A stretch of 64,000 nucleotides of DNA from Marivivens sp. LCG002. GTDB taxonomy: Bacteria > Pseudomonadota > Alphaproteobacteria > Rhodobacterales > Rhodobacteraceae. The notes beneath the pieces are model-generated. The model searched no databases. It was not told the origin of the DNA and saw only the letters and a list, made by a program, of their open reading frames with translations. How positions within the stretch are numbered: position 1 is the first letter of the stretch; every line of letters begins with the position of its first letter. The position numbers were made by a program, and so were the translations under genes. Shown one piece after another: positions 1-64,000 of the stretch. Location of the stretch: positions 2,468,001 to 2,532,000 of the forward strand of contig NZ_CP127165.1 in assembly GCF_030264275.1 (NCBI RefSeq). The letters are read 5' to 3'.

Positions 1-2
1 AC

Positions 3-30
3 GAAAAAGGGGCGCTCTCGGGCGCCCCTT
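3..30 (-). terminator. Rho-independent terminator of the SDR/transketolase operon
   Basis: A perfect 9-bp stem (7-15 paired with 22-30, arms AAGGGGCGC and GCGCCCCTT) with a 6-base loop is followed on the minus strand by a run of five T. It starts 19 bases past the stop of the SDR gene and so closes the minus-strand operon. Confidence 0.85.
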
Positions 31-48
31 CTCATTCGCAAGTCAGGT

Positions 49-804
49 TTAGTGGATCAGCGAGCCGCCGTTCACGTCGACTTCGGACCCTGTGACATAG
101 GCAGAGAGTTCGGATGCGAGGAAGAGCGCACAACCAGCCACATCCGACGCTTCGCCCGCGCGGCCCATCGGGATGCCTTCGAGGATCATGGTCATCATCT
201 CGGGGGTCAAAGCGCCGCCCGTGATGTCGGTTGCGATAAAGCCCGGACAGATCGCGTTGGAGCGCACGTTGAACGGCGCAAGCTCGCGGGCCATCGCCTT
301 GGTGAGACCGAGGATCCCCGCCTTGGCTGCTGAATAGTGCGGGCCCCCGAAGATGCCGCCGCCGCGCTGGGCGGAGACGGATGAAAGGTTCACGATGGAG
401 CCTGTCTTGCGCGATTTCATATGCGGGATAAGCGCTTGGCTCATGTAAAGCGTGCCACGCAGATTCACGTCGAGCACCGCGTCATAGTTCTCGGGCGCGA
501 TGTCCATGATCTTGAGCGGCTGGGTGATGCCTGCGTTGTTGACGAGGATATCGACCTGACCGAAGGTGCCGATGACGGCGGCAGAGGCTGCGTCGCATTC
601 CGCTTTGTCGGTGACATTGCAGGCAAGGCCGATGTGGCCTTCACCCGGAAGATCGGCGGCAGCGGCCTGAGCGGCTTCGGCGCTCAGATCGAAAATGGCG
701 ATTTTTGCGCCATGCTCGGCAAAAAGCTTGGCGGTTGCCTTGCCGAGGCCGCGCTTGGAGGCGGCGCCGGTGATGATTGCGGTTTTACCTTTGAGAAGTT
801 GCAT
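49..804 (-). CDS. SDR family NAD(P)-dependent oxidoreductase
   Basis: A 251-residue classical short-chain dehydrogenase. Visible signatures are the N-terminal nucleotide-binding glycine motif (TGAASKRGLG, about residues 12-21), the NNAG motif near residue 89, the catalytic Ser in a NLSSVS stretch and the YSAAK catalytic Tyr/Lys motif near residues 158-162. The length is normal for a 3-oxoacyl-ACP reductase-like or polyol dehydrogenase SDR. It is the last gene of a minus-strand operon, 11 bases after the C-terminal transketolase subunit. That context points to oxidation or reduction of a sugar, ketose or polyol rather than fatty-acid synthesis. The substrate cannot be read from the sequence. 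Confidence 0.85.
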   Translation of the reverse strand: MQLLKGKTAIITGAASKRGLGKATAKLFAEHGAKIAIFDLSAEAAQAAAADLPGEGHIGLACNVTDKAECDAASAAVIGTFGQVDILVNNAGITQPLKIMDIAPENYDAVLDVNLRGTLYMSQALIPHMKSRKTGSIVNLSSVSAQRGGGIFGGPHYSAAKAGILGLTKAMARELAPFNVRSNAICPGFIATDITGGALTPEMMTMILEGIPMGRAGEASDVAGCALFLASELSAYVTGSEVDVNGGSLIH

Positions 805-815
805 TCTGTTTTCCT

Positions 816-1865
816 TTAGAGCCAGGACTTGACGCTCGTGACGATACCGCCCACGGAAATTCCGTATTGATCGTGCAGGGTCGGCAAAGCGCCTGCATCC
901 AGAAATTCGTCGGGCAATGCGATGGATTTGAACGGGACAAAGACGCCTTGGCGCATGAGACCTGCGCCGACGGCTTCTCCGAGACCACCCATAATCGTGT
1001 GGTTTTCGGCCGTGATGACCAAGCGGCCTTTGCGCTGCGCCTCGGCCGCGATGGTTTCGAGATCGAGCGGCTTGATCGTGGGCACATGGAGCACCGCCGC
1101 GCTCACACCGTCTTTGGCAAGTGCTTTTGCGGCGTCGATGGTGCGCATGGTCATGAAGCCCGTCGAGATAAAGAGCACGTCGTCCCCGTCGTGGATCAAC
1201 TGGGCTTTGCCGAGTTTGAACTGGTAACCATATTCGCCCAGCACATTCGGCACCTTGCCGCGCAAAAGACGCATGTAAACGGGGCCGCTCTGATCCGCGA
1301 TGGCATGGGTCGCCTGATAGACGTCCTCGGCATCGCAGGGGTCGATGATCGTCATATTCGGCAACCCGCGAAAGATCGCGAGGTCCTCGGTTGCTTGGTG
1401 GCTGGGGCCATAGCCCGTGGTCAGTCCAGGCAAGGCGCAGACGATTTTGACGGGGAGGTTTTCCTCGGCAATCGCCATGGCGATGAAGTCATAGGCGCGG
1501 CGCGAGGCGAAAACCGCATAGGTCGTCGCAAAGGGCGTGAAGCCCTCTTTGGCGAGACCTGCCGCAGCAGAGATCAAGAGCTGTTCGGCCATGCCCATCT
1601 GGTAAAAGCGGTCGGGATGCTTTTCGGCAAAGACATGCATGTCGGTGTATTTCGATAGGTCGGCGGACAGCCCCACGATGTCGTCCCGTTCGGCGGCAAG
1701 GTCGATGAGTGCCTGACCGAAGGGCGCGGACACCGTGTCGCGTCCTTCGGCATCGAGAGAAGCAATCATCGCAGAGGTGGCGATGCGGGCTTCGGGAGAG
1801 GCGGCGACACGGGCGATGTATTTGGATTGACGGCGCGAGTGGGCGCCAAAGACGGCATGGGTCAT
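816..1865 (-). CDS. Transketolase C-terminal subunit (split transketolase)
   Basis: A 349-residue protein carrying the pyrimidine-binding and C-terminal domains of transketolase. The MGMAEQ motif holds the conserved glutamate that activates thiamine diphosphate, followed by an FATTYAVF stretch typical of the family. The start at 1865 was chosen because its ATG overlaps the stop of the N-terminal subunit in an ATGA; an upstream in-frame start would run far into that gene. Together with the next gene it makes a full enzyme that moves two-carbon ketol units. Split transketolases in catabolic operons often act on unusual sugars, for example apulose 4-phosphate in D-apiose use. The actual substrate here is unknown. 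Confidence 0.85.
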   Translation of the reverse strand: MTHAVFGAHSRRQSKYIARVAASPEARIATSAMIASLDAEGRDTVSAPFGQALIDLAAERDDIVGLSADLSKYTDMHVFAEKHPDRFYQMGMAEQLLISAAAGLAKEGFTPFATTYAVFASRRAYDFIAMAIAEENLPVKIVCALPGLTTGYGPSHQATEDLAIFRGLPNMTIIDPCDAEDVYQATHAIADQSGPVYMRLLRGKVPNVLGEYGYQFKLGKAQLIHDGDDVLFISTGFMTMRTIDAAKALAKDGVSAAVLHVPTIKPLDLETIAAEAQRKGRLVITAENHTIMGGLGEAVGAGLMRQGVFVPFKSIALPDEFLDAGALPTLHDQYGISVGGIVTSVKSWL

Positions 1866-2716
1866 GCGGGCATCTCCTGATCCAGATGCGCGAGGGCCTT
1901 GGCCCATTCATCAGCCTCGACACGGATAAAGTGGGTCTTGTCGCGCTCTTCAAGGAAGGGCACGCCTTTGCACATTTTGGTGTTGCAGATGATGACGCGC
2001 GGGCGGTCGCTTGTGTCCGCACGGGCGGCGTCAAACGCCTCTTTCACCGCGTGGATATCGTTGCCGTCCACGGTTTGGGCAAACCAGCCGAAAGCGGCCC
2101 ATTTCGCGCCCTCGTCGCCAAAGGCGAGAGCATCGGTGCTTTTGCCGTCCGCTTGCTGGTCGTTGAAATCGACGATGGCGATGAGGTTATCCAGCTTCCA
2201 CTGGACGGCGGACATCACGGCCTCCCATGTGGAGCCTTCGCCAAGCTCTCCGTCGCTCAGAAGGTTATAGACGAATGCGGGGTTGTCCTTGCGCTTGAGA
2301 CCAAGCGCGACGCCGACCGCGATCCCGAGCCCCTGCCCGAGCGAGCCGCCCGTGATCTCCATTCCCGGCGTATAGCTTGCCATGCCCGACATCGGCATAC
2401 GGCTTTCGTCCATGCCATAGGTCTCGATCTCGTCCTCGGGGAGAATGCCTGCCTCGATCAAGGCGGCGTAGAGCGCGATGGCATAATGCCCGATGGAGAG
2501 AAGAAAGCGGTCGCGTCCCTCCCATTCGGGGTCTTCGGCGCGATAGGTCATGGCATGGAAATAGGATACGGCAAGGACGTCGGCCACGCCCAAGGCCTGA
2601 CCGATATAACCTTGGCCCTGAACCTCGCCCATCAAGAGCGCGTTGCGGCGGATTTGCCATGCGCGGCGCTCGAGCGACACGTTGTTGCCCGCTTTGGGCG
2701 AGAGCTGCTCGGCCAT
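1862..2716 (-). CDS. Transketolase N-terminal subunit (split transketolase)
   Basis: A 284-residue protein matching the thiamine-diphosphate (PP) domain of transketolase. The GHYAIALYA stretch and the cofactor motif SDGELGEG followed about 25 residues later by VDFND (the GDG...N type metal and diphosphate site) are visible. It is translationally coupled to the C-terminal subunit by a 4-base overlap, so the two chains should be made in equal amounts. A housekeeping transketolase is a single chain of about 660 residues, so this split form is probably a second, substrate-specific enzyme. It starts 145 bases after the Ldh-family gene, with inverted repeats in the gap. Confidence 0.87.
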   Translation of the reverse strand: MAEQLSPKAGNNVSLERRAWQIRRNALLMGEVQGQGYIGQALGVADVLAVSYFHAMTYRAEDPEWEGRDRFLLSIGHYAIALYAALIEAGILPEDEIETYGMDESRMPMSGMASYTPGMEITGGSLGQGLGIAVGVALGLKRKDNPAFVYNLLSDGELGEGSTWEAVMSAVQWKLDNLIAIVDFNDQQADGKSTDALAFGDEGAKWAAFGWFAQTVDGNDIHAVKEAFDAARADTSDRPRVIICNTKMCKGVPFLEERDKTHFIRVEADEWAKALAHLDQEMPA

Positions 2717-2773
2717 GGGGTCCTCCTGAATTCGTTTCAGGACAATTGCCTCAAGTCACGGCACAGGTCGATC

Positions 2774-2812
2774 TTGATTAATGAAACAGATCATTAAGCA
2801 AGACTTAATCAA
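2774..2812. promoter_or_regulatory. Nested AT-rich inverted repeats, candidate operator upstream of the transketolase pair
   Basis: In the gap between the Ldh-family gene and the transketolase operon there are two nested dyads. The outer one is TTGATTAA (2774-2781) with TTAATCAA (2805-2812); the inner one is TTAATGA (2778-2784) with TCATTAA (2791-2797). The tract is much richer in A+T than its surroundings and sits 58 bases or more upstream of the start at 2716, where a promoter would be expected. No regulator gene for the locus lies in the window. Confidence 0.4.
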
Positions 2813-2861
2813 ACGCCGGTTATTCGCCGAAAAATGAAGGTTTGCCTTAGCGATGCTAAAG

Positions 2862-3917
2862 CTAGGCGCGTTGCTCCGGCATTTCGAGACCTGCGTCTTT
2901 CGCGGCGGCGGACAGGCGGGTCCAGACCTCGTCCACGATGCGCACGCCTTTGGTTGCGACCTGAGCCAGTGCCTCGGACGCGCGGTCACCCGGCACGCGG
3001 ACACGGGTAAAGCCCTTGGCGGGGCGGCTAGCGCGGCAGAGCGCGTTGAGATGCTCGACCTGATCGGTAAAGGCACCAAGACCGCCAAAGGCCTCGGGGT
3101 CGATCACCTGAATAAAGACATTCGCGCCCCAACGGGTCGGAGATTCGACACGGCCATGGCCTGCAAGCGCTTGGGTCAGCATTTCGACCATGAGGGATTG
3201 GGCAAAGCCTTTGTGCCCGTGATCCGCCCCGCCGACAGGAAGGATTGTGCCCTTGGGGGTCTGGTTCACCACATTGGGATCAGTGGTCGGGTTGCCCTCT
3301 CCATCAAGCATCCATTGGTGATCGAACTGGCGGCCCGAGTTCACGTATTCACGCACCTTGGAAACGGTGGTGATCGAAGCGCAGGTGTCGATCAGAACGG
3401 GGTGATCCTTGGCAGGATAGCCGACCGCCCAAGGGTTCGGCGTCAGCACGGGATCGACCCCGCCATAGGGCGCGACCCATTTGCCCGAAGGGTCAGAGGT
3501 CGCGATGTAGCAGACAAGACCCTGATCGGCGGCGATGCGAGTGAGGGTCGAGAGACACCCGATGTGGTGGCTGCGCCGAATGGCCATCGCGGACATGCCG
3601 CTCGCTTTGGCTTTGTCGATGCAGACGTCGAGCGCCTGTTTCATGATCCAGTGACCAGGGAGGTAGTTGCCGTCCCAGACCATCGCAACGGGGCGGTCGC
3701 TCAGCACGGTGACCTCGCCCGTTGTCGTCATGTTCCCAGAGCGGAGTTCGGGGATGTAATAGGGGATCATGGAAACGCCGTGCGTGGTCACGCCAAGCTC
3801 GTCGGTTTGAACCAGAAGCTCGGCCACGACATCGGCCTTGTCCTCGGTCATCCCCTCTTTGACCAAGAGCGATGTTGCAAAAGCCAATAGGTCGGCGCGG
3901 TTGTAGAAGCGGTCCAT
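2862..3917 (-). CDS. Ldh family oxidoreductase (malate/L-lactate/ureidoglycolate dehydrogenase type)
   Basis: A 351-residue protein of the Ldh_2 family, which is not related to classical lactate dehydrogenase. Family marks are the RRSHHIG stretch holding the catalytic histidine, the DTCAS segment and the GHKGFAQSLMVEML stretch of the C-terminal half. Members use NAD(P) to interconvert 2-hydroxy and 2-oxo acids, including sugar-derived acids such as 2,3-diketo-L-gulonate and ureidoglycolate. It lies alone between two gaps with palindromic sequences, upstream of the split transketolase, so it is likely part of the same catabolic pathway but perhaps separately transcribed. The substrate is not determinable. 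Confidence 0.85.
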   Translation of the reverse strand: MDRFYNRADLLAFATSLLVKEGMTEDKADVVAELLVQTDELGVTTHGVSMIPYYIPELRSGNMTTTGEVTVLSDRPVAMVWDGNYLPGHWIMKQALDVCIDKAKASGMSAMAIRRSHHIGCLSTLTRIAADQGLVCYIATSDPSGKWVAPYGGVDPVLTPNPWAVGYPAKDHPVLIDTCASITTVSKVREYVNSGRQFDHQWMLDGEGNPTTDPNVVNQTPKGTILPVGGADHGHKGFAQSLMVEMLTQALAGHGRVESPTRWGANVFIQVIDPEAFGGLGAFTDQVEHLNALCRASRPAKGFTRVRVPGDRASEALAQVATKGVRIVDEVWTRLSAAAKDAGLEMPEQRA

Positions 3918-3995
3918 GTGGTGATCTCCCCTCGTGTTGCCCGCATCTAACTCCTTTTCAGGACGGGACGACAGAGGGGGAGCCCATCGCTTTCG

Positions 3996-4010
3996 TTCAA
4001 TCAGATTGAA
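3996..4010. promoter_or_regulatory. Perfect 15-base palindrome TTCAATCAGATTGAA, candidate operator
   Basis: Two perfect 7-base arms around a single central A, 79 bases upstream of the Ldh-family start. The spacing and symmetry resemble operators of LacI, GntR or IclR type regulators of catabolic operons. It lies in the only gap between hypE and the catabolic genes, on the promoter side of the minus-strand Ldh gene. Confidence 0.5.
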
Positions 4011-4022
4011 GCAAGCCTAAAG

Positions 4023-5057
4023 TCAGCAGATCCGCGGAAGCTGTTCACCCACCAGCATATCCACGATCCGCGCGCCACCAAAGAGCGTGCGCATGGTAAC
4101 GCGCCCCGCCTCGCCCGACTTGGCCCGACCGATGATCACAGCGCCACGGCCCGCGTCAGTCGAGCGCATGGCCTCGAGCGCGGCGTCAGCTTGGGCTTCG
4201 GGAACAAAGAGAACCAAGGTGCCTTCGTTGGCGAGATAAAGCGGATCGAGTCCGAGAATTTCGCACATGCCTTTGACCTCGGTGCGAATGGGCAGAAGAC
4301 TTTCTTCGATCTCGATGGCGATGCCGGCGGCTTCGGCCATTTCGTTGAGCGACGATGCAAGGCCGCCTCGGGTTGCGTCCCGCGCAGCACGAAGATCGGG
4401 GCACGCCTCGGCCACTGCGGCCATGAGATGGCCAAGGCCCTGACAATCGGAAACGATGTCCGCTGAAAGCGCCATGTCCCCACGCGCCGCAAGTATCGCA
4501 GCGCCGTGATCGCCAAGCACGCCGTTGACGATTGCAACGTCACCCGCTTGGATGTTGGACGCACAGAGATCACGGCCCGCAGGGATCACTCCGACGCCCG
4601 AAGTGGTAACAAAAACCTTGTCCGCGCTACCGCGCCCGACGACCTTGGTGTCGCCCGTCACGATGCGGACGCCCGCCTTCTCGGCTTCGGCCTTCATCGA
4701 GGCGACGATACGGCGTAAAAGCGCGACCTCGGTGCCTTCTTCGATGATGAACGCCGCCGAAAGCCAGAGCGGGACCGCGCCCCCGACCGCCAGATCATTG
4801 ACCGTGCCGCAGACCGCGATTTTGCCGATGTCGCCACCCGGAAATTCGACGGGATCGACGACGAAACTGTCGGTGGTAAAGGCAAGACGCGCGCCCTTTT
4901 CCAAAAGCGCATCGGTCATAAGACGCGCCTGATCTTCCATGCTTTCGGGTTGAAAGACCGAGGTGAAAACGTCCTCGATCAGATCGCGCATGGCCTTGCC
5001 GCCGCCGCCATGGGCGAGCGTGACGCGGTCTTGCTTCATTCGGTTCAGCATGTTCAT
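4023..5057 (-). CDS. hypE: Hydrogenase maturation protein HypE
   Basis: A 344-residue HypE. It dehydrates the thiocarboxamide on its own C-terminal cysteine to thiocyanate, giving the cyanide ligands of the Ni-Fe site. The chain ends in PRIC, the family's invariant terminal cysteine. The glycine-rich HGGGGKAMRDL motif near the N terminus and the GDTKVVGRG segment are the ATP-binding parts of the PurM-like fold. The start at 5057 overlaps the hypD stop as ATGA; the longer frame upstream is hypD in another frame. It is the last gene of the hup/hyp cluster. Confidence 0.95.
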   Translation of the reverse strand: MNMLNRMKQDRVTLAHGGGGKAMRDLIEDVFTSVFQPESMEDQARLMTDALLEKGARLAFTTDSFVVDPVEFPGGDIGKIAVCGTVNDLAVGGAVPLWLSAAFIIEEGTEVALLRRIVASMKAEAEKAGVRIVTGDTKVVGRGSADKVFVTTSGVGVIPAGRDLCASNIQAGDVAIVNGVLGDHGAAILAARGDMALSADIVSDCQGLGHLMAAVAEACPDLRAARDATRGGLASSLNEMAEAAGIAIEIEESLLPIRTEVKGMCEILGLDPLYLANEGTLVLFVPEAQADAALEAMRSTDAGRGAVIIGRAKSGEAGRVTMRTLFGGARIVDMLVGEQLPRIC

Positions 5058-6196
5058 TCCGCAGGCTCCACGGCGCGCGCGCCGCCATATTGGTAATAGG
5101 CCGCGCAGGCGCCTTCGGAGCTTACCATAAGAGCGCCCAGCGGCATTTCGGGTGTGCAGCCGCGACCGAATTGCGGGCATTGGACAGGCTTGAGACGACC
5201 CGTCATGACCGCGCCGCATTCACAGCCTTCGGCCTCGGCGGTTTCGCGGGGACCTGCTCCGTAGCCGATTTCGAACTTCGCCTCGGCGTCAAAGGCGGCG
5301 TATTTCTCGCGGATGCGAAGGCCGCTTTCCTCGATCTCGCCAAGGCCGCGCCATTCAAAGCTCGGGCGGCGTTCGTAAACATCTTCGATCGCCGCAAGAG
5401 AGACAGGGTTGCCGTGCTCGGGAACAACGCGGGAATACTGGTTCTCGACCTCGGCGCGGCCATCTCGGATTTGCCGAAGCACCATCACGACCGACTGCAA
5501 AAGGTCGAGCGGTTCGAAGCCTGCGACCACGATGGGTTTGCCATACTCCTCTGCGATAAAGTCATAGGGATGCACGCCGATCACCATGGACACATGTCCC
5601 GGCCCGACAAAACCGTCGAGGATCATATGCGGATCGTCGAGAAGCGCCTTGATCGGCGGGGGAACCGTGATGTGGTTGCAAAAGACGCTGAAGTTGGTGA
5701 GGCCCTCGCGCGCGGCCTGCTGGATCGAAAGCGCGGTCGAGGGGGTCGTCGTTTCAAACCCGAGACCGAAAAAGACCACCTCGCGTTGAGGGTTGCGGCG
5801 GGCAAGTTCGAGCGCATCGAGAGGGGAATAGACCATACGGATGTCCGCGCCATCCGCCTTGGCCTGAAGAAGCGACTTGCGCCGACCGGGGACACGCATC
5901 GCATCGCCGAAGGTGGTAAAGATCACCTCGGGGCGCTCGGCGAGCGTCACACATTCATCCACGCGGCTCATGGGAAGAACACAAACGGGACAGCCCGGAC
6001 CGTGGATGAACTCGATCCCGTCGGGGGTGAGTTTATCAAGGCCGTAGCGGAAAATCGCATGCGTGTGGCCGCCGCAGATTTCCATGATGTGGACGGGCTT
6101 GTCCTTGGTGGCACCGATCTCGCCCACGAGTTTGGCAATCTCGTTCAAGAGCGCCTTGGCGGCCTTGGGGTCGCGGAATTCCTCGGCGTATTTCAT
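5054..6196 (-). CDS. hypD: Hydrogenase maturation protein HypD
   Basis: A 380-residue iron-sulfur scaffold protein on which, with HypC, the Fe(CN)2CO unit is assembled. Visible motifs are EICGGHTHAIFRYG near the N terminus, GPGCPVC, the GFETTTP segment, and C-terminal cysteines in ECGAVMTG, CPQFGRGC and EGACAAYY that hold the [4Fe-4S] cluster and redox thiols. The start at 6196 (MKYAEEFRD) is set by the ATGA overlap with hypC. It overlaps hypE by 4 bases at its end, so hypCDE form one coupled unit. Confidence 0.96.
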   Translation of the reverse strand: MKYAEEFRDPKAAKALLNEIAKLVGEIGATKDKPVHIMEICGGHTHAIFRYGLDKLTPDGIEFIHGPGCPVCVLPMSRVDECVTLAERPEVIFTTFGDAMRVPGRRKSLLQAKADGADIRMVYSPLDALELARRNPQREVVFFGLGFETTTPSTALSIQQAAREGLTNFSVFCNHITVPPPIKALLDDPHMILDGFVGPGHVSMVIGVHPYDFIAEEYGKPIVVAGFEPLDLLQSVVMVLRQIRDGRAEVENQYSRVVPEHGNPVSLAAIEDVYERRPSFEWRGLGEIEESGLRIREKYAAFDAEAKFEIGYGAGPRETAEAEGCECGAVMTGRLKPVQCPQFGRGCTPEMPLGALMVSSEGACAAYYQYGGARAVEPAE

Positions 6197-6483
6197 GCGC
6201 GGCCCTCCAATGCGGCGTCCCCTGCGGCCATCGCCTCGAGCGTTTCTTGCGCCTCGCCCAGACCGCGAAGCGCTTCGAGTGTCTTGGCGGCTTCTTCCTC
6301 GTCGATCTCGGCCATGGCAAAGCCGACATGGATGAGGGCCCATTTACCGACGACATCCTCTAGGTGGCCGGTCACGATCGGGGCGATGTTCACCTCGCGG
6401 CGGACGCCCGACACCTCGGCCATCGCCATCATGCGGCTCGGGTCGGTGAGGGCCACAATCTGACCCGGAATTCCTAGACACAT
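6193..6483 (-). CDS. hypC: Hydrogenase maturation chaperone HypC
   Basis: A 96-residue HypC/HybG/HupF family protein starting MCLGIPGQ. Cys2 is the residue that binds the iron unit and the hydrogenase large-subunit precursor. HypC carries the Fe(CN)2CO group between HypD and the HupL precursor. It has a somewhat long acidic C terminus compared with E. coli HypC. It starts 3 bases after hupR and overlaps hypD by 4 bases. A paralogue, HupF, is encoded at 12002-12322. Confidence 0.93.
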   Translation of the reverse strand: MCLGIPGQIVALTDPSRMMAMAEVSGVRREVNIAPIVTGHLEDVVGKWALIHVGFAMAEIDEEEAAKTLEALRGLGEAQETLEAMAAGDAALEGRA

Positions 6484-6486
6484 CCC

Positions 6487-7968
6487 TCAATCCTCCGACG
6501 CGTCGCCGCAGGCGCGGCTGGGTTCAATTATTCCGTAGCGATCTATCTTGGCCCGAAGGCCTACGCGGCTTAGGCCAAGCTCGGTCGCAGCGCGGCTCTT
6601 GTTCCATTTCAAACGCGTGAGCGTTTCGCGAAGGATGCGCATCTCGACCTCTTCGACGCGGTCCTTGAGCGTGCCCTCGGAAGCGAGCACCATGTCGAGC
6701 GAGCTATCGGACCGATCCGAGATCGGGCTTGCCTGAAGGATATGTCGGCTGATGAGTTCGGGCCCAAGGATCGGGTCTTGGGAAAAGATCAGCATGCGGG
6801 TCACTTCGTTTTCAAGTTCGCGCAGGTTGCCGGGCCAATCATAACCCGCCAGAAACTGGATCGCATCGTCCGAAAGACCATGAACGGGCTTGCCATGAAT
6901 GCGTGCGGCCTCGAAGAGGAAATTCTGCGCCAAGAGGGCGAGATCCTCGGTCCGCGAGCGAAGCGGCAGCACATGCAGCGTGGTGCGGGCGAGCGCATAG
7001 TAGAGATCAGAGCGGAAGCGGCCATCGTTCACGTCGATCCGCAAATCGCGATCCGAACCTGCAATGATCCGCACATCGGTGCGCACCATCTCGTGGCTTC
7101 CGACTGGGCGGAACATACCATCGGTCGCAACGCGGCAAAGTTCGAGCTGTAGGCGCGGGGAAAGTTCGGAAATCCCGTTGATAAAAATCGTGCCGCGATC
7201 CGCCTTTTGCAAAAGCCCCGCCTTGTTCGATTGAAGGCCCGCGATGGCACCGCGCTTTGCGCCGAAGAGCTCGATTTCAAGAATGTCGTCATCGGCGCTT
7301 AGGCAATTGATTTCGTAGAACGGTTTTTCCGAGCGGAGCGACGAATAATGCATCGCGCGGGCGAGCGCGGTTTTGCCCGTCCCTGCCTCTCCGATGATAA
7401 GGACGGGGACGTTGAAACTTGCGAATTGGCGGGCTTGGGCGATCACGGCGTTCAGCGGCGAGTTCGGCGCGCGCATCACGTTTTCGAACCCCATGCCCTC
7501 GCGAAGCGCTTTGCGCTGTTCTTCGAGCTTGGTTTCCACCGTGCGCGACAAATACCGCATTTCCAGAGACATACGCTCGTGATCGCGATTGAGACGGAAG
7601 AGATCGGCGGCATTCTTGGCGGTCATCATAAGCTGATCGGGGTGCCAAGGTTTGGTGAGGAACTGATAGATACCCGCGTCATTGATCGCAGAGATCATAT
7701 CGTTGGTTTCGGTATAGCCCGTAATGATGATCCGAACGGTATCGGGCCAGCGGTCCCGCACCTGGCTGAGAAATTCGACGCCCGTCTTTCCCGGCATGCG
7801 CTGATCGCAGAAGATCACCTGAACGAAGTTGTCTTCCATCAAGGCCATCGCCGCATCCGCGCTGTTTGCGGTCAGGCAGTCGAAAGCATCTTCCAGCGCC
7901 ATGCGCATGGCGGCAAGGGAATGCTCTTCATCATCGACGAGCAGGATGGTGGGGAGGGTGTCGGCCAT
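6487..7968 (-). CDS. hupR: Hydrogenase response regulator HupR (degenerate NtrC-type)
   Basis: A 493-residue NtrC-like regulator. The receiver domain (about 8-125) has VDDEE, phosphoacceptor Asp55 (FCDQRMPG), Thr84 and Lys106 (TKPW). The AAA+ domain (about 165-410) keeps Walker A (GEAGTGKT, 193-200), but the GAFTGA loop reads GAIAGL (240-245) and the Walker B acids read Asn264-Gly265 (FINGIS). A Fis-type helix-turn-helix ends the chain ([16 protein letters not shown]). R. capsulatus HupR is known to activate a sigma-70 type hupS promoter in its unphosphorylated form; the loss of the sigma-54 contact loop here fits that. It lies between hypB and hypC, as in R. capsulatus. Confidence 0.93.
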
Positions 7969-7971
7969 GGG

Positions 7972-8799
7972 TTACTCTGCCGCCACCGTTTTCGATTTTT
8001 GCGCAAGATTGGACGTGAGCCAGCCGACCCATGCCTCCATCCCCTCGCCGGTGCGGGCAGAAACGCGGAGAATTTCGATCTTGGGGTTCACGCGGCGCAG
8101 GTTCGCCTCGTAAAGCTCCAGATCGACATCGCAATAGGGGGCAAGGTCCACCTTGTTGAGGACGGCAAGTCGCGAGGCCGTGAACATATCGGGGTATTTG
8201 AGCGGTTTGTCTTCGCCTTCGGTCACGCTCAGGATGGCGACCTTGCAATCCTCGCCGAGGTCGAACCCTGCGGGACAAACGAGGTTGCCGACGTTCTCGA
8301 TGAATAGCATCGATCCTTTGGCAAGCTCTAGATGCTCCATCGCGTGGCCGACCATATGGGCGTCGAGATGACAGCCTTTGCCCGTGTTCACCTGAATGGC
8401 GCGCGCTCCTGTGGCACGGATGCGGTCGGCATCATTGGCGGTTTGCTGATCGCCTTCGATCACGGCCAGCGGCTGGTCGCCCAGCGCCTCGATCGTTTTG
8501 CACAGGAGTGTCGTCTTGCCCGATCCCGGAGAAGAGACAAGGTTGATCGCAAAGGTTTCGAGATGCCCCAGAACGCCCCGATTGGCAGCGGCATAGCGGT
8601 CGTTCTTGGCGAGGATACCTGTCTCGATCTCGATCAGGCGTTCCTGGCTCATGCCCGCAACGGCAACGCCAGCGGGTCCCTGACCGAAATGGATGTCCCC
8701 GTGCCCATGGTGGTGGTGATGATCGTGGTCATGGTGATGGTGGTCATGGTGATCATGCCCCTCGACCGATGACGTTCCGCACCCGCAAACGCTACACAT
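7972..8799 (-). CDS. hypB: Hydrogenase nickel incorporation GTPase HypB
   Basis: A 275-residue Ni-binding GTPase. The N terminus has the CSVCGCG high-affinity metal motif, then a histidine-rich tract (about residues 15-36, roughly 15 His), as in species where HypB also stores nickel. The G domain shows the P-loop [26 protein letters not shown] and NKVDLAP motifs. With HypA it loads nickel into the HupL precursor. The stop of hypB and the start of hupR are 3 bases apart; its start directly follows the hypA stop. The tandem GTG/ATG pattern at 8698-8760 is just the His codon tract. Confidence 0.95.
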
Positions 8800-9141
8800 T
8801 TATACCACCTCCAAATCTTTGATCCGCAATTCATCGCCGCCCACGGGCATCAGCTTACCGCCGCCACAATCGGGACAAGGGTCGAGCCGCTCGATGATTT
8901 CCACTTCTTTGATACAATCGTAGCACATCGCCCGACCCGGCAAATCGATCATCTCGAGGTGCGCACCTTCGGCCACCGAACCGCGCATCACGACATCGAA
9001 AGCAAATTCGAGAGCCGGCTTTTCCACACCCGAAAAGCGACCGATTTCAAGGCGCACGCGCTTGACCTTGCCGACCGCATGTTGCCGTGCCTGATCTTCG
9101 ATCACGGTGCGGATACCTTCGCAGAGGGACATCTCATGCAT
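8800..9141 (-). CDS. hypA: Hydrogenase nickel incorporation protein HypA
   Basis: A 113-residue HypA starting MHEMSLCEG; His2 is the nickel ligand of the family. The zinc site is the pair of CX2C motifs CYDC and CPDC. The start at 9141 is chosen because MHE is invariant at the N terminus and because it overlaps the end of hupK by 8 bases; the 22 residues upstream in frame do not look like HypA. HypA hands nickel to the hydrogenase large subunit together with HypB. Confidence 0.95.
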
Positions 9142-9973
9142 GTTGGAACGCTCCTGTGATTTCGACGGGCTGGCATGGATCGAGACTATCAACCAATGCC
9201 GTAGCAAGGTTCAAGTGATCTGCGGGCAAGGTCCGAAGACTTTGCTCGAGGACGCCGTCTTTGGCGAGCAAATGATCGGTCGGGGTGACACGCTCGAGTT
9301 TGGTCACGATGCCGTTTTGCACCTCGCCCCGCACGGCATAGAGCCCGCGTGCGGCGGGAACCAGTGCGACGCCATGGTGCATCATCGGCGGCGGAAGGTC
9401 ACAGCACATATCCACGAGGCGCGCAAAGACACGCCAAAGCGGACCTTTGCCGCGCGTGCGGGCGAGATATTCCATCACAGGATGATGCGCCTGACGTGCG
9501 GCGACCGAGTTTTCGCAAGCGGTCTTGCGGATCGCTCTGGACGCATCCACCAGGGCAAGGTCGGCGGTGCCGACCCCATACGGGAAAAGCCCATCGATCC
9601 GCTGCAAAAGGGCAGCCGCGCCGTTGCCCGACGCCAGAAAGGCTTCAAAGTCTTCGGGTGTGGCGGGCAAGCCGCTTGGCAAAAGAGTTTCGACCGAAAG
9701 CCCAATGGAATCCAATTCAATCGTTTTGGTAAGTTTTAGGGAGAGCGCAAAGAGATGGTCTTTGCGGATATCGGCCCAAAGCCGGTCTTCCGTGCCGCTC
9801 GGAGCAAGACCCAGCGCATATTCGGCGGCCATGATCTGGGCCTGTTTACACAGATTGAACACCCGCCCGAGGGTGTCGCATGCCTCACGCGGTGCCATGC
9901 CGAGCACGAGCCGTCCTGCCTCTTCGGACAGACCTTTGCTGGTGTGGATGGCATAACCTGCGTGATCGAGCAT
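9134..9973 (-). CDS. hupK: Hydrogenase expression/formation protein HupK
   Basis: A 279-residue protein at the position of hupK between hupJ and hypA. HupK proteins are distantly related to the hydrogenase large subunit but lack the metal-binding cysteine motifs, and are thought to act as a scaffold for the Fe(CN)2CO unit. No CX2C pair is visible here, in agreement. The start overlaps the hupJ stop by one base (TGATG). The identification rests on position, length and the C-terminal VEITGAF-type ending more than on strong motifs. Confidence 0.8.
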
Positions 9974-10776
9974 CAGCCCTGCTCCCCAGACAGACCTGCG
10001 GTCAAAACCTGACGGCGGGTCGGCGCCTCGATGATCGGGGCGGCTTCGGCATCCTCTTCCGCTTCCGCTTCGGTCACGGCTTCAAGCTCTGCCTCGCGCG
10101 CGGCGCGGATTTCGGCGGAGCGGTCCGTTTCGGCGCGATGCTCTTCCTGAAACAAGGCGACAAGAACGGCGCGGGCCACTTCGACGGCTTGGGCCTGCGA
10201 GCGGAAATCATTCATCGGCGAGAACAAGGAACAGGCTTTGTATCCCCCCGTCATGTCCCTTTTGTTGTGAATGAACTCGTATTGACCCGAAGCAAAGGTA
10301 ATGTGCTCCTTGGCTCCCGGTTGAAGGTCGGACCAGTCCTCGCCCTCGGCGGGCAACAGGATCAGGTTCATGAACCACGGGCTAAGAAGAACGCCCAAAG
10401 GACGGCCCTGATAAAGGTCGAAGCCGACCGCCTGCACGTGCAGCAGTTTGTTGACGATCGGCACATCCCGCATCTTGGCATGCCAGACTTCGGTGAAATC
10501 GGTGACAAGCGCTTCGGTGCGGGCGGCAAGCCAAGCGGCCTGTTGCATGGCGTCCGATCCCGGGTCCTCCGAAACGAGGAATTGCTCTTTCGGTGCATCG
10601 CAATTGGGACAGGACCAGTCGTCGGGGAGGGCGATGAACGGCGTGCCAGGGAGGACTTGGCGCGTATCATCGCCCTCGGCCGGATCGTAGGGCGTCCAAC
10701 AGATCTTGCACTCCATGATGGCGCGCGGGCTGATCTTGTCGTTCGCCCCAAGATATGAGCCTTCGAAACCGCTCAT
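9973..10776 (-). CDS. hupJ: HupJ with N-terminal rubredoxin domain (HupI-HupJ fusion)
   Basis: A 267-residue fusion. Residues about 20-70 form a rubredoxin domain with its two iron-binding cysteine pairs (CKIC and CPNC, the latter in DDWSCPNCDAP), equal to the separate HupI of Rhizobium. Residues about 85-215 match the HybE/HupJ hydrogenase assembly chaperone family. A Glu/Ala-rich stretch follows near the C terminus. Rubredoxin-type hup proteins are linked to assembly or protection of the small subunit in the presence of oxygen. It overlaps hupH by 4 bases (ATGA) and hupK by one base. Confidence 0.88.
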   Translation of the reverse strand: MSGFEGSYLGANDKISPRAIMECKICWTPYDPAEGDDTRQVLPGTPFIALPDDWSCPNCDAPKEQFLVSEDPGSDAMQQAAWLAARTEALVTDFTEVWHAKMRDVPIVNKLLHVQAVGFDLYQGRPLGVLLSPWFMNLILLPAEGEDWSDLQPGAKEHITFASGQYEFIHNKRDMTGGYKACSLFSPMNDFRSQAQAVEVARAVLVALFQEEHRAETDRSAEIRAAREAELEAVTEAEAEEDAEAAPIIEAPTRRQVLTAGLSGEQG

Positions 10777-11612
10777 CGAATGGCCTCCAGCACCTCGATG
10801 ATGCGCTCACCGCTTTCCACAAGGTCTTCGGCTGCGGCGAGTGCGACTTCGGGAACGGCGGTGACTTCGAACGTATCGAGGATCAGCGTATCCATGGAGT
10901 TGAAGAATTGGACACGCCAGACATGTTCGAGCGCGGTGGCCGTGACGCGGCAATTGCCGTAGCCGCGCGACAGAATATCGACCGAACCAAGCCCCATCGC
11001 GGTTTCCAACCAAACAAGATCCTGTTCCGTATGCGGCAGAAGCGTCAGGTTCACCACATAGGGTTCGTCACCATTGGCGTAGTTTTTGGATTTGTCCGCG
11101 AGCTCCACGACCAAAGAGGGAGCGTTCAGCACGCCCGGAAAGCGTTCGGTGAGCGCAAGCGTTGCAGGCTTGCGCGATTTGAATGCACGCTCGAAAACCT
11201 TGGCAGGCACCGGACCGACTTCGATCTCGTCGCTCTTGGCGGATTTGAGAACCCAGACCCCTGCAAAGACGCTCTCTTGCACGGCGATTGCTGGAATATC
11301 GTGGATTTTGATCGACACTTCGCCTTCGCCCATGGTTTCGGCGATCAAGGCACGGTTGGCACGATCAAGACCCGAAAGATCGAAGACCCGATTTTGTGCG
11401 CCTTTGCCGCTTGCGATGGAAGCGGCGGCGATCTCGCGCAGAAGGGTGAGCGCGGGGGTTAAAGCGTCGGTTGCTTCGACAAAGGGGATATGGGCGGAAT
11501 AGGCGCGCATATCCTGTGGCATCGGGAGATATTCGAGCTCTTTGCCATCCTCTTCGGGAGGTTGCGAACCGGGGCCATAGCCGACAGGCGGGAGGTGAAA
11601 GTTGCTTACCAT
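10773..11612 (-). CDS. hupH: Hydrogenase expression/formation protein HupH
   Basis: A 279-residue HupH/HyaF family protein. The family has a conserved N-terminal PPVGYGPGSQ-like segment (seen at residues 7-17) and a conserved C-terminal domain ending in ...TFEVTAVPEVALAAAEDL. HupH is required in rhizobia for full uptake hydrogenase activity, probably in small subunit maturation together with HupG and HupI. It lies 12 bases after hupG and is coupled to hupJ by an ATGA overlap. Confidence 0.9.
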   Translation of the reverse strand: MVSNFHLPPVGYGPGSQPPEEDGKELEYLPMPQDMRAYSAHIPFVEATDALTPALTLLREIAAASIASGKGAQNRVFDLSGLDRANRALIAETMGEGEVSIKIHDIPAIAVQESVFAGVWVLKSAKSDEIEVGPVPAKVFERAFKSRKPATLALTERFPGVLNAPSLVVELADKSKNYANGDEPYVVNLTLLPHTEQDLVWLETAMGLGSVDILSRGYGNCRVTATALEHVWRVQFFNSMDTLILDTFEVTAVPEVALAAAEDLVESGERIIEVLEAIR

Positions 11613-11624
11613 CGTTTCGGGTCC

Positions 11625-12005
11625 TTAGGCTGCAGCAGGTTGGGCAAGAATTTGCGTGATACGGCTCATGTATTCGTCCCAGTCACGGACACGCGGAATC
11701 CCCGCGAGAAACTGGCCGTCACGATAGAAAATCAGGCTCGGCGTTTTAAGGACGCCTGTTTCTTCGCGCACGGCGGTTTCGATGGTGTCACCGATGACGG
11801 CGCAATCGAACTTGCCCTGAAACGCCTGTTTGATCTCGGGAAGGATCACCGCAAGATCGGGGGTTTCCAGATTGCGGGCGGCGTCCCCCGGGACAAAGGC
11901 CACATGCACGCCCGGACGTGATGTGAACTCGATCAGGTCATTGCGACTGTCGAGCGATGCCCAGCCGAATTCATCGCTGAGCCGCGAAACGAGCGGATGC
12001 GTCAT
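11625..12005 (-). CDS. hupG: Hydrogenase assembly protein HupG (HyaE family, thioredoxin-like)
   Basis: A 126-residue protein of the HupG/HyaE family. It has a thioredoxin-like fold pattern ([21 protein letters not shown], then [11 protein letters not shown] with the cis-proline position) but lacks the CXXC redox pair. HyaE-type proteins bind the Tat signal peptide of the hydrogenase small subunit and act as proofreading chaperones. The ATG overlaps the hupF stop (ATGA at 12002-12005). Confidence 0.9.
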
Positions 12006-12322
12006 GCTATTGTCTCCCCTTTGTCCAAGGCCGCTTGAAGATGCGGCGGTAATTGCGGTGCGCGCTGTTCGAGATCGTCAAAGGCGGCACCGAGCTCGCC
12101 CCCGTTCATCAGGCTGCGCAATCCGTTCAATGCTTTGCCGATCTTTTCGGCTTCGTCCTGAGTGATGACCTCTCGGGCGGCGCCCAGAAATCCAAGCACC
12201 CAAGCGCCGACAGGAACCTCCCCCACAAGCGACAGATCGATAAGCTCTTCGTGCGTGCCATCGGTGGCGCGGGCGGCAATGCCGTCCACCGAGAGAATGC
12301 GAAGGGGCACACCGACACACAT
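12002..12322 (-). CDS. hupF: HupF, HypC-like hydrogenase chaperone
   Basis: A 106-residue HypC paralogue that begins MCVGVPLRI, with the Cys2 that defines the family. In Rhizobium HupF binds the HupL precursor and protects its maturation when oxygen is present. The start at 12322 was picked because Met-Cys must be N-terminal; the longer frame upstream is the hupD coding region read in another frame. Only one base separates it from the hupD stop codon, and it overlaps hupG by 4 bases. Confidence 0.92.
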
Positions 12323-12323
12323 C

Positions 12324-12932
12324 CTACACCGCCTTCGGGAAGAAGCGGTCGTCGCCGCTGCGACAGGCCTCGTGTTCGGATGGGCGGCCTTCTTCGTAGG
12401 CGCTGCGCAAGATCGATTTGTCGGCAAGATTGCTCTGGTCGCCGACACCATCGGTCGGAACGATCCCGAAGCCGGCTAGATAGTCGAGCGCCGCTTGGAT
12501 CGCGGGTTCGATCTGAGCGGCAACAACAGCACGCAAACCGCCGCCATAATCTTCGAGCTCTTCGGGCTGACAACCGATCAGAAAGAGACGTTCGGGACAG
12601 TATCCCATGAGCTGGGCGGTTGCGATAACGTCCTGAAAACCGGTTTGATGAAGGCTCATCTTTTTCGCCCCCATAAAGGCGGGCACGTCTTCATCCTTCA
12701 CAAGCTTGAGCGTTCCGGGTTCAAGGCCATAGTCGACAGCATCAAACACCACCAAGACGTCGGCCTCTTCGAGAAACGGAAGAAGATAGAGCCCCTGAGT
12801 GCCCCCATCGAGAAGCTGGACGTTGTCGGGAAATACTTTGGTTTCGGCAAGCCGTTCGACACAGCGCACGCCAAAGCCCTCGTCTGCCCAAAGCACATTG
12901 CCGATACCGAGAATAAGCACACGCGGCGCCAT
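12324..12932 (-). CDS. hupD: Hydrogenase maturation protease HupD
   Basis: A 202-residue endopeptidase that removes the C-terminal tail of the HupL precursor after nickel insertion. The start [12 protein letters not shown] is the family signature. The nickel-sensing residues correspond to Glu18 (WADEGFG), Asp64 (VFDAVD) and His95 (MSLHQTG). It is the first gene of the accessory transcript, preceded by a good ribosome site (GGAGGAGG), and follows a terminator and a 270-base AT-rich gap after hupC. HupL has the matching cleavable tail; the sensor HupV has none. Confidence 0.94.
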
Positions 12933-13121
12933 TTTCGCCTCCTCCCCAAGCTGCGAAAGTGGAAGTCAACTTTCCATTCTGTTCTGGATTCGATCTTAGG
13001 GGATTCAGTTTAGCCAAAGGTGCAAAAAGGTGGATACCGTGGGATACAATTCAAACCCATGATTTTGCTTCATATTTTTGGAAATTTGGTGATGACGCAA
13101 ATCTGAAATTCGAAAAGTTAC

Positions 13122-13147
13122 TTTCCAATTTTATCCGATATTGGAAA
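13122..13147. promoter_or_regulatory. Inverted repeat TTTCCAAT/ATTGGAAA in the AT-rich hupC-hupD gap
   Basis: Perfect 8-base arms (13122-13129 and 13140-13147) separated by 10 bases. More copies of the half-site are in the same gap: TTGGAAAT at 13078-13085 and TTTCCATT at 12971-12978. The gap 12933-13155 is clearly AT-rich compared with both flanks and must hold the promoter of the hupD-hypE transcript, since a terminator follows hupC. Which protein binds is not known. Confidence 0.4.
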
Positions 13148-13155
13148 CCATAAAT

Positions 13156-13183
13156 ACAAAAGGCGGGAATGACCCCGCCTTTT
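13156..13183 (-). terminator. Terminator after hupC
   Basis: A perfect 10-base stem, AAAAGGCGGG (13158-13167) with CCCGCCTTTT (13174-13183), and a 6-base loop, ending in T on the minus strand. It lies 22 bases past the hupC stop, so the structural operon hupSL-orf-hupC is ended here and hupD onward needs its own promoter. Confidence 0.85.
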
Positions 13184-13204
13184 CTACTTCCTATGGATAG
13201 CCCG

Positions 13205-13981
13205 TTACTCTGGGCGGTCGTCTTTGAAAGTCCGATGACCAGAGATCATGGTCGAGACCATCGACTGACGCGACATGATGTCTTCGCGGATCGCCACATA
13301 GATATGGATGATCACAAAGATCACGATGGACCACATTCCCAGATGATGGAGCGAATGCACCGTCTGGCTGTTGCCGACCAAGGGGATCAGCCAGCCGAAG
13401 AGCGTATCGGGAAGACTGCCCTGCCCCGCGCCTTCTGCATAGAGCGCAAAGCCCGTCACGATCATGAAGGTGATCCCCAAGGTCATGAAGAAGAACATCG
13501 CAGCCTGTGCAAGCGGGTTGTGGCCGACGTATTTCTTGGGTTCCCGTTCGAGAAAGAGATACCAGCGCACCTCGAACCAGATCTCGGACCACCAATGTTT
13601 GTTCAATAGGGGCAGGCGAAAGAGCTGGCGCGCGTGATGGTTGCCGACAAACGACCAATAGAAGCGGCCGAGAAAGCCGAAAGTTAGGATCATACCCGCC
13701 GCAAAATGAGCAAAGCGGATATAGCCGAAGACAAACTGATGGGTGGCTTCGGCGATCTGCATCGATGGAGGCGGGCTTCCGATGAACCAGCCCGTGATGC
13801 AAAGCACCATGATCGCAAGCGCGTTCACCCAGTGCCAAAGGCGCACGGGCACCTCATAGACATAGACAGAGGTGCGCTTGCGGATGCTTTCGATGTCATC
13901 CGCCGTTGCGTCTCCGGTCAGTCGTGCCGACCGAAGGACTTCGACATCGGGATTCGGGGTATGGATAGACTGATTGGCCAT
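13205..13981 (-). CDS. hupC: Ni/Fe-hydrogenase b-type cytochrome subunit HupC
   Basis: A 258-residue di-heme cytochrome b that takes electrons from HupS and passes them to quinone. Four membrane helices are visible; heme-ligand histidines lie in RLWHWVNALAIM, RFAHFAAGM and the HSLHHLGMW...VIIHIYVA region of the last helix. The N-terminal 40 residues are cytoplasmic and longer than in some relatives. It follows the 66-residue His-rich ORF by 11 bases and is the last gene before the terminator, so it is in the hupSL transcript. Confidence 0.95.
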   Translation of the reverse strand: MANQSIHTPNPDVEVLRSARLTGDATADDIESIRKRTSVYVYEVPVRLWHWVNALAIMVLCITGWFIGSPPPSMQIAEATHQFVFGYIRFAHFAAGMILTFGFLGRFYWSFVGNHHARQLFRLPLLNKHWWSEIWFEVRWYLFLEREPKKYVGHNPLAQAAMFFFMTLGITFMIVTGFALYAEGAGQGSLPDTLFGWLIPLVGNSQTVHSLHHLGMWSIVIFVIIHIYVAIREDIMSRQSMVSTMISGHRTFKDDRPE

Positions 13982-13992
13982 CTCCTATCCCC

Positions 13993-14193
13993 TCAGGTTT
14001 CGCGGTGGTGCAGCGCCTTGATCCGGCGAAACGCCAGCTGCACCCCGAGGTTGAGAGCAATGGCGCTCAGGATCACCACGACGATGTGGTCTCCCTGAGA
14101 CAGCCAATGGGCTTCGCTCGCGGCACCGTGGCCGCTATGCGCCTGCGCGGACCCTGTGGTCAGTGCGAGAATTGCGATCGTCCGTTTGAACAT
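13993..14193 (-). CDS. Small membrane protein between hupL and hupC, function unknown
   Basis: A 66-residue protein with a signal peptide (cleavage probably after AQA, residue 18), a His-containing stretch HSGHGAASEAHW at the mature N terminus, one transmembrane helix (about residues 37-56) and a basic tail ending in LHHRET. It has a strong ribosome site (AGGGAGGGG) and fits exactly in the 12- and 11-base gaps between hupL and hupC, so it is surely translated with them. The mature start with several His suggests metal or heme binding, or a link between HupL and HupC. It resembles small Rhodobacteraceae proteins with an AHSGH mature start, but I do not recognise a function. Confidence 0.75.
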   Translation of the reverse strand: MFKRTIAILALTTGSAQAHSGHGAASEAHWLSQGDHIVVVILSAIALNLGVQLAFRRIKALHHRET

Positions 14194-14205
14194 CTGTCCC
14201 CTCCC

Positions 14206-15996
<1,791 letters not shown>

Positions 15997-15998
15997 TC

Positions 15999-17081
15999 TT
16001 ATGCCTCCTCGGATTGGGTTTTGCGCTGCGCGGCCTTGAGTGCGCTGATCGCGGCATGGGCGGCAACGGCGCCGCCGACGGCGGTCGCGGCACCGACACC
16101 AAGCTTGTCCGCATTGGCTTCGACACCGAATTGGGTGAGATCGGTCACACGATTATAGAAGCTGCCCTGATCCCAGAAGCCGTCTTCGGAACAGCCGATA
16201 CAGCCGTGGCCCGACTGGATCGGGAAAGACGTGCCTTCGTTCCAGCGGATCGTGGAACAGGCGTTATAGGTCGTCGGACCCTTGCATCCCATCTTGTAAA
16301 GACAATACCCCTTGCGGGCGTTTTCATCATCCCACGCTTCGACGAACTGGCCCGCGTCGAAATGCGGACGACGATAGCATTTGTCGTGGATACGCTGCGA
16401 ATAGAACATCGCGGGGCGGCCCTGACGGTCAAGCTCGGGCAAACGGTCGAAGGTCAGCATATAGGTGATAACTCCGGTCATAACCTCGGCGATCGGCGGA
16501 CAACCGGGCACCTTGATGATCGGCTTGTCGGTGATGACCTTGTGCACAGGTGTTGCTTGGGTCGGGTTCGGCTTGGCGGCCTGCACACAGCCATAGGACG
16601 CGCAGGCGCCCCAGCTGATGATCGCCTTGGCGTGCTCTGCAGCATGGCGGAGCTGTTCGACGAAAGGCTTGCCGCCCACGATGCAGAACATGCCGTCTTC
16701 GTTGAGAGGCGGGTTGCCTTCGACGGCGAGGATATAGTTGCCTTTGTATTTTTCGATGGTGTCCTGAAGCGCGGCTTCGGCCTGATGGCCCGCGGCGGCC
16801 ATGAGCGTGTCGTCATAGTCGAGCGAGATCATCGACAGCACGACGTCTTTGGCGAGCGGATGCGCCGAGCGGATAAAGCTCTCGGAGCAGCAGGTGCATT
16901 CAAGACCGTGCACCCAGATTACGGGGGTGCGGGGCTTGGTTTCCATCGCGTGTGCGATCTTAGGCACGAATGACGGCGACAGGCCCAAGGCGGCCGCAGT
17001 CAGCGAACAATATTTCATGAAGCTGCGGCGGGTGATCCCCTGCCGACGCATCACATCGTAAAAGGTTTCGATCTGGCTCAA
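15999..17081 (-). CDS. hupS: Uptake Ni-Fe hydrogenase small subunit HupS (TTG start)
   Basis: A 360-residue small subunit with a Tat signal (RRSFMK) and the iron-sulfur clusters ([22 protein letters not shown], and the C-terminal [12 protein letters not shown] and [11 protein letters not shown]). A C-terminal hydrophobic helix ([18 protein letters not shown]) anchors it. I place the start at a TTG at 17081: it gives [15 protein letters not shown], matching the known R. capsulatus N terminus as I remember it, and a strong AGGGAGGGA ribosome site lies 6 bases upstream. An ATG at 17099 in the same frame is the alternative and would add six residues. The gene begins the structural operon. Confidence 0.94.
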
Positions 17082-17109
17082 CGCGGGTCCCTCCCTCATG
17101 ATCCTCGTA

Positions 17110-17138
17110 TTGGGATGCAACTGCATACAACTTCCCAA
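17110..17138. promoter_or_regulatory. Nested dyad upstream of hupS
   Basis: TTGGGA (17110-17115) pairs with TCCCAA (17133-17138), and inside it ATGCA-AC-TGCAT (17115-17126) is a second dyad. One edge is also a TTG-N5-CAA element (17110-17120), the type of site reported for R. capsulatus HupR, but here it lies only 29 bases before the start rather than far upstream. On the minus strand the same bases give a partial sigma-54 pattern (TTGG-N10-ATGC-like, 17138 to 17123). It is either an operator or the promoter core; the sequence cannot decide. Confidence 0.4.
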
Positions 17139-17214
17139 TCGTGACTCTGGCGGACCCTCGGAGCGGTTACAAAAAGAACTTAGCCGATTTCGGGCGTGAC
17201 GGATTAGTAAATAA

Positions 17215-17227
17215 AATCATGAGTTTA
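17215..17227 (+). promoter_or_regulatory. IHF-like site upstream of hupS
   Basis: AATCATGAGTTTA matches the IHF consensus WATCAANNNNTTR with one mismatch (T for the second A of CAA). It sits in the AT-rich part of the hypF-hupS gap, about 135 bases before the hupS start. IHF is known to be needed for hupSL transcription in R. capsulatus, which makes the match believable, but a single degenerate match in AT-rich DNA is weak evidence. Confidence 0.35.
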
Positions 17228-17295
17228 AGTGAAAAATGCCATTACCGGCCAGTGCCGTAGATGGAGACCCGATTACCGCATAACCACCTTTGCGG

Positions 17296-19530
17296 TTACT
17301 CGCTTTCCGCAGGCTGGAGCGCGCGCGCCGCAGCCACCAGTGCCTGACCCAGAGCGATGCCGCCGTCATTTGCGGGAGTTTTGCGATGAAGCAGAATCGG
17401 CACATCACCCAACGCTTTGACCACGAGGTCGAGGAGAAGTGCGTTCTGGAAACATCCCCCCGCGAGCGCCACCGCCTTGGCGCCCGTCTTGTCCATCGCC
17501 TCTCGGCCCGCTTGGGCCAAAGCCTCGGCCAGACCTGCATGAAACCGAAAAGCCATGTCTTCGGGTTTGGGCGCAGCGCGCCGCTCGTGCGCCCATTGCA
17601 CAAACATCGGTGCGGGGTCGATTTCGCCGTTTCGGACGATAAGGGGATAGGGTTCACCCGTTCCACCTTGCGCGAGGGCCTCAAGGTGCATTGCCGCTTC
17701 ACCTTCGAAACTCTGGCGGGACCGCGCAATCCCGAGGGCGGCGGCAAAAGCGTCGAAGAGCCGCCCGATGGACGATGAGAGCGGCGCATTGATGCCCGAA
17801 GCCGCGGCGCGTCTGAGGGTATCACGCGGGTAATCGCCGAGGATGTCGTCGGCGAGGGAGCCAAGGCCTGCCTGATCAAGCCGCGCCAAAAGATTGCGCC
17901 AAGGGTCGCGGCTTGCAGCGTCGCCCCCGATAAGAGGCGCGGGGCGCAGATGCATCATGCGTTGATACCCGAGATAGTCGGCGACCATGATCTCGCCGCC
18001 CCAGACGGTTCCGTCCTCGCCCAGACCGAGGCCGTCCGCGACAATCGCGACCACTTTGCCCGCATCGCGCCCCCAACCGTTTTCTCCAAGACAGGCGGCC
18101 ACATGGGCATGATGGTGCTGGACCGCAACCACGGGAAGGCCGAGGTTTTCGGCATAGACCGAGGACCTGAATTCGGGGTGAAGATCGCGCGCGATCACGC
18201 TTGGCGCATGATCGAAGAGCGCGCGATAGTCGTCATTGGCTTGGAGAAATGCGTCCCACGTCAGAGCGTCCTCGAGCTCGCCGAGGTGATGGCCAAGGAG
18301 CGCTTGCCCGTCTTTGACAAGGCAGATCGCGGCTTTCATCTGTGCACCCACGGCAAGAACCTGTGGCGCGCCTTCGAACCCCCGAGGCAGCGGGAGAGTC
18401 GCGGGCACCCTGCCCCGAGCACGACGCAGGATCATCGGACCGTGGGGTGTCATGCGCTCGACGCTGTCGTCGAGACGGCGGGCGATCTCGCGATCATGCA
18501 TGAGGATTGCATCCGCAAAGCGTGAGAGCTTTTCGCGGGCTTCGTCATTGCCGATCACCTGAGGCTCGCCCGAAAGATTGCCCGATGTCATGACCAATGG
18601 CCCATCCAACGCCGCAAGCAAAAGATGATGCAAGGGCGAATAGGGCAACATCCAGCCCAGCGTCGTCTGGTTCGGGGCAAGATCATCGGGAAGCGCGTCC
18701 CCGCGTTTCGCGAGAAGGACAATCGGCGCGGCGGGGTCATGGAGCAACGCACGCTCCTCATCGCTCACAACCGAAAAGGTTTCTATATCCGCAATCCGTC
18801 CCATGAGAGCAAAGGGTTTGGTCGGCCTGTTTTTGCGTTGACGCAAAAGCGCTACGGCAGCGGCGTTTCGGGCGTCCACAACAAGATGGAAGCCGCCAAT
18901 GCCCTTTACGGCCACAACCTCCCCTGCACGAAGTCGCGAGGCAGCGGCGTCGATCGGATCAGGGTCTTCGGGTTCGATCCAGACTTTGGGCCCGCAAGCA
19001 GGACAGGCGATGGGCTGCGCGTGGAACCGACGATCCGCAGGGTCGGCATATTCAGCGCCGCACTCATGGCACATCGTAAACGCGGCCATCGTCGTTTTGG
19101 AGCGATCATAGGGTAAAGCGTTCAGGATCGAGAAGCGCGGGCCGCAATTGGTGCAATTGGCAAAGGCATAGCCATACCTTCGCTCGCCTTTTGTCGTGAT
19201 TTCGGCCAAGCAGTCGGGACAGGTCGCCGCGTCGGGCGTGACACGCGTTTGTGCGCCTGCCCCTTCAGAAGCCGCGATTTCGAAACCGAGCGGGAGATCG
19301 CCCACCCACGGCGATGTCGCGATGCCATCAATGCGTGCAAGCGACGGAGCTTCGGTTTCGATTGCGGCAACGAAGGCGTCAAGCCCATCACCCGCAGCAA
19401 AGATCAGAACCCCTTTGGGGTCGTTCAGCACCTTGCCGCGAAGACCGAAACGCCGCGCCAATTGCCAGACATAGGGGCGAAAGCCGACGCCTTGCACCTG
19501 ACCTTTGACGCGGATGCGAAGCGCTTGCAT
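17296..19530 (-). CDS. hypF: Carbamoyltransferase HypF
   Basis: A 744-residue protein that uses carbamoyl phosphate and ATP to carbamoylate the HypE C-terminal cysteine, the source of the CN ligands. Domains in order: acylphosphatase (VKGQVQGVGFRPYVWQLA, residues about 5-90), two zinc fingers (CPDC...CTNCGPRFS and CHECG...CPACGP), a YrdC-like domain (about 200-380) and a Kae1-like domain with HHHAHVAACLGE. The start at 19530 (MQALRIRVKG) overlaps the hupV stop by one base (TGATG). The gene lies between the sensor genes and hupSL, as in R. capsulatus. Confidence 0.96.
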   Translation of the reverse strand: MQALRIRVKGQVQGVGFRPYVWQLARRFGLRGKVLNDPKGVLIFAAGDGLDAFVAAIETEAPSLARIDGIATSPWVGDLPLGFEIAASEGAGAQTRVTPDAATCPDCLAEITTKGERRYGYAFANCTNCGPRFSILNALPYDRSKTTMAAFTMCHECGAEYADPADRRFHAQPIACPACGPKVWIEPEDPDPIDAAASRLRAGEVVAVKGIGGFHLVVDARNAAAVALLRQRKNRPTKPFALMGRIADIETFSVVSDEERALLHDPAAPIVLLAKRGDALPDDLAPNQTTLGWMLPYSPLHHLLLAALDGPLVMTSGNLSGEPQVIGNDEAREKLSRFADAILMHDREIARRLDDSVERMTPHGPMILRRARGRVPATLPLPRGFEGAPQVLAVGAQMKAAICLVKDGQALLGHHLGELEDALTWDAFLQANDDYRALFDHAPSVIARDLHPEFRSSVYAENLGLPVVAVQHHHAHVAACLGENGWGRDAGKVVAIVADGLGLGEDGTVWGGEIMVADYLGYQRMMHLRPAPLIGGDAASRDPWRNLLARLDQAGLGSLADDILGDYPRDTLRRAAASGINAPLSSSIGRLFDAFAAALGIARSRQSFEGEAAMHLEALAQGGTGEPYPLIVRNGEIDPAPMFVQWAHERRAAPKPEDMAFRFHAGLAEALAQAGREAMDKTGAKAVALAGGCFQNALLLDLVVKALGDVPILLHRKTPANDGGIALGQALVAAARALQPAESE

Positions 19531-20960
19531 CAGTGGACCGTGCAGACCATGCAAGGATCGAAGGAGCGCACGATATGCTGGACGCTGATCGGGTTTTCTT
19601 CGGCGTCCAAGACCTTGGCACCTTTGAGCGCCGCTTCGACGGGGCCCTCGGTCCCTGCGGTATCCCTTGGGCTAAAGTTCCAAGTGGTCGGGGCAATGAT
19701 CTGATAGGACGCAATCTGGCCGCGCTCGATGGTGATCCAATGTCCGAGCGAGCCGCGCGCGGCTTCGACAAGCCCTACGCCTTCACCAAAGTCGGGCATG
19801 GCGACTTGCGCCATAAAGCGGGCCTCGGGGCGGATCGAGCCTACCAGCTCTTCCAGAAGGATTTGGGTCCGCGCCACTTCTAGAAGACGCCCTGCGATGC
19901 GGGCACGCACGCCGCCCTCGGCTGCGAGCGCCAGAGCAAGAGGATGACGGTCGATGATCTGGCGGGCGAGTGCTCCGGTTTCGACAGGTTTGCCCGCAAG
20001 CCGAGGGGCTTTGCACCAGCTATAGGCGTCCTCCCGCATGGCTTCATCGGGAAGCGTCTGACCCTCGGCGGGGTGCAGATTGTCACCAAGCATCCAGGCA
20101 TGGCTCAGGTCTTCGCGGATGGCCGAAACGTCGAGTTCGCTGAAGTTTCCGTTGTCCCATGTGCCCGCTGCGAACAGTGGGCCGCTTGCCATCGGATAGG
20201 CCCCGAAGGACATATAGCGCCCCTGCCCTTGCCCCATGCGGTCAAGACCGAGCGACGCGGAGAGTCTCAAAAAGAACCCCGCATCCCCGGTGGCCCAACG
20301 GTCAAGTTCGTCAACCGACGATAGGGCTGCAAAGGTTTCGACGGGCGCCCCGAAAAGCGTGGTTTCAAGATATTTGCGAAACTCGCGCAGGTCTGCTGCG
20401 ATGCGGATCTTGTCGCGAACGGAGGGCGCGCGCGTCACACCCCCCGGCTGGATGGCGAGGGTATGCGGCCATTTCCCGCCCAAGAGCCCAACAATGTGCA
20501 AAAGCTTGGAACGGGCCTCGATTGCGGCACGCAGCGAAGATCCTTTTTGCGCGGTAAAGCGCTCCAAGGCTTCGGTGTGCCACGCACGGTCCGCGTAAAC
20601 CGGACGCGTGAAATCGGGCATGAAAAAGAGGTTAAAATGCGTGATGTGATCGGAAATATTCTCGATCGCATGTAACAGAGCGGCGACTTTTTCGCCTTCG
20701 GGTTCGGGTCGCCCACCTGCGGCAGAGGCAAGAGCACGCGCGGCGGCGGCCGACTGGCTTATCGAGCAAATCCCGCAGATGCGCGGCGTGATCGTCAGGA
20801 CGTCAAAGGGGGCTTTGCCGAGCAAGATCCTCTCGAACCCGCGGAACATGGGCGAATTGACATAGGCAGATCTGACTTGGCCGTCTGCGATGTCGAGCTT
20901 GATCTCGAGATCGCCTTCGACACGGTTGAACGGACCGACAAGAAGCGAGGTTTCGGTCAT
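19530..20960 (-). CDS. hupV: H2-sensing hydrogenase large subunit HupV
   Basis: A 476-residue large subunit of the regulatory (group 2b) hydrogenase. Active-site motifs are RICGICSISQ near residue 65 and DPCMVCTVH at the very end. The chain stops exactly at that His, so there is no tail for an endopeptidase; this is a hallmark of sensor hydrogenases and contrasts with HupL. The start at 20960 (MTETSLLVGPFNRVEGD) is set by the ATGA overlap with hupU. HupUV relays the presence of H2 to kinase HupT. Confidence 0.96.
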   Translation of the reverse strand: MTETSLLVGPFNRVEGDLEIKLDIADGQVRSAYVNSPMFRGFERILLGKAPFDVLTITPRICGICSISQSAAAARALASAAGGRPEPEGEKVAALLHAIENISDHITHFNLFFMPDFTRPVYADRAWHTEALERFTAQKGSSLRAAIEARSKLLHIVGLLGGKWPHTLAIQPGGVTRAPSVRDKIRIAADLREFRKYLETTLFGAPVETFAALSSVDELDRWATGDAGFFLRLSASLGLDRMGQGQGRYMSFGAYPMASGPLFAAGTWDNGNFSELDVSAIREDLSHAWMLGDNLHPAEGQTLPDEAMREDAYSWCKAPRLAGKPVETGALARQIIDRHPLALALAAEGGVRARIAGRLLEVARTQILLEELVGSIRPEARFMAQVAMPDFGEGVGLVEAARGSLGHWITIERGQIASYQIIAPTTWNFSPRDTAGTEGPVEAALKGAKVLDAEENPISVQHIVRSFDPCMVCTVH

Positions 20961-21949
20961 GGTTTGGTCTTCTTGAGGCTGGGCGGAACCGAAATACGGT
21001 CCGAAGTCGCATTCACGCCGATACGGTGCGGCGTTGCTGCTTTGGACAGACTGGCAAGCGCCATGAACCATGCTTTGGGCATATCCGAAGGAAGCCCGAC
21101 GGGGATGCCTGCGAATTTTGGGGTTTCGGTGAATTTGTGACCCGGTTCTTCGAATTCGGGCGCCGTGCAATTGATGCAGGGATAGCCCGCCCGTGTGCAG
21201 CTTCCTTCGCCGTTCCAACCGCGAATGTTGCAATCTCCGACGGCTTGGGTCCCGACACAGCCCAGATGTTCCATCATGCATCCGATCTCGGAGAGGTTCG
21301 TTGCGCTGGCCTTGTATTCGTAAAACTCGTTCTTGGGGCACGCGTGATGCACGAGGTTGTCGGCATAGAACCGTGGGCGGCCAAAGCCATCGAGTGCGGT
21401 ATGATCAAGCGCCCCCGCCGCCAGCAGAAGCAATGTCTCGGTCACCCAGTCGGGATGGGTCGGACAGCCCGCGACATTGACCACGGGCATCCCCGAGCGC
21501 GATCTGAAATTCGCGGCAAGAGCACCGCCTTTGTGGGTGCCGTCATACTGGAGCCCGACCGCATCCGAGGGGTTTTCCCCTGCCGAGGTGACACCGCCAT
21601 AGGTGGCGCAGGTTCCGACGGCGACCACATGCTGCGCCAGTGGTGCAAGCGATTGGACCCAATCGAGCATGGACCGCCCCGTTCCCGCCAGCATGTGAAA
21701 ACGGCCCGTGCCATTGGGCCCACGCACGATGGACCCCTCGACACAGAGGATATCGAGGGCGATCTCGCCGCTTTCCACTTTGGACAAAAGCGCGCGCACT
21801 TCGCTTCCCGTTTCGAGGCTGAGCGCGGGGTGCCAGAGGAATTCGAGGCCCGCCCCGTTGAGAAGATCGAAAACGTTGGGATTTTCCGCGCAGAGGAGCG
21901 ACATCGTGCACCCGCCGCAGCCCGCTGATTGAAGCCAAAGTATATTCAC
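20957..21949 (-). CDS. hupU: H2-sensing hydrogenase small subunit HupU
   Basis: A 330-residue iron-sulfur small subunit starting [22 protein letters not shown]. It has no Tat signal peptide and no C-terminal anchor, so it stays in the cytoplasm, as known for regulatory hydrogenases. Cluster cysteines are visible in SAGCGGCTMS, VGTCATYGG, VAGCPTHPDW, CMMEHLGCVG and the C-terminal CTRAGYPCINC. It overlaps hupT and hupV by 4 bases each, so the sensor complex and its kinase are co-translated. Confidence 0.96.
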   Translation of the reverse strand: MNILWLQSAGCGGCTMSLLCAENPNVFDLLNGAGLEFLWHPALSLETGSEVRALLSKVESGEIALDILCVEGSIVRGPNGTGRFHMLAGTGRSMLDWVQSLAPLAQHVVAVGTCATYGGVTSAGENPSDAVGLQYDGTHKGGALAANFRSRSGMPVVNVAGCPTHPDWVTETLLLLAAGALDHTALDGFGRPRFYADNLVHHACPKNEFYEYKASATNLSEIGCMMEHLGCVGTQAVGDCNIRGWNGEGSCTRAGYPCINCTAPEFEEPGHKFTETPKFAGIPVGLPSDMPKAWFMALASLSKAATPHRIGVNATSDRISVPPSLKKTKP

Positions 21950-23277
21950 GCTTTATCCCCTCTGGGCAGGCAAAGCCGGAAGGTCGCACCATCCGCACCC
22001 GACACCTCGAGAGCAAGGGAGCCGCCATGCTCCTGTGCAATCTTGTAGGAGATCGAAAGGCCGAGGCCCGTTCCTTTGCCGACGTCCTTGGTGGTGAAAA
22101 ACGGATCGAAAATCCGCGCGGCGACCGTCTCGGGCACACCCGTTCCGTTATCTGCCACGGTGAGAACCGCGCTGTCCCCCTCGTAACCGAGCGTCAGGAC
22201 GACGCGCGGCGCCTGATGGTCGGCGACAGCATCGACCGCGTTTTGCACAAGGTTCATCACCACCTGCTGGATATGACCGGGTCGCCCGACCGCGAGACAA
22301 TTCGGCTCCCCTTGAAAGAGAACCTCCATCCCGTTTCTTGCGCCGCGCTGCACCCAATTGGCGGCGATCCTTGCGGTTTCGGTGAGATCAAAACGCGCAA
22401 AGTCGCCCGTCCCGTCCGCCGAAAGTCGCCGAAGGTCTTCGACGATGCTTTTGACACGCTCTGACCCGTCGCGCGCGCCTTCGATCGCGGTGCGCAGGTT
22501 TTTGAGATCGCGGTCAAGCCGCAATTCGGCACGCAGCGCGACAAGTTCTTCCCGTGCCGCCCCTGACTGGACACGTTCGAAATAGGTTTCGAAACGGTCG
22601 AGGTATTTTTCAAGCGCATGGGTGTTCGCATACACAAAGCTGATCGGATTGTTCAGCTCGTGCGCAACACCTGCAAGCAGCCGCCCGAGCGAAGCAAGCT
22701 TTTCGTTGCGGACCAACTGGCCTTGGGTCTGTTTGAGTTCTTCGTGGCTTGCTTCGAGATCGGTATAGGCTCGGCGCAATTCACCCAGCGGGCGACCCGT
22801 CAGGATCACGCCCGCCGACTTGCGGCGGCGGTCCAGTCGCGGGGCGATGCGAAGATCGACAGGATCGGGACCCGCGAGGGTGTGGAGTTCGGCCTCGATC
22901 TTGGCTTCGCGGCGCAGACTGATTGTCTTGGCTATGGCCTCGAGCACACGCGATTGCGTCTCGCCCTGAAAAAATTCGCCTATTTCGCGACCGATCAGAT
23001 CGGTTTCCTTCTGGCCGATTGCTTTGCAAAAAGACGAGCTGGCGTCAGCTATCTTTCCATCCTTGTCGGTGACGACCAGATAATCACTGATCGAATTCAT
23101 GATCGAGCTAAGGAAGGCCTTGAGGGTGAGAAGCTCGGCGCTGTTCGCTTCGAGTTGCTCTTGGTAATCAACGAGTTCGGCATAGGTTTTATCGACGGCT
23201 TCAAGCACATCGACCCAGACCTCGTCCCCGAGGTCTGTTCCTCCTGTCTTGGCAAGCTTGCCGATATCGAATTGCAT
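21946..23277 (-). CDS. hupT: Sensor histidine kinase HupT
   Basis: A 443-residue soluble kinase. A PAS-like domain lies at about residues 55-165, followed by a short coiled coil and the HisKA domain with His206 ([12 protein letters not shown]). ATP-binding motifs are [21 protein letters not shown] and [10 protein letters not shown]. No membrane segment is present. In R. capsulatus HupT phosphorylates HupR when H2 is absent and so turns hydrogenase genes off; HupUV stops this when H2 is there. It starts the hupTUV-hypF unit, only 49 bases after the arsJ stop, with no clear terminator between. Confidence 0.95.
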
Positions 23278-23326
23278 TAGAGCCTCCGTCCCGATCAGCC
23301 TAGGCCTTTCGGGGCGCGAGGAAAAG

Positions 23327-24568
23327 TCACCTTGAACGTCCGAGTTTCCAGACGCCGACAGAACTCAGAAGGATCAGCAGAGCAGCCGTCAGCAAACACG
23401 CCGCGATCCCGCCCAGTTGATAGGTCGCACCCGAAAGCAATGTCCCGAGAAGACGCCCTCCCGCATTGGCCATGTAGTAGAACCCCACATCCATCGTGAC
23501 ACGCTCGCCCGTGGTAAAGGCAAGGATCAGATAGGAATGAAGCGAGGAGTTGATTGCAAAGAGCGCTCCAAAGACCAAAAGCCCCACGATCACCAGCCCG
23601 ACCACAAGCTGGCTTTGCGGCAAGATCAGGATGATGCAAGCGAGGATCACGGGAATGACGATCAGACCCGCCGTGAACTGCGAAAGCTTTTGAACCAGCG
23701 CGGGAAGCGGTGCCTCTTTCCCCCCAAGCAAGCGCGGCGCATTGGCCTGAACGATGCCGTAGAGCACGGTCCAGACGGCCATAAACGCCCCGATCATGAA
23801 AAAGGCCGCGCGTTTGGAGTCGGGTGTTCCGTCCGAGAGGACGCTGTAAAAGAACACAGGGATACCGACGACGAACCAAACATCCCGCGCGCCGAAAAGA
23901 AACATGCGGGCAAAAGAGAGCCAGTTGACGTCGCGGTTTTTGGAAAAGACCTCTTTGAACTTGGCCGACTTGCGCCCTTGGGGAAGGCCTGCGGGCATTT
24001 TCCACATGATGAGGACAAGGATCACCCCGAGGATCGCCGCCATGCCGAGCACCGACGGCACGAACCCGAAGAGGCCCAAAAGCCCCGCGCCGAGGAAGAA
24101 ACCGAAGCCTTTGACCGCGTTCTTGGACCCCGTCAGAAGGGCCACCCAGCGAAAGAGCTTTCCCTCGCCTTCCGGCGCAAGAAGCTTGACTGCCGATTTG
24201 GACGACATTTTGGCAAGATCTTTGGCAACGCCCGAGACGCCTTGAACCGCCATCACGAAAACAACAGAGGCCGTGATGCTCCAGTCCGGATCAAGTTGGG
24301 CGAGCGCGATCAGCGCAGCGATCTGAAGACCCAATCCTGTGTAAAGCGTCGAGGCCAGACCAAAGCGCGCCGCGATCCATCCTGCCGATAGGTTCGTCAC
24401 GATCCCCGCGACTTCGTAGAGCACGAAGAGATAGGCAAGCTCGACAGGCGAAAAGCCCATCGTATGGAACTGGAGGAGCACCAGCATTCTGAGTGCTCCG
24501 TCCGACAGCATGAACGACCAATAGGACGCGGTGACGGCGCCATAGGCGACAAGGGGGCGTTCGATCAC
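23327..24568 (-). CDS. arsJ: Organoarsenical efflux MFS transporter ArsJ (GTG start)
   Basis: A 413-residue MFS protein with about 11-12 membrane helices. ArsJ exports 1-arseno-3-phosphoglycerate, the unstable product made by the partner GAPDH, giving arsenate resistance. The stretch [19 protein letters not shown] and the [15 protein letters not shown] segment are typical of this family and not of general drug exporters. The start is a GTG at 24568 ([11 protein letters not shown]), whose GTGA overlaps the GAPDH stop; the ORF that extends to 24622 is not needed. The context with GAPDH and an ArsR-ArsC fusion settles the function. Confidence 0.92.
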
Positions 24569-25563
24569 AAAGAGGCTCCGACCATCCGCGCGACATCGAC
24601 GAGGCGGTTCGCATAGCCCCATTCATTGTCATACCACGCGTAGATTTTGACCTGAGTGCCGTTGATAACCATCGTCGACGGCGCGTCCACAATCGAGGAG
24701 CGCGCATCGTTGACATAATCGGTCGAGACAAGCGGGCGCGTCTCGTAGCCAAGAATGCCCTTGAGATCGCCTTGGGCTGCTTTTTCAAACAGAGCGTTGA
24801 CCTCTTCCACCGTCGTGGTGCGCTCGACCTCGAAGACGCAGTCGGTCAATGATGCATTGAGCAGCGGAACGCGCACAGCATGGCCATTCAAGCGACCTTT
24901 GAGCTCGGGATAGATCAGGGTGATCGCCGTCGCAGAGCCTGTCGTCGTGGGGATCAGCGAATTGAGCGCCGAACGTGCACGGCGCAGATCCTTTGCGGGA
25001 CGGTCCACGATTGTCTGGGTGTTGGTCACGTCGTGGATCGTGGTGATCGAGCCATGCTTGATCCCGAGGTTTTCGTGAATGACCTTGACCACAGGGGCAA
25101 GACAATTGGTGGTGCAGCTTGCCGCCGTGACGATGCTGTGCCGCGCAGGATCATAGGTGGCATTGTTCACACCAAAGACGATGTTGGCGGTCGGGCCGTC
25201 TTTGACGGGCGCGGAAACAACCACCTTTTTCACCCCTGCCGCGAAATAGGGGGCAAGCGCGGCCTCGGATTTGAAGACGCCGGTGCAGTCGATCACCACG
25301 TCGACGCCATCAAGCGGCAGCTCTTCGAGCTTTTTCTTGGAATGGACCGAAAGCCGCGTTCCGTTGATCGAAATGCTGTCTGCATCATGATCGAACTCCG
25401 CGTTCCAGCGTCCGTGCACCGTATCGAACTCGAGAAAGTGGGCGTGCATTTCAGGCGAGCCGACGGCATCGTTGATCCAAGCGATCTCGGCGCCGCTTTC
25501 CAACAGCGGCTTGAGTGCGAGTTTTCCGATACGGCCAAGGCCATTGAGGGCATAAACGGTCAT
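24565..25563 (-). CDS. Arsenate-specific glyceraldehyde-3-phosphate dehydrogenase of the arsJ operon
   Basis: A 332-residue GAPDH with Rossmann start NGLGRIGK, catalytic Cys150 (ASCTTNC) and His177 ([10 protein letters not shown]). In ars operons this enzyme joins arsenate to glyceraldehyde 3-phosphate to give 1-arseno-3-phosphoglycerate, which ArsJ then exports. Its start overlaps the arsR-arsC stop (ATGA) and its stop overlaps arsJ (GTGA), so the three are coupled. This makes a role in central glycolysis unlikely. Confidence 0.92.
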
Positions 25564-26372
25564 TTCTGTTCCTCCAGCAAAGCGAGCTCGTCGACTTTTG
25601 CCTGCAAAGACATGCGATCAAGGGTTTCAAAAGGCAGCGCAACGAAGGCTTCGATCCGATTGCGCAGGTTTAGGTAGGTGCGGTCGAAGGCCTCTGCTCT
25701 TTCGAACAATGGGCCAGTGACGCGCACGGGGTCGGGTTCCGACCAATGGGCAGTGATCGGGCGGCCCGCCCAGCGCGGACAGTCTTCGTTTGCGGCAGCA
25801 TCACAGACGGTGAATACAAAATCGAAGCGGGACGACCCCGCGCCCAGAAGGTGATCGAGAGATTTCGAGCGAAGCGCAGATACGTCATGGCCGCGACGCT
25901 CGAGAATCGCGAGCGCAAGAGGGCTTGGCGCGGAACGCGGTGTTGTTCCCGCCGAATGAGCCACAAAGCGGCCTTGGCCCAGATCCCGAACAAGCGTCTC
26001 TGCGATCAAAGAGCGCGCCGAATTGCCGGTGCAGATGAAGAGCACCGAGAGCGGTCGATCCTGCACCATCTCGGGCGGACAAAGCGCGCCGCGCCCGCGG
26101 CAACAGTCGTCGACAAGATAATCGACAAGATGCCCTGCCGCAGTGGTATCTGCGGCATAGGTCAGCGACGTGCCCTCACGCTCCTGCGTGATGAGACCCG
26201 TCGACCGAAGATTTCCAAGATACACAGAGAGAGTCGACGCCTTGATCCCCAGAGCAGAAGCAATCGCTCCGGCAGGAACCCGCGTGGGATAACGCCGCAT
26301 AAGCAAGCGAAACACCGCAAGACGCTGCGGATGTGCGAGAGATGCAAATTGTTCGACGGCCAATTTTTCCAT
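25560..26372 (-). CDS. ArsR-ArsC fusion: arsenite-responsive repressor with arsenate reductase domain
   Basis: A 270-residue fusion. Residues 1-100 are an ArsR winged helix ([14 protein letters not shown], then the [11 protein letters not shown] recognition helix), with Cys90, Cys91 and Cys98 at its end as likely As(III) ligands. Residues 108-250 are a low-molecular-weight phosphatase-like arsenate reductase with the P-loop CTGNSAR (Cys114 to Arg120), Cys190 and Cys198, and the EPDP loop. One protein would thus reduce arsenate and sense the arsenite. No ribosome site is seen before the ATG; a palindrome lies 2 bases upstream. Confidence 0.9.
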
Positions 26373-26374
26373 AA

Positions 26375-26390
26375 TTCATGAATATATGAA
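26375..26390. promoter_or_regulatory. ArsR operator TTCAT-N6-ATGAA next to the arsR-arsC start
   Basis: TTCATGAATATATGAA has 5-base arms (26375-26379, 26386-26390), the usual form of ArsR boxes. It directly adjoins the ATG at 26372-26370. On the minus strand TATATT ends 8 bases before the ATG and could be the -10 element, so the operator would cover the promoter core and the mRNA may be nearly leaderless. Confidence 0.6.
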
Positions 26391-26566
26391 ATATGGACGA
26401 TTCGACAGATATAAACCTACTGCAGTGTGTGAAGTTTTCATGACAGTGCTCTTGGAAGCAGAGCTAACGCATTGTTGCATTGTTCTTTGGGGGGTTGTTG
26501 CTGTATCACTCCGCCCTGAACCGTATTTCGCCCTTGGCGACCCCTAGTAAGACATGGATTGAACTG

Positions 26567-28402
26567 ATGCCCTTCTACAGATCCCGCAGATCCACTCATG
26601 GCCGCAACATGGCGGGTGCCCGTGGCCTTTGGCGCGCAACAGGCATGACCGACAGCGATTTCGGCAAGCCGATCATCGCGGTTGTGAACTCTTTCACGCA
26701 ATTCGTACCGGGCCACGTCCATCTTCATGATCTTGGGCAGATGGTCGCGCGCGAGATCGAGAAAGCGGGTGGCGTTGCCAAGGAATTCAACACCATCGCG
26801 GTGGATGACGGTATCGCAATGGGTCACGACGGGATGCTTTATTCGCTCCCCTCGCGCGATCTTATCGCGGACTCGGTCGAATATATGGTCAACGCCCATT
26901 GTGCCGACGCGATGGTCTGCATCTCGAACTGTGACAAGATCACCCCCGGTATGATGATGGCCGCCATGCGGCTCAACATCCCTGTGATTTTCGTCTCGGG
27001 CGGCCCGATGGAAGCAGGCAAGGTCCAGATCGGTGATCTCGAACATGCGCTCGACCTTGTTGATGCGATGGTTGCTGCCGCCGATGACAAATACACCGAC
27101 GAAGAAGTCGATGCGATCGAAAAGGCCGCTTGTCCGACCTGTGGGTCCTGCTCGGGGATGTTCACCGCAAACTCGATGAACTGTCTTGCTGAAGCACTTG
27201 GTCTTGCTCTTCCGGGCAACGGTTCGGTTCTGGCGACCCATGCCGACCGCAAGGAGCTTTTCCTTGAAGCAGGCCGCAAGATCGTCGAGATCACCAAGCG
27301 CCACTACGAGGGCGAGGAAAAAGGCCTTCTGCCGCGTGAAATCGCGACATTCGAGGCCTTTGAGAACGCCATGTCGCTCGATATCGCGATGGGCGGCTCG
27401 ACCAACACCGTGCTTCACCTTCTTGCCATCGCGCATGAAGGCGGCGTGAATTTCACCATGTCCGATATGGACCGCCTCTCGCGCAAGGTCCCGTGCCTGT
27501 CCAAGGTCGCCCCTGCCAAGTCCGATGTTCACATGGAAGATGTGCACCGCGCAGGCGGCATCATGGGCATCTTGGGCGAATTGCACCGCGGCGGCCTTTT
27601 GCACGGCGATGTGGGCACGATCCACTCGAACACGATGGCAGAGGCAATTGCCAAGTGGGATATCATGACCGCCAATGACGAGAACGTGGACAAATTCTTC
27701 CGCGCCGCTCCCGGAGGCGTGCGCACGACCCAAGCCTTCTCGACGACGAACCGTTACAAAGAGCTTGATCGCGACCGCAAAGGCGGGGTGATCCGTTCGG
27801 TCGAGCATGCCTTCTCCAAGGATGGCGGGCTTGCGGTTCTTTACGGCAACATCGCTCAGGACGGCTGCATCGTGAAAACCGCAGGCGTCGATGAATCGAT
27901 CCTCAAGTTCACTGGCACCGCAAAGGTTTTCGAGAGCCAGGACGATGCGGTGAACGGCATCCTGACCAACAAGGTATCCGCTGGCGAAGTCGTCGTGATC
28001 CGTTTCGAAGGTCCGCGCGGCGGTCCGGGGATGCAGGAAATGCTTTACCCGACCTCCTATCTCAAGTCCAAAGGCCTTGGCAAAGAGTGTGCTTTGTTGA
28101 CGGACGGGCGTTTTTCGGGTGGCACCTCGGGTCTTTCGATCGGACACGTCTCGCCCGAAGCGGAAGAAGGCGGCTTGATCGGCCTCGTGGAAACGGGCGA
28201 TGTGATCGAGATCGACATTCCGAACCGCACGATCCACCTTGCTGTCTCGGACGATGTGATTGCGGCACGCCGCGAAGCCAAGGGCCCGCTGCCGTGGAAA
28301 CCCGCAGCGCCGCGCTCGCGCAATGTTTCGACCGCGCTCAAGGCCTATGCGATGCTCGCGACTTCGGCCGCTCAGGGTGCGGTGCGCAAGCTTCCTGAAT
28401 AA
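26567..28402 (+). CDS. ilvD: Dihydroxy-acid dehydratase IlvD
   Basis: A 611-residue dehydratase for the third step of valine and isoleucine synthesis (also needed for pantothenate). The conserved [15 protein letters not shown] and [19 protein letters not shown] motifs hold the iron-sulfur ligands; [11 protein letters not shown]-like residues appear as [17 protein letters not shown] near the C terminus. The start at 26567 ([15 protein letters not shown]) matches the family N terminus; the 29 residues upstream in frame do not. It is a single gene with a terminator just downstream and is divergent from the ars operon, sharing a 194-base gap. Confidence 0.96.
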
Positions 28403-28428
28403 GCCTCCGCATAAGACCAATTGACGAG

Positions 28429-28455
28429 GGGTCGGCCATTGTGCCGACCCTTTTT
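28429..28455 (+). terminator. Terminator after ilvD
   Basis: GGGTCGGC (28429-28436) pairs with GCCGACCC (28443-28450) around a 6-base loop and is followed by five T. It lies 26 bases past the ilvD stop. Confidence 0.88.
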
Positions 28456-28520
28456 CATTGGCACACTCAATGTGCTGCAACACAGAGAACGCCGATGCTC
28501 GGCATACCGGAGACACCATA

Positions 28521-29480
28521 ATGGCGCGCACGACGCAGCACGTGACCCGTGTTCTTGAGACAGCCCAAAGCAATTCCGCCGCCGCGCATTCACGGCTCGC
28601 CGCGTCTTGGCGGCGTTCCATCGTCAAACACGGGCTCGACCCAGCGGACAAGCGACCACGGATGCGCGTCGAAGCACAAGACATCGAACACCGCCGCGCC
28701 GCAATGGAGCAATTCCTTGTGGTTGCGGCACCCAAACTCGACGCCCTCTTCTCGCTTGTGGGCAATTCGGGCTGCGGCGTTCTTCTCACCGATGCAGCGG
28801 GCGTGATCCTTGATCAACGCTGCTCCCGCGCGGATGAGCTTACCTTTCAGGACTGGGGCCTTTGGCAAGGGGCAGACTGGAGCGAGGCAAGCGAAGGCAC
28901 CAACGGGATCGGCACCTGTCTTGCAGAAAACCGTCAGGTCATCATCCACCGCGACGAACATTTCCATTCGCGCAACATCGGCATGAGCTGTATGGACGCC
29001 CCGATCTATGGCCATGACGGACGGGTGATCGCGGCGCTTGATGTCTCCTCCGCCCGCGCGGATCAGACCGAAAGTTTCAACCGCTTGATCGCCGCGATGG
29101 TAAGCCAGACCGCACGCCAGATCGAAGCGGACAACTTCCGCGCCAGCTTTCCCAAATCCCGTATCATCGTGGCGCATGGCGACGATAGCGAGGCCGCGGT
29201 TCTTTTGGCCGTTGATCACGATGACATCGTGATCGGCGCAACACGCGAAGCGCGCAAGGTCTTTGACCTTGGAACCGAACCGACGATCCGCGCTGTGCCC
29301 GCCGCCGATGTTCTCGGGCGTGAAACGGGGCCGAGCGGGTTCGAGAAAGCCGAGCGCGCCGCCGTTATGCGGGCTCTTGCCCGTGCCAACGGAAACGCAT
29401 CAGAGGCCGCTCGCGCACTCGGGATCGGCCGTGCCACACTCTATCGCCGGATGAAACGTCTTCGTATTCGCGAAAACTAG
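28521..29480 (+). CDS. GAF-domain, Fis-type regulator without an AAA+ domain (AcoR-like)
   Basis: A 319-residue regulator. Residues about 60-190 form an AcoR-type GAF sensor domain (GCGVLLTDAAG, WSEASEGTNGIGTCLAE, HRDEHFHSRN). The C terminus is a Fis helix-turn-helix (NASEAARALGIGRATLYRRMKRL). The sigma-54 AAA+ domain that sits between these in AcoR (about 640 residues) is absent, and no Walker motif is present. The start at 28521 (MARTTQHVTRV) has a short upstream spacer; the preceding in-frame residues are less likely. The aldehyde dehydrogenase 130 bases downstream is probably its target. Confidence 0.85.
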   Translation: MARTTQHVTRVLETAQSNSAAAHSRLAASWRRSIVKHGLDPADKRPRMRVEAQDIEHRRAAMEQFLVVAAPKLDALFSLVGNSGCGVLLTDAAGVILDQRCSRADELTFQDWGLWQGADWSEASEGTNGIGTCLAENRQVIIHRDEHFHSRNIGMSCMDAPIYGHDGRVIAALDVSSARADQTESFNRLIAAMVSQTARQIEADNFRASFPKSRIIVAHGDDSEAAVLLAVDHDDIVIGATREARKVFDLGTEPTIRAVPAADVLGRETGPSGFEKAERAAVMRALARANGNASEAARALGIGRATLYRRMKRLRIREN

Positions 29481-29486
29481 GCCGAA

Positions 29487-29508
29487 CCTGTCTCACATCT
29501 GAGACAGG
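29487..29508. promoter_or_regulatory. Inverted repeat CCTGTCTCA-N4-TGAGACAGG, likely regulator site for the aldehyde dehydrogenase
   Basis: Perfect 9-base arms with a 4-base spacer, directly after the regulator's stop codon and about 100 bases upstream of the aldehyde dehydrogenase start. A further half-site TGAGAC follows at 29510-29515. No T run follows, so it does not look like a terminator. Fis-type activators commonly bind TGTC/GACA dyads of this kind. Confidence 0.5.
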
Positions 29509-29609
29509 TGAGACGGTGGAGCGTCTTGGCCCCTCCTGACACGAATCTCCCTCTTGGCCATCGTTTTCCCATCACCGGATGGAGGATCCGGCCAACAGGA
29601 GGAATTCCA

Positions 29610-31133
29610 ATGAACGATATGTCCAAGCCCGAAGCGGTTTACTTCACCTCGCCGTTCAAGGCCCGCTATGACAACTTTATCGGTGGCAAATTCGTTGCCC
29701 CGAACAGTGGTCAGTATTTCGACAACATCACCCCGATCAGCGGTGAGAAAATCTGTGAAGTCGCGCGTTCGAACAACGCCGACCTCGAAGCCGCTCTGGA
29801 CGCCGCCCATGCCGCCAAAGATACTTGGGGCAAATCGTCTGCTGCGCACCGCTCGAACATTCTTCTCAAGATCGCTGATCGTCTTGAAGAGAACCTCGAA
29901 CTTCTCGCCACCGCCGAAACCTGGGACAACGGTAAACCGATCCGCGAGACCGTGAATGCCGACATTCCGCTTTCGGTCGACCACTTCCGTTATTTTGCTG
30001 GCGTTCTGCGTGCCCAGGAAGGCACCATGTCCGAGATCGACAACGACACCGTTGCCTACCACTTCCACGAGCCTTTGGGCGTTGTCGGCCAGATCATTCC
30101 TTGGAACTTCTCGATCCTCATGGCCGCATGGAAGCTTGCGCCTGCGCTTGCAGCGGGTAACTGCATCATCCTCAAGCCCGCCGAACAGACCCCTGCCGCA
30201 ATCATGGTTCTGGTCGAGCTGATCGCCGATCTTCTTCCTGCGGGTGCGCTGAACGTGCTCAACGGCTTTGGCGGTGAAATCGGTGCGGCGCTCGCCACCT
30301 CGAACCGTATCGCCAAGATCGCCTTTACGGGGTCGACCGAAACGGGCCGCAAGATCATGCAGGCCGCAACGCAGAACCTGATCCCCGTGACACTCGAGCT
30401 TGGCGGCAAGTCCCCCAACATCTTCTTCTCGGATGTGATGGCAAGCGATGACGCCTTCCTCGACAAGGCCGTCGAAGGGTTCGTTCTCTTTGCCTTCAAC
30501 CAAGGCGAAGTCTGCACCTGCCCGAGCCGTGCTCTGATCCAGGAAGACATCTATGAAGAGTTCATCGCGCGCTGCATCGAGCGTGTCAAAGCGATCAAGC
30601 AAGGCGACCCGCGCGACATGAACACCATGGTTGGTGCCCAAGCCTCCAAGCAGCAGCACGACAAGATCATGTCCTATCTGACCATCGGCCGCGAAGAAGG
30701 CGCCGAAGTTCTGGTGGGCGGCGATGCAGCACGCTTTAACGGCGACATCGCGAACGGCTATTACATCCAGCCGACGATCCTCAAGGGCCACAACAAGATG
30801 CGCGTGTTCCAAGAAGAAATCTTTGGGCCTGTTGTGTCGGTCACGACCTTCAAGACCGAAGAAGAGGCGCTGCAGATCGCGAACGATACGATGTACGGCC
30901 TTGGGGCCGGTGTCTGGACCCGCGACGGCACCCGCGCCTATCGCTTCGGCCGCGAAATCGAAGCAGGCCGTGTCTGGGTGAACAACTATCACGCCTATCC
31001 TGCGCACGCGGCGTTCGGTGGTTACAAGCAATCGGGTATCGGCCGCGAGACCCACAAGATGATGCTCGACCACTATCAGCAGACCAAGAACATGCTGGTC
31101 AGCTACAACCCCAACAAGCTTGGTTTCTTCTGA
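29610..31133 (+). CDS. Aldehyde dehydrogenase (acetaldehyde/AcoD-ExaC type)
   Basis: A 507-residue NAD-dependent aldehyde dehydrogenase. The glycine motif [10 protein letters not shown], catalytic Glu in [12 protein letters not shown] and catalytic Cys in GEVCTCPSR are visible. The CTCPSR form and the N terminus [17 protein letters not shown] are typical of the AldB/AcoD/ExaC group that oxidises acetaldehyde and similar aldehydes. The start at 29610 has a perfect AGGAGG site 7 bases upstream. Context with an AcoR-like regulator supports a role in ethanol or acetoin-type metabolism. Confidence 0.92.
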
Positions 31134-31156
31134 TCGAGACCCAAGCTCTCCTCCGG

Positions 31157-31185
31157 CGGGGCCCTTCGGGGCCCCGTTTCCTTTT
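31157..31185 (+). terminator. Terminator after the aldehyde dehydrogenase gene
   Basis: CGGGGCCC (31157-31164) pairs with GGGCCCCG (31169-31176) with a UUCG-like loop, followed by TTTCCTTTT. It sits between convergent genes but only the plus strand side has the T-rich tail. Confidence 0.8.
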
Positions 31186-31234
31186 GGAGAACCAGTTCAA
31201 GGAATGCGGCTCGGTGAAACCCGCGCTGTTGCTC

Positions 31235-32392
31235 TCACTTGCGATCGCGCTGGATCGAAACGAGACAATGCGACTGGCGCGGATGTCTTGCGGGAATGTT
31301 GCGCGCAAGCGTGTCGACGCGGGTCGCACTTCGAAGGACTGCGACATTCGCTCCGTTGTCCGTCTCAACTGTGCGCGGGCCATGACCAGACGACAGGCAC
31401 GACCAAACAGCCCCGCTGTCATCCGAGACGGTGTGCCTTTCGGCTGTGTCCTGTCTTCCCGCTGTTGACGTGATCTGGCCTGTGTTGACAGAGCCCTGCG
31501 ACTTCTCGGAATGGGTTATGGTTCCGGTCGCTCCCACCGTTTTCAAATTCGCAGGCTTGGGTCGCGGTCTTTGGACCGAAACGGGGGCAAGTGTGACATT
31601 CACGCTGTGAAGATCGCTCGGGGTCGGCGGAACCAGATTGGTCGGCCCGTATCCGACAAGGGGAGGCGTTGCGACAGAGCTGACCGTCTGAACCGGTGCA
31701 AAGCCCGTCACAGTCGGTGCCGTCACAGGATGCACCGTCACAATGGGGCTATACCCCGTGAAGGACGGCGACTCTACCGGAACAACAGTCAGAACAGGTG
31801 CATAGCCCGTGATCGATGGGGTCGCCTGAGGATGGACCACGACGACAGGGCTATAACCGACAAAAGACGGGGTCGGCGTCGGCGAAAGGGTAACGGTCGG
31901 GGAAAACCCCGTGAACGACGGGGCGACCAATGGCGTTACTTGAATCGCGGGACTGTAACCACTGAAAGACGGCGCAGGAATTTGCTGCACGGGCGATGGA
32001 CTTACCCCCACGAAACTTTGCTGCGGAAGAGGCCGCACGATGTAGCCGGGGCTATAGCCGGTGATATCGGGCGCTTTGGACGAGGTCACTGTCGCGACAG
32101 GGCCAAACCCTGTGAACTGTTTGGGTGCGATCGGCTGCACGACGATCTTTTGGGTAGTCACGACAGGTGCCACCAAGGCACTGCCCGTCGAGCCCGTGCC
32201 CGTCGCAGTCGCCGTCGCGCCCCCGAAGGATGATCCGACAGACCCACCACAGAGCACCGCATCGTAGTGGGGGTTACTGGTCTGGCACCAGCCGTAATGA
32301 TTGCCGTTATTGGCATGGGCCGCCAATGGCAATGTCGCCAGAATGGCGAAAACGGCAGAGCGGGCTTTAAACGTCTTTGAAGGGTTGGTCAT
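31235..32392 (-). CDS. Secreted repeat protein coupled to a TpsB-type transporter, function unknown
   Basis: A 385-residue protein with a signal peptide (about residues 1-27, ending AAHA). Mature parts: a short N-terminal segment with two Cys (GWCQTSN, AVLCGG), a Gly/Ala/Thr-rich linker, ten repeats with the core [FIV]xG[YF][SAG]P spaced almost exactly 17 residues apart (Gly at 95, 112, 129, 145, 162, 179, 196, 213, 230, 247), a basic Pro/Thr region, and a C-terminal domain with Trp330, Cys332 (VWSCLSSGHG) and Cys376 (SHCLVSI). The start at 32392 lies 10 bases after the transporter's stop, so it is likely its cargo, but there is no hemagglutinin-type TPS domain. I do not recognise the family. 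Confidence 0.75.
   Translation of the reverse strand: MTNPSKTFKARSAVFAILATLPLAAHANNGNHYGWCQTSNPHYDAVLCGGSVGSSFGGATATATGTGSTGSALVAPVVTTQKIVVQPIAPKQFTGFGPVATVTSSKAPDITGYSPGYIVRPLPQQSFVGVSPSPVQQIPAPSFSGYSPAIQVTPLVAPSFTGFSPTVTLSPTPTPSFVGYSPVVVVHPQATPSITGYAPVLTVVPVESPSFTGYSPIVTVHPVTAPTVTGFAPVQTVSSVATPPLVGYGPTNLVPPTPSDLHSVNVTLAPVSVQRPRPKPANLKTVGATGTITHSEKSQGSVNTGQITSTAGRQDTAERHTVSDDSGAVWSCLSSGHGPRTVETDNGANVAVLRSATRVDTLARNIPARHPRQSHCLVSIQRDRK
31625..32125 (-). repeat. Ten tandem 51-bp coding repeats
   Basis: The part coding for residues about 90-256 of the secreted protein. Unit length is 17 codons (one unit has 16). The protein core is well kept while the DNA has drifted, so the array is old and held by selection on the protein, not a recent expansion. 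The plus strand shows it as recurring blocks such as GGGCTATA followed by CC. Confidence 0.8.
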
Positions 32393-32402
32393 CGCGCGCT
32401 CC

Positions 32403-33896
32403 TCACCACTGCTTGGAAATCGAAACATAGATTGCCGGATCACCTTTTGCGGTGCGGGGTCCCGCGACCAGAGGCACAGCAAAATAGGTTTGACCATAGA
32501 GGTCCTGTGGCAGGGTAAAGCGTAGACCTGCTCCAAGGGATGTCGACTTGGCCGAGCTCGCTGCGGTTGCGCCGAATGCATTTGAACGCGACCAGCCGAA
32601 ATCGACAAACCCGAAGGGCTCGAAAGCGATCCCGTTCGTGACCTGATTATAACCCTCCAAGGCCAACTCGACGCTCAAGGAAATACCGCTGTCTCCCGAT
32701 ATTTCATTGAAGTCATAAGCCCGGTTCGCTCCTCGCCCCCCGAGAACAAGTTTTTCGGTCGCGGGCAAGGCGTCAGAGCTTGACTGTCCCGTCGCCTGAA
32801 ACTCGATCCGTGCAGGTTGGTCGCCAAGTGTAAGCGGATGACCGTAGCCCACGCCGAAGCGGGCATAGTTGAATGTGGTCGAAGCGGAGGTATCGCCGCG
32901 CTGGGTGCCGAAACTCAGCGATGCCGCGTACTCCAGCGCCCCGCCCTGATCAAGCCGCCGTCCATCAAGCCAGATCAGACTTCCGACGGTGGCGGTCGAT
33001 TTGAAATTCGCGGTATTATTGGTCGCGCTCGAGCTTGCGCGGCGAATTTCCCCGATTAGGTAACCATAGCGATCAACCGTCCTAACCACAGGAACACCCG
33101 CGGCAACAATCGCCGTGTTTCCATTGAGGTCGGTTTGCTGCAAAATACCCATCGCATTGTAGCGGGCCTGAAGTGTTCCGAGATAACCCTCAAGATAGGC
33201 GCCGTTTCCACCCACTGGCGCACGATAGGAAATCGCGCCCGAGAACGAAGGGTTCTTTGTCGAGAACTCGTAGGACGTTCCAAAAGTCAGCTTGAGCAAA
33301 TCCCCTGCGGTCACCACATGATAGAAATGCTGGTCGATGGTTGCGGCAAGAGCAGAGGTCGGATTTCGCCCAGGCGTGTCGATTGTAATCTGCCCCCAGC
33401 TGTCCGAAAGCTGTTCGCCGATGATCCGTAATTCCGCACCACCGTTTGGATCAGGATAGGTGATCTCTGTTGTTGCAGAAACGGTCTCGATATCATCAGT
33501 GAGCATCAAGGCGCGCTCGATCTCGTCGATCGAGACAGCGTTGTCGGTCAGAAGCGGCGCTACATATTTTGCAACGAGATCGTGGACGTCCTTGTCCACG
33601 CCCTCGATGCGCACCGACCCGACACGGCCCTCGTCGACCACGATCGTCTTGCCATCCGAGGACAATGTGACATCTGCAAGAACATAGCCGTCTTCTTGGT
33701 AGATCTGACCGATCAATGCCGCGAGCCGCTGGCCATCGATCCCGCCGTCCATAAGAGCATAGTGCGCAGCATATTGGAGAAGCTCGGCGGCATCGTATTC
33801 GTGAACCCCAACCAAGTGAAACTGTGCGGGTGTCTCTTGCGCCATCGCATTATGCGCAAAGAGCGCAATTCCGCAGGAGGCTAGCCATATCTTCAT
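32403..33896 (-). CDS. ShlB/FhaC/HecB-type outer membrane transporter (TpsB)
   Basis: A 497-residue outer-membrane protein. A signal peptide (residues 1-19, NAMAQ), a POTRA-like region (about 50-130, with DGYVLADVTLSSDGKTIVVDEGRVGSV split over two strands) and a C-terminal beta-barrel ending in an aromatic residue (SKQW) are seen. The loop motif LGGRGANRAYDFNEISGDSG corresponds to the conserved RxY motif of loop 6. TpsB proteins move one partner protein across the outer membrane. The start at 33896 (MKIWLASC) begins the signal peptide. The likely cargo is the next gene downstream. Confidence 0.88.
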   Translation of the reverse strand: MKIWLASCGIALFAHNAMAQETPAQFHLVGVHEYDAAELLQYAAHYALMDGGIDGQRLAALIGQIYQEDGYVLADVTLSSDGKTIVVDEGRVGSVRIEGVDKDVHDLVAKYVAPLLTDNAVSIDEIERALMLTDDIETVSATTEITYPDPNGGAELRIIGEQLSDSWGQITIDTPGRNPTSALAATIDQHFYHVVTAGDLLKLTFGTSYEFSTKNPSFSGAISYRAPVGGNGAYLEGYLGTLQARYNAMGILQQTDLNGNTAIVAAGVPVVRTVDRYGYLIGEIRRASSSATNNTANFKSTATVGSLIWLDGRRLDQGGALEYAASLSFGTQRGDTSASTTFNYARFGVGYGHPLTLGDQPARIEFQATGQSSSDALPATEKLVLGGRGANRAYDFNEISGDSGISLSVELALEGYNQVTNGIAFEPFGFVDFGWSRSNAFGATAASSAKSTSLGAGLRFTLPQDLYGQTYFAVPLVAGPRTAKGDPAIYVSISKQW

Positions 33897-34138
33897 TCTG
33901 CCCTCGTCACTCGAACCGATACACTTTCCAAGACGATAACAAGCCATCGCGGAATTCGAAAACTCAAATTGAAACAATGTATGCATTGCGCCTGCAGGAT
34001 CATCGAATGTGTCATCCTGAACTCGGTTGAAATCCTCTGTCTCGGCGAACAACAAGGTCCGCAAAAAGAGCGGGCTGGAAAATGCTTTTGACTCGCGATG
34101 CCTTCGGGATCAGCATTTCACCGAAGCAGTTGGGGAAT

Positions 34139-34540
34139 ATGAGTTCGATGAACCTTTACCGTCTCGCAAAATTCGGGAGTGCCTTTTTCGCGCTTGCCTT
34201 CGCAGCCTCCTGCACAAGCACACAGAGGATCGAAGCGCCGGAAGGACGCGTCTATTGCGGCGGTGGCGCAATCAAGCGGGTGATCGAATACGGCAGCGAC
34301 GGGCGACGACAGGAAAGCATTTTCGTCCACATTTCAGAAGAGAACACGCTCACAGGAGAGAAGACGTTCCGTCGCGAAGAAGGCATAACCGCCTATTCAT
34401 GGTTCGGTAGCAACGAACCCGCCCCCGAGGGGTTCGTCAAAGCGCTTTTGCTCGACAACGGTGGCGAGATGCTGGTCTTTGAGGACGGTAATCAACATTG
34501 GATCGAATACGGCGACTACACCTATCGGCAATGTAATTGA
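34139..34540 (+). CDS. Small lipoprotein, function unknown
   Basis: A 133-residue protein with a lipoprotein signal: hydrophobic helix then FAASC with the lipid-bearing Cys, followed by TSTQRIEAPEG. The mature part has Cys in GRVYCGGG and a terminal RQCN, which could form a disulfide. The start at 34139 has GGGG 5 bases upstream; 34148 is an in-frame alternative, and the ORF that begins at 34082 is probably too long. It is divergent from the TpsB transporter with a 242-base gap. I do not recognise a family. Confidence 0.65.
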   Translation: MSSMNLYRLAKFGSAFFALAFAASCTSTQRIEAPEGRVYCGGGAIKRVIEYGSDGRRQESIFVHISEENTLTGEKTFRREEGITAYSWFGSNEPAPEGFVKALLLDNGGEMLVFEDGNQHWIEYGDYTYRQCN

Positions 34541-34631
34541 TGTCCCCAAAACATCGCCAGAAGCACAAACAAGCGCGTTGCATCGCGCACCCACGCCCGA
34601 AGGCGTTACTCAATTCGGAGATTTTGGGAAA

Positions 34632-34708
34632 TGGCGGACTGGGGAGGATTCGAACCCCCGACCCCTTGATTCGTAGTCAAGTACTCTATCCAACTGAGCT
34701 ACCAGTCC
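34632..34708 (-). tRNA. tRNA-Arg(ACG)
   Basis: On the minus strand a complete cloverleaf is seen: acceptor GGACTGG/CCAGTCC, D arm with AGCTCAGTTGGATAGAG, anticodon stem CTTGA/TCAAG with loop CTACGAA (anticodon ACG), T arm GGGGGTTCGAATCCTCC, discriminator G and an encoded CCA end. The ACG anticodon, read as ICG, is the major bacterial CGN arginine tRNA. It was not tested for other copies. Confidence 0.96.
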
Positions 34709-34784
34709 GCGCTAGAGTGAGGGTGATCTATCCCTAGGCCCAAAGGTTTGCAAGAGCGAAAATGAAAGTTTTTTTCTTTTATTT

Positions 34785-36173
34785 TCAAAGGCCAGAGATT
34801 TCAGTCTTGGGGAGAGTGATTCCAAACTCGGTTCCGCTCTGATCTGTGCGGATCAGATCAAGGGTTCCGCCGTGTCCACGCACCAGTTCTGCGGCGATCG
34901 CCAACCCAAGCCCCGAGCCGCCCTTGGCGACGCCCCCCTGAAACGCGCGAAACAGGTTTTCCTGTGCGCGTTTGGGCAGACCCGGCCCCGTATCTGTGAC
35001 ACCGATATACCAAGCCCGATCCGTCTCTTCGGCATGAATATTGATCTCGCCTGATTTGCCCGTCGCCATGATCGCCTGACGGGCGTTGCGCACGAGGTTC
35101 GAGATCACGCGGTAAAGCTGTTCGTTGTCCGCGCGCACGATCATGCCTGCGGGGATATCCTCGGAAAAGGAGAGATCATACCCCCCTGCGGCCAAACGCT
35201 CTCCGTCGATGACATCCGCGACAAGCCGCGCGAGGCTCAAACGTTGCAAGGCAGGTGGCGGCTCTTGCGCCTTGCCAAAGGCCAAGGTGGTCTCGCACAG
35301 GTTCACCGCGCGGGTGATCGAATTCACAAGCTTGGGCGCAAGACGTTGAACAGCGGGGTCCTCCGATGCTTCGATCCGATCCACGAAAAGCTGGGCCGAC
35401 GTTAGGATATTGCGCAGATCATGGCTGACTTTCGCGACCCCCTCACCCAATTGAGCAAGACGCTCGCGCTGTTTGAGCGCGGCGGTAAGCTGTGTCTGAA
35501 GGCTCTGCAGCGCGATTTCCGCATCCCGTAATTCGATCACGCCAGCCGAAGGTTCGATGATCCGCCGCGCGTCCTCGGGGGCCTCGGCATAGCTTTTCAT
35601 ATGACGGATCACGCCCTTTATCGGCGACACGAGAAAGGCGCGCACCGCAAGAAACAGCAAAAGCGCCGTGATGATCGAAATCACAGCAGAGAGCGCGAGG
35701 ATGTTCACACCATAGTCCAGCATGGCGAGCCTAAGAGGCGCCTGTTCCATCGTGACTTCGATCAAGAGACCACCGTCCTGAACAGGATTGCCGATCACGC
35801 GGATGATCGGATCACCGCTCTGGACCAAGGTCGCCAGCGCATCGACGATCAAGCTCCATGCCGATGGATCGCGCAGATCATAGCTTGCCTCGACAGGCTT
35901 CGGGATCGGAGACGAAAGCGCAAGTTGCCGCACTTCGTCACGCCGAAGCACCACGTTGAACACACCTGCGTTGGCAAGAAGTTCCGCCTCGAGATCTTCC
36001 GAGATCATATCTTCGGCCAGAAGCGCAAGAGAGGCTATCTGGGCGCGTTCGAGACGCAGCAAAAGGTAGTCCTGACGATAGCGCGCAACAGAAGGCACAA
36101 AGATCAGCACCTCTGCCAGCATGACAAAGACCGTCGTCAGGATCAGAAATCGCCCCGAGAGCGAGTTAAACAT
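34785..36173 (-). CDS. Membrane sensor histidine kinase, orphan
   Basis: A 462-residue kinase. Two membrane helices (about 8-28 and 155-178) frame a periplasmic domain of about 125 residues; a HAMP-like linker follows (VSPIKGVIRHMKSY). The phosphoacceptor is in AKVSHDLRNILTSAQLF, and the ATP-binding motifs are NLVRNARQAI, DTGPGLP and GGSGLGLAI. No response regulator is next to it; its neighbour 15 bases upstream on the same strand is a flavin disulfide reductase, so they may be co-transcribed. An AT-rich hairpin (34758-34788) lies at its stop. The signal is unknown. Confidence 0.88.
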   Translation of the reverse strand: MFNSLSGRFLILTTVFVMLAEVLIFVPSVARYRQDYLLLRLERAQIASLALLAEDMISEDLEAELLANAGVFNVVLRRDEVRQLALSSPIPKPVEASYDLRDPSAWSLIVDALATLVQSGDPIIRVIGNPVQDGGLLIEVTMEQAPLRLAMLDYGVNILALSAVISIITALLLFLAVRAFLVSPIKGVIRHMKSYAEAPEDARRIIEPSAGVIELRDAEIALQSLQTQLTAALKQRERLAQLGEGVAKVSHDLRNILTSAQLFVDRIEASEDPAVQRLAPKLVNSITRAVNLCETTLAFGKAQEPPPALQRLSLARLVADVIDGERLAAGGYDLSFSEDIPAGMIVRADNEQLYRVISNLVRNARQAIMATGKSGEINIHAEETDRAWYIGVTDTGPGLPKRAQENLFRAFQGGVAKGGSGLGLAIAAELVRGHGGTLDLIRTDQSGTEFGITLPKTEISGL

Positions 36174-36188
36174 TTTGCCTCCACGTGG

Positions 36189-37562
36189 TTAGGGAAGCAG
36201 CCTTTGCACCCAGCGCACGATTGTTTTGACCATATTGCTCTCAAAGAGCCTAGGAGAGAAATAGGTTCCCGCAGCGCGTTTGTTAATCTCTCCGAGTGTA
36301 GGATATGGCAAAACCATCCCCGCTATCGCCGACATTTTAAGCTTGTTCGCGATGGCAAGCGCCCAGACACCGATCATTTCGCCTGCATCCGCCCCGACGA
36401 TCGAAACACCGATGGGGCGTCCCTTGACGATCATGACCTTGATAAAACCGTTGGTGCGTTTTGTGGCGATAGCGCGGTCAATGTGTTCGTAGTCGAATCG
36501 GACAACTTCGAGCTTGTCACCGTGTATTTCGCGGGCCTCCGATTCTTTCGGGCCGATTTGCGCGAGTTCGGGGTGGGTATAGGTGGCACGCGGGATATGC
36601 GCGTGAGAGGCCTTGGCAGGCAAACCGAACAGCATGGACCGGATGATGACGCCCGCATGGTAGCCCGCGACATGGGTGAATTGCATCCCCCCCGCAACAT
36701 CACCGATGGCATAGACACGGCGGTTGGACACCGAGCGAAGCCCCGCATCGACCTTGACCCCCTTGGGATCGAATTCAACGCCGCCCGCCGCAAGATCAAG
36801 CTTGTCAACATTCACGCGTCTTCCGACCGCCACAAGAAGATGGGTGCCGCGGATAACGTGTTCTTCGCCGTGCACTTCGACGGCACCTTCTTTGCCGGAT
36901 ACGCGTGTGACCTTCGTCTGTTCGAAAATCTCGACGCCATCATCTATCAGGCTTTGGCGCACAAGAGCGCGACATTCGGGGTCTTCGTTTGCGAGAACTT
37001 CTCCCGCTTCGACCAGACTGACGCGGCAGCCCAGCCGACGATGCGCTTGGGCCATTTCCATACCGATCGGGCCGCCGCCTATGATGACAAGGTGCTCAGG
37101 CCTATCGCGCAGATCGAAAATCGTCTCGTTGGTGAAAAAAGGAACATCGCGCAACCCATCGATGGGCGGCACGAAAGGGGATGAGCCCGTTGCAATGACA
37201 AAGCGGCGCGCCTTGATCCGTGTGTCCCCTGCGATCACGGTTTTGGGGGTCTCGAAACGGGCATAGTCCCGAATGACGGTGCACCCCAGCCCTTCGAACC
37301 GATCCTGCGAGTCCACTGGGGCGATCGTTTCGATGGTTGCTTTGACGTGATCTTTGGCGGCTGCAAATTCCAGTGGCGGGGTTTGATTGGCGGCCCAGAT
37401 CAGCGCCTTGGAGGGCACGCAGCCGAAATTGAGACAATCGCCCCCCATTTCGTGGCCCTCGATCAAAACGACCCGCGCACCCATCTGAACCGCGCCCGCA
37501 GCAACGGAAAGCCCGCCCGAGCCTGCGCCGATGACACAAATATCCGTGGAAATCGTTTTCAT
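36189..37562 (-). CDS. FAD-dependent pyridine nucleotide-disulfide oxidoreductase (mercuric reductase-like)
   Basis: A 457-residue class I flavoprotein disulfide reductase. The FAD motif GAGSGGLS, the redox-active CLNFGC pair, the NAD motif GGGPIGMEMAQ and the GDVAGG FAD segment are visible. It resembles MerA and dihydrolipoamide dehydrogenase, but there is no N-terminal metal-binding domain and no C-terminal Cys pair, so true mercury reduction is unlikely. The TVP38 membrane protein gene ends directly before its start codon (TGA next to ATG). Such pairs are common in bacteria; the substrate is not known. Confidence 0.88.
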   Translation of the reverse strand: MKTISTDICVIGAGSGGLSVAAGAVQMGARVVLIEGHEMGGDCLNFGCVPSKALIWAANQTPPLEFAAAKDHVKATIETIAPVDSQDRFEGLGCTVIRDYARFETPKTVIAGDTRIKARRFVIATGSSPFVPPIDGLRDVPFFTNETIFDLRDRPEHLVIIGGGPIGMEMAQAHRRLGCRVSLVEAGEVLANEDPECRALVRQSLIDDGVEIFEQTKVTRVSGKEGAVEVHGEEHVIRGTHLLVAVGRRVNVDKLDLAAGGVEFDPKGVKVDAGLRSVSNRRVYAIGDVAGGMQFTHVAGYHAGVIIRSMLFGLPAKASHAHIPRATYTHPELAQIGPKESEAREIHGDKLEVVRFDYEHIDRAIATKRTNGFIKVMIVKGRPIGVSIVGADAGEMIGVWALAIANKLKMSAIAGMVLPYPTLGEINKRAAGTYFSPRLFESNMVKTIVRWVQRLLP

Positions 37563-38273
37563 TCAGATGACCTTTCCGCCCCGAAGGGACTTGATCACGA
37601 TCGGCAGGACCGCAAGCGCACAGAGCCCCAGAATCGGCAAGAGAATTTGCGGCGCAAAGATCACACCCAGATCGGGGGTTTCCCCGCGATTGAAGACTTC
37701 CCCAAGCCCTGCGCCGACCGAGGTATAGACCAAGGCGCCCGGCATGATTCCCAAAAAGGTCGTGACGACAAAACGATAAAGGGGAACAGCCATCAGAGCG
37801 GGAAGAAGATTGGCGACGAAAAACGGCACGACAGGCATCAAACGGATGAGAAAGAGCATCTCCCACTGATTGCGGTCTATCCCGCCCTTGAGCCTTTGAA
37901 TCAACCCCGAGCTCGCGTCCATCCTTGCCGCAAGGCGTTCCCCGAAACCGCGCCGCGCCGCCAGAAAGATCAGCACCGCGCCGATGGTCGCGCCCGTCAT
38001 GTTGAACAGCACACCCGGAAAGACGCCGAACAGGAACCCGCCGGTCAGCGTTGCCAACGTCGCACCGGGCAAGGAAAACGTCACAAGGCCGATATAGAAC
38101 CCGATCAGGGCAAGCGCCGTAAGAAGATAGTTCTCGTCGCGAAAGGCGAGAAGCGCCGAACGGTTTTGCTGGAGCACTTCGAAGGTCAGGACATCGCGCA
38201 GTAAAAAGGCCCCCGCGACGGCGACAAAAGCGATTCCCGCGAGGGGCAACCATTTGGGGAAATATGCAGGCAT
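37563..38273 (-). CDS. TVP38/TMEM64 family membrane protein
   Basis: A 236-residue integral membrane protein of the VTT (SNARE-associated) family with about five or six hydrophobic segments. The family's conserved segments GGFLFGVFPGVLFNMTGATIGA and IRLMPVVPFFVANLLPAL are seen in part as GATIGAVLIFLAARR and RLMPVVPFFVANL. The start at 38273 (MPAYFPKWLPL) gives a proper first helix; the 91 residues upstream in frame are not conserved-looking. It is first in a unit with the disulfide reductase and perhaps the histidine kinase. Likely role: lipid or small-molecule transport, unproven. Confidence 0.85.
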   Translation of the reverse strand: MPAYFPKWLPLAGIAFVAVAGAFLLRDVLTFEVLQQNRSALLAFRDENYLLTALALIGFYIGLVTFSLPGATLATLTGGFLFGVFPGVLFNMTGATIGAVLIFLAARRGFGERLAARMDASSGLIQRLKGGIDRNQWEMLFLIRLMPVVPFFVANLLPALMAVPLYRFVVTTFLGIMPGALVYTSVGAGLGEVFNRGETPDLGVIFAPQILLPILGLCALAVLPIVIKSLRGGKVI

Positions 38274-38405
38274 CTGGGCGCTCTCATTGGCTTCAACCCC
38301 TAGATGGCCTATCCAGAGGAAAGGTGGTAGCCCTGTCACGAGGGATTGACCCGATGTTTCAGCGCGAGTTTTCCGAGTTTTTCTAAAAACCACGGTTCGG
38401 ACACG

Positions 38406-38434
38406 TTGACATGGATCGAGGCCCCCTCTATGGC
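38406..38434 (+). promoter_or_regulatory. Sigma-70 type promoter for rpmH-rnpA
   Basis: TTGACA (38406-38411), a 17-base spacer and TATGGC (38429-38434), 75 bases upstream of the rpmH start. A perfect -35 element with ideal spacing just before a highly expressed ribosomal gene makes this a strong promoter call. Confidence 0.7.
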
Positions 38435-38508
38435 AGGGCTTCGAAAAGTTCATTGGCCTCGAATCCCGCATAATGCGGTTCGGCCCGCAGTTATTCGGAG
38501 AGAACGCG

Positions 38509-38643
38509 ATGAAGCGCACGTTCCAACCCTCGAACCGAGTTCGCAAGAACCGTCACGGCTTCCGTGCTCGTATGGCTACCAAAAATGGCCGTAAGATCCT
38601 GAACGCTCGTCGCGCACGCGGCCGCAAGGTTCTGAGCGCCTAA
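38509..38643 (+). CDS. rpmH: 50S ribosomal protein L34
   Basis: A 44-residue, very basic ribosomal protein with the family sequence MKRTFQPSN near the start and [11 protein letters not shown] at the end. It is shorter than the ORF size used for most gene listings but is complete and unmistakable. It is followed 17 bases later by rnpA, the order found in nearly all bacteria near yidD and yidC. Confidence 0.98.
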
Positions 38644-38660
38644 GCGCTCCGCGCGGTCGG

Positions 38661-39053
38661 ATGACCTCGCTGGAAACGGAAAAAGTCGAAACCGCCGAGG
38701 CTTTACCTCAGGCGGTTTTTGCTCTTCCTCCGGTCATAAAAAAACGGGCTGATTTCGTGCGGGCTTCGAACGCCCGCAAGCAAGGCACACCTGCGTTCTT
38801 GCTCCAAGCGCGATTCCGTGAGGACAGCGCCCCGTTTCGCGTCGGCTTCACCTGCTCGAAAAAGGTCGGCAATGCTGTGGCGCGCAACCGCGCAAAGCGC
38901 CGTCTGCGGGAAATCGCGCGGCTTGTTCTCAGTGACGCGGGAAAAGCGGGATGGGACTATGTCCTCGTCGGGCGCAAAGACGCGACCGCCACACGCGATT
39001 TCGTCCTGCTTCAGAAAGACCTCCGCTTTGCGCTCCGCAAGGTGCATGAATGA
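38661..39053 (+). CDS. rnpA: Ribonuclease P protein component
   Basis: A 130-residue basic protein subunit of RNase P, which helps the RNA subunit process tRNA 5' ends. The RNR motif is seen as GNAVARNRAKRRLREIAR, and FTCSKKVG is the other conserved segment. The N terminus (about 25 residues before KKRADFVRAS) is longer than in E. coli, as is common in alphaproteobacteria. It overlaps yidD by 4 bases. Confidence 0.96.
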   Translation: MTSLETEKVETAEALPQAVFALPPVIKKRADFVRASNARKQGTPAFLLQARFREDSAPFRVGFTCSKKVGNAVARNRAKRRLREIARLVLSDAGKAGWDYVLVGRKDATATRDFVLLQKDLRFALRKVHE

Positions 39054-39286
39054 GCCCGCTTGCGCATCTCCTCGCGCTCCCCGTGCGGGCCTATCGGCTT
39101 TTGTTTTCGCCTTGGGTGGGACATGGCTGCCGTTTTCAGCCGACTTGCTCGGCCTATTCTCTCGAAGCGCTTGAAAAGCACGGCGCGTTCAAAGGCACCT
39201 ATCTCACCCTAAGACGCATCGGTCGGTGCCATCCGCTCGGCGGCTCGGGGTATGATCCTGTTCCGGACAAGACCCGCCGACATTGA
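39050..39286 (+). CDS. yidD: Membrane protein insertion efficiency factor YidD
   Basis: A 78-residue protein of the YidD (haemolysin-like) family, thought to assist YidC-dependent insertion. Conserved parts are YRLLFSPWVG, the Cys motif CRFQPTCSAYSLEAL and the GRCHPLGGSGYDPVP segment. An ATGA overlap with rnpA couples it to that gene. Its usual partner yidC follows about 2.6 kb downstream, with ttcA and an EAL gene between them. Confidence 0.95.
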   Translation: MSPLAHLLALPVRAYRLLFSPWVGHGCRFQPTCSAYSLEALEKHGAFKGTYLTLRRIGRCHPLGGSGYDPVPDKTRRH

Positions 39287-39352
39287 CCCCGAACCATGGC
39301 CGCGGCCAAAAGGTTTCTTGCTGCAAACCCTCATGAGGACTAAAGCACGCTC

Positions 39353-40219
39353 ATGCTTGACGATTGCGACGATATCCACCCGCTCTTTCACGGCGCGCCC
39401 AAGACCACCGAGTTCAAAAAGCTTCGCAAACGCATTGTTCAAAACGTGCGCGAAGCGATCGAGCAATACGGGATGGTCGAGCGCGATGCCCGTTGGCTTG
39501 TTTGCCTTTCGGGCGGAAAAGACAGCTATACGATGCTCGCGATCCTGTACGAGCTCAAATGGCGCGGGCTTCTGCCTGTGGAGCTGCTTGCCTGCAATCT
39601 CGATCAGGGGCAACCGGGCTTTCCTGCAACCGTGCTTCCTGAATTCCTTGAAAAGATGGGTGTTCCGCATCGGATCGAATACGAAGACACCTATTCCATC
39701 GTTAAGGACAAAGTCCCCGAAGGTCGCACCTATTGCGCCCTGTGTTCGCGTCTGCGCCGCGGCAATCTCTATCGCATCGCGCGCGAGGAGGGCTGTTCTG
39801 CCGTGGTGCTCGGCCATCACCGCGACGATATTCTCGAAACATTCTTTATGAACCTGTTCCATGGTGGGCGTCTTGCGACGATGCCGCCCAAACTGGTCAA
39901 CGAAGAAGGCGATCTCTTTGTCTATCGCCCGCTTGCGCATGTGGCCGAAGAGGACTGTGAGAAGTTCGCCAAATCAATGAATTACCCGATTATTCCTTGT
40001 GATCTTTGCGGCTCGCAAGACGGGCTTCAGCGGCAACAGGTCAAAGGCATTCTGGACGGTTGGGAAAAGAACCGCCCCGGTCGCCGTCAGGTGATGTTCC
40101 GCGCCTTGATGAACGCGCGTCCCTCGCATCTTTTGGACCCCAACCTGTTCGATTTCAAAGGGCTCGAGCTGAGCCCCAAAGATCGTGACAATTCGAGCGA
40201 TATTCCCGACCTGCGTTAA
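39353..40219 (+). CDS. ttcA: tRNA 2-thiocytidine synthetase TtcA
   Basis: A 288-residue PP-loop enzyme that thiolates C32 of some tRNAs. The PP-loop motif is [12 protein letters not shown] and the CXXC pair is CALCSR; with a further Cys (IPCDLCGSQ) they hold the iron-sulfur cluster and transfer sulfur. The C-terminal part [13 protein letters not shown] is typical of TtcA. Arginine tRNAs are among known TtcA substrates; a tRNA-Arg(ACG) gene is 4.6 kb away, which may be coincidence. Confidence 0.95.
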
Positions 40220-40273
40220 CGCCTATGTCAGCCTGATGTTCCTACTTTGTCCCTGTCACTTTTGGTTGGGGCT

Positions 40274-41815
40274 ATGGGAAATCGGATTATGCAAAGCACT
40301 CGGAACCGCCTTTTGGAAGGTATGCGTCGGCTCAATACGCCGCGAAACAAACGGCTTGCGCTCCTTGCGAGCATGCCTGCCGGAATCGGTGTAGCCTTTG
40401 CCTTGGGCGGAGCAACCGGCGCAACGGCGACAGCCGTCGCATTTCCCGCCGCGCTCGCTTTGGGGCCACTGAGCAAAAAGACCGAAGAGCCAAGCAAAGA
40501 CTGGCTCACGGGTTTGATGCTGCGCGATTGTGCGATCAGACGGCTTGACGAAACGCTCGCCACCTCTGCCCGCAAAGGGTTTGCGACGGGCGCAATTGTT
40601 TTTGAAATCGACCGCTTTCGCGTGATCGAGGAAAAGCACTCGCGGCCCTCGGTCGAGTTGATGTTGCGCATCGTGGCCGAGCGTATCTGTGCAACCGTGC
40701 GGGAAACCGACGCCGCGGTCCGGCTTGATGGCGCGGTCTTCGGGGTTCTGCTCTCGCCCATTCGACGGTTGAACCTCGAAGCCGCGATCCAGCTTTCCTC
40801 GCGAATCCAACAAGCGATCGCTGCTCCGATTCCGATCGATGGGGCGAATGTCTATCTGACGGCCTCGGCCGGATTCTGTCTTGCGTCGCGCCTCCCCGCA
40901 CCTTCGGGGGAAAAGATCCTTCAAGCCGCCACAACCGCTTTGATCGAGGCCCAGCGTCACGGCCCGGGCGCGATCCGAAGCTATTCCGAGGCAATGCAGA
41001 CGCGGATCACCAGTCGCAGCGATCTGATTGCACAGGTCAGCGGCGCCATGGAGCGCGGGGAAGTTCGAGCATTCTTCCAGCCGCAAGTCGGCACGAAATT
41101 CGGCGAACTCACAGGCCTTGAGGCGCTGGCACGTTGGAAACATCCTGAACGCGGGCTGATCCCGCCGATCGAATTTCTCCCCGCTCTGGAAGAAGCGGGA
41201 CTCATGGACAAACTGGCAGAGGTCATGGTCCGCGACGCACTTGGTGCTCTTCACGAGTGGGACCGGAGCGGACTTTATGTGCCGCGCATCGGTGTGAACT
41301 TTTCCAACACGGAACTCAGGGACCCGGGCCTTGTAGACAAGATCAGGCAGGAGCTGGATCGCTTCACGCTGGAACCTTGCCGTCTTGCGGTCGAAGTTCT
41401 CGAAACCGTAGTCGCCGATCACGAGGACGATCTCGTGATCCAGAACCTGTCCAGACTTGCCGAACTCGGATGTCGTCTGGACCTTGATGACTTTGGGACG
41501 GGACACGCTTCGATCACGTCGATTCGCCGCTACAGTATCGAGCGGATCAAAATCGACAGAAGCTTCGTCACGCGCATCGATCAGGACGCCGAGCAACAAA
41601 AAATGGTAGCGGCGATCCTCACGATGGCCGAACGGCTCGGGCTTGAAACACTGGCAGAGGGTGTGGAGACCGCAGGCGAACATGAAATGCTCGGCGCGTT
41701 GGGCTGTGGCCATATCCAAGGCTTCGGTATCGCAAGACCCATGCCCAAGGAAGAGACCGAGACCTGGATCAGGTCACATCTGGCCGCGCATCGTCCGCGA
41801 CTGAGGGCGACATAA
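40274..41815 (+). CDS. Cyclic di-GMP phosphodiesterase (degenerate GGDEF plus EAL)
   Basis: A 513-residue protein. After a hydrophobic N-terminal stretch (about 25-65, probably two membrane helices) comes a GGDEF-like domain without the GGDEF motif (about 85-240), then an EAL domain. EAL catalytic residues are in GLEALARW, FSNTELRDP, LDDFGTG, IKIDRSF and LAEGVET, so hydrolysis of c-di-GMP is expected. The start at 40274 is ATG; the frame extends upstream to a TTG at 40247, less likely. It stands alone between ttcA and yidC. The output process is unknown. Confidence 0.88.
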   Translation: MGNRIMQSTRNRLLEGMRRLNTPRNKRLALLASMPAGIGVAFALGGATGATATAVAFPAALALGPLSKKTEEPSKDWLTGLMLRDCAIRRLDETLATSARKGFATGAIVFEIDRFRVIEEKHSRPSVELMLRIVAERICATVRETDAAVRLDGAVFGVLLSPIRRLNLEAAIQLSSRIQQAIAAPIPIDGANVYLTASAGFCLASRLPAPSGEKILQAATTALIEAQRHGPGAIRSYSEAMQTRITSRSDLIAQVSGAMERGEVRAFFQPQVGTKFGELTGLEALARWKHPERGLIPPIEFLPALEEAGLMDKLAEVMVRDALGALHEWDRSGLYVPRIGVNFSNTELRDPGLVDKIRQELDRFTLEPCRLAVEVLETVVADHEDDLVIQNLSRLAELGCRLDLDDFGTGHASITSIRRYSIERIKIDRSFVTRIDQDAEQQKMVAAILTMAERLGLETLAEGVETAGEHEMLGALGCGHIQGFGIARPMPKEETETWIRSHLAAHRPRLRAT

Positions 41816-41934
41816 GTTCACAACTGCGCCGACAATGGCGCCAAAGAGGCTTTTTTCACTGAAAACCGCTTGACCTTTGGAGCCTTGACCTATTGAACCG
41901 CCGTATCATTTCCAACGCGAAAACGGCGGTTCAG

Positions 41935-43734
41935 ATGGACGATCAGAACAAGAACCTAATCTTCGCGACAGCGCTCAGCTTTGTCGTGATCCTTGTATGG
42001 TTCTGGCTATTCCCACCAGAAGACACGGCAAACACGGTTGATCCGGCTGTTGCCACAGAGCAAACCATTGTAGATGCGACTCCGGCTGTCGAAACGGCTG
42101 CGACCACGGCAACCGATGGCGAAGCCACCGTCTCCGAAGCACCCCGCGTCCAGATCGAGACCGACAACCTTGCTGGTTCGATCTCGCTTCTCGGCGGTCG
42201 CATCGACGACATTTACCTGAGCAAATACACGCTCACCCTCGACGAGGACTCCGAGACCGTGCGTCTCTTGCGTCCCGTTGGCGAGAACGACGCCTATTAC
42301 GCGGCCTTTGGTTGGGCTGCAGCCGAAGGTATCGCCGGCGATGCCGTCCCCGGCCCGGATACGCTCTGGTCGATCGAAGCGGGGGACAAGCTCACCCCGA
42401 GCACGCCCGTGACCCTTGTTTGGGAAAACGGCGCAGGCCAGACATTCCGTCAGACCTATTCGGTCGATGAAAACTTTATGTTTACGATCTCGCAGTCGGT
42501 CGAAAACGCATCGGGCGCGCAAATCGCGCTGCGTCCCTATGGTCTTTTGCGCCGCGTGACCGAACCCGACGGGCTCAAGAATTTCTTCGTTCTTCACGAA
42601 GGCCTTGTGCGCATGTCGGACGGTGTTCTTGAACAGACCAAGTATAAGAACATCCGCAAATACGACCTGAGCGAGCTTGACCAAACCCAGGCAGAACGCA
42701 TCGAAGTCGCCGAAAAAGGCTGGATCGGTTACACCGACCACTATTGGATGACGACGATCATTCCCGCGCAGGATACGCCGTTCCGCTCGGTCTCGAAGTA
42801 TTTCGAAAGCCGCGACCTCTACCAAGCCGAGGCTGTCCAGCCGGTCCACACGATTTCTGCAGGATCGTCTACATCGGTCGATACCCGTCTCTTTGTCGGG
42901 GCAAAGGAGTGGGAGACCATCCGCGAGTACCAGAACAATGACGATGTCGACGGGTTTATCGACTCGATCGATTGGGGCTGGTTCTTCTTCCTGACAAAGC
43001 CGATTTTCTGGCTGCTTCACACGCTCAATGCGGGTATCGGCAACATGGGTTGGTCCATCGTGGCGCTGACCATCATCCTCAAGGCATTGGTTCTACCGCT
43101 GGCTTACAAGTCCTATGTGTCTATGGCCCGCATGAAAGAGCTTCAGCCCGAGATGGAAAAGCTCAAAGAGCGTGTCGGCGATGATCGCGCCGCTCTCCAG
43201 CAAGGGATGATGAAGCTCTACAAGGACAACAAAGTGAACCCCGCTTCGGGTTGCCTTCCGATCCTGATCCAGATCCCGATCTTCTTCTCGCTCTACAAAG
43301 TGATTTTCGTCACAATCGAACTTCGCCATGCAGAGTGGCTTGGTTGGATTCGCGACCTCTCGGCACCCGATCCGTCGTCTATCCTCAACCTCTTCGGGCT
43401 GTTCAACTGGGCGACCCCCGAACCGGGAAGCATCTTCTTTATCTTCTCGCTCGGCATTCTCCCGATCCTCCTCGGCATTTCGATGTGGCTCCAGCAAAAG
43501 CTGAATCCCGCGCCCACCGATCCTGCTCAAAAGATGATCTTTGCGTGGATGCCTTGGGTCTTCATGTTCATGCTCGGATCGTTTGCCAGTGGTCTTGTGC
43601 TCTACTGGATCACCAACAACACGATCACCTTCCTGCAGCAGTATACGATCATGCGCAGCCACGGCCACAAGCCGGATGTCTTCGGAAACATCCTCGCGAC
43701 CTTCCGGCGCAAACCGGCCGAAGCGAAAAAGTAA
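41935..43734 (+). CDS. yidC: Membrane protein insertase YidC
   Basis: A 599-residue insertase. It has an N-terminal membrane helix (LIFATALSFVVILVWFW), a large periplasmic domain (about 60-360) and the conserved five-helix core (about 370-580), with the positively charged groove region MARMKELQPEMEKLKE and the NPASGCLPILIQIPIF segment. The start at 41935 (MDDQNKNL) is the usual alphaproteobacterial N terminus; 14 residues upstream in frame were dropped. It is followed by a strong terminator and then engB. Confidence 0.97.
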   Translation: MDDQNKNLIFATALSFVVILVWFWLFPPEDTANTVDPAVATEQTIVDATPAVETAATTATDGEATVSEAPRVQIETDNLAGSISLLGGRIDDIYLSKYTLTLDEDSETVRLLRPVGENDAYYAAFGWAAAEGIAGDAVPGPDTLWSIEAGDKLTPSTPVTLVWENGAGQTFRQTYSVDENFMFTISQSVENASGAQIALRPYGLLRRVTEPDGLKNFFVLHEGLVRMSDGVLEQTKYKNIRKYDLSELDQTQAERIEVAEKGWIGYTDHYWMTTIIPAQDTPFRSVSKYFESRDLYQAEAVQPVHTISAGSSTSVDTRLFVGAKEWETIREYQNNDDVDGFIDSIDWGWFFFLTKPIFWLLHTLNAGIGNMGWSIVALTIILKALVLPLAYKSYVSMARMKELQPEMEKLKERVGDDRAALQQGMMKLYKDNKVNPASGCLPILIQIPIFFSLYKVIFVTIELRHAEWLGWIRDLSAPDPSSILNLFGLFNWATPEPGSIFFIFSLGILPILLGISMWLQQKLNPAPTDPAQKMIFAWMPWVFMFMLGSFASGLVLYWITNNTITFLQQYTIMRSHGHKPDVFGNILATFRRKPAEAKK

Positions 43735-43743
43735 AACAGATCA

Positions 43744-43767
43744 CCGCCCCGATTTCGGGGCGGTTTT
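43744..43767 (+). terminator. Terminator after yidC
   Basis: CCGCCCCG (43744-43751) and CGGGGCGG (43756-43763) form a perfect 8-base stem with an ATTT loop, followed by TTTT. It begins 10 bases past the yidC stop. Confidence 0.9.
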
Positions 43768-43807
43768 CCTATGGGCGAGCGCTTTGCGCATCTGATATAC
43801 AGGTCAC

Positions 43808-44458
43808 ATGCAGTTACATTTTCCAGAAGTCGAAACTCCCGATGATGCAAGCCTTGAAACGGGGCGGCTTCTCTTTGCGGGTCCCGTAGAGTTCCTCAAG
43901 GGTGTGGTCGCCATGAACGGCATGCCCCCCGCGGACCGGATCGAAGTTTGCTTTGCGGGGCGCTCGAACGTGGGCAAATCAAGCCTGATCAATGCGCTGA
44001 CGGGCCGCAAGAATCTCGCCCGTGCGTCCAACACGCCGGGACGCACGCAAGAGATCAACTTTTTCACCGTGGGGGATGAGCACTATCTCGTCGACCTTCC
44101 GGGATACGGCTTTGCCAACGCGCCTGTCGCAGTGGTGGAAAAATGGCAACGCCTTTTGAAACAATATCTTTCGGGGCGCCCGACCCTTCGGCGTGTTTTC
44201 GTTCTCATCGACTCGCGCCACGGAGCCAAAGCCGTGGACGAAGAAATCATGACGCTGCTCGACAAATCGGCTGTGACCTTTCAGGTGGTCATGACCAAGA
44301 TGGACAAGGTCAAAGCCTCGGAGCGCGAAGAATCGCTTGCGCGCACGCGCGAGGCCCTTCGTCGGCACCCCGCTGCATTCCCCGAAATCATCATCACCTC
44401 TTCCGAAAAGGGGGATGGCGTCTCGACGCTTCGGGCCATCATCGCAAACATCGACTAA
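43808..44458 (+). CDS. engB: Ribosome biogenesis GTPase EngB (YsxC/YihA)
   Basis: A 216-residue GTPase needed for late assembly of the large ribosomal subunit. The G motifs are [14 protein letters not shown], the [11 protein letters not shown] switch, DLPGYGFA and TKMDKVK. It is preceded by yidC and followed 38 bases later by argB, a conserved neighbour order in Rhodobacteraceae. Confidence 0.96.
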
Positions 44459-44496
44459 AGCCTATTTGGAAAGGCAGGACCGTGAGGAAGCAGAAT

Positions 44497-45375
44497 ATGA
44501 ACCGTGACTGGATCGCCACCGCCCGCACATTGTCGGAGGCTCTTCCCTATCTCCAGCGCTATTCCGGCGCGATCGTGGTGATCAAGTTCGGCGGCAACGC
44601 GATGGGTGACGACGAGGCCATGGCCGACTTTGCCCGCGACGTCGTTCTGATGCGTCAGGTCGGTCTTAACCCCGTGGTCGTTCACGGCGGCGGCCCTATG
44701 ATCAACGACCTTCTCGGTCGTCTGGGCATCAAGTCCGAGTTCGTGCGCGGCAAGCGCGTGACCGATAAGGCCACCGTCGAAGTCGTCGAAATGGTGCTGA
44801 CGGGTCTCGTCAACAAACGCATCGTTCAGGCGATTATGGACGAAGGCGGCCGTGCGGTCGGTCTTTCGGGCAAGGATGACGACCTGATGGTCTGTGAGGC
44901 GGATGATCCCGAACTGGGCTTTGTCGGTAAACCTGTCGAGATGAATGTTCAGGTTTTGCACGATCTCTTTAATGCAGGCATCATTCCGGTCATCGCGCCC
45001 GTTGCAACGGGGATGCAGCCGAACGAGACCTTCAACGTCAACGGCGACACGGCCGCAGGCGCCATTGCCGGCGCGCTCAAGGCCGACCGTCTGCTTCTTT
45101 TGACCGATGTTCCGGGCGTCAAAGACGAAACCGGAGAAGTCGTGACCCAGCTTTCGCCCGATCAGGTCCGCGATATGATCGAACGCGGCGTCATCGCCGG
45201 CGGTATGATCCCCAAAACAGAAACCGCGCTTGCGGCAATCGAAGAAGGCGTTCGGGCGGTTGTGATCCTTGATGGACGCCTTCCGAATGCAAGCCTTCTC
45301 GAACTCTTCACCGAGCATGGCGCAGGGTCGATCATTCGCTCGACCGAGAGCCGTGTAAAGCCGCGTCGGGGATGA
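44497..45375 (+). CDS. argB: Acetylglutamate kinase
   Basis: A 292-residue kinase, the second step of arginine synthesis. Motifs: [12 protein letters not shown], the substrate loop [29 protein letters not shown] and LTDVPGVKD. The start at 44497 gives [10 protein letters not shown], with GAGGAAG about 11 bases upstream; a GTG at 44482 in the same frame is possible. The N-terminal helix and KFGG...arginine-sensing type length suggest feedback inhibition by arginine. It overlaps the next gene by 4 bases. Confidence 0.96.
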
Positions 45376-46016
45376 CAATGCAGCGCGCCGAAATCGAAGC
45401 CCTTGCAAATGCAGAAGGTTTGACGATTTCGGGCGTTGTCCAAGCAACCGTTGAAAAGCCGCTCCCGAACGGGGCGGCTTCTTTGATTCTCCTGTCGCCT
45501 CTGGAACCTTTGTTTTGGGCACATGTTCAAAAATCGGCCGAGGCACGTGACGGCACACCCGATCCGCTCGACCGGTGGTCGTTACGGGTCATATCCGAAA
45601 TGGCGCTACGGCTGGATGGAGAGCCCTTCTTTCCGTTTGGCGGCCCGCCCTATCACCCGTTTTACACATGGGCGATCGACGGCGGCGAGGTTCATGTGTC
45701 ACCCGTTGCGCTTTTGACATCGCAACGCGCAGGACTTTTCACTTCATTTCGGGGCGCAATCGCGCTTTCGGAGCGGATCGCCTCCGAATATGTCCCCTCG
45801 CCCTGCGCGGGCTGTGCGCAGCCCTGCACTACGTCCTGTCCCGTGGGAGCAATGGGGCCGAACGGTTATGACGTGCCTAAATGCCACGCCTTCCTTGACA
45901 GTTCCGAAGGTCGGGACTGTCTCTCCAACGGCTGCCGTGCGCGCCGTGCGTGCCCCGCCGGAACAAACCGACTCTCCGAACAATCCGCGCATCACATGAG
46001 TTATTTTCACAGATGA
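45372..46016 (+). CDS. Ferredoxin-like iron-sulfur protein coupled to argB
   Basis: A 214-residue protein whose C-terminal 80 residues contain cysteines of a ferredoxin type: [17 protein letters not shown], then CHAFLD, CLSNGC and RRACPAG. The N-terminal 125 residues ([24 protein letters not shown]) resemble the cobalamin-independent front part of QueG-like reductases but much shortened. The start overlaps argB (ATGA) and the end overlaps the SixA-like gene (ATGA). Function is unknown; it is a frequent argB neighbour in this family. Confidence 0.8.
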
Positions 46017-46501
46017 CACTCCGCCTGATCCTGACGCGTCACGCAAAGTCCGACTGGGGCAACCCCGCGCTTGACGACAAAGACCGAAGCCTGAACGGGC
46101 GGGGCAAGGCCGATGCACCCAAGATCGGCGCATGGATCAAGTCGATGGGATACGAGCCGCAAGAGGTGCTCTGTTCGTCGGCCACCCGAACGCAAGAAAC
46201 ACTTCGTGGATTGGGCTATGATCACGCGCCCGCAATCAAGGTTCTCGACGCGCTTTATCTTGCCGAACCAGAGGACATCCTCGCCCTTCTCGGCACCGTC
46301 CAATCGGCAACCGTGCAGGTGATCGCCCATAACCCCGGAATCGGGGTCTTGGCGAATGCGCTTTTGGAGGATGAACCGGATCACCCCGACTTTTACCGTT
46401 ATCCGACGGGCGCCACTGCGATCATCGACTTCGACCAAGCCGACTGGAGCGGAATTAAAGCGGGCACCCTTGTGGATTTCAGAGTGCCCCGCGATTTGTG
46501 A
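46013..46501 (+). CDS. SixA-type phosphohistidine phosphatase
   Basis: A 162-residue histidine phosphatase. The catalytic motif is TRHAKSDWG; the second His is in IAHNPGIG. Short proteins of this type remove phosphate from histidine of phosphorelay proteins (HPt or PTS proteins). The start at 46013 ([12 protein letters not shown]) is fixed by the ATGA overlap with the ferredoxin gene. It is convergent with the HIT gene, with only 3 bases between the two stops. Confidence 0.9.
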   Translation: MTLRLILTRHAKSDWGNPALDDKDRSLNGRGKADAPKIGAWIKSMGYEPQEVLCSSATRTQETLRGLGYDHAPAIKVLDALYLAEPEDILALLGTVQSATVQVIAHNPGIGVLANALLEDEPDHPDFYRYPTGATAIIDFDQADWSGIKAGTLVDFRVPRDL

Positions 46502-46504
46502 CCC

Positions 46505-46867
46505 TTAACGGACCAGCATCGGTCCAAGCGGTTTGCCTGCACAGATGTGAACGTGCAAATGCGGCACTTCCTGATGCCCATGATCGCGCGTGTTTGCGAT
46601 GGCGCGGAAACCGTCCTCTACCCCGACGATCTTGCAGACTTCGGCAATGGCTTTCATAAAGCCGACCTGCTCATCGGCACTTGCCTCCATCGCGAAGTGG
46701 TCAAGGCTCATATACGGGCCCTTGGGGATCACAAGAACATGGATCGGCGCTTGGGGCGCAATGTCTTCGAAAGCAAGAGCGTGCTCGTTCTCGTAAACGG
46801 TCTTGTTCGGGATTTCACCGCGCAGGATTTTCGCGAAAACGTTCTGATCGTCGTAAGCAAAAGACAT
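46505..46867 (-). CDS. HIT family hydrolase (HinT-like)
   Basis: A 120-residue HIT protein with the histidine triad as VPHLHVHICAGKPLG near the C terminus. HinT proteins hydrolyse purine nucleoside phosphoramidates. The N terminus FAKILRGEIPNKTVYENEHALAFEDI is a textbook HIT start. It follows the glycosyltransferase gene by 8 bases on the same strand, so they are probably co-transcribed. Confidence 0.94.
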   Translation of the reverse strand: MSFAYDDQNVFAKILRGEIPNKTVYENEHALAFEDIAPQAPIHVLVIPKGPYMSLDHFAMEASADEQVGFMKAIAEVCKIVGVEDGFRAIANTRDHGHQEVPHLHVHICAGKPLGPMLVR

Positions 46868-46875
46868 AAGAGGCC

Positions 46876-48453
46876 TCAGTCATAAAAAAGATAAGGGGTT
46901 TCAGCGATTTGTCGCGCCAAGTCTTTGCTGATGTCCAGGAACTCTTCAAGCACTTCTGCATTTTCCTCGACCGTTGCCCGTTCACGAAGTTTGAGGTGAT
47001 CGGGGAAATTCGCGTCTCTGATGCGGTCGCTTTCGAATAGGACGTCATTGAGAACGGTCGGCAACAAAAGCGCCATCGCCTCTGCCGAGGTCTGTTCCCC
47101 CGCAAGTCCGACACGTTTGGCATGCCCTTCCAGATATTCGTTGCTGAACTCGCAATCGATCTCCAAGAGCTGGGTCTTGGACCGATCCGAGAAAAAGTCC
47201 TGCATCAGATCGAGGCTTGCCGTATCGAGACAGATGATCAGGCGATCCGTCTCGTGGTAGTCGAACAGCATACGCATCAACGCTCGGCGGTGACGATGCC
47301 GCTTTTCCAGCGTCTTTTCGATGCCGCCAAGATCGGGGAGCGGCGTGCTCTCTTCGTTGAAGAGGAAATCGAGCGCGGGAATATCAGTGAAATGCTTGAT
47401 CGAACCGATAAGACGCTTTGCGACATGCCATTTTTTACAGGCAACGATCAAAAGCTCTCTTTCGCGGCCCAATGACGTCTCCACCTCCCAGAAGCGCGGT
47501 GTGAAGCGACGTCCGACCCGTCCACGCCCCGTCAGGAATTTGAAGAGGCTCCGCCCCTCGTTCGAGATTTTGAAATCCTCACGACCCGATGCATAAAGGC
47601 GACCAAGACGCCGTTTGAGCTCTTTTGCTTCAGGGCTGATTTTGCGGGCAAAGAGACAGTCCTGCGACAAGAGCAAGTCATAGTGATCGTTATAGAACGT
47701 CACAGGCATGCCGTAATCGGTAAACATCAGGAACGTAAGTGTGCGCGTCTCGATCTCTTTGTCGGGGACGAGATGGCGAACGAGTGTCTGAAAGAACGTT
47801 TCGTCCGGAATCCAACTGGTTGCAAAGAAGCGCATGACGTCTTTGCGCTTGCGGGTGAAATCGAGAATCCATTCGATGGTACGGCGACGAAGACACCACC
47901 ACTGGCTCCCGATCTGGACCTGAATGTCGGTGGGAATGCTGCGCGAGAGGCCAAGCTTTTGCTGCGCGGCAAGCGACCAATAGAAACGGCGCTTTTGGGT
48001 GCGTTCGTTGAAGAAATGCCGATAGATCAGGCGTTCCTCTTTGATCCCCGTTTTGATCCAGTCGCTTTCGAAGAAATCGAAGCTCTCGATGTAGTCGACA
48101 TCGTGGGTATCGAGAAAGCGTTTGGCGTATTTGGCCGATTTGATTGCCATGCAGTCGCCCGACACCATGTAGAAATGGGTCGCTCGTGGGAAAGCCTCGA
48201 CCGCGGCTTCGACCGCATAGAGCGTCGCCTGCACAAGGCTCCACGCCCCCCATCCACATTTGATTCGCTTTTTGGCAAAGGCGACGTTCGGATTGTCGGC
48301 CAAAGCCGATTTTATCTTGTCGAAATGGGCTCTGGGCGCTCGTGCGTCGAAGTGGATAGAGATAAAGTCACCCACAGCCGTAAGCTGCTGCGCCTGAAAA
48401 ATGATCGCATCAGGATCCTTGTGACAGAGAAGAATGAATGCGATTTTTGCCAT
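46876..48453 (-). CDS. GT14-type beta-1,6-N-acetylglucosaminyltransferase-like protein with C-terminal DUF5928-like region
   Basis: A 525-residue protein. Residues about 1-260 match the core-2/I-branching (GT14) glycosyltransferase fold: AFILLCHKDPD start, FYMVSGDCMAIKS and the SQWWCLRR...WIPDETFFQTL acceptor region. The rest (about 300-525) is a separate domain with a P-loop-free pattern, seen in Rhodobacteraceae proteins as DUF5928; I infer that name from memory. It is divergent from a sulfotransferase gene, with 152 bases between the starts; the two probably build or decorate a surface glycan. No signal peptide, so cytoplasmic. Confidence 0.82.
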   Translation of the reverse strand: MAKIAFILLCHKDPDAIIFQAQQLTAVGDFISIHFDARAPRAHFDKIKSALADNPNVAFAKKRIKCGWGAWSLVQATLYAVEAAVEAFPRATHFYMVSGDCMAIKSAKYAKRFLDTHDVDYIESFDFFESDWIKTGIKEERLIYRHFFNERTQKRRFYWSLAAQQKLGLSRSIPTDIQVQIGSQWWCLRRRTIEWILDFTRKRKDVMRFFATSWIPDETFFQTLVRHLVPDKEIETRTLTFLMFTDYGMPVTFYNDHYDLLLSQDCLFARKISPEAKELKRRLGRLYASGREDFKISNEGRSLFKFLTGRGRVGRRFTPRFWEVETSLGRERELLIVACKKWHVAKRLIGSIKHFTDIPALDFLFNEESTPLPDLGGIEKTLEKRHRHRRALMRMLFDYHETDRLIICLDTASLDLMQDFFSDRSKTQLLEIDCEFSNEYLEGHAKRVGLAGEQTSAEAMALLLPTVLNDVLFESDRIRDANFPDHLKLRERATVEENAEVLEEFLDISKDLARQIAETPYLFYD

Positions 48454-48605
48454 AATAGAAACAATAAGGGGTTTTCAGGCTCTTAGTTTATGCTTGATAC
48501 CCTGAACAGCCGTTGAATAAACAGGCAAAGTTTGGTTTTTATACGAAAATATCAATCGCAGAGTGCAGGATTCAACCTGACCATTGCAAAGTTGGAGGCG
48601 GTTTA

Positions 48606-49424
48606 ATGGGTTTTCCCGGTACTTGGATGACGGAAAGCGAGAGCGTGGTCTACCGCGTCGTGCCGAAATGTGCGTGCTCGACGATCGGTCAGATCATGTT
48701 TTATTCAGATCACGGCAAATTTTTCGACGGGGATATCCACGACGCCCAAGGCGGCATGCATAAATGGTCGATCGAAGCGAGCCAGCCCAAGATCACCGAG
48801 AATGTGCAAAAGCACACCTCCTATGCCTTTACCTGCGTGCGCAATCCCTATACCCGAATCCTGTCTTCCTTCTTTGACAAGATTTGCGGCATTCAACGCA
48901 ACGGCAAACGCTATCGCGGCAACCTCGTTCCTTTGCTGATCCAGAAATACGGCATCGAAGTCGGAGATCCGAAAAACGGGTTCGAGTTCGACCAGATCAA
49001 ATCCTTCCGCCGGTTTTTGCTCTTTGCGCGTGACACCATCAAATACCGCCGCCCCATGGACCCTGATATCCATTGGTCTGCGATGAGCGGGCACATCTCG
49101 ACGTTCATCTGTAACGGCGGGAGATACGACAACATTTTCTGGACAGAGAAATTCAACGAAGGCATGCAATCAGTGCTCGATAATATCGACACACCGAAGT
49201 TCGTGGACCTCAAGCAAATCCCGCGCTTCAACGAGAGCGAAGGCCACGGCCCGAAACGGCTCCACCCTGTCGAAGACTACTTCGACGATCTCTCGATGCA
49301 TCTGGTCTATGAAATCTACAAAAAGGATTTCTTGCTGTTCAAATACGACTTCGAGAATCCGGCAAACAAAATGCCGATCGGCGAGATCGACCTCGCCGAA
49401 GTGCACGCCAAACTCGGGAACTAA
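48606..49424 (+). CDS. Sulfotransferase family 2 protein
   Basis: A 272-residue sulfotransferase of the carbohydrate (HNK-1/chondroitin) type. The PAPS 5'-phosphosulfate loop appears as VPKCACSTIGQIM and the 3'-phosphate site as FTCVRNPYTRILSSF. The start at 48606 (MGFPGTWMTESES) has GGAGG 7 bases upstream; the upstream 31 residues in frame are discarded. It would add sulfate to a glycan made by the divergent GT14-type enzyme. The gene ends in a bidirectional terminator. Confidence 0.88.
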   Translation: MGFPGTWMTESESVVYRVVPKCACSTIGQIMFYSDHGKFFDGDIHDAQGGMHKWSIEASQPKITENVQKHTSYAFTCVRNPYTRILSSFFDKICGIQRNGKRYRGNLVPLLIQKYGIEVGDPKNGFEFDQIKSFRRFLLFARDTIKYRRPMDPDIHWSAMSGHISTFICNGGRYDNIFWTEKFNEGMQSVLDNIDTPKFVDLKQIPRFNESEGHGPKRLHPVEDYFDDLSMHLVYEIYKKDFLLFKYDFENPANKMPIGEIDLAEVHAKLGN

Positions 49425-49426
49425 TG

Positions 49427-49453
49427 AAAAAGCCGGCGAGATGCCGGCTTTTC
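49427..49453. terminator. Bidirectional terminator between the sulfotransferase and adenosine kinase genes
   Basis: AAAAGCCGGC (49428-49437) with GCCGGCTTTT (49443-49452) and a 5-base loop; A on one side and T on the other serve both convergent genes. Confidence 0.9.
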
Positions 49454-49454
49454 T

Positions 49455-50444
49455 TTATACAAGGTTCTGGTCGGCGAGGAGCGCTTTGAGATCGCTCTGG
49501 GCGCGCGGTCCCATATGGCGGATCACTTCGCCCGCCACAGTGCACCCGATGCGGCCACAGGTCTCCAGATCACGGCCAAGCGCCAGTCCATAGAGGAAAC
49601 CCGCCGCAAAGCCGTCTCCCGCGCCTGTCGCATCCACGGGGACGATCTTTTCCACGGGCACATCGGCGCGCTCGGTGCCGGCGATAATCGTCACCCCGTC
49701 GCCCGAGCGGGTGCAGGCGACGAGCGGACAGATCGCAGCGGTCTTGGCCAGTGCAGCCTCAAGATCATCGGTTTCCCAAAGCGACTTGATCTCGTCTTCG
49801 TTGCCGATCACGTAGTCAAGCTCGTTCTCGATGAGACGCAAAAAGTCGGCGCGATGGCGTTCCACGCAGAAGGGATCGGAAATCGCGATCCCCGCTTTGC
49901 CGCCCGCATCACGGCAGGCCCGCGCCATCGAAATGAACGCCTCTTTGCCCTTGTCTTTGTCAAAAAGATACCCTTCGAGGAACACGATCTCCGCCTCGCG
50001 TGCAACGTCGAGATCAACGTCGTCGGGGCCCAGCTCTGCGGAAATGCCCAGATAGGTGTTCATCGAACGCTCGCCATCGGGAGAGACGAAAATCATTGAC
50101 CGCGAGGTCGGAAGCTCACCCCCTGCAACGGGCGGATTGACAAAGCGTGTGCCGTCTTGCTCCATCGCTTCGGCGTAAAAACGGCCCAAGGCGTCATCGT
50201 GCACGCGGCCGACAAACCCCGTGCGCAGCCCCAGTTTACCGATCCCCGCAAGCGTATTCGCAACCGATCCGCCCGCAGCCTGTGTGCGGCCCTCCATTGC
50301 GCCATAGAGGATCTCGGCACGGTCCCGCTCGACAAGCTGCATGATGCCTTTCTCGATGCCCATCAGCTCGAGAAAGCTGTCATCGGCCTTGGTCAGCACG
50401 TCCACGATGGCATTGCCGATCCCGACAACCTGAAAGTTTTTCAT
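49455..50444 (-). CDS. Adenosine kinase (PfkB family)
   Basis: A 329-residue ribokinase-fold kinase. The N-terminal GIGNAIVDVL, the GGSVANTLAGIGKLG substrate loop and the PfkB signature DATGAGDGFAAGFLYGLALG with the catalytic Asp are visible. Alphaproteobacterial proteins of this type are annotated as adenosine kinase; other nucleoside or sugar substrates are possible. It overlaps nth by 4 bases (ATGA at 50441-50444) and so is its second gene. Confidence 0.9.
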   Translation of the reverse strand: MKNFQVVGIGNAIVDVLTKADDSFLELMGIEKGIMQLVERDRAEILYGAMEGRTQAAGGSVANTLAGIGKLGLRTGFVGRVHDDALGRFYAEAMEQDGTRFVNPPVAGGELPTSRSMIFVSPDGERSMNTYLGISAELGPDDVDLDVAREAEIVFLEGYLFDKDKGKEAFISMARACRDAGGKAGIAISDPFCVERHRADFLRLIENELDYVIGNEDEIKSLWETDDLEAALAKTAAICPLVACTRSGDGVTIIAGTERADVPVEKIVPVDATGAGDGFAAGFLYGLALGRDLETCGRIGCTVAGEVIRHMGPRAQSDLKALLADQNLV

Positions 50445-51085
50445 AGGTTCTTATCCTCGAAGTCGCAAAGGTCGCGGATCAAACAAGCCGCGCATTTGGG
50501 TTTACGGGCCACGCATGTATAGCGACCATGAAGGATTAGCCAGTGGTGTGCGTGAAGTTGAAAATCGGCGGGGATGTGGTCTTCGATTGCGCGTTCGACG
50601 GCATCCACATCTTTGCCGGGGGCAATGCCCGTGCGGTTACCGACGCGGAAGATATGGGTATCCACCGCCTGCGCCGGCTGTTTCCACCACATGTTCAGGA
50701 CCACATTCGCAGTCTTGCGCCCCACACCGGGAAGAGATTGGAGCGCGGCGCGCGAACAGGGCACTTCGCCGCCGTATTGATCGACGAGGATCTGGCTCAT
50801 CTTGATGACGTTCTTGGCCTTTTGCCGAAAAAGACCGATCGTCTTGATATGTTCGGTCAGCCCCTCTTCGCCAAGTGCGAGCATCTTCTCGGGCGTATCT
50901 GCGATCTTGAAGAGCTCTTTGGTGGCTTTGTTCACCCCTGCATCGGTCGCCTGCGCCGACAGCGCAACCGCCACGACAAGCGTATAGGCATTGACATGAT
51001 CAAGCTCGCCCTTGGGTTCGGCCTCGGCCGCGCGAAAACGCGTGAATATCTCGCGGATGGTGTGATAATCGAGTTGCTTTGCCAT
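50441..51085 (-). CDS. nth: Endonuclease III (DNA glycosylase/AP lyase)
   Basis: A 214-residue base-excision repair enzyme for oxidised pyrimidines. The helix-hairpin-helix with catalytic Lys is LPGVGRKTANVV, the catalytic Asp is in AVDTHIFR, and the [4Fe-4S] ligands are CVARKPKCAACLIRDLC. The start at 51085 (MAKQLDYHTI) has the usual length; the ORF could extend 44 residues upstream into the region of the divergent Ada-like gene, which is unlikely. It is divergent from that DNA-repair gene, with 93 bases between starts. Confidence 0.95.
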   Translation of the reverse strand: MAKQLDYHTIREIFTRFRAAEAEPKGELDHVNAYTLVVAVALSAQATDAGVNKATKELFKIADTPEKMLALGEEGLTEHIKTIGLFRQKAKNVIKMSQILVDQYGGEVPCSRAALQSLPGVGRKTANVVLNMWWKQPAQAVDTHIFRVGNRTGIAPGKDVDAVERAIEDHIPADFQLHAHHWLILHGRYTCVARKPKCAACLIRDLCDFEDKNL

Positions 51086-51178
51086 GGCACGGGTATGCCC
51101 AAGCGCTTGGCATGGAACAAGTGCGAATGCGCAAGAAGCGGGTCGCATCGCTTCGGGTAAAGGCATAGCGTTGCGCAC

Positions 51179-52015
51179 ATGGAACAGGAACAAGCATATC
51201 ATTTCGGAGTGATTCAACGGGCGATCGAGATCATCGATCAGGCCCCGCGCCTCTCACTCGAAGAGCTCTCTGCGCGGCTCGGAATGAGCCCCTCGCATTT
51301 TCAGCGGGTCTTTTCGAAATGGGTCGGGGTGTCGCCCAAGAAATACCAAGAATACCTTGCAATCGATCACGCAAAGGCCCTGCTCCGCCAAAGGTATTCC
51401 ACCCTCAGAACCACGGACGAGGCGGGCCTGACGAGCCAAGGCAGGCTGCACGATCTGTTCCTGAGATGGGAAGCGATGAGCCCCGGGACCTTTGCCCAAG
51501 AGGGAGCAGGACTTGTGATCCATTACGGTTGGTTTCCAAGCCCCTTTGGACCTGCGCTTGTCATGGGGACCGACAAGGGCATTTGCGGAATGGCATTCTC
51601 GGCGGAAATGGGCCCCGAGGGCGCGATGCAGGATCTCACCCGCCGCTGGCCCAAAGCCACCTTTTCGGAACGCCCTGACGCTCTTGCAGCCTGGGTGACG
51701 CAGGCTTTCGGTGGGTCCCTCACCACTGTCAAAACGCCGCTCGTCCTTGTCGGCGCTCCCTTCCAGATCAAAGTCTGGGAAGCGCTTCTCAATATCCCGT
51801 CGGGCCATGTGACGACCTATTCCGATGTCGCCACCGCCATCGGAAGCCCGAACGCCGTAAGAGCTGTCGGCACCGCAATCGGGCGCAATCCGATCAGCTG
51901 GCTGATTCCCTGCCATCGTGCGTTACGCAAATCGGGCGAGCTTGGGGGGTATCACTGGGGCTTGGGGGTGAAGCGCGCGCTTCTCGCCTATGAAGCGGCT
52001 CAAACGGATTTCTAA
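51179..52015 (+). CDS. Ada-like protein: AraC-type HTH plus methylguanine methyltransferase
   Basis: A 278-residue two-domain protein. Residues 5-100 are an AraC-type helix-turn-helix (SLEELSARLGMSPSHFQRVFSKWVG). The C-terminal 160 residues are an O6-alkylguanine transferase with the PCHRAL active site (IPCHRA). The N-terminal methylphosphotriester Cys/zinc domain of E. coli Ada (about 80 residues) is missing, so it cannot sense methylphosphotriesters in that way. It may repair alkyl damage and regulate. The divergent neighbour is nth. Confidence 0.92.
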   Translation: MEQEQAYHFGVIQRAIEIIDQAPRLSLEELSARLGMSPSHFQRVFSKWVGVSPKKYQEYLAIDHAKALLRQRYSTLRTTDEAGLTSQGRLHDLFLRWEAMSPGTFAQEGAGLVIHYGWFPSPFGPALVMGTDKGICGMAFSAEMGPEGAMQDLTRRWPKATFSERPDALAAWVTQAFGGSLTTVKTPLVLVGAPFQIKVWEALLNIPSGHVTTYSDVATAIGSPNAVRAVGTAIGRNPISWLIPCHRALRKSGELGGYHWGLGVKRALLAYEAAQTDF

Positions 52016-52128
52016 CGAACGGCGGAACTCTGCCGCTCTTGGGCTGTTATTGGATAGCAAAGCAAATTGCGCTTTAACCGAAGAGCAAATCGCGCATAGT
52101 GCGCTCAAAACCCAGATTGGAATGACCA

Positions 52129-52791
52129 ATGACATTGACCAAAACAACGCTTCTCGGCGCAGTCGCTGCGCTGGCTTTCACCACCGCCTGCACCAGCAGC
52201 CTGCAAGATCCGAGCAATCCGAACCGTAACGCACAGCAAAGCGCGATTGTAGGCGCAGGTCTCGGCGCTTTGGCGGGCTTGGCCATCGGTGACGACGCAA
52301 ACTCTCGCCGCGACGGCGCTCTGATCGGGGCGATTGTCGGCGGCACGAGCGGCGCAATCTATGGCTCGATCCTCGACAAGCAGGAAGCCGAGCTTCGCCA
52401 GAGCCTCGGCTCGAACGTCGGTATCGTCAACACCGGCAACCAGCTTATCGTGTCGATGCCGCAAGATATCCTCTTTGCGACCGACAGTGCGACCCTCACG
52501 GGCGGTCTTCAGGCCGATCTCTTCACGCTCGCCAGCAGCTTGAACAGCTATCCCAACACCCGCGTTTCGGTCATCGGTCACACCGACAACACCGGCAGCG
52601 CGGCTTATAACCAGCAGCTCTCGCAGCGCCGTGCGCAAGCTGTGACCTCGGTCCTGATCAACGCTGGCGTATCGCCCGCGCGTATCACCTCGGTCGGACG
52701 CGGCGAGGATGCACCGATCGCGGACAACCTGACAGACGCAGGACGCGCCAAGAACCGCCGCGTCGAAATCGTCATCACGCCGACGCAGTAA
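52129..52791 (+). CDS. OmpA-family lipoprotein
   Basis: A 220-residue lipoprotein. The lipobox is FTTAC with Cys21. A glycine-zipper segment follows (SAIVGAGLGALAGLAIG and GALIGAIVGG), then the OmpA peptidoglycan-binding domain with GHTDNTGSAAYN, GRGEDAP and NRRVEIVI. It likely links the outer membrane to peptidoglycan. The gene has its own terminator. Confidence 0.94.
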   Translation: MTLTKTTLLGAVAALAFTTACTSSLQDPSNPNRNAQQSAIVGAGLGALAGLAIGDDANSRRDGALIGAIVGGTSGAIYGSILDKQEAELRQSLGSNVGIVNTGNQLIVSMPQDILFATDSATLTGGLQADLFTLASSLNSYPNTRVSVIGHTDNTGSAAYNQQLSQRRAQAVTSVLINAGVSPARITSVGRGEDAPIADNLTDAGRAKNRRVEIVITPTQ

Positions 52792-52813
52792 GTCGACACG
52801 CATCAACCGATCA

Positions 52814-52845
52814 GGGGTCGCCTTCGGGCGGCCCTTTTCTTTTTG
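52814..52845 (+). terminator. Terminator after the OmpA-type lipoprotein gene
   Basis: GGGTCGCC (52815-52822) pairs with GGCGGCCC (52827-52834), with one G-U pair, followed by TTTTCTTTTT. Confidence 0.85.
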
Positions 52846-52886
52846 CGGCTCTGGTCATACATTTTGACCAATTGAAGGAGCCTGTC

Positions 52887-53654
52887 ATGCCGTTTGAAAA
52901 GATCAATCAAAAGAAGCTTTCTCAGGAAGTCGTCAGGCAAATCGAAAGCCTGATCCTTCGCGGCATTCTCAGACCGGGAGAGCGGCTCCCTGCGGAACGC
53001 GAGCTGAGCGAACGGCTGGGCGTGTCCCGCCCCTCTCTGCGCGAGGCTCTTGCCGATCTTCAGGAACGTGGCTTGCTGATCAGCAAAGTGGGCGCCGGAG
53101 TCTTCGTTGCCGATGTTCTGGGTTCCGCTTTTTCCGAGGCTCTCATCACCCTCTTTTCCCAGCATGACGAGGCGGTGTTCGATTACATCTCGTTCCGCCG
53201 CGATATGGAGGGACTCGCGGCCGAACGCGCCGCAAAGATCGGCACGGATACAGACCTCAAGGTGATCGACACCATTTTCCACAAGATGGTTGACGCACAT
53301 CCCAAGCGGAACGCAACCGACGAAGCCCGCCTCGACGCGGATTTCCACCTTGCTATTATCGAAGCCAGTCACAACGTCATCATGCTCCACATGATGCGTT
53401 CAATGTATCAACTGCTGCGCGAGGGCGTGTTTTATAACCGCCAAGTCATGTTCAAACAGCGCACGACGCGCAGCGAACTTCTCGATCAACACAAGGCAAT
53501 CAACGACGCGCTTCAGGCCCGCGACCCGATCGCCGCGCGCGAGGCTGTGTCCAATCATCTGGATTATGTGCAAAAGGCGCTCGAGGATGCCCGTAAGGCG
53601 GAACGGAACGAAGCAATCGCTCAAAAGCGCTTTGATCACGAGCAGCGCAAATGA
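52887..53654 (+). CDS. FadR/PdhR-type GntR family regulator
   Basis: A 255-residue regulator. The N-terminal winged helix reads LRPGERLPAERELSERLGVSRPSLREALADL; the C-terminal FCD domain has the metal-type His/Asp positions (DADFHLAIIEASHN). The start at 52887 has AAGGAG 6 bases upstream; a TTG 15 bases earlier in frame was rejected. The sequence is nearest to the lactate/pyruvate (LldR/PdhR) branch, but no target gene lies next to it, so the ligand is unknown. The stop is followed by a hairpin serving the convergent atp genes. Confidence 0.9.
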   Translation: MPFEKINQKKLSQEVVRQIESLILRGILRPGERLPAERELSERLGVSRPSLREALADLQERGLLISKVGAGVFVADVLGSAFSEALITLFSQHDEAVFDYISFRRDMEGLAAERAAKIGTDTDLKVIDTIFHKMVDAHPKRNATDEARLDADFHLAIIEASHNVIMLHMMRSMYQLLREGVFYNRQVMFKQRTTRSELLDQHKAINDALQARDPIAAREAVSNHLDYVQKALEDARKAERNEAIAQKRFDHEQRK

Positions 53655-53678
53655 AAAGGCCCGCTCGATGAGCGGGCC
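53654..53678 (-). terminator. Terminator of the F0 ATP synthase operon
   Basis: GGCCCGCTC (53658-53666) and GAGCGGGCC (53670-53678) form a perfect 9-base stem with a 3-base loop; TTTT follows on the minus strand. It lies 25 bases past the atpF stop. Confidence 0.85.
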
Positions 53679-53703
53679 GAATTCCTGACTTTCGACGCTA
53701 GGC

Positions 53704-54261
53704 TTAGTGAAGCTTTGCCTCGATGGTGCCGATAGCATCGTCAATGAGCTTGTTGGCATCAGTTGCAGTCATTTGCTCTGCAATGATGTCCTGAGCGGCA
53801 GCAACTGCGACAGTGATTGCACGATCGCGCACTTCTTTGATTGCAGCGTTTTGGGCACTGACAATCTGCTCTTCAGCAGAAGCGAGACGACGGGCAACCG
53901 AAGTTGCGATGTCCTGCTTGGCCTTTTCGGCGGCAGCGTTCGCTTCCTCTTTGGCGCTGGCAACGATACGAGCAGCCTGCTCCTGAACTTCCTTTTGCTT
54001 GCGCTCGTAAGATGCAAGGAGGCTCTGAGCTTCTTCACGAAGCGCTTTGGCGTCGCTGAGCTCTTGCTTGATGCCTTCAGCGCGCTTGTCGAGCATCTTT
54101 GCAACGGTGCCCGGAACCTTGAGGTAAATGAGCACACCGACAAATACGATGAACGCAAGCGTCACGATGAAGTTGGTGTTACCGAGCGAGAAGAACGGAC
54201 CGGACGCCGCGAAAGCAGGCGACGCAGCCAGTGCGAGAGCAGCGGTCATGAGCTTTTTCAT
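53704..54261 (-). CDS. atpF: ATP synthase F0 subunit b
   Basis: A 185-residue b subunit: a cleavable-looking signal (LALAASPAFA), a membrane helix (NFIVTLAFIVFVGVLIYL) and a long Ala/Lys/Glu-rich coiled coil forming the stator stalk. The signal-like N terminus is known in Rhodobacter b subunits. It is the last F0 gene, 4 bases after the b' gene. Confidence 0.92.
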   Translation of the reverse strand: MKKLMTAALALAASPAFAASGPFFSLGNTNFIVTLAFIVFVGVLIYLKVPGTVAKMLDKRAEGIKQELSDAKALREEAQSLLASYERKQKEVQEQAARIVASAKEEANAAAEKAKQDIATSVARRLASAEEQIVSAQNAAIKEVRDRAITVAVAAAQDIIAEQMTATDANKLIDDAIGTIEAKLH

Positions 54262-54265
54262 GTCG

Positions 54266-54823
54266 TTACCCCTTCATACGCGCGGTGACAGCGGCGGTGA
54301 CGGTCTTGGCATCGGCCTTGCCGCCAAATGCAGCCACGATCTCTTTCGTGGTGTCTTTGGCAACTTCGGTAACGCTCTTGATCGCACCTTCGCGGATTTC
54401 GTTGATCGCAGCGGTGCTCTCGGCGAGCTTGGCAGCGATTTTCTCGTCAGCCTTGGCAAGCTCGGCGTCGAGCTCGGACTGGATCTCGGCCTTGGCGGCG
54501 TCAACGATCCGGCTGGCTTCTGCGCGTGCGTCTGCAAGTGCCTTTTCATAGGCAGCTTCGGCCTCGTGGGCCTTTTGCTTCAGCTCTTCGGCAGCAGCGA
54601 TATCATTAGTGATCGTCCCTGCACGTTCTGCAAGCACCGAGCCGATACGCGGCAGGGCGATGCGCGACAGGACGAAGTAGATCACGACGAGCGTGACTAC
54701 GAGCCAGAAAATCTGGTTGGAAAAGGTCGATGGATCAAGTTGCGGCATTGCTGCGCCCGAGGCTTCTGCCCCGTGTGCAACGGCATCCGCGCCGTGTTCG
54801 ACCACTGTGGTTTCGTTCGCCAT
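54266..54823 (-). CDS. ATP synthase F0 subunit b'
   Basis: A 185-residue b-type subunit with an N-terminal extension of about 30 residues, one membrane helix ([20 protein letters not shown]) and a coiled coil of heptads rich in Ala. Photosynthetic and related alphaproteobacteria have both b and b' subunits, which form the heterodimeric stator. The gene lies between atpE and atpF, the family order. The gene name differs among authors (atpG, atpF2), so none is given. Confidence 0.9.
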
Positions 54824-54856
54824 CTCGTCTCTCCGTCGGACCCTTGGGTAGTCATC

Positions 54857-54883
54857 GGGGGCGCGGATTATTCCGCGCGCCCC
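54857..54883 (-). other. mRNA hairpin between atpE and the b' gene
   Basis: GGGGCGCG (54857-54864) and CGCGCCCC (54876-54883) form an 8-base GC-only stem. No T run follows, so it is not a terminator. A processing or stabilising hairpin after atpE would help make the many copies of subunit c that the ring needs; this is inference. Confidence 0.5.
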
Positions 54884-54905
54884 GACCGTAAGGATGCGTC
54901 AGTGA

Positions 54906-55142
54906 TTAGACTGCGAACATCAGCAGAAGCGCTACGAGGAACGAGAAGATCCCGAGAGCTTCAGCAAAAGCGAGGCCGATGAAGAGAGTTGCGGTCTGAG
55001 AAGCAGCAGCCGACGGGTTACGCAGAGCGCCTGCGAGGTAGTTGGCAGCAACGTTACCTACACCGATAGCTGCGAGGCCCGAACCGATTGCGCCGAGGCC
55101 AGCACCGATGAATTGACCGAGTTGTGCGATATCGCCTTCCAT
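54906..55142 (-). CDS. atpE: ATP synthase F0 subunit c
   Basis: A 78-residue, very hydrophobic two-helix hairpin. The proton-carrying acid is Glu61 ([10 protein letters not shown]) and the polar loop is ALRNPSAA. It has the GxGxGxG-like helix 1 ([17 protein letters not shown]), giving tight ring packing. It lies 45 bases after atpB. Confidence 0.97.
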
Positions 55143-55187
55143 GATTTTCTCCTTACGATGGAATTGCGGTGAAAAAGTATTCAGACC

Positions 55188-55973
55188 TTAGTGTGCAGGG
55201 TGCAGAGCATCTTTCAGATAGATGCAGGTCAGAATGGTGAAAACGTAAGCCTGGATAGCGGCCACGAGAACTTCGAGCCCGTAGACTGCCGAGATAGCCA
55301 GCACCGAGATGGGCGACACAGCGGCAATAGCAGCAAAGCCGGCAAACACTTTGATCATCGCGTGACCTGCGGTGATGTTACCTGCAAGACGGATGGAGTG
55401 GCTGACGGGACGGACGAAATACGAGATGACTTCGATGATCGCGATGATCGGGCGAAGCGCAAGCGGAGCGTCGCTCAGCCAGAACATACCGAGGAAACCG
55501 ATACCGTTCTTCACAAAGCCGATCAGGGTCACGACGATGAACACACCAAAGCCGAGAACGGCGGTGGTCGCGATGTGCGAGGTCGGCGAGAACGACATCG
55601 GCAACAGGCCGAGGAAGTTCGAGAAGAAGATGAAGAGGAAGATCGTCATGATGTAAGGGAAATACTTGACCCCGTCATGACCGGTTACGTCTTCGACCAT
55701 CTTGTAGATGAAACCATAGAACAGCTCGCCCACAGACTGCGAACGGCTCGGGACGATGGCACGGCCACGCGAACCGACGACGAACAAAAGAACAATCGAA
55801 AGAGCTGCAAGCGCGAGCCAAAGGGTCGCGTTGGTAATGGTGTACCAGTGCACCGGACCTTCACCGAAAAGCGGCTTTACGATGAATTGGTCAAGTGGGT
55901 GGAATACCAGGCCGGTGCCTTCGCCATGTGCTTCGGTTGCCACGTCAGTCGTCCCCATGTTTACCGGCGTCAT
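55188..55973 (-). CDS. atpB: ATP synthase F0 subunit a
   Basis: A 261-residue membrane protein with five or six helices. The essential arginine is in [15 protein letters not shown], and the last helix with [15 protein letters not shown] is conserved. The start at 55973 (MTPVNMG) overlaps atpI by 29 bases; 55958 (MGTTD) is an alternative that would still overlap. Together with the c ring it forms the proton path. Confidence 0.95.
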
Positions 55974-56283
55974 TTGCCAGCAGTTTCTTCTGTAGCTCCT
56001 GAGCCGAGCCGATCACGGTTCTGACACCTGCGGCAAAGCCCAAGAAAATGAATATCACCAGAAATATCGGCATGGTCCCAAATGCGTAGTCCAAACCGTA
56101 TCCAATGACGAAACCGATCAAAAGACCGGCTACCAACTCTGTAACCATCCGCCACGCGTGCTGCGCTTGGGAGTAGTCTTTCTTCATGTGGTTTTCGGTC
56201 GGGGCCGCCTGTTTAGCTCTTGCGAGACGCTCTTCGAACGCTTTCATGCGTTCCGTTTCGCTGAGTTTTTCAGGGTCGGACAC
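55945..56283 (-). CDS. atpI: ATP synthase protein I (AtpI)
   Basis: A 112-residue protein with two membrane helices ([19 protein letters not shown] and [19 protein letters not shown]) and a charged N-terminal 50 residues. AtpI helps assemble the c ring and may carry Mg2+. It is the first gene of the F0 operon, in the usual place upstream of atpB, which it overlaps. Confidence 0.92.
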
Positions 56284-56410
56284 TGCCGCTTTCCCTCCAT
56301 GAAGGTTGGGGATTAGCTACGATCCGAAGGGCCATGAGTCAAGCAGCTGTTTCTCTCCTGATTTTCGGACCTAATACTATGAAATAAAACGCATTTAGTG
56401 GAAACTGCGA

Positions 56411-56484
56411 TTCAACCGATCTGCGGCAAAACAGCCTTTCGGGGTTCGACAGGGTCCTATTCTCTTATTCAACCGATTGGTTGA
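56411..56484. promoter_or_regulatory. Direct repeat TTCAACCGAT and dyad TCAACC-N4-GGTTGA upstream of an arsR-type gene
   Basis: The 10-base sequence TTCAACCGAT occurs at 56411-56420 and again at 56468-56477. The second copy is part of a perfect dyad (56469-56474 with 56479-56484), 30 bases before the start of the ArsR family gene. A self-regulating ArsR-type operator with a distal half-site would explain both. Confidence 0.45.
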
Positions 56485-56514
56485 CGTTTCCGAAAAGGAA
56501 GGCTTAATCGGAAC

Positions 56515-56847
56515 ATGTCCTCGAAACTCGATACGGTCTTTGCCGCCCTTGCCGATCCGACCCGAAGAAGCATCCTCACGATGCTTCTGGAGGATGATAT
56601 GGCCGTCACCGATGTGGCGGAACCGTTCGAGATGTCGCTTGCGGCAATCTCCAAGCACCTTGGGGTCCTCACCAGCGCAGGCCTGATCACGCAAGAAAAA
56701 CGCGGTCGGGTTAAGTGGTGCAAACTGGAGCCCAACGCTCTCAAGGAAGCATCCGTATGGATGCAGGGTTTCGGGATGATGGAAGGGCTGGACCTTGATG
56801 CCTTCGAGCGGTTTCTGGACGCCGAGCTTTCGGTCGAAGAAGACTAG
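56515..56847 (+). CDS. ArsR family transcriptional regulator
   Basis: A 110-residue winged-helix protein: ALADPTRRSILTMLLEDD at the N terminus, recognition helix EMSLAAISKHLGVLTSAGL, and the GRVKWCKLEP wing. It lacks the CXC metal site of arsenic sensors, and is of the type often paired with SRPBCC-domain genes. The stop overlaps the convergent LysR stop in a shared CTAG. Its target is unknown; the dyad upstream suggests self-control. It starts about 230 bases from atpI, divergent from it. Confidence 0.9.
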   Translation: MSSKLDTVFAALADPTRRSILTMLLEDDMAVTDVAEPFEMSLAAISKHLGVLTSAGLITQEKRGRVKWCKLEPNALKEASVWMQGFGMMEGLDLDAFERFLDAELSVEED

Positions 56848-57719
56848 GCCCAGTCCTTGGCACTCTCCTTGAGAAACTTCAAAAGCGCCTGAACCTTCGG
56901 GGTGCGATGAAGATCGACATGCGTAACGAGCCAAAGCTCGCTGTGCCATTCGGGTCTTGGCCCCATAATCTCGACGAGTTCGGGCAGACGCGCGACTTCG
57001 CAGGATGGGCAGAAACCGATCCCTGCGCCCGCGCGCACGGCATCGAGCATCGTCGCTTCTTCGGCGGTTCTGAAGGTGAAACGATCGGGCGTGACACGCT
57101 CGGACAACCACCGCGCAAAGGGCGCGCGCGTTTCAAGGCTGTCCCGAAAGACGAAAGAATGCGCCTGCAGATCACTTTCGGTCTCGGGGATACCGTTTTG
57201 CTCGACATAGTCTTTGCTGGCCACCATGCTCATGGGAAGGATCATGAACGGTTGCACGACGTTGTCGGGCTGATCGGGCGCGGTGCCCGCCCGGATCGCG
57301 ACATGTGCCTCGCCGTATTCAAGCCGGAAGAGCCGCTCGCCCGTCAAGAACCGGATCGTCACATTGGGATTGGCCCGCTGAAAAGCGCTCAGCACAGGTG
57401 TGATGAGCGGCGAGAGCGCGGAAAGCGATGTAACGACAAGCTCTCCCGTGACACTGTCGCCGCGTCCTTTGATACGGCCCACCAATTGATTGAACTGGTC
57501 TTCGGTCGCCTGAGCGATCTTGAGAAGGTCCTGACCTGCCTCTGTCGGGTTATACCCCCGCGCATGGCGCTGGAACAATTTGACCCCGAGCCGCGCTTCG
57601 AGCGCGTCGATATGGCGGATCACAGTCGCATGGTGCACCCCGAGGATTTCGGCGGCCCCGCTCACCGTGCCCAAACGGGCAACTTGATAGGCCGTGCGAA
57701 CTTCGTCCCAATTCTCCAT
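56844..57719 (-). CDS. LysR family transcriptional regulator
   Basis: A 291-residue LysR regulator with helix-turn-helix at residues about 5-60 (LGTVSGAAEILGVHHATVIRHIDALEARLG) and a substrate-binding domain. It has an unusual VHHATVIRHI recognition helix. The stops of this gene and the convergent arsR-type gene are one base apart. Divergently upstream is ffh, which is unlikely to be its target; ligand and target are unknown. Confidence 0.9.
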   Translation of the reverse strand: MENWDEVRTAYQVARLGTVSGAAEILGVHHATVIRHIDALEARLGVKLFQRHARGYNPTEAGQDLLKIAQATEDQFNQLVGRIKGRGDSVTGELVVTSLSALSPLITPVLSAFQRANPNVTIRFLTGERLFRLEYGEAHVAIRAGTAPDQPDNVVQPFMILPMSMVASKDYVEQNGIPETESDLQAHSFVFRDSLETRAPFARWLSERVTPDRFTFRTAEEATMLDAVRAGAGIGFCPSCEVARLPELVEIMGPRPEWHSELWLVTHVDLHRTPKVQALLKFLKESAKDWA

Positions 57720-57806
57720 TGCGTGTCCCAGCGTGTTGGATCAAATGTGGCACCAAACTCCCTTTTTTCGAAGAAGAGAGCAAGGACCCCCGAGATGCAC
57801 AAGGGG

Positions 57807-57834
57807 TTGACTCTTGCCCCCGACCCACTTAATT
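57807..57834 (+). promoter_or_regulatory. Putative promoter for ffh
   Basis: TTGACT (57807-57812) with a 16-base spacer and TTAATT (57829-57834), about 150 bases before the ffh start. A dyad CCGGAAG (57847-57853) with CTTCCGG (57861-57867) lies 12 bases downstream, within the leader. The remaining gap 57720-57987 shows no gene. Confidence 0.4.
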
Positions 57835-57987
57835 CGCGCACGATATCCGGAAGCATTGATCTTCCGGTCCTCGCCTATATGCGGGGATCGCCGTCCACCA
57901 GCGTGTTACGCCCGTGGGCGCGATTGTGTTTTGAGCGGTCGGTTCCTAGGTATCGGCTATAGGTGTTGGTCAAGGAGGGCCGAAGGC

Positions 57988-59499
57988 ATGTTTGAAAATC
58001 TATCCGAACGCCTTTCTGGTGTATTCGACAAGCTCACCAAGCAAGGTGCGCTGAGCGAAGACGACGTCAAGACCGCCCTTCGTGAAGTGCGTGTCGCGCT
58101 GCTCGAGGCCGATGTCTCGCTCCCCGTCGCACGCGATTTCGTCAAAGCGGTTCAGGAAAAGTCCACAGGCCAAGCCGTCACCAAGTCGATCACGCCCGGC
58201 CAGCAAGTCGTCAAGATCGTGCATGACGAGCTTGTTGCGGTTCTGACAGGTGCCGAAGATCCGGGTGCGTTGAAGATCGACAACCCGCCTGCTCCGATTC
58301 TCATGGTCGGTCTTCAGGGTTCGGGTAAAACCACCACGACCGCCAAGCTCGCCAAGCGTCTGAAAGAGCGCGAAGGCAAGCGCGTTCTCATGGCTTCGCT
58401 CGACGTCAACCGTCCTGCCGCTATGGAACAGCTCCAGATCCTCGGCGCCCAGATCGGTGTCGACACGCTCCCCATCGTAAAAGGCGAAGACCCCGTCGCC
58501 ATCGCAAAGCGCGCCAAGACCCAAGCAAGCCTTGGCGGCTATGACGTTTACATGCTCGACACTGCGGGTCGCCTTCACATCGACGAAGAGTTGATCAAAC
58601 AGGCGGCCGACGTCCGCGACGTTGTCAACCCGCGCGAAACGCTCCTTGTCGTTGACGGTCTGACGGGTCAGGACGCGGTGAACGTGGCAACCGAATTCGA
58701 CGCCAAGATCGGCGTTTCGGGCGTTGTCCTTACCCGTATGGACGGTGACGGGCGTGGCGGTGCTGCCCTTTCGATGCGGGCGATCACGGGCAAACCCATC
58801 CGTTTCGTCGGTCTGGGCGAAAAGATGGACGCGATCGAGACCTTCGAGCCCGAGCGCATCGCAAGCCGCATTCTCGGCATGGGCGACATCGTCGCTCTGG
58901 TCGAAAAGGCCCAAGCCACCATCGAGGCCGAACAGGCCGAGCGCATGATCAAGCGGTTCCAGAAGGGCCGCTTCAACATGAACGATCTCAAGATGCAGCT
59001 CGAGCAGATGCTCAAGATGGGCGGCATGGAGAGCCTCATGGGCATGATGCCCGGCATGGCGAAAATGTCCAAGCAAGTGCAGGACGCAGGCTTCAACGAC
59101 CAGATGCTTCGCCGCCAGATCGCCCTTATCAATTCGATGACCAAGATCGAGCGCGCCAACCCCGACCTGATGCAGGCCAGCCGCAAGAAGCGTGTTGCCA
59201 AAGGCGCAGGCCTTGAAGTGTCGGAACTGAACAAGCTGCTCAAGCAGCAAAAGCAGATGGCCGACGTCATGAAGAAGATGGGTAAAATGGGCAAAGGCGG
59301 CGCGCTCAAACAAGCCGTGAAACAGATGTTCGGCAAAGGCGGCATGCCCGAGGGGATGCCCGACATGAGCGATCCCAAAGCCATGGAAGCCGCCGCCAAA
59401 GCGCTCGGCGGCCAATTCCCCGGCGGCAAGCTCCCCGGCCTTGGCGGTCTCGGTGGTTTGCCTGGTGGTCTTTCGGGTCTGATGGGAAAGAAAAAGTAA
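57988..59499 (+). CDS. ffh: Signal recognition particle protein Ffh
   Basis: A 503-residue SRP54 homologue: N domain (1-85), G domain with GLQGSGKTTTTAKLAK, DTAGRLHID, TRMDGDGRGG and GLGEKMD, and a Met-rich M domain (about 320-440) with SKQVQDAGFNDQML and KMGGMESLMGMMPG. A long Gly/Pro/Lys-rich C-terminal tail ends the chain. The start at 57988 has AAGGAGGG about 11 bases upstream. It starts the ffh-GNAT-GNAT-aroQ-rpsP run. Confidence 0.97.
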   Translation: MFENLSERLSGVFDKLTKQGALSEDDVKTALREVRVALLEADVSLPVARDFVKAVQEKSTGQAVTKSITPGQQVVKIVHDELVAVLTGAEDPGALKIDNPPAPILMVGLQGSGKTTTTAKLAKRLKEREGKRVLMASLDVNRPAAMEQLQILGAQIGVDTLPIVKGEDPVAIAKRAKTQASLGGYDVYMLDTAGRLHIDEELIKQAADVRDVVNPRETLLVVDGLTGQDAVNVATEFDAKIGVSGVVLTRMDGDGRGGAALSMRAITGKPIRFVGLGEKMDAIETFEPERIASRILGMGDIVALVEKAQATIEAEQAERMIKRFQKGRFNMNDLKMQLEQMLKMGGMESLMGMMPGMAKMSKQVQDAGFNDQMLRRQIALINSMTKIERANPDLMQASRKKRVAKGAGLEVSELNKLLKQQKQMADVMKKMGKMGKGGALKQAVKQMFGKGGMPEGMPDMSDPKAMEAAAKALGGQFPGGKLPGLGGLGGLPGGLSGLMGKKK

Positions 59500-59502
59500 C
59501 CG

Positions 59503-60018
59503 ATGCTCACCTCTCTCGAAACCGAGCGCCTCATCCTGCGCAAGCCGAACGTTTCGGACGTTGATGCCGCCGTGGCATTCTTTACGTCCGAACGTGCCGC
59601 TGGTGTGGGTGGCCCCCTGACCAAGGGTCAGGCGTGGCGTGCGCTCGCAGGAGAGATCGGACACTGGGACATGCGCGGCTATGGCATGTGGACCGTCACC
59701 CGCAAAGGCGACGACACCGCCCTCGCGATGATCGGACCGTGGTTCCCGAACGATTGGCCCGAGACCGAGATCGGCTGGATGGTCTGGGACCCTAGCGTTG
59801 AAGGCACGGGCATTGCCACCGAAGCCGCACGCGCCGCCATCGACGATGCCTTCTCCCGTCTGGGCTGGGACACCGCCGTTTCCTATGTCGGCGTCGGCAA
59901 CACCCGTTCGGCCCGCCTTGCCGAAAAACTCGGCGCGGTTCTGGACAAAGACGCAAAGCAACCCGAAGGCAAAGACGTTTGGGTCTATCGCCATCCGAAA
60001 CCGGAGTATCTGAAATGA
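59503..60018 (+). CDS. GNAT family N-acetyltransferase (RimJ/RimL type)
   Basis: A 171-residue acetyltransferase starting ETERLILRKPNVSD, with a conserved NTRSARLAEKLGAVL segment that ends the fold. It starts 3 bases after the ffh stop. It shares clear similarity with the next gene (NTRxxRLAEKLGAVLD), so the two are a tandem duplication. RimJ/RimL-type members acetylate N-termini of ribosomal proteins; here the substrate is unknown, though the neighbours ffh and rpsP would fit. Confidence 0.9.
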   Translation: MLTSLETERLILRKPNVSDVDAAVAFFTSERAAGVGGPLTKGQAWRALAGEIGHWDMRGYGMWTVTRKGDDTALAMIGPWFPNDWPETEIGWMVWDPSVEGTGIATEAARAAIDDAFSRLGWDTAVSYVGVGNTRSARLAEKLGAVLDKDAKQPEGKDVWVYRHPKPEYLK

Positions 60019-60584
60019 GCCGAGCTTGGGAATCCGCACCCGAAGGTCAAGCCGCCGTGGCGACCGACCGTATCCGTGGCTCGCTCCCGCGGATCGTTCT
60101 GGAGCGCGTGACGCTTCGTGCCCCGCGCATCACGGATTTCGAGGACTATGCCAAGATCGTCTGCACCGAGCGCGGTAAATACGTCGATGGCCCGATGAGC
60201 CGCGACCAAGCGTGGCTCGACTTCAACCAGCTTATTGCGGGCTGGGTCCTTCGCGGCGCAGGTCTTTGGACCGTGGAGCGTAACGAAGACCTCGAAACGC
60301 TCGGCTTCGTGATGTTGGACCATGAATTCGGCGATCCCGAACCCGAGGTCGGCTTTCTCTTTCTCGAAGAGTTCGAAGGTCAGGGCTATGCGTTCGAGGC
60401 CACACGTTCGGCCCGCAACAACGCCTTCAATGCCCTGAGCTGGCCCACTCTGGTTAGCTATATCCACCCCGAGAACACCCGCGCGATCCGTCTAGCTGAA
60501 AAGCTTGGTGCCGTGCTTGACGAAACTGCTGGTCACGATGGCTGTCTGGCCTATCGCTACCCGCGCGAACTCCCCAACGCCTGA
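60015..60584 (+). CDS. GNAT family N-acetyltransferase, second copy
   Basis: A 189-residue acetyltransferase homologous to the preceding one but with an N-terminal extension of about 30 residues (AWESAPEGQAAVATDRIRG). Conserved parts: RIVLERVTLRAPRITD and NTRAIRLAEKLGAVLD. The start at 60015 overlaps the first copy's stop (ATGA). It is followed 6 bases later by the chorismate mutase gene. Confidence 0.9.
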   Translation: MSRAWESAPEGQAAVATDRIRGSLPRIVLERVTLRAPRITDFEDYAKIVCTERGKYVDGPMSRDQAWLDFNQLIAGWVLRGAGLWTVERNEDLETLGFVMLDHEFGDPEPEVGFLFLEEFEGQGYAFEATRSARNNAFNALSWPTLVSYIHPENTRAIRLAEKLGAVLDETAGHDGCLAYRYPRELPNA

Positions 60585-60590
60585 GAGGAC

Positions 60591-60890
60591 ATGATGACTG
60601 ACGCCGTTACCCGCGCCGCACAATTGCTCAAAGGCCACCGCGAGAGCATCGACCGACTGGACGCCATTTTGGTGTTCACTCTGGCCGAGCGTTTCAAGCA
60701 CACCCAAGCCGTCGGCCGTCTCAAGGCCGAACACGAATTGCCGCCGTCCGATCCGATCCGCGAAGAAGCCCAGATCGCACGGCTCACCGATCTTGCAACC
60801 CAGGCCGACCTCGACCCTGAGTTTGCTAAGAAATTCCTGAATTTCATCATTCAGGAAGTCATCAAACACCACGAACAACACCAATCGTAA
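60591..60890 (+). CDS. Chorismate mutase (AroQ class)
   Basis: A 99-residue all-helical chorismate mutase of the PchB/AroQ type, making prephenate for phenylalanine and tyrosine. Conserved residues: RESIDRLDAILVFTLAERF, then KAEHELPPSDPIREE and FLNFIIQEVIKHHE. Its position between ffh and rpsP is typical of Rhodobacteraceae. The start is one of two adjacent ATG codons (60591 or 60594). Confidence 0.93.
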   Translation: MMTDAVTRAAQLLKGHRESIDRLDAILVFTLAERFKHTQAVGRLKAEHELPPSDPIREEAQIARLTDLATQADLDPEFAKKFLNFIIQEVIKHHEQHQS

Positions 60891-60938
60891 GGACAGGCCC
60901 AGCCCGTCCGCACCCTGCCATCCAAAGGAGAAACTCAA

Positions 60939-61289
60939 ATGGCTATGAAAATCCGTCTCGCCCGTGGCGGCTCCAAAAAGCGCCCCTTCTACTCGATCGT
61001 TGCTGCTGACTCGCGCATGCCGCGCGATGGTCGCTTCATCGAGAAGCTCGGCACCTACAACCCGCTCATCGCAAAAGACAGCGAAGACCGCGTAAAGTTC
61101 GACGCAGAGCGCGTTCAGTTCTGGCTCGGCAAAGGCGCTCAGCCGACCGACCGCGTTGCACGCTTCCTCGAAGCTGCTGGTCTTGTTGCAAAAACCACCC
61201 GCAACAACCCCAACAAAGCCGTTCCGGGCAAAGCCGCTCAGGATCGCGCCGCTGCCAAGGCTGCAAAAGCTGCTGAAAGCGCTGAATAA
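60939..61289 (+). CDS. rpsP: 30S ribosomal protein S16
   Basis: A 116-residue S16 with the family start [23 protein letters not shown] and a lysine/alanine-rich tail typical of alphaproteobacteria. It has an AAAGGAGAAA ribosome site 9 bases upstream. It is followed by a 13-bp hairpin, a 47-residue ORF and rimM, rather than directly by rimM. Confidence 0.97.
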
Positions 61290-61298
61290 TATTGCGCC

Positions 61299-61329
61299 GG
61301 TTGTCCGGATGATTACCATCCGGACAACC
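61299..61329 (+). other. Perfect 13-bp RNA hairpin between rpsP and rimM
   Basis: GGTTGTCCGGATG (61299-61311) pairs without mismatch with CATCCGGACAACC (61317-61329) around an ATTAC loop. No T run follows (ACCCCCAAG), so it is not a simple terminator. It begins 9 bases after the rpsP stop and could stabilise the rpsP message or lower the expression of rimM and trmD. Confidence 0.8.
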
Positions 61330-61350
61330 ACCCCCAAGCGAGGCTTTCAC

Positions 61351-61494
61351 ATGATCTGGCTGTTTCGCAAACTCCTCATTCCCATTGCCGCATTCGGATG
61401 CGGAATGTGGTATCAACACGGACTGGCCACACAGGCCTGCCTTGACGCCCAAGGCATCTGGTCCGCAGGCGTTTGCCAAGGAGCAAGACCATGA
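61351..61494 (+). CDS. Small membrane protein coupled to rimM, function unknown
   Basis: A 47-residue ORF (start [16 protein letters not shown]) with one N-terminal hydrophobic helix (residues about 5-19) and two cysteines in the C-terminal half (ACLDAQG, GVCQG), giving a short extracytoplasmic tail if exported. Its stop overlaps the rimM start in ATGA (61491-61494), typical of real coupled genes. An upstream in-frame ATG at 61309 lies in the hairpin and is less likely. There is no strong ribosome site (AAGCGAGG about 10 bases upstream). Confidence 0.6.
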
Positions 61495-62018
61495 CCGCAA
61501 ACTCCCCCACGGATCGCGTTGTCGTAGGCGCGTTTGGCGGCGCGTTCGGCGTTCATGGCGAAACCCGTCTCAAATCATTCTGTGCCGATCCTCTGGCGAT
61601 CGCGGACTATGCCCCGCTTTACACCGAAGATGGCCGCAGCTTTCCAACGATCGTTCTTACGGGTCAGACGGGCAATGCTCTTGTCGCACGCGTGCATGGT
61701 GTCGTCACAAAAGAAGACGCCGATGCGCTCAAGGGGCAAAACCTCTTTGCCGACCGTGACCGCCTTCCGTCGCTGCCTGATGACGAGTTCTATCATGCCG
61801 ACCTGATCGGCCTTGAGGTCTTTGACGCGGGCGGGGCTCTTCTCGGCACCGTCAAAGCCGTGCAGAACCACGGCGCAACAGACCTGCTCGAGATTTACAA
61901 GGCGGGGTATAAATCCACTGTGCTCTTGCCCTTTACCCTGCAGATCGTGCCGACCGTGGACCTGACGGCGGGCCGCATCATCGCAGATCCGCCCGAGGGT
62001 CTTTTCCCTGATGCCTGA
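61491..62018 (+). CDS. rimM: 16S rRNA processing protein RimM
   Basis: A 175-residue RimM, needed for maturation of the 30S head. N-terminal RimM domain ([21 protein letters not shown]) and C-terminal PRC-barrel domain ([24 protein letters not shown]...[14 protein letters not shown] in part). The start at 61491 (MTANSPTD) overlaps the small ORF. The stop overlaps the next ORF by 8 bases. It is in the conserved rpsP-rimM-trmD order. Confidence 0.95.
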
Positions 62019-62763
62019 TCGCGCGGAGATCGTTCTCCATATCGGTTTTCATGAAACCGGGCACAGCGCCGTTCAACGTTTTGTTTACAAGAACGCGGAT
62101 AAATTCCCGCAATCGCGGTTCCTCTTTGCCGATGCGCTCGGAGATGTGCCGCGTTTCGCGCGCGACTATGCCAAGACCCGCAACCCCATCGCGCTCGGGG
62201 ATTTGATCGAGACGCTGCAAGCCGCCCTACCCAATGACGGGAGCTTTATCCTCAGCGCCGAGGACCTTTCGGGCGCGGTTCCGGGAACGCCTCAGGTGCG
62301 GGACTACGCCGCGCTGCTGTCTCTTCTGCCGACCTATATCGAGCTGTTGACCGAGCTTTACCCAAGCGCCCATCTGCGCGTTCTGATGACCGAGCGCCAA
62401 GCCGAGGACTGGCTCTTTGCGGTCTATCGCAGCCTGCTTGTCCAATATCGGATCCGCCTGACCTTTGCCGAGTTCCAAGCCGCCCATTTCGACGCAAGCC
62501 AACACGCCGAGATTACGGGCGTTCTGGCCGATCTCATCCATCCTGTGCCGTTCGCACGAATCGAGTTCGACACGCTGAACGATCACCCCCTCGGGATTGG
62601 CGGTGGCCTGCTCGAAGCGCTTGGCTTCGACGTGGACGGCTGCGCGCCGGTGCCCCAAGAAGAGCCGCCCGCAATGGTCTGGCACGAATGCCTCCGTCTC
62701 AACCGAAGCACGCTCTCCAATCCCGAGGTGCGCAGCGCCAAAGAGGCGCTCGTCAAAGCCTAG
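62011..62763 (+). CDS. Degenerate sulfotransferase-like protein between rimM and trmD
   Basis: A 250-residue protein. The N terminus [20 protein letters not shown] resembles the PAPS loop of bacterial sulfotransferases (usually LHIGxxKTGTTxLQ), but the Lys and the Thr pair are replaced by Glu and His-Ser. The following [10 protein letters not shown] and the [23 protein letters not shown] segments also match that fold. It is therefore probably inactive as a sulfotransferase or has another role. It overlaps rimM by 8 bases and precedes trmD by 35 bases. Confidence 0.7.
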
Positions 62764-62798
62764 TTCCCCTGCCCGCTCGTATGCCCTAAGAGGCTCTC

Positions 62799-63596
62799 AT
62801 GACCGATACCGAGAACACACCCAAATCCTATGGCCGCAAGGCGATGAGCGTCTCGCTCAAGCCGCGCGAATTGATGACCGAAGACCCGCTCCTTGCCCGC
62901 GCTTGGACGGCCCAGATCATCACGCTCGTCCCCCAAGCCTTTCCCGGCATTCTGGGCGAAAGCCTCACGGGCAAGGCGCTTCGTGACGGGGTGTGGCAAC
63001 TCAAGACCATCGACCTTCGGACCCATGGCGTCGGCAAGCACAAGAACGTGGACGACACGCCCGCAGGCGGCGGCGCGGGGATGGTGCTGCGGCCCGACGT
63101 GCTCGACAGCGCGATTCAGGAAGCGGGGCGGACGGCCCGCGGGAACATGCCCCTCATCTACCTCAGCCCGCGCGGCAAAAGGTTCGACCAAGCCATGGCG
63201 CGCGAATGGGCGGGCTATAACGGCGTCACGCTCCTATGTGGCCGTTTCGAAGGCGTGGATCAGCGGGTGCTCGACGCCTATCGCATCGAAGAGGTCTCGC
63301 TCGGGGATTTCGTGATGACAGGCGGCGAGATCGCGGCCATGGCCATGCTCGACGCGACCGTCCGTCTTCTTCCGGGTGTCTTGGGCAACGCCGAGAGCAT
63401 CGAGGAAGAGAGCCATTCAAGCGGACTTCTCGAACACCCCCAATACACCCGCCCCGCAGACTGGCGCGGCCTTCCCATCCCCGAGGTCCTCATGTCGGGC
63501 CACCACGCCAACATCGAGAAATGGCGCAAGGAGCAGGCAGAGGCGATCACGAAGGAGCGACGGCCTGATATGTGGGAGAGGTATTGGGGGATTTAA
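62799..63596 (+). CDS. trmD: tRNA (guanine-N1)-methyltransferase TrmD
   Basis: A 265-residue enzyme that methylates G37 of tRNAs. The knotted SAM-binding site appears as IYLSPRGKRFDQ, LLCGRFEGVDQR and EVSLGDFVMTGGE; the C-terminal domain has HPQYTRPADWRG and VLMSGHHANIEKWR. An N-terminal extension of about 30 residues precedes the conserved WTAQIITLVPQAFPG. The stop overlaps the stop of the convergent nuclease gene in TTAA. Confidence 0.96.
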   Translation: MTDTENTPKSYGRKAMSVSLKPRELMTEDPLLARAWTAQIITLVPQAFPGILGESLTGKALRDGVWQLKTIDLRTHGVGKHKNVDDTPAGGGAGMVLRPDVLDSAIQEAGRTARGNMPLIYLSPRGKRFDQAMAREWAGYNGVTLLCGRFEGVDQRVLDAYRIEEVSLGDFVMTGGEIAAMAMLDATVRLLPGVLGNAESIEEESHSSGLLEHPQYTRPADWRGLPIPEVLMSGHHANIEKWRKEQAEAITKERRPDMWERYWGI

Positions 63597-64000
63597 GAAT
63601 CCATCCGCAACTTTCCACGCTGCCGCGCTTCGCAGCGCCATAGCTTCTTGCGAACATCCGCGGGCTCAAATTTGCGATAGATGCCTCCAGAAAACTTCGG
63701 CCAATCGAGCGCCAAGCCCAACTTGACCATCTCCTCTGAAAGATCTCTTCCATCAGGAAGGTAGCACTTGGCAACAATTCGTTCGTATGTTCGATCTTCG
63801 GTAAGCACTGCCTTGATTTTCTGGCCCTTGCAAAGCTGCAGCAGCTTACTTTTTGCTAGTTTGCCGTAAGGATGCTCCAATTCGGGAGCATCAATTCCGA
63901 ACAATCGAATGGGTTGTATTCCAATACGGATGGTATCGCCGTCAACAACGTAACAATTGCCTTCAAGAACCGAAAAAGACTCCTCAACGTCCAAGACGGT
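63593..64000 (-). CDS. Thermonuclease (SNase) family protein, probably cut by the window edge
   Basis: At least 133 residues of a staphylococcal nuclease-like domain: DGDTIRIG, RLFGIDAPELEHPYG and ERIVAKCYLPDGRDLSEEMVKLGLA, which hold the catalytic Arg-Glu-Arg set. The reading frame is open to the window end without an ATG, the first candidate being a TTG at 63994, so the true start and any signal peptide are likely outside. Members degrade DNA or RNA with Ca2+. It is convergent with trmD. Confidence 0.85.
   Translation of the reverse strand, partial: TVLDVEESFSVLEGNCYVVDGDTIRIGIQPIRLFGIDAPELEHPYGKLAKSKLLQLCKGQKIKAVLTEDRTYERIVAKCYLPDGRDLSEEMVKLGLALDWPKFSGGIYRKFEPADVRKKLWRCEARQRGKLRMDS

Follow-up and report, generated by a model that had tools for sequence, protein, structure and literature searches.

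A TpsB-type transporter paired with a small repeat protein that lacks a TPS domain: a probable non-canonical two-partner secretion system in Marivivens sp. LCG002 and its relatives

Two adjacent genes of Marivivens sp. LCG002, with counterparts in marine alphaproteobacteria, probably encode a non-canonical two-partner (type Vb-like) system, in which an outer-membrane transporter of the TpsB type would export or display a small protein without a TPS domain; this protein would be disulfide-capped and recognised through its conserved ends. The genes lie within the 64,000-nucleotide stretch of DNA that was analysed (the window) and probably form an operon, in which the partner gene follows the transporter gene after exactly 10 nt. 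A ribosome-binding-like GAGGAG overlaps the stop codon of the transporter at their junction, GTGGTGAGGAGCGCGCGATG; a scan for sigma-70 promoters found nothing. The features of the locus are as follows.

32403..33896, minus strand: ShlB/FhaC-type outer-membrane transporter (TpsB), 497 aa (Pfam ShlB; AlphaFold2 model; FhaC as structural match)
33840..33896, minus strand: predicted Sec-type signal sequence of the transporter, residues 1-19, recognised by eye from a hydrophobic stretch and the AMA that precedes Q20
33408..33818, minus strand: two POTRA domains, residues ~27-163, with no plug helix ahead (model secondary structure; family alignment)
32406..33404, minus strand: 16-strand beta-barrel, residues ~165-497, with FVDFG in strand 13 and NRAY in loop 6 (model; alignment)
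31235..32392, minus strand: small exported partner protein, 385 aa (ORF call; family conserved next to the transporter)
32312..32392, minus strand: predicted Sec-type signal sequence of the partner, residues 1-27, recognised by eye from the AHA that precedes N28
32243..32311, minus strand: conserved N-terminal Cys motif NNGNHYGWCQTSNPHYDAVLCGG (C36, C48; alignments)
31619..32128, minus strand: ten tandem 17-residue P/G/V/T repeats, residues 89-258 (lag analysis)
31238..31495, minus strand: conserved C-terminal domain, residues 300-385 (C332, C376; alignment; also kept in genome G910)
34142..34540, plus strand: divergent lipoprotein-like gene upstream of the transporter, within an ORF at 34082-34540 (five further loci have relatives close to the pair)

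Anatomy of the transporter and its partner

The transporter matches the Pfam family ShlB at 59.6 bits (cut-off 22.7), alongside a weak match to POTRA_2, and its AlphaFold2 model (pLDDT 86) predicts two POTRA domains and 16 barrel strands. The best structural matches of this model are FhaC (Z 31.9, rmsd 4.0, 418 residues) and CdiB (Z 30.1, rmsd 3.9, 431 residues), with TamA and BamA next. All 29 pair-type transporters compared match ShlB, and all 29 carry FxDxG in strand 13, where (F/G)xDxG is a TpsB hallmark; the loop-6 motif RG[YF] is found in 28 of them, the window's transporter having NRAY instead. Two POTRA domains, 16 strands, FxDxG in strand 13 and, in the relatives, RG[YF] in loop 6 are thus features held in common with TpsBs of the FhaC/CdiB type. 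An N-terminal plug helix, H1, has been described as a feature of TpsB proteins (PMC7644211), and here the transporter differs from the canonical TpsB as described: merely ~4-13 residues separate the signal cleavage site from POTRA1 in the transporter family (model and alignment), and H1 with its linker is therefore absent. Since the genome's canonical TpsB apparently lacks the helix too, its absence does not distinguish the pair and was dropped as a hallmark of the family.

These features bear on one alternative, namely that the transporter is an Omp85-type assembly factor, similar to TamA or BamA, whose role would be membrane insertion of the partner or of other proteins, not export. Such a role would agree with the shared superfamily, the combination of POTRA domains with a 16-strand barrel, the rank of TamA and BamA among the structural matches and the missing plug helix, which BamA and TamA also lack (PMC7644211). 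It is nevertheless quite improbable, as FhaC and CdiB are the closer structures (Z ~30), ShlB is matched by every member compared, there are two POTRA domains and the transporter has a single, dedicated operon partner.

The partner matches no family in Pfam or NCBIfam. Its most conspicuous part consists of the ten 17-residue units, for which identity at lag 17 reaches 54 of 163 positions in the repeat region, whereas no lag in any of 5000 shuffles gave more than 35. On either side of the repeats lie conserved, Cys-containing parts: an N-terminal motif, GNHxGWCxGVGNPHxxxxCG, with two Cys 11-12 residues apart, and a C-terminal domain of ~86 residues with two Cys 43-46 apart, each present in 30/30 intact members of the set with two Cys pairs, such that all four Cys are invariant in the 30 intact mature proteins. 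The middle region between these ends varies from 160 to 487 residues (whole proteins, 289-616 aa), is rich in P, T, V and G with 16-29% proline, and holds few charges. Mean pairwise identity is 62% in the N-terminal motif, 50% in the C-terminal domain and 37% in the middle, compared with 49% for the transporter. The dN/dS ratio among close pairs of relatives is ~0.09-0.16, indicating that the partner is a real gene under selection at the protein level. Its structure model is of low confidence (pLDDT 48), too low to serve as a query for structural matches; a PDB sequence search with the partner profile gave one capsid match (E 0.82), which was regarded as meaningless, and a PHROGs search returned nothing significant. 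The TPS-domain profile (PF05860) matched 0/31 partners (the window's protein and 30 relatives). The preliminary description, which had placed a 385-residue exported-protein gene 10 nt after a ShlB/FhaC-like gene, was correct in coordinates and gap; the short proline/glycine repeats that it reported proved to be ten exact 17-residue units beyond what shuffling yields, and the profile check for a hidden TPS domain, negative in 31 family members, bears out its view that the partner has none.

Distribution and genomic surroundings of the pair

Of 395 family genomes surveyed, almost every one representing a different genus, nine have a transporter orthologue (~40% identity in the eight relatives, E < 1e-80). 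The partner occurs in exactly the same nine genomes, adjacent and downstream each time (co-occurrence p 1.7e-18). An alignment-based scan of named genomes yielded 36 transporter loci, in Ruegeria, Celeribacter, Thioclava, Roseovarius, Roseivivax, Sulfitobacter, Shimia, Roseicyclus, Marivita and Aestuariivita and, outside these genera, in Nitratireductor, Roseibium, Sphingomonadaceae and Falsiroseomonas (Roseomonadaceae); a single-sequence scan of genome contigs with the window's protein had found nothing. Plasmids carried no member of the pair family, solely other TpsBs. From Rhodobacterales to Sphingomonadaceae and Roseomonadaceae, the partner adjoins the transporter in 34 of the 36 loci, starting -7 to +16 nt from the stop codon and mostly at +4 or +7. 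The two exceptions are L090, at a contig end, and L091, a 26%-identical outgroup whose 1887-residue neighbour resembles a canonical TPS protein by eye. Adjacency in 9/9 genomes out of 395 and in 34/36 loci rules out a chance neighbourhood, and the genes remain neighbours in relatives at every complete locus of the clade. Together with the lack of a TPS domain in 31 partners, this supports the earlier reading of an unusual secretion pair.

Several individual loci required separate handling. The partners of L057, L058 and L064, in which the Trp ahead of the first Cys is replaced by Phe or His, were for that reason taken from listed ORFs, and that of L064 is frameshifted or split; in L085, L086 and L089 a contig end interrupts the partner after the N-terminal motif; for L071, L084 and L085 the start that fitted the alignment was chosen among several; and the L087 transporter contains a stop codon. 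A weak partner match in G501 runs antisense inside another gene and was taken as chance, whilst G619 was rejected as a counterexample, being a truncated C-terminal remnant beside transposase-like sequence.

In a maximum-likelihood tree with six canonical and four beta-lactamase-paired TpsBs for comparison, all 31 pair-type transporters fall on one side of a branch with support of 100/99; several branches are long, and the order inside the tree is uncertain. The pair transporters are thus one clade, separate from the canonical TpsBs. Tree distances of transporter and partner are correlated (r 0.92), as would be given by any stable operon. In genome G910, from a distant alphaproteobacterial family, a transporter gene is followed without a gap by a gene for a 277-aa protein (L116 5870-8224) which keeps the C-terminal domain and an N-terminal Cys pair and has a different middle, without repeats. 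It is therefore the C-terminal domain, and not the repeats, that is the constant companion of the transporter.

The pair and the divergent lipoprotein-like gene fill 31132-34625 (~3.5 kb), flanked by an aldehyde dehydrogenase-like gene on one side and by tRNA-Arg (34632-34708) on the other. In three congeners, similarity stops on the left at 31131 and resumes on the right at ~34626, on another contig; the partner is absent from all three, and the transporter search covered one of them. The ~3.5 kb without a congener match beside tRNA-Arg, and the sporadic occurrence (9/395 genomes), fit and suggest acquisition of the pair by horizontal transfer, as a small island beside the tRNA gene. The lipoprotein-like gene, single-copy in the window's genome, has relatives (41-47% identical) close to the pair at three Ruegeria loci as well as in G055 and G141; it is possibly an accessory of the pair. 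Some Roseobacter/Ruegeria loci (L060 1868-5682, L066 8328-13110, L076 888-5790) also share a recurrent group of genes for secreted or membrane proteins near the pair, comprising an SdiA-regulated/phytase-like protein, a calcineurin-like phosphoesterase, a weakly phosphatase-like protein and a protein of ~490 aa without assigned function.

Canonical cargo and other TpsB pairings

The TPS domain of canonical TpsA proteins (PF05860) is N-terminal and comprises ~250 residues. No protein with this domain was found in 8/9 genomes carrying the pair, compared with 18/22 family genomes with other TpsB relatives in which one is present (absent in 4/22; Fisher p 0.0005). The window's transporter needs no classical cargo, and most of its relatives have no access to one. 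The window's own genome encodes one canonical TPS protein of 1564 aa, outside the window (L109 3755-10511, G000:C1), where the TPS protein gene, an IalB-like gene and a TpsB gene follow one another in a tight run with overlapping ends. Since the TPS protein has its own TpsB, it is unlikely to be served by the window's transporter.

The same observations weigh on the possibility of an ordinary two-partner system, in which either the partner hides a TPS domain or the cargo is a canonical TPS protein elsewhere, with the partner gene adjacent only incidentally. In its favour, the transporter is a true relative of TpsB proteins and the genome does encode one canonical TPS protein; the complete lack of TPS matches among the 31 partners, the conservation of the pair across genera, the tight run of that TPS protein with its own TpsB and the eight of nine pair genomes devoid of any TPS protein make it highly improbable.

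A further alternative is that the partner is a periplasmic accessory (a plug, chaperone or gate), and that the transporter exports another protein encoded elsewhere. The small size and Cys-closed ends of the partner would suit this, and a separate plug is conceivable because the transporter itself lacks a plug helix. However, there is no common second gene next to the pair, a TPS protein is lacking from eight of the nine pair genomes, and the long, length-variable, repeat-rich middle resembles an exposed surface protein more than a chaperone; an accessory function is therefore considered unlikely.

A second group of non-canonical TpsBs was observed in four family genomes, where the transporter gene adjoins that of a signal-peptide-bearing serine hydrolase of the beta-lactamase family (PF00144; L117 5293-8334, L118 4831-7797, L119 6359-9324, L120 4475-7386). 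The genes are 9-13 nt apart or overlap, these TpsBs form a clade of their own (support 100/99), and none of the four genomes encodes a TPS-domain protein.

Proposed mechanism and relation to known systems

As in the two-partner secretion systems FhaB/FhaC, CdiA/CdiB, HxuA/HxuB and HMW1A/HMW1B, a transporter and a predicted exported partner are encoded side by side, and the pair most likely works like two-partner secretion. Canonical TpsA exoproteins are beta-helical and ~100-650 kDa in size (PMC5422565), whereas the partners described here, at 289-616 aa, depart from them both in size and in having no TPS domain; because the cargo side differs in these two respects, the pair is a variant and not a canonical member. 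MafA/MafB of Neisseria likewise combine a small substrate without a TPS domain with a dedicated outer-membrane partner, but MafA is a lipoprotein without POTRA domains or a barrel (PMC7738311), whereas the transporter here is an Omp85/TpsB member. Automatic annotation as ‘hemolysin secretion/activation protein’ misleads in this case, as there is no hemolysin-like partner. No description of such a pair was found in the openly accessible papers searched.

In the preferred reading, that of a type Vb-like system, Sec would carry both proteins across the inner membrane, and the four Cys of the partner would form two disulfides, one per conserved end. The transporter would then recognise a conserved end of the partner and not a TPS domain, most likely the C-terminal domain, perhaps together with the N-terminal Cys motif. 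The unfolded proline-rich region would pass through the pore and form a flexible or fibrous stalk on the cell surface, and a disulfide-closed end would act as a stopper, comparable to the C-terminal Cys anchor of HMW1 and HxuA. In HMW1/HxuA, a disulfide-closed C-terminal element has been proposed to hold the exported chain in the TpsB (PMC5422565); its counterpart here would be the ~86-residue conserved domain with Cys 43-46 apart, to which an N-terminal Cys pair is added. The partner is likely to be a cell-surface stalk or coat protein, and the proline-rich, length-variable character of its middle would be consistent with a surface filament. It may even be, although this is put forward tentatively and is rather doubtful, that the pair represents a distinct type V sub-type, in which a small terminal domain with disulfide bonds serves for recognition in place of a TPS domain, and a proline-rich chain threads a plug-less TpsB pore, held by Cys-closed stoppers at its ends.

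Type Vb substrates are regarded as being addressed by their TPS domain, and it is still debated how an energy-free pore moves a chain. If the sub-type is real, it would mean, together with the beta-lactamase-paired TpsBs, that TpsB specificity has left the TPS domain more than once. A substrate that is free of a TPS domain, small, proline-rich and simply built would reveal which part of the classical cargo is needed, and would provide a compact model for transport studies.
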